Part shown: positions 1 to 11,012 of the stretch, one piece after another
Layout: every line of letters begins with the position of its first letter
Position numbering within the stretch: the stretch's first letter is position 1
Assembly: GCA_019308705.1 (NCBI GenBank)
Contig: JAFDHW010000042.1
Coordinates: forward strand, 1-11,012
Length of the DNA: 11,012 nucleotides
Direction: 5' to 3'
Source of the DNA: Deltaproteobacteria bacterium
GTDB taxonomy: Bacteria > Desulfobacterota > Desulfobacteria > Desulfobacterales > Desulfatibacillaceae
Made by a program: the position numbers and the translations under genes
Notes under the pieces: model-generated
Databases searched by the model: none
Seen by the model: the letters and a program-made list of their open reading frames with translations, nothing else
Told to the model about the DNA's origin: nothing

Positions 1-137
1 TGAAATTTTTCACCCTTCCGGCGAGTCCGATTCACGCGATAGCTGCGTCAGGAGGGGGTCGCGGTACAAAAGTACAGCTTCCCTCCTCCTTCCTTGCTCT
101 CGCGCGAATCGAACGCGTGAATAATCCGGGCTAAATT
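1..137. repeat. Intergenic tail after tyrS with nested inverted repeats
   Basis: No gene is visible here. The stretch holds several inverted repeats. A 9-nt arm ATTCACGCG (30-38) is complementary to CGCGTGAAT (114-122). Inside it GGAGGG (51-56) pairs with CCCTCC (81-86), and GTAC-AAAA-GTAC (64-75) forms a small hairpin. AGCTG (41-45) can alternatively pair with CAGCT (75-79). At the window edge TGAAA (1-5) faces TTTCA (8-12). Read from the minus strand it could fold into one long hairpin in the tyrS 3' untranslated region. There is no clear T-tract after the outer arm, so it is not a standard intrinsic terminator. It may be a dispersed intergenic palindromic repeat, but a single copy cannot show that. 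Confidence 0.5.
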
Positions 138-1418
138 CTATTTTTCCTCCACCACCCGGTGATGGCGTTTTTTCCCCGCCCGCAGGGTCAGCGCGCCGTC
201 CACGGCGTCGGCAAGGGTCACCGCCTGGTCAAAGGCCTCCACCCGCCGGTCGTTCACGTAGCCCCCTCCCTGGGCCAACAGCCGCCGGGCCGCCCCCCTG
301 GAGGCGCACAGCCCCACCTCGGCGAACAGCTCGAAGGCGGGAATCCCCTTTTCCAGGCGCTCCCGCGGGATGGCCGTGGTGGGTACGCCTTTGTCGGCGG
401 CGCCCTTCTTCCTGGGGATGGACGAAGAAGGCAAAAGGCCCGCCGGGATGTTCCAGCCTCCGAACATGGCCGCGGCCGCGGAAAAGGCCTCGTCGGCCGC
501 CTCCGTACCGTGGGCCAGGGCCGTGGCCTCGAAGGCCAGGACGGCCTTGGCCGGGTTCAGGTCCTGGCCGGACAAGCTTTCCACGGCTTCGATCTCCTCG
601 CCCGGCAGGAAGGTGAACAGGCACAAAAACCGGGCCACGTCGTCGTCGTGGGTGTTCACCCAGTACTGGAAATACTCGTAGGGGGAGGTCTTTTCCGGGG
701 AAAGCCACACCGCGCCCTTGGCGGTCTTGCCCATCTTGGCGCCGGAGCTCGTGGTGATGAGCGGGAAGGTGATGCCAAAGGCCGTCTGTCCCCGCACCCG
801 GCGGATGAGGTCCACCCCGGCCACGATGTTGCCCCACTGGTCGGAGCCCCCCATCTGGAGCCGGCACCCGCGGCGGTCGAAGAGTTTCAGGAAATCGTAG
901 GCCTGGAGCAGCATGTAGTTGAACTCGATGAAGGAAAGCCCCTCCTCGGATTCCAGGCGCAGGCGGCAGGACTCGGCCTTTAACATGCGATTGACGGAAA
1001 AATGCCGTCCGATGTCCCGCAAAAAGGGAATGTACTTCAGGCCCAAAAGCCAGTCCGCGTTGTTTTCCACCGAGGCGTTCTTGGAAAAATCCAGGAAACG
1101 GCCAAGCTGGGCCGCGATGGCCTGGCAGTTTTGCTCCACCAGGTTTGCGTCCAGAAGTTTGCGCATCTCCGTCTTGCCGGAGGGATCGCCCACCAGCCCG
1201 GTGCCCCCGCCCAGAAGGGCGATGGGGTGGTGGCCGGCCCGCTGCATGTGGCAAAGCGCCATGATGGGCACCAGGCTCCCCACGTGGAGGCTGTCCGCGG
1301 TGGGGTCGAACCCGATGTAGCAGACCACCTCCTCCTGGTTCAACAGATCGGCCAGTTCCTCCTGGTGGGTCACCGCCTCCACGAATCCCCGGCTTTGAAG
1401 CACGTCCAGCACGCTCAT
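138..1418 (-). CDS. tyrS: Tyrosine--tRNA ligase (TyrRS)
   Basis: TyrS charges tRNA-Tyr with tyrosine using ATP in the cytoplasm. The product is 426 aa from the ATG at 1416-1418, close to the usual class Ic bacterial TyrRS length. Visible marks are the Rossmann-fold start CYIGFDPTADSLHVGS with HVGS as the HIGH-type signature (about 45-48), GGSDQWGN (about 190-197) in the tyrosine/adenylate pocket, and KMGKT as the KMSKS-type loop (about 228-232). A C-terminal S4-like RNA-binding domain starts around residue 360 and contains a GGGYVNDRRV segment. An in-frame TTG at 1428-1430 would add four residues (MDGT). I prefer the ATG because MSVLD matches the usual TyrRS start and GGATGGA lies just upstream. 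The gene follows rny by 73 nt, and a hairpin lies in that gap. It is complete, with no anomalies. Confidence 0.97.
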   Translation of the reverse strand: MSVLDVLQSRGFVEAVTHQEELADLLNQEEVVCYIGFDPTADSLHVGSLVPIMALCHMQRAGHHPIALLGGGTGLVGDPSGKTEMRKLLDANLVEQNCQAIAAQLGRFLDFSKNASVENNADWLLGLKYIPFLRDIGRHFSVNRMLKAESCRLRLESEEGLSFIEFNYMLLQAYDFLKLFDRRGCRLQMGGSDQWGNIVAGVDLIRRVRGQTAFGITFPLITTSSGAKMGKTAKGAVWLSPEKTSPYEYFQYWVNTHDDDVARFLCLFTFLPGEEIEAVESLSGQDLNPAKAVLAFEATALAHGTEAADEAFSAAAAMFGGWNIPAGLLPSSSIPRKKGAADKGVPTTAIPRERLEKGIPAFELFAEVGLCASRGAARRLLAQGGGYVNDRRVEAFDQAVTLADAVDGALTLRAGKKRHHRVVEEK

Positions 1419-1437
1419 GGTTCCATCCAAACTTCGA

Positions 1438-1466
1438 GGGCCGGCGGGGGATTCCCGCGCCGGCCC
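1438..1466 (-). terminator. Hairpin between rny and tyrS, possible weak terminator or attenuator
   Basis: GGGCCGGCG (1438-1446) pairs with CGCCGGCCC (1458-1466). After one G-G mismatch a further GGG/CCC pairs around an ATT loop (1451-1453). On the minus strand the stem is followed by TCGAAGTTTGG, which lacks a real T-tract, so read-through into tyrS is likely. In the plus direction it is followed by GTTTT. It may partly terminate rny transcripts, act as an RNA-processing or stability element, or adjust the rny:tyrS ratio. I see no T-box specifier or antiterminator; the leader is too short for one. Confidence 0.45.
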
Positions 1467-1491
1467 GTTTTCGGCGCAAGCGTTTCGCCTG

Positions 1492-3057
1492 TTATTTCGT
1501 GGCGTACCCCACCGCCCGGGTCTCCCGGATCACGGTCACCCGGATCTGGCCGGGAAAGGTGAGGTTCTCCTCGATCTTCTTGGTCACGTCCCGGCACAGC
1601 AGCACGGAATCGTCGTCGGACACCTTGTCGCTCTGCACGATGATGCGAAGTTCCCGCCCCGCCTGGATGGCGTAGGTGTTGGACACGCCGTCAAAGGAGG
1701 TGGCTATCTTTTCCAAGTCGTCCAGGCGCTTGATGTAGGATTCGAACATCTCCCTGCGCGCGCCGGGGCGGGCGCCGGAGAGCGAGTCCGCGGCCTGGAC
1801 CAGGACGGCCAGCACGGAAACCGGCGGCACGTCCTCGTGGTGGGCCGAGATGGCGTGCACCACCTTGGGGCTTTCGTTGAACTTCTTGGCCAGCTTGGCC
1901 CCGATCAAGGCGTGGGGGCCCTCCACCTCGTGGTCCACGGACTTGCCGATGTCGTGCAAAAGCCCGGCCCGGCGGGCCTGCTTCACGTTCAGGCCCAGCT
2001 CCGAAGCCATGATGCCGCACAAAAAGCCCACCTCGATGGAGTGCTGGAGCATGTTCTGGGCGTAGGAGGTTCGGAACTTGAGCTTGCCCAGGTGCTTGAT
2101 CAGCTCGGGATGGATGCCGTGGACCCCCAGGTCGAAGGTGGCCTGCTCCCCGGCCTCGCGGATGGTCTGCTCCACGTCGGCCTCGGCCTTTTTCACCACG
2201 TCCTCGATGCGGGCGGGGTGGATGCGGCCGTCGGCGATGAGCCGGGTGAGGGCCAGCCGGGCCACCTCCCGGCGCACGGGGTTGAACCCGGAGAGGATCA
2301 CGGCCTCGGGAGTGTCGTCCACGATGAGGTCGATGCCCGTAGCGGCCTCCAGGGCCCGGATGTTTCGTCCCTCCCGGCCGATGATCCTGCCCTTCATCTC
2401 CTCGTTGGGCAGATCCACCACGGACACGGTCTTTTCCGCCACGTAGTCCCCGGCGTAACGCTGGATGGCCGTGGCGATGATCTTCTTGGACTTCTTGTCC
2501 GCTTCTTCCTTGGCTTCGTTCTCGATGCGCTTGACCAGCTTGGCGGCCTCGTGGCGGGCCTCGCTCTCCATGGCCTTGACCAGGAGCTCCTTGGCCTGCT
2601 CGGCGGTCATACCGGAGATGCGCTCCAGCTCCGCCTGTTGTTGGGCCACCAGCTGCTCGACCTTCTGTTTTTCCCCGGCCAGGGCCGCCTCCTGCTCCGC
2701 CAGGGAGCGCTCCCGCGCGTCCAGTTCCGCGTCGCGCTTGTCCAGCTGGTCCAGCTTCCTGTCCAGGTTTTCTTCGCGCTGGAGCAGCCTGGCCTCCAGC
2801 TTCTTGAACTCGTTTCTGGCCTCCCGGCTCTCTTGCTCAAAATCCGACCGCATCTTGAAGACGAGGTCCTTGGCCTCCACCTCGGCTTCCTTCAAGATGC
2901 GTTCCGCGGTCCTTTTGGCTTCCTCCAGGTGGCGCCTGGCCTTCTCTTCCGTTTCCCGTACGCGGCCTGCGCCCACCCGCCTGCGCAAAAGCAGGGCCGC
3001 GCCCGCTCCCGCAGCGAGCAGAGCCAGCCCCGCGAGTATATATAGAATGATCTCCAT
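1492..3057 (-). CDS. rny: Ribonuclease Y (membrane-anchored endoribonuclease)
   Basis: RNase Y is an endonuclease that starts mRNA decay and processing at the inner membrane. The 521-aa product shows the full family layout: an N-terminal membrane anchor (about 4-25) followed by basic residues, a long charged coiled coil (about 30-200), a KH RNA-binding domain with [12 protein letters not shown] (about 223-234), and an HD metal-dependent phosphohydrolase domain. The metal ligands are visible as H339 in LQHSIEV and H368-D369 in LLHDIGK, with the later AHHEDV and [15 protein letters not shown] stretches. Length matches the usual ~520 aa. The start is well supported: GGAGGAA lies just upstream of the ATG at 3055-3057. 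It lies downstream of the 6S RNA gene across a structured spacer of about 300 nt, and tyrS follows it. No defects are visible. Confidence 0.97.
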
Positions 3058-3356
3058 GCTTTCCTCCGGAACGATCCGGCTGTGGGGACCAAGCCCCCGA
3101 TCCGCTTTTCAAGCGGTTTAACTGCCCTGGTTTTCCTCTGAAGCTTTTCCCGGGAGCTCCCGGGCCCCGGTGGCCGGCCCGCCGGGCGGTGTTCACAGCC
3201 GGACAAGGACGCGGCCTGCGGGGCGTCTGGAGGATACGATCAGGCTTTCCTTCAACAGGGCGAAAAAGAGAGGGATGTTGGGCGAGGTCGTCTTTGCGCG
3301 GGAACAGACCGGGTTTTCCGGGGATGAGGGCGGCTGCCCCCCGAAACCCGGAAGGA
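3058..3356 (-). other. Structured non-coding leader between 6S RNA and rny
   Basis: This ~300-nt stretch holds no convincing gene; the only frames open here lack a recognisable protein and run on into rny out of frame. It contains several inverted repeats. CCGGGTTT (3309-3316) pairs with AAACCCGG (3344-3351). A 16-nt perfect palindrome CCCGGGAGCTCCCGGG spans 3149-3164. CCGCTT-TTC-AAGCGG lies at 3102-3116, and GGGG (3084-3087) faces CCCC (3094-3097). The last three would lie in a 5' leader of rny mRNA just ahead of its GGAGGAA ribosome binding site. I could not identify a confident promoter for rny within it. Confidence 0.5.
3309..3351 (-). terminator. Strong hairpin just downstream of 6S RNA
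   Basis: CCGGGTTT and AAACCCGG form an 8-bp outer stem, extended inward by GGGG against a C-run. It lies only a few nucleotides past the inferred 6S 3' end. On the minus strand the hairpin is followed by TCTGTTCCC, so there is no T-tract of the intrinsic type. A pyrimidine-rich CTCTTTTT run follows some 35 nt later. It may halt transcription imperfectly or protect or define the 6S RNA 3' end before processing. Confidence 0.4.
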
Positions 3357-3534
3357 GGCCCCCGCCCGATGCCGTGTCAGCCGAGTCCTTGAACCTGCAG
3401 TGACAGGTGGGCGCCTCCTCCGTCCCTTCGGGCGCATCCTCGCGGGAACGTGCTCTCCCGGGCCGGCTCGGCTCCCGTTTTCATGGCTGTTGGGTCAAGG
3501 AATGCGTCGCCTCATCACGCACATGGCAGGGGCC
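3357..3534 (-). ncRNA. ssrS: 6S RNA
   Basis: 6S RNA is a promoter mimic that binds sigma70-RNA polymerase and holds it back when growth slows. The minus strand carries the family marks. The closing stem pairs GGCCCC (3529-3534) with GGGGCC (3357-3362), then TGCC with GGCA and TGT with ACA. CCTTGA (3495-3500) can pair with TCAAGG (3387-3392). A small hairpin ACCTG/CAGGT (3408-3404 with 3397-3393) lies on the 3' strand. The 3' part (CACCT...GGTTCAAGG...GGCTGACACGGCATC) aligns by eye with the same part of E. coli 6S RNA, as I remember that sequence. Length (~178 nt) is right. Its place directly after zapA is the classic proteobacterial location. The ends are inferred from pairing, to within about ten bases. 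A weak -10-like TTTTAT at 3537-3542 might start it; otherwise it is processed from the zapA transcript. Confidence 0.88.
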
Positions 3535-3556
3535 GCATAAAACGGCCTGGTGCCCT

Positions 3557-3865
3557 TCATGAGACCCGGCCCTCCGTCTGCTGGCGGATGCGGTCCAGGA
3601 GTGCTTCGGACCGGGCGCCTATCCTCTCGATGAACCGTTGATGTTCCTTGCTGAACGCGGCATACCTGCCGCATATGTCCATGATGGCCAGAACCAGGAG
3701 GGCGGCCTTGTCTCCCTGGCCGCGGTTTGCAAAATGGCTTTGAACCCTCTGGATGGTTTCCTCGGCCAACCTGGCGGCTTCCCTAACTTCGGCCGGATCG
3801 CCCTGGGTCTCGAAGGTGTATTCCTTGCCCAGAACCCTGATGGTGACCCTCTGCTGGGAAGTCAT
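3557..3865 (-). CDS. zapA: Cell division protein ZapA
   Basis: ZapA binds FtsZ and bundles protofilaments, stabilising the Z ring at midcell. The 102-aa product has the ZapA head at the N terminus (VTIRVLGKEYTFETQGD, about 7-23), the AARLAEETIQRVQ helix, and a C-terminal coiled coil (about 52-98) with the DKAALLVLAIMDICGRY segment typical of the family. The frame is open further upstream to about 4147, but the ATG at 3863-3865 is the right start: it follows the upstream gene by 14 nt, has AAGGCGG upstream, and gives the normal ZapA length. It is preceded by a zapB-like gene, presumably in one transcript. The 6S RNA begins about 22 nt after its stop codon. Confidence 0.93.
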   Translation of the reverse strand: MTSQQRVTIRVLGKEYTFETQGDPAEVREAARLAEETIQRVQSHFANRGQGDKAALLVLAIMDICGRYAAFSKEHQRFIERIGARSEALLDRIRQQTEGRVS

Positions 3866-3879
3866 GGCGCCGCCTTGGG

Positions 3880-4134
3880 CTATGCCTGGTCGCCGCCGGC
3901 CGAACCGGCCTGCCGGAGCCGGACAAGAAGCCCGTCGATACGGGAGCGGACCTCTTTGCGCTCGGCCAGAAGCCGGCCTTCGGCGTCCGTCTTTTCCTCC
4001 AACCGGGCTTCCAGGGCGCCGATCCGTTCCCTGAGTCCGCCATTTTCCTGGGAAAGGGCTTCGCACCGCGCCACCAGGCGATCCACCTGGTCGGCCAACC
4101 TGTCGAATTCCTGAAGGATACTCTCTTCGTCCAA
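3880..4134 (-). CDS. Small coiled-coil protein, ZapB-like
   Basis: This is an 84-aa acidic and basic, leucine-patterned protein that appears to be one continuous coiled coil from about residue 4 to 75 (for example LADQVDRLVARCEALSQENG and IGALEARLEEK). It has no membrane segment or catalytic motif. Size, composition and position directly before zapA suggest a ZapB-type division partner that would bridge ZapA to other division or chromosome proteins; that role is inference from context. The start is a TTG at 4132-4134. There is no in-frame ATG in the segment, and GGAGGA lies at 4138-4143, five bases upstream, so TTG is well supported. A sigma70-type promoter lies immediately upstream. Coiled coils mimic one another, so the family call is only moderate. 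Confidence 0.8.
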   Translation of the reverse strand: MDEESILQEFDRLADQVDRLVARCEALSQENGGLRERIGALEARLEEKTDAEGRLLAERKEVRSRIDGLLVRLRQAGSAGGDQA

Positions 4135-4137
4135 TCT

Positions 4138-4178
4138 TCCTCCACAATAACTATAGATTTTTGGCTCCTGAAAATCAA
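4138..4178 (-). promoter_or_regulatory. Promoter of zapB-like/zapA/ssrS with very short leader and strong RBS
   Basis: On the minus strand TTGATT (-35, 4173-4178) is separated by exactly 17 nt from TATAGT (-10, 4150-4155), an AT-rich match to the sigma70 consensus in otherwise GC-rich DNA. The expected start of transcription, about 7 nt past the -10, falls near 4143, where the Shine-Dalgarno GGAGGA (4138-4143) begins. The 5' leader would then be only about 9-11 nt before the TTG start at 4134. It likely drives zapB-like, zapA and perhaps a 6S RNA precursor. Confidence 0.75.
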
Positions 4179-4256
4179 GGGGTTTTCCCGGCGAAAAAAG
4201 CAGTCCAAAGACGCAAGACCTGGGATTTTCCGGCGAATCGGCCGGTTTGGCCCACG

Positions 4257-4288
4257 AAAAAAAGGGCCGGCCCCGTTGGGGCCGGCCC
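4257..4288 (-). terminator. Intrinsic terminator of the atp operon
   Basis: A perfect 11-bp GC-rich stem, GGGCCGGCCCC (4264-4274) with GGGGCCGGCCC (4278-4288), has a 3-nt loop. On the minus strand it is followed at once by seven T residues (A-run at 4257-4263 on the plus strand). It starts about 30 nt after the atpC stop codon, so it ends the ATP synthase transcript. There is no T-tract on the other side, so it is one-directional. Confidence 0.93.
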
Positions 4289-4317
4289 CGGTCTTGCCTG
4301 GGTCATGCGGCCACGGG

Positions 4318-4743
4318 TCAGGAGCTCATGCGGGCCGCGGCCCGGCTTTCCGCAAGGGATAACCGGTGCTGGGCGCGCAACAAGGCGGCCTTGGCGCGCT
4401 CGAAGTCCACGTCCGGGGCCCCGGATTCCAGCCTTTCCTGGGCCCGTTTCATGGCCTGGCGGGCGCGCTCGATGTCGATGTCGCTGCGGCGCTCCCCGGA
4501 CTGGGCCAGGACGGTCACCCGGTCGGGCAGCACCTCGGCAAAACCCTTGCTTACGAACACGCACCGTTCGGCTCCCGAAGCGTCCTTGTATCGCAGGGAG
4601 CCCACCTGCAGGCTGGTCAAGAAGGGGGTATGGCCGGGAAGAACCCCGAACTCCCCTTCGCTGCCCGGTGCGGTCACGGTCTGGGCCTGTTCGCCGACCA
4701 CCACCCGCTCGGGGGTCACGATTTCCAGATAGATATCGGCCAT
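4318..4743 (-). CDS. atpC: F1Fo ATP synthase subunit epsilon
   Basis: Epsilon is part of the central stalk; it couples gamma to the c-ring and can inhibit ATP hydrolysis through its C-terminal helices. The 141-aa product has the N-terminal beta-sandwich (about 1-85) with the family motif [11 protein letters not shown] (30-40), then two charged helices (about 88-138) that end in the [13 protein letters not shown] segment. Length is normal. The ATG at 4741-4743 is preceded by AGAGGAAG as ribosome binding site. It is the last gene of the operon, 36 nt after atpD, with the strong terminator downstream. Confidence 0.96.
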
Positions 4744-4779
4744 GACTTCCTCTTTTTGGGTGCCGTAGGGGCAGGCCTA

Positions 4780-6231
<1,452 letters not shown>

Positions 6232-7122
6232 TTATCCCTTCAGGGCCTCGGCGCCCCCGACAATATCCATCAATTCCTTGGTGATCGCCGCCTGCCGCGC
6301 CTTGTTGTAGGCCAGGGTCAGCTCGTCCAGCATGTCGTTGCATGCCTTGGTGGCGTTGTCCATGGCCTGCATCCGCGCGGCGTGCTCGGCAGTGGATGTC
6401 TCCAAAAGGGCCCTGTACACCTGGATGTATACGCTCATGGGCAGAAGCTCGGCCATGAGGGCCTCCACCGAGGGCTCGCACAGGTGTTCCGCCAAAAATT
6501 CGCCGGCGTCGGCTTTCTCCTCCTCCGCGGCCTCGATGGGCGGCACAGGCAACACCTGCCGCAGGGTGGCGGGCTGCTTGGCCACGGACACGAACCGGGA
6601 GTAGATCACCCAGACCTCGTCCCACCGGCCATCCAAAAAGCCGTCGATGAGCTTCTGTCCCGCGTCCGCCGCCACGGTGTAGGGAAAACGGGTTCCTATG
6701 ACGCCCAGGTGTTCTTCCACCCGCTCGAACCCGTTTTTCCGGGCCCAGTCGCGGCCCTTTTTCCCGAAGTTGGTGAACTTGACCCCTATGCCCGCGTCCT
6801 CCTTCTCCGCGGCGAAGTCCTCGGCCATCTCGATGAGGTTGGCGTTGAACCCGCCGCACAGGCCGCGGTCCGAGGTGCACAGCACCACGTTTACGGTCTT
6901 CACCTCGTTCCTGGGCACGAACAGGGGGCTCACGTCATCCCCGGCCCGAGCGGCAAGGCTCGCCAGAACCTCGGAGAACTTGTCCGCGTAGGGCCGAAAG
7001 GCGTCGGACCTCAGCTGGGCGCCGCGAAGACGCGAGGCAGCCACCATGTTCATGGCCTTGGTGATCTGCCGGGTCTTCTTCACGCCCCCGATCTTGGCCT
7101 TTACGTCCTTTAAACTTGGCAT
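6232..7122 (-). CDS. atpG: F1Fo ATP synthase subunit gamma
   Basis: Gamma is the rotating shaft inside the alpha3beta3 ring. The 296-aa product begins with the N-terminal shaft helix (MPSLKDVKAKIGGVKKTRQI and MVAASRLRGAQ, about 1-55), has the Rossmann-like core with SDRGLCGGFN (84-93), and ends with the long C-terminal helix (MQAMDNATKACNDMLDELTL, then YNKARQAAITKELMDIVGGA). Length is typical. It starts at the ATG at 7120-7122, 20 nt after the end of the atpA C-terminal frame, and precedes atpD by 36 nt. The central region (about 150-215) is the variable part of the family and is slightly long here. Confidence 0.97.
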   Translation of the reverse strand: MPSLKDVKAKIGGVKKTRQITKAMNMVAASRLRGAQLRSDAFRPYADKFSEVLASLAARAGDDVSPLFVPRNEVKTVNVVLCTSDRGLCGGFNANLIEMAEDFAAEKEDAGIGVKFTNFGKKGRDWARKNGFERVEEHLGVIGTRFPYTVAADAGQKLIDGFLDGRWDEVWVIYSRFVSVAKQPATLRQVLPVPPIEAAEEEKADAGEFLAEHLCEPSVEALMAELLPMSVYIQVYRALLETSTAEHAARMQAMDNATKACNDMLDELTLAYNKARQAAITKELMDIVGGAEALKG

Positions 7123-7142
7123 GTCACAAGCCTCTTTCCCCG

Positions 7143-7538
7143 CTACTGGATGGTATCCTTGAACTGCTCCCCGTACTCGGTGAGAACCTTCTGCATCAGC
7201 GCGTCGATCTCGTCGTCGATGGCGCGCTTCTCCGCGAGCTTTTCGAAGAGTTCAGGATACTTGGTCTCCACGAACTGGTACAGGCCGGCCTCGTACTTGG
7301 CCAAAACGTCCGTGGGCAGCTCGTCCAGGTAGCCGCGGGTTCCGGCGTAAAGGATGGTCACCTGCTTTTCCAGCGGCAGGGGGCTGTACTGGGGCTGCTT
7401 CAAGATTTCCACCAGCCGCTGGCCGCGGATGAGCTGGGCCTGGGTGGCGGCGTCCAGGTCCGAGCCAAAGGCGGCGAAGGCCTCCAGCTCGCGGAACTGG
7501 GCCAGGTCCATACGCAGGGAGCCGGCCACCTGTTTCAT
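7143..7538 (-). CDS. atpA: ATP synthase subunit alpha, C-terminal fragment (split atpA)
   Basis: This 131-aa frame is the C-terminal helical domain of alpha: it begins [20 protein letters not shown] and continues through [32 protein letters not shown] and a final helix with [18 protein letters not shown]. In intact AtpA this follows directly after the GGAAQ-K-A stretch that ends the upstream frame. Here it is in a different frame, and its ATG (7536-7538) overlaps the upstream TGA (7535-7537) as ATGA. AGGAAAAGG lies just before the ATG, so reinitiation by the same ribosome is conceivable. The two frames sum to 505 residues, the normal alpha length. The internal M is normally just a residue within alpha, which argues for a one-base loss rather than a designed gene. 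Confidence 0.9.
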
Positions 7539-8659
7539 GCCTTTTCCTGGGCGGCGCCCCCGACCCGGGAAACGGACAGGCCCACGTTGATGGCGGGGCG
7601 GACGCCCGCGAAGAACAGGTTGGGCTCCAGGTAGATCTGGCCGTCGGTGATGGAGATCACGTTCGTGGGAATGTAGGCCGAAACGTCGCCCGCCTGGGTC
7701 TCGATGATGGGCAGGGCGGTGAGGGACCCGCCGCCCAGCTCGTCGGAGAGCTTGGCCGCGCGCTCCAACAGCCGGCTGTGGTTGTAGAAGATGTCGCCGG
7801 GGTAGGCCTCGCGTCCGGGCGGCCGGCGCAGCAGCAGGGAAATCTGGCGGTAGGCCGCCGCCTGCTTGGAAAGGTCGTCGTAGATGATCAGCGCGTGCTT
7901 GCCGTTGTCGCGGTAGTACTCGCCCATGGCGCAGCCCGCGTAGGGCGCGATGTACTGCAGGGTGGCCGGGTCCGCGGCGCAGGCGGAAACCACCGTGGTG
8001 TACTCCATGGCGCCGTACTTCTCCAGCACGGCCACCACCTGGGCCACCGAGGACTTTTTCTGTCCGCAGGCCACGTAGATGCAGTGCATGTCCGTGCCTT
8101 TCTGGGCCAGGATGGCGTCGATGCCCACGGCGGTCTTGCCGATCTGCCGGTCGCCGATGATGAGCTCGCGCTGGCCGCGGCCGACCGGGGTCATGGAGTC
8201 GACCGCCTTCAGGCCGGTGTAGCAGGGCTCGTGCACGGACTTTCTGGCGATGACGCCGGGCGCCACCATTTCCACCCGACGGAACTCGGCGGCCTCGATG
8301 GGGCCCTTGCCGTCGATGGGATTTCCCAAGGCGTCCACCACGCGGCCCTCCACGGCCTCGCCCACGGGAACCTGGGCGATGCGGCCGGTCCGCTTGACCA
8401 GGTCGCCTTCCTTGATGTGGATGTCCTCTCCCATGACGGCGACGCCCACGTTGTCCTCTTCCAGGTTCAGGGCCAGGCCAAGAACGTTGCCCGGGAACTC
8501 CACCAGCTCCAGGGCCATGACCTTTTCCAGGCCGTAGACGCGGGCGATGCCGTCACCCACCGACAGCACCGTTCCGGTCTCGGAAAGGTCCACCTTCTTG
8601 TCGTAGTCCTTGATTTGCTCCCGGATAATCTGACTGATTTCCTCGGCTCGTATTTCCAT
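7535..8659 (-). CDS. atpA: ATP synthase subunit alpha, N-terminal and nucleotide-binding part (split atpA)
   Basis: Alpha forms the F1 hexamer with beta and holds the non-catalytic nucleotides. This 374-codon frame covers the beta-barrel (about 1-95) and nucleotide-binding domain with P-loop GDRQIGKT (169-176), the LIIYDDLSK Walker B region (about 257-265), and SRVGGAA with the arginine that reaches into the catalytic site (R365). It stops at a TGA nine residues later, where the family would continue into the C-terminal domain; that domain is encoded next, in the -1 frame. GGC-ATG stands where an in-frame GGCC-ATG is expected, so one missing base (about 7539-7540) explains the break. The whole locus is 7143-8659. 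The start ATG (8657-8659) overlaps the atpH stop by one base (TGATG). Everything before the break looks conserved and under selection. Confidence 0.93.
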
Positions 8660-9213
8660 CAGACCGCCTCGCTCCTTTTCAGAAATTCCTTGAGATTGGC
8701 CAATTGGGTACGGACGCTCCCATCAAGCACCAGGTCCCCGATACGGGTGACCACCCCCCCGATGAGAGCGGGGTCCTTTCTGACTTCGACCGTAACGTCC
8801 TTGCCGGTGAGCTTGGCGAGCCCGGCCTTGATCTGCTCCACGGTCTCGTTATCCAGATCCTCTGCCGCCAGGACCTCGGCCCGGGCGATACCCTTTTCCT
8901 CGTCCGCCAATTCCCCGTAGACCTCGGCCACGGCGTCCAGAAGGCCGATGCGCCCTTTGTCGAACATCAACAGGAGAAAGGCGTTCATGACCTTGGAAAG
9001 GGCGAGGCGCTCAAGCACCCCTGCAAGCACTTTTTTCCGCGCGGCGGTGGGATAGATGGGATTGGTCACCGCGGAAAAAAGCTCCGGCGTTTCCTGCATG
9101 AGCTTGGCGACGCCCAAGAGCTCCTCCTGCAAGGAGTCGATGGCGCCTTCCTCCTTGCCGATCATGAGAAGGGCCTTGGCGTAACGCCTTGCCACCTTGC
9201 GATTTTTCTTCAC
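8659..9213 (-). CDS. atpH: F1Fo ATP synthase subunit delta
   Basis: Delta (OSCP in mitochondria) caps the F1 head and ties it to the b/b' stalk. The 184-aa product shows the family start [10 protein letters not shown] (7-16), an N-terminal helical domain (about 1-105), and the C-terminal signature with [20 protein letters not shown] (147-166). Length is normal. The start is a GTG at 9211-9213 that overlaps the atpF stop as GTGA, with AAGGTGG upstream, suggesting coupled translation. Its stop overlaps the atpA start by one base. No anomalies. Confidence 0.95.
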
Positions 9214-9863
9214 GATGCCACCACCTTCTCTAGATATTCATTCACCAGCCGCCCCTGGTCCTCGGAGCTGATGGACGACTTGATCCGCTCCTCGGAAAGG
9301 GCCACGGCCCGGTTGACGATCTCTTCCTTCAGGGCCCTGCGCGCTTCCTTGAACTCGTTTTCCAGGTGCCGGGCGGCCTGTTCCTTCAGGCGCTCGGCGG
9401 CCTTCTCGGCCTCGGCCAGGATGCGCTCCTTGGCGGCCAAGCCCTGCTTCTCGTAATCCTCGAGAATCTTTTTGGCCTCCTCGTCCATGCTGGCCAGCCG
9501 CTTTTCGGCCAGCTGGATCTCGGCCTCGGTCTGGGCCTTCTTCTCCTCCAGGTCGGAAAGCTCCTTCTTGATGTCCTCGATGCGGCCGGATAAGGCGGCC
9601 TTTGCCGGCTTCCTGGCCACGAAGACGAGCGCCCCGGCCAGGACCAGGAAATTCAGGACCCGGTAGGTGTCGGTTTTGCGCCAGCCCGCCGAGCCTTCCC
9701 CGTGCCCGCCGTCGTGGCCGCCTTCCTCGGCCGCCGCCTCCTCACCGGCGCCGTGGCCTTGTTCGGAAACCGCGAGAACGGGGCCGGAGAACAGCAAAAG
9801 GCCGGTGAAAACCAGGACCGCCAAAACCCAGAGGCCGCGGCCCGTCCCCTGAAACCTCCTCAT
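9210..9863 (-). CDS. atpF: F1Fo ATP synthase subunit b with signal-peptide-like N terminus
   Basis: Subunit b is one half of the peripheral stalk that holds F1 still against Fo. The 217-aa product has an added N-terminal hydrophobic segment (about 11-31) ending in PVLA, which looks like a cleavable signal peptide. Next comes a Gly/Glu/His-rich stretch (33-60, with GHGAGEEAAAEEGGHDGGHG), then the true b membrane helix (about 66-84), and a long charged coiled coil (92-200) ending in VNEYLEKVV. The frame is open further upstream into atpF', but the ATG at 9861-9863, which overlaps the atpF' stop as ATGA, gives the sensible start. I recall similar extended b subunits in deltaproteobacteria. The acidic/His segment would lie on the periplasmic side. 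Confidence 0.93.
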   Translation of the reverse strand: MRRFQGTGRGLWVLAVLVFTGLLLFSGPVLAVSEQGHGAGEEAAAEEGGHDGGHGEGSAGWRKTDTYRVLNFLVLAGALVFVARKPAKAALSGRIEDIKKELSDLEEKKAQTEAEIQLAEKRLASMDEEAKKILEDYEKQGLAAKERILAEAEKAAERLKEQAARHLENEFKEARRALKEEIVNRAVALSEERIKSSISSEDQGRLVNEYLEKVVAS

Positions 9864-10297
9864 GACAATGCCCTCCCCAATATCTTCTGCCCGATGGACC
9901 GGGCGAACGCGTCGATCTGCTCTTCCAGCTCCTTCTTGGCCTCGGCCACCTGGGCGGAAACCTTCTTGCGCATCTCTTCCAGGTCCTTGGCGGCCTGTTC
10001 GTTGATCCTGGAGATGATCTCCTTTTCCTGCTCCTCGGCCTGGCGGGTGAGTTCCTCCTTTTTCCGCTGCCCCGCGGCACGGGCCTCGGCCAGCTTCTCC
10101 TCCAGGGTCCGGCGGGCTTCTTCGGCCCTTTCGCGGGAATTCCGGATTTCGTCCTCCATGCCGGTGATCTTCTCCCTGCGCTGGGCGACGATGCCGCGGA
10201 TGGGCCTGTACAGGATGAAGTTCATCGCGATGATGAGCACCACGAAATTCGCCACCTGGATCAAGGTGGAAGCATTCGGGATCACTTGAATTTCCAT
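9860..10297 (-). CDS. atpF': F1Fo ATP synthase subunit b' (second b-type stalk subunit)
   Basis: This 145-aa protein has one N-terminal membrane helix (about 8-30, with TLIQVANFVVLIIAMNFILY followed by RPI) and a long coiled coil rich in E, K, R and Q (about 36-135), the usual b/b' design. Together with the next gene it would form a b/b' heterodimeric stalk, as in photosynthetic and many deltaproteobacterial enzymes. An in-frame TTG at 10316-10318 would add seven residues (MRKRGVF). The ATG at 10295-10297 is preferred because MEIQVIPN leads straight into the membrane helix. The Shine-Dalgarno (GCGGGGCG) is weak. It is the first gene of the operon, about 100 nt after the predicted transcription start, and its stop overlaps the atpF start. 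Confidence 0.92.
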   Translation of the reverse strand: MEIQVIPNASTLIQVANFVVLIIAMNFILYRPIRGIVAQRREKITGMEDEIRNSRERAEEARRTLEEKLAEARAAGQRKKEELTRQAEEQEKEIISRINEQAAKDLEEMRKKVSAQVAEAKKELEEQIDAFARSIGQKILGRALS

Positions 10298-10402
10298 GAA
10301 AACGCCCCGCTTTCTCAACGAACGTGTCCCCCGGGATGCGGGCGCACCGCTTCCTGTGGGACAACCGGCTTACATTATTATGATTACCTAAAAAGACGCG
10401 GA
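10298..10402 (-). other. 5' untranslated leader of the atp operon
   Basis: From the predicted promoter the transcript would carry about 100 nt before the atpF' ATG. The leader begins AT-rich (TTTTTAGGTAATCATAATAATG, around 10375-10396) and then turns GC-rich (CCCGCATCCCGGGGGACACG, 10321-10340). I see no riboswitch fold I can name and no small gene of convincing quality. Confidence 0.4.
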
Positions 10403-10432
10403 TTCATACCACCAGGACAAGCGCCGTGTCAA
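10403..10432 (-). promoter_or_regulatory. Promoter of the atp operon
   Basis: On the minus strand a perfect -35 hexamer TTGACA (10427-10432) is followed after 18 nt by TATGAA (10403-10408), a fair sigma70-type -10. Transcription would start near 10396. Nothing else between rodA and atpF' looks like a better promoter, and the operon genes downstream are tightly packed without another clear one. Confidence 0.75.
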
Positions 10433-10446
10433 AGGTTTTTTCCCTC

Positions 10447-10476
10447 AAAATCGCCTTCCGGAAAGGGCGGGATTTT
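10447..10476 (-). terminator. Imperfect hairpin after rodA, possible terminator
   Basis: AAAATC (10447-10452) faces GATTTT (10471-10476), and CCTTCC faces GGAAAGG around the centre at 10459-10460, with bulged bases on one side. It lies between the rodA stop and the atp promoter, where a terminator is expected. The T-run is only four and belongs to the stem, so the call is weak. The rest of 10477-10562 holds no feature I can support. Confidence 0.35.
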
Positions 10477-10562
10477 GGGCAAGGCGTCCCGGGGCTTGGG
10501 GGTGGAAAACGGCGGGACGTTAAACGGCGCGGAATCCGGGGGACAAAGGGGACGGCCGGGGG

Positions 10563-11012
10563 TCACTCGAAAAGCAACCGGCGCATGCCCACGTTGAGGA
10601 GCAGGCCGATGCCCAGGAAGATGGTGAGCACCGACGAGCCTCCGTAGCTGACGAAGGGGAGGGTGACTCCCACCACGGGCAGAAGCCCCATGACCATACC
10701 CACGTTGATGAAGGTCTGCCAGAACAGCATGGCCACCACGCCCACGGCCAGGTATGTGCCGAAGGCGTCCCGGGACCTCCAGGCGATGGTGAGGCCCATG
10801 AGCAAGAGCAGGGCGAACAACAGCAGGAGAAAGATCCCGCCCAGAAACCCCCATTCCTCGGCCATGACCGAAAAGATGAAGTCCGTATGCTGCTCGGGCA
10901 GAAACGCCAGGGCCTTTTGGGTGCCTTCCATGTAGCCCTTGCCCGTAACCATGCCCGAGCCGATGGCGATCTTGGACTGGATGATGTGATATCCCGACCC
11001 CAGGGGGTCGGC
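10563..11012 (-). CDS. rodA: Rod shape-determining protein RodA, C-terminal part (cut by window edge)
   Basis: RodA is the SEDS-family glycosyltransferase that polymerises lipid II into peptidoglycan strands in the elongasome, paired with a class B PBP. The 149 visible residues are the C-terminal part. They begin with ADPLGSGYHIIQSKIAIGSG, the conserved extracytoplasmic segment whose Asp corresponds to the catalytic SEDS aspartate. Then come FLPEQHTDFIFSVMAEEWG, three hydrophobic helices, and the closing signature LPFVSYGGSS near the C terminus. The product ends at MRRLLFE. The frame is open to the window edge, so the 5' part lies beyond 11012; an internal ATG or GTG near 10950 is not the start. 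It is transcribed towards the atp operon, but a separate promoter there suggests distinct units. Confidence 0.95.
   Translation of the reverse strand, partial: ADPLGSGYHIIQSKIAIGSGMVTGKGYMEGTQKALAFLPEQHTDFIFSVMAEEWGFLGGIFLLLLFALLLLMGLTIAWRSRDAFGTYLAVGVVAMLFWQTFINVGMVMGLLPVVGVTLPFVSYGGSSVLTIFLGIGLLLNVGMRRLLFE

Follow-up and report, generated by a model that had tools for sequence, protein, structure and literature searches.

In the mitochondria of Euglenozoa (Trypanosoma, Crithidia, Leishmania and Euglena), the alpha subunit of the ATP synthase consists of two chains. According to PMC8311965, a single gene is translated and its product then proteolysed, the trypanosomal alpha being cut into residues 1-127 and 135-560. 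The alpha subunit that we analyzed is likewise in two pieces, but the euglenozoan cut is proteolytic and lies near residues 127-135, whereas the break studied here lies in the DNA, after residue 374 and before the C-terminal domain. The first-pass annotation had named the two-piece alpha of kinetoplastids as the result of proteolysis at another place, in agreement with that paper. In a limited literature search, no title announced a split alpha from a bacterium. With the Desulfobacterales-type AtpA (TIGR00962), our locus has the domains, the motifs and the gene order in common; it differs in carrying two frames where the relatives examined carry one.

The window, by which we mean the whole 11,012-nucleotide stretch analyzed, corresponds to bases 1-11012 of contig C235. 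The genome (G000) consists of 500 contigs with 2,844,558 bases in total, at a completeness of 95.68% and a contamination of 1.22%, and the named organisms closest to it are known from metagenome genomes, of Desulfobacteraceae and of further Desulfobacterales. The minus strand of the window carries an F-ATPase operon in the order b', b, delta, alpha, gamma, beta, epsilon, and the neighbouring genes look ordinary (Table 1). It had been noted that all the other atp genes looked intact, and this holds for beta, gamma, delta, epsilon, b and b' in the window, each of which gave a near-full-length match to its Pfam model; subunits a and c were not noticed there. A 915-aa open frame at window positions 4366-7113 of the plus strand runs antisense to beta and gamma; most likely it is a by-product of the 64% G+C content and no gene.

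No single continuous alpha frame is present in the window contig. The subunit is instead encoded in two overlapping frames, the C part being shifted to the -1 frame with respect to the N part. Our coordinates bear out the first-pass annotation down to the stop codon and the ATGA overlap. On the TIGR00962 profile, the N part matched positions 2-375 and the C part positions 376-501 of 503, with nothing lost and nothing duplicated between them, and the F1 alpha domain set (beta-barrel, nucleotide-binding and C-terminal) is complete and in order across both parts. Because the TIGR00962 and Pfam matches split so cleanly, with PF02874 and PF00006 on one side and PF00306 on the other, the break sits at a domain boundary, as had also been proposed, and the two frames are no chance pairing.

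Table 1. Positions of the two atpA frames, of their junction and of the other genes discussed in the text
Feature	Location	Strand	Remarks
Class I tRNA synthetase, Tyr type	window 138-1430	minus	neighbour, ordinary
RNase Y	window 1492-3057	minus	neighbour, ordinary
ZapA	window 3557-4147	minus	neighbour, ordinary
ZapB-like frame	window 3880-4134	minus	neighbour, ordinary
atpA C part	window 7538..7143	minus	131 aa; C-terminal domain, PF00306; ATG 7538-7536; -1 frame
ATGA, common to N-part end and C-part start	window 7535..7538	minus	frame break at its upstream edge
AGGAAAAGG, ribosome-site-like run	window 7540..7548	minus	codes Gln-Glu-Lys
atpA N part	window 8659..7535	minus	374 aa; beta-barrel and nucleotide-binding domains; PF02874 and PF00006; TGA 7537-7535
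FtsW/RodA protein, end portion, at contig end	window 10563-11012	minus	neighbour, ordinary
N-ATPase-type operon	L135 (contig C274) ~4575-10690	plus	beta, alpha, AtpR, a, b

We compared the locus with its counterparts in related genomes. Among 58 such genomes, we found 53 orthologous alpha genes, and all 53 form one open frame of 505-571 aa; of the other five genomes, one had a partial match (G013, 61 residues in a 193-aa frame), three had weak matches (G044, G045 and G048) and one had none (G041). In the GTDB collection, both parts lie in one frame at 79 of the best 80 loci taken from 586 confirmed candidates, the 80th (L084) ending before the C part. The same was true of all 29 relatives' loci drawn from the 58-genome set, which partly overlap with the 80 GTDB loci. 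No frame break was thus seen at the junction site among the 53 orthologues, 79 of the best 80 GTDB loci and the 29 loci, and the loci of the last two sets, with their single frame, do not keep the two-gene layout. The first-pass annotation had named close relatives as the comparison to make, and the intact junction frame found there supports a missing base.

When 389 genomes of the order were searched with the C part, 335 gave a match, the window's own genome included. Among the 149 non-window matches listed, 141 lie in frames of at least 505 aa. Judging from their coordinates, six of the shorter ones run off the start of the contig (G064, G142, G204, G231, G264 and G338), and the alpha frame of G238 reaches the end of its contig. 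The alpha frame of G301, also among the matches listed, has 478 aa and starts ~30 residues late, far from the junction site; this late start, on contig C175 (L246), may reflect a break in the frame close to the N-terminal end.

The decisive comparison was made at the protein level: among ~5.8 billion proteins, the one that matched best, apart from the protein of the window itself, was P0002, an intact alpha of 505 aa encoded on a separate 3,339-base contig. It is identical to the joined parts at 504 of 505 residues, the sole difference being residue 124, and the C part is identical throughout (131/131). From its length and identity, we conclude that the gene is whole in the same species or in one extremely close to it. 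The 120 best of 8,000 scored proteins comprised the window's own of 374 aa and 119 others of 474-508 aa, and a comparison with solved structures, with P0002 as the query, gave 68 distinct sequences at E <=1e-100 and confirmed an ordinary alpha. The gamma protein of the window (P0241) occurs with 100% identity on two contigs, that of the window being the longest. Our guess is that the second of them is the P0002 contig, which could stem from a different strain.

In public data, 36 further proteins of 131 aa (in the range P0122-P0240) began at the same Met as the C part, 35 of them with MKQVAG and one with MKKVAG. Some are encoded on long contigs (P0135, 80,573 bases; P0181, 35,423 bases; P0184, 19,596 bases). 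We did not accept the group as evidence of independent splits, since many of its members come from short contigs where the contig end would explain them. The shared start is probably what a gene caller picks whenever the frame is interrupted upstream or the contig stops, although some recurrent splits may be among them.

We also studied the substitution rates of the two parts. In comparison with the same-genus relative L090, to which the N part is 91% and the C part 80% identical, we obtained a dN of 0.059, a dS of 0.38 and a ratio of ~0.16 for the N part, and a dN of 0.141, a dS of 0.51 and a ratio of ~0.28 for the C part. For the C part, the ratio was ~0.19-0.30 between the window and eight relatives and ~0.20-0.24 when intact relatives were compared with one another (six pairs); the ranges overlap with the window slightly higher, and such rates suggest no clear relaxation. 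The full identity of the C part to that of P0002 leaves no room for decay.

The junction itself has the outward form of a gene boundary. Stop and start overlap, AGGA stands six bases upstream of the C-part ATG, and together with the ribosome-site-like run AGGAAAAGG this is a formal match to an ATGA reinitiation pair. In the 99 relatives' loci compared at the junction, however, the corresponding residues are mostly Gln-x-Lys-Ala-Met-Lys, the Met being present in 97, and AGGAAAAGG itself recurs in frame in three of them (L087, L095 and L098). What had been offered as a possible ribosome binding site is on this evidence an ordinary coding run for Gln-Glu-Lys. As the ATG and the run are both inherited in-frame coding sequence, a shortfall of one base creates the stop, the overlapping start and the apparent ribosome site at once. 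The counts in relatives gave no sign of selection for a start site at the junction Met: AAG encodes the Lys at the site in 60 of 94 genes, where the codon usage of the individual genes predicts 60.9, and a ribosome-site-like tetramer is found 4-15 bases upstream of the ATG in 11 of 97 genes. A canonical site for a -1 slip has the form X XXY YYZ; no such heptamer is present at the junction, which reads G GAA AAG.

To place the break in the context of the genome, we surveyed the window and 34 further contigs with a segmentation by codon usage, trained on homology-supported genes that included those of the window. The survey covered 259,056 bases and called 225,666 of them coding. It detected 78 same-strand frame changes, one of which is the atpA junction, and an NTGA overlap is present at 34 of them. 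Only one change is impossible as a gene boundary, the upstream frame staying open for more than 60 bases past it: it lies at position 1005 of L123 (contig C60) and is accounted for by a run of N at 1011-1054, a scaffold gap in or next to a frame matching part of GlmU. The upstream frame stays open for 31-60 bases past the change in L121, L135 and L198. The Pfam families differ across the change in L190, L121 and L135, while L198 has a match on one side only and L123 on neither.

In a sensitivity control on contigs of at least 8 kb, 54 of 95 random one-base losses (~57%) were recognised outright, 38 resembled possible gene boundaries, as the atpA junction does, and 3 went uncalled. With a survey that recognises ~57% of losses outright, we found no other clear frameshift in the 225,666 called coding bases, and some of the remaining frame changes could hide one. 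The lack of further clear frameshifts indicates that the assembly is not generally error-rich, which tells somewhat against an error at atpA. We discarded a first codon-usage segmentation that mixed sense and antisense frames and failed to report the junction of atpA on the strand of that gene. A survey against the same-family genome G005 was likewise set aside: with a cut-off of 45% identity, 906 ORFs taken from 1,191,985 reference bases could be aligned to no more than 23,383 of the bases sampled from our genome, and the comparison gave one weak candidate, L134, with identities of 48% and 41%. An NCBIfam screen of 115 flanking ORFs and the two atpA parts, meant to reveal families common to the neighbourhoods, was swamped by histidine kinases and yielded no usable count.

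The genome contains five PF00006 matches, two on the window contig, two on C274 and one on C390. Those on C274 belong to an N-ATPase-type operon (Table 1) in which beta (TIGR03305), alpha (TIGR03324), a (TIGR03306) and b (TIGR03321) all scored above the curated cut-offs and AtpR was matched by PF12966; two small ORFs between these genes stayed without a match at the threshold applied. The C274 alpha is also an F1 alpha and its frame is intact, but it belongs to a different operon and family and is 54% identical to the window alpha over N-part residues 24-371. The stop-to-stop frame that holds it is unusually long, at 779 aa. As for a second atpA, the possibility of which had been raised in the first-pass annotation, the genome offers only this N-ATPase-type alpha and no second copy of the gene.

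Taken together, we favour the explanation that the frame break is an isolated error, made in sequencing or in building the assembly consensus, in an ordinary F1 alpha gene, and give it a probability of roughly 0.62, because the relatives are intact and an almost identical 505-aa protein is encoded on another contig. The same two observations favour what the first-pass annotation had called the simplest reading, a base missing from the assembled sequence. The main rival is a real and very recent loss of one base in the assembled strain or a sub-population, which would have inactivated or strongly impaired the main F-ATPase and was perhaps tolerated for a time thanks to the second, N-ATPase-type ATPase. 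It owes this rank to the rarity of further frame breaks in the contigs surveyed; the N-ATPase-type set on C274 (alpha, beta, AtpR, a and b) could soften the effect of such a mutation, and the one residue by which P0002 differs speaks for the existence of more than one strain. However, that close copy is intact, the C part is unchanged against it and bears no trace of decay, and it is doubtful that a sulfate-reducer-like cell would do without its main ATP synthase. We consider a real loss less likely than an error, though a close rival to it.

A working two-piece alpha would require translation to stop at the TGA and, by coupling, to restart at the ATG, with chains of 374 and 131 aa lying side by side in F1. 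The ATGA overlap with AGGA ahead of the ATG suits such a scheme, as does the position of the cut at a domain boundary; with NTGA overlaps at 34 of 78 frame changes, coupling would be nothing unusual in this genome, and a two-chain alpha is on record in Euglenozoa (PMC8311965). The 36 further public proteins of 131 aa that start at the same Met could be counted in its favour too. Nevertheless, the arrangement was seen in no relative examined, an almost identical intact form exists, and the AAG and tetramer counts betray no bias toward a start site, and we judge the two-piece enzyme very improbable. It is still harder to credit that the base is truly absent and that the strain lives with an alpha of 374 and 131 aa through ATGA reinitiation, split just behind the conserved arginine of SRVGG, on the edge of the C-terminal domain. 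A programmed -1 slip, ribosomal or transcriptional, at GAA-AAG would join the frames into a 505-aa chain, and its direction is right, with GAAAAG just before the stop. The bases depart from the canonical heptamer, though, and stand in frame in L087, L095 and L098, where no slip is needed, while the frame break itself recurs in no relative examined; of all the explanations, we hold the slip to be extremely improbable. The first-pass annotation had listed both the slip and the two polypeptides, and neither alternative has comparative support.

If the break is an isolated error, the cell would make one alpha chain of 505 aa as usual, and the two apparent genes, their ATGA overlap and the ribosome-site-like run would all follow from a shortfall of one base beside a conserved in-frame Met. 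The frame break is real in the given sequence and most likely ordinary in its cause and absent from the working gene of the organism, and the split alpha is most likely no new two-piece enzyme. A chance break at a domain boundary, beside an in-frame ATG and a run resembling a ribosome site, makes a very convincing false gene pair. Should the split nonetheless be real, it would mean that the ring of F1 can assemble from alpha subunits cut right behind their conserved arginine.
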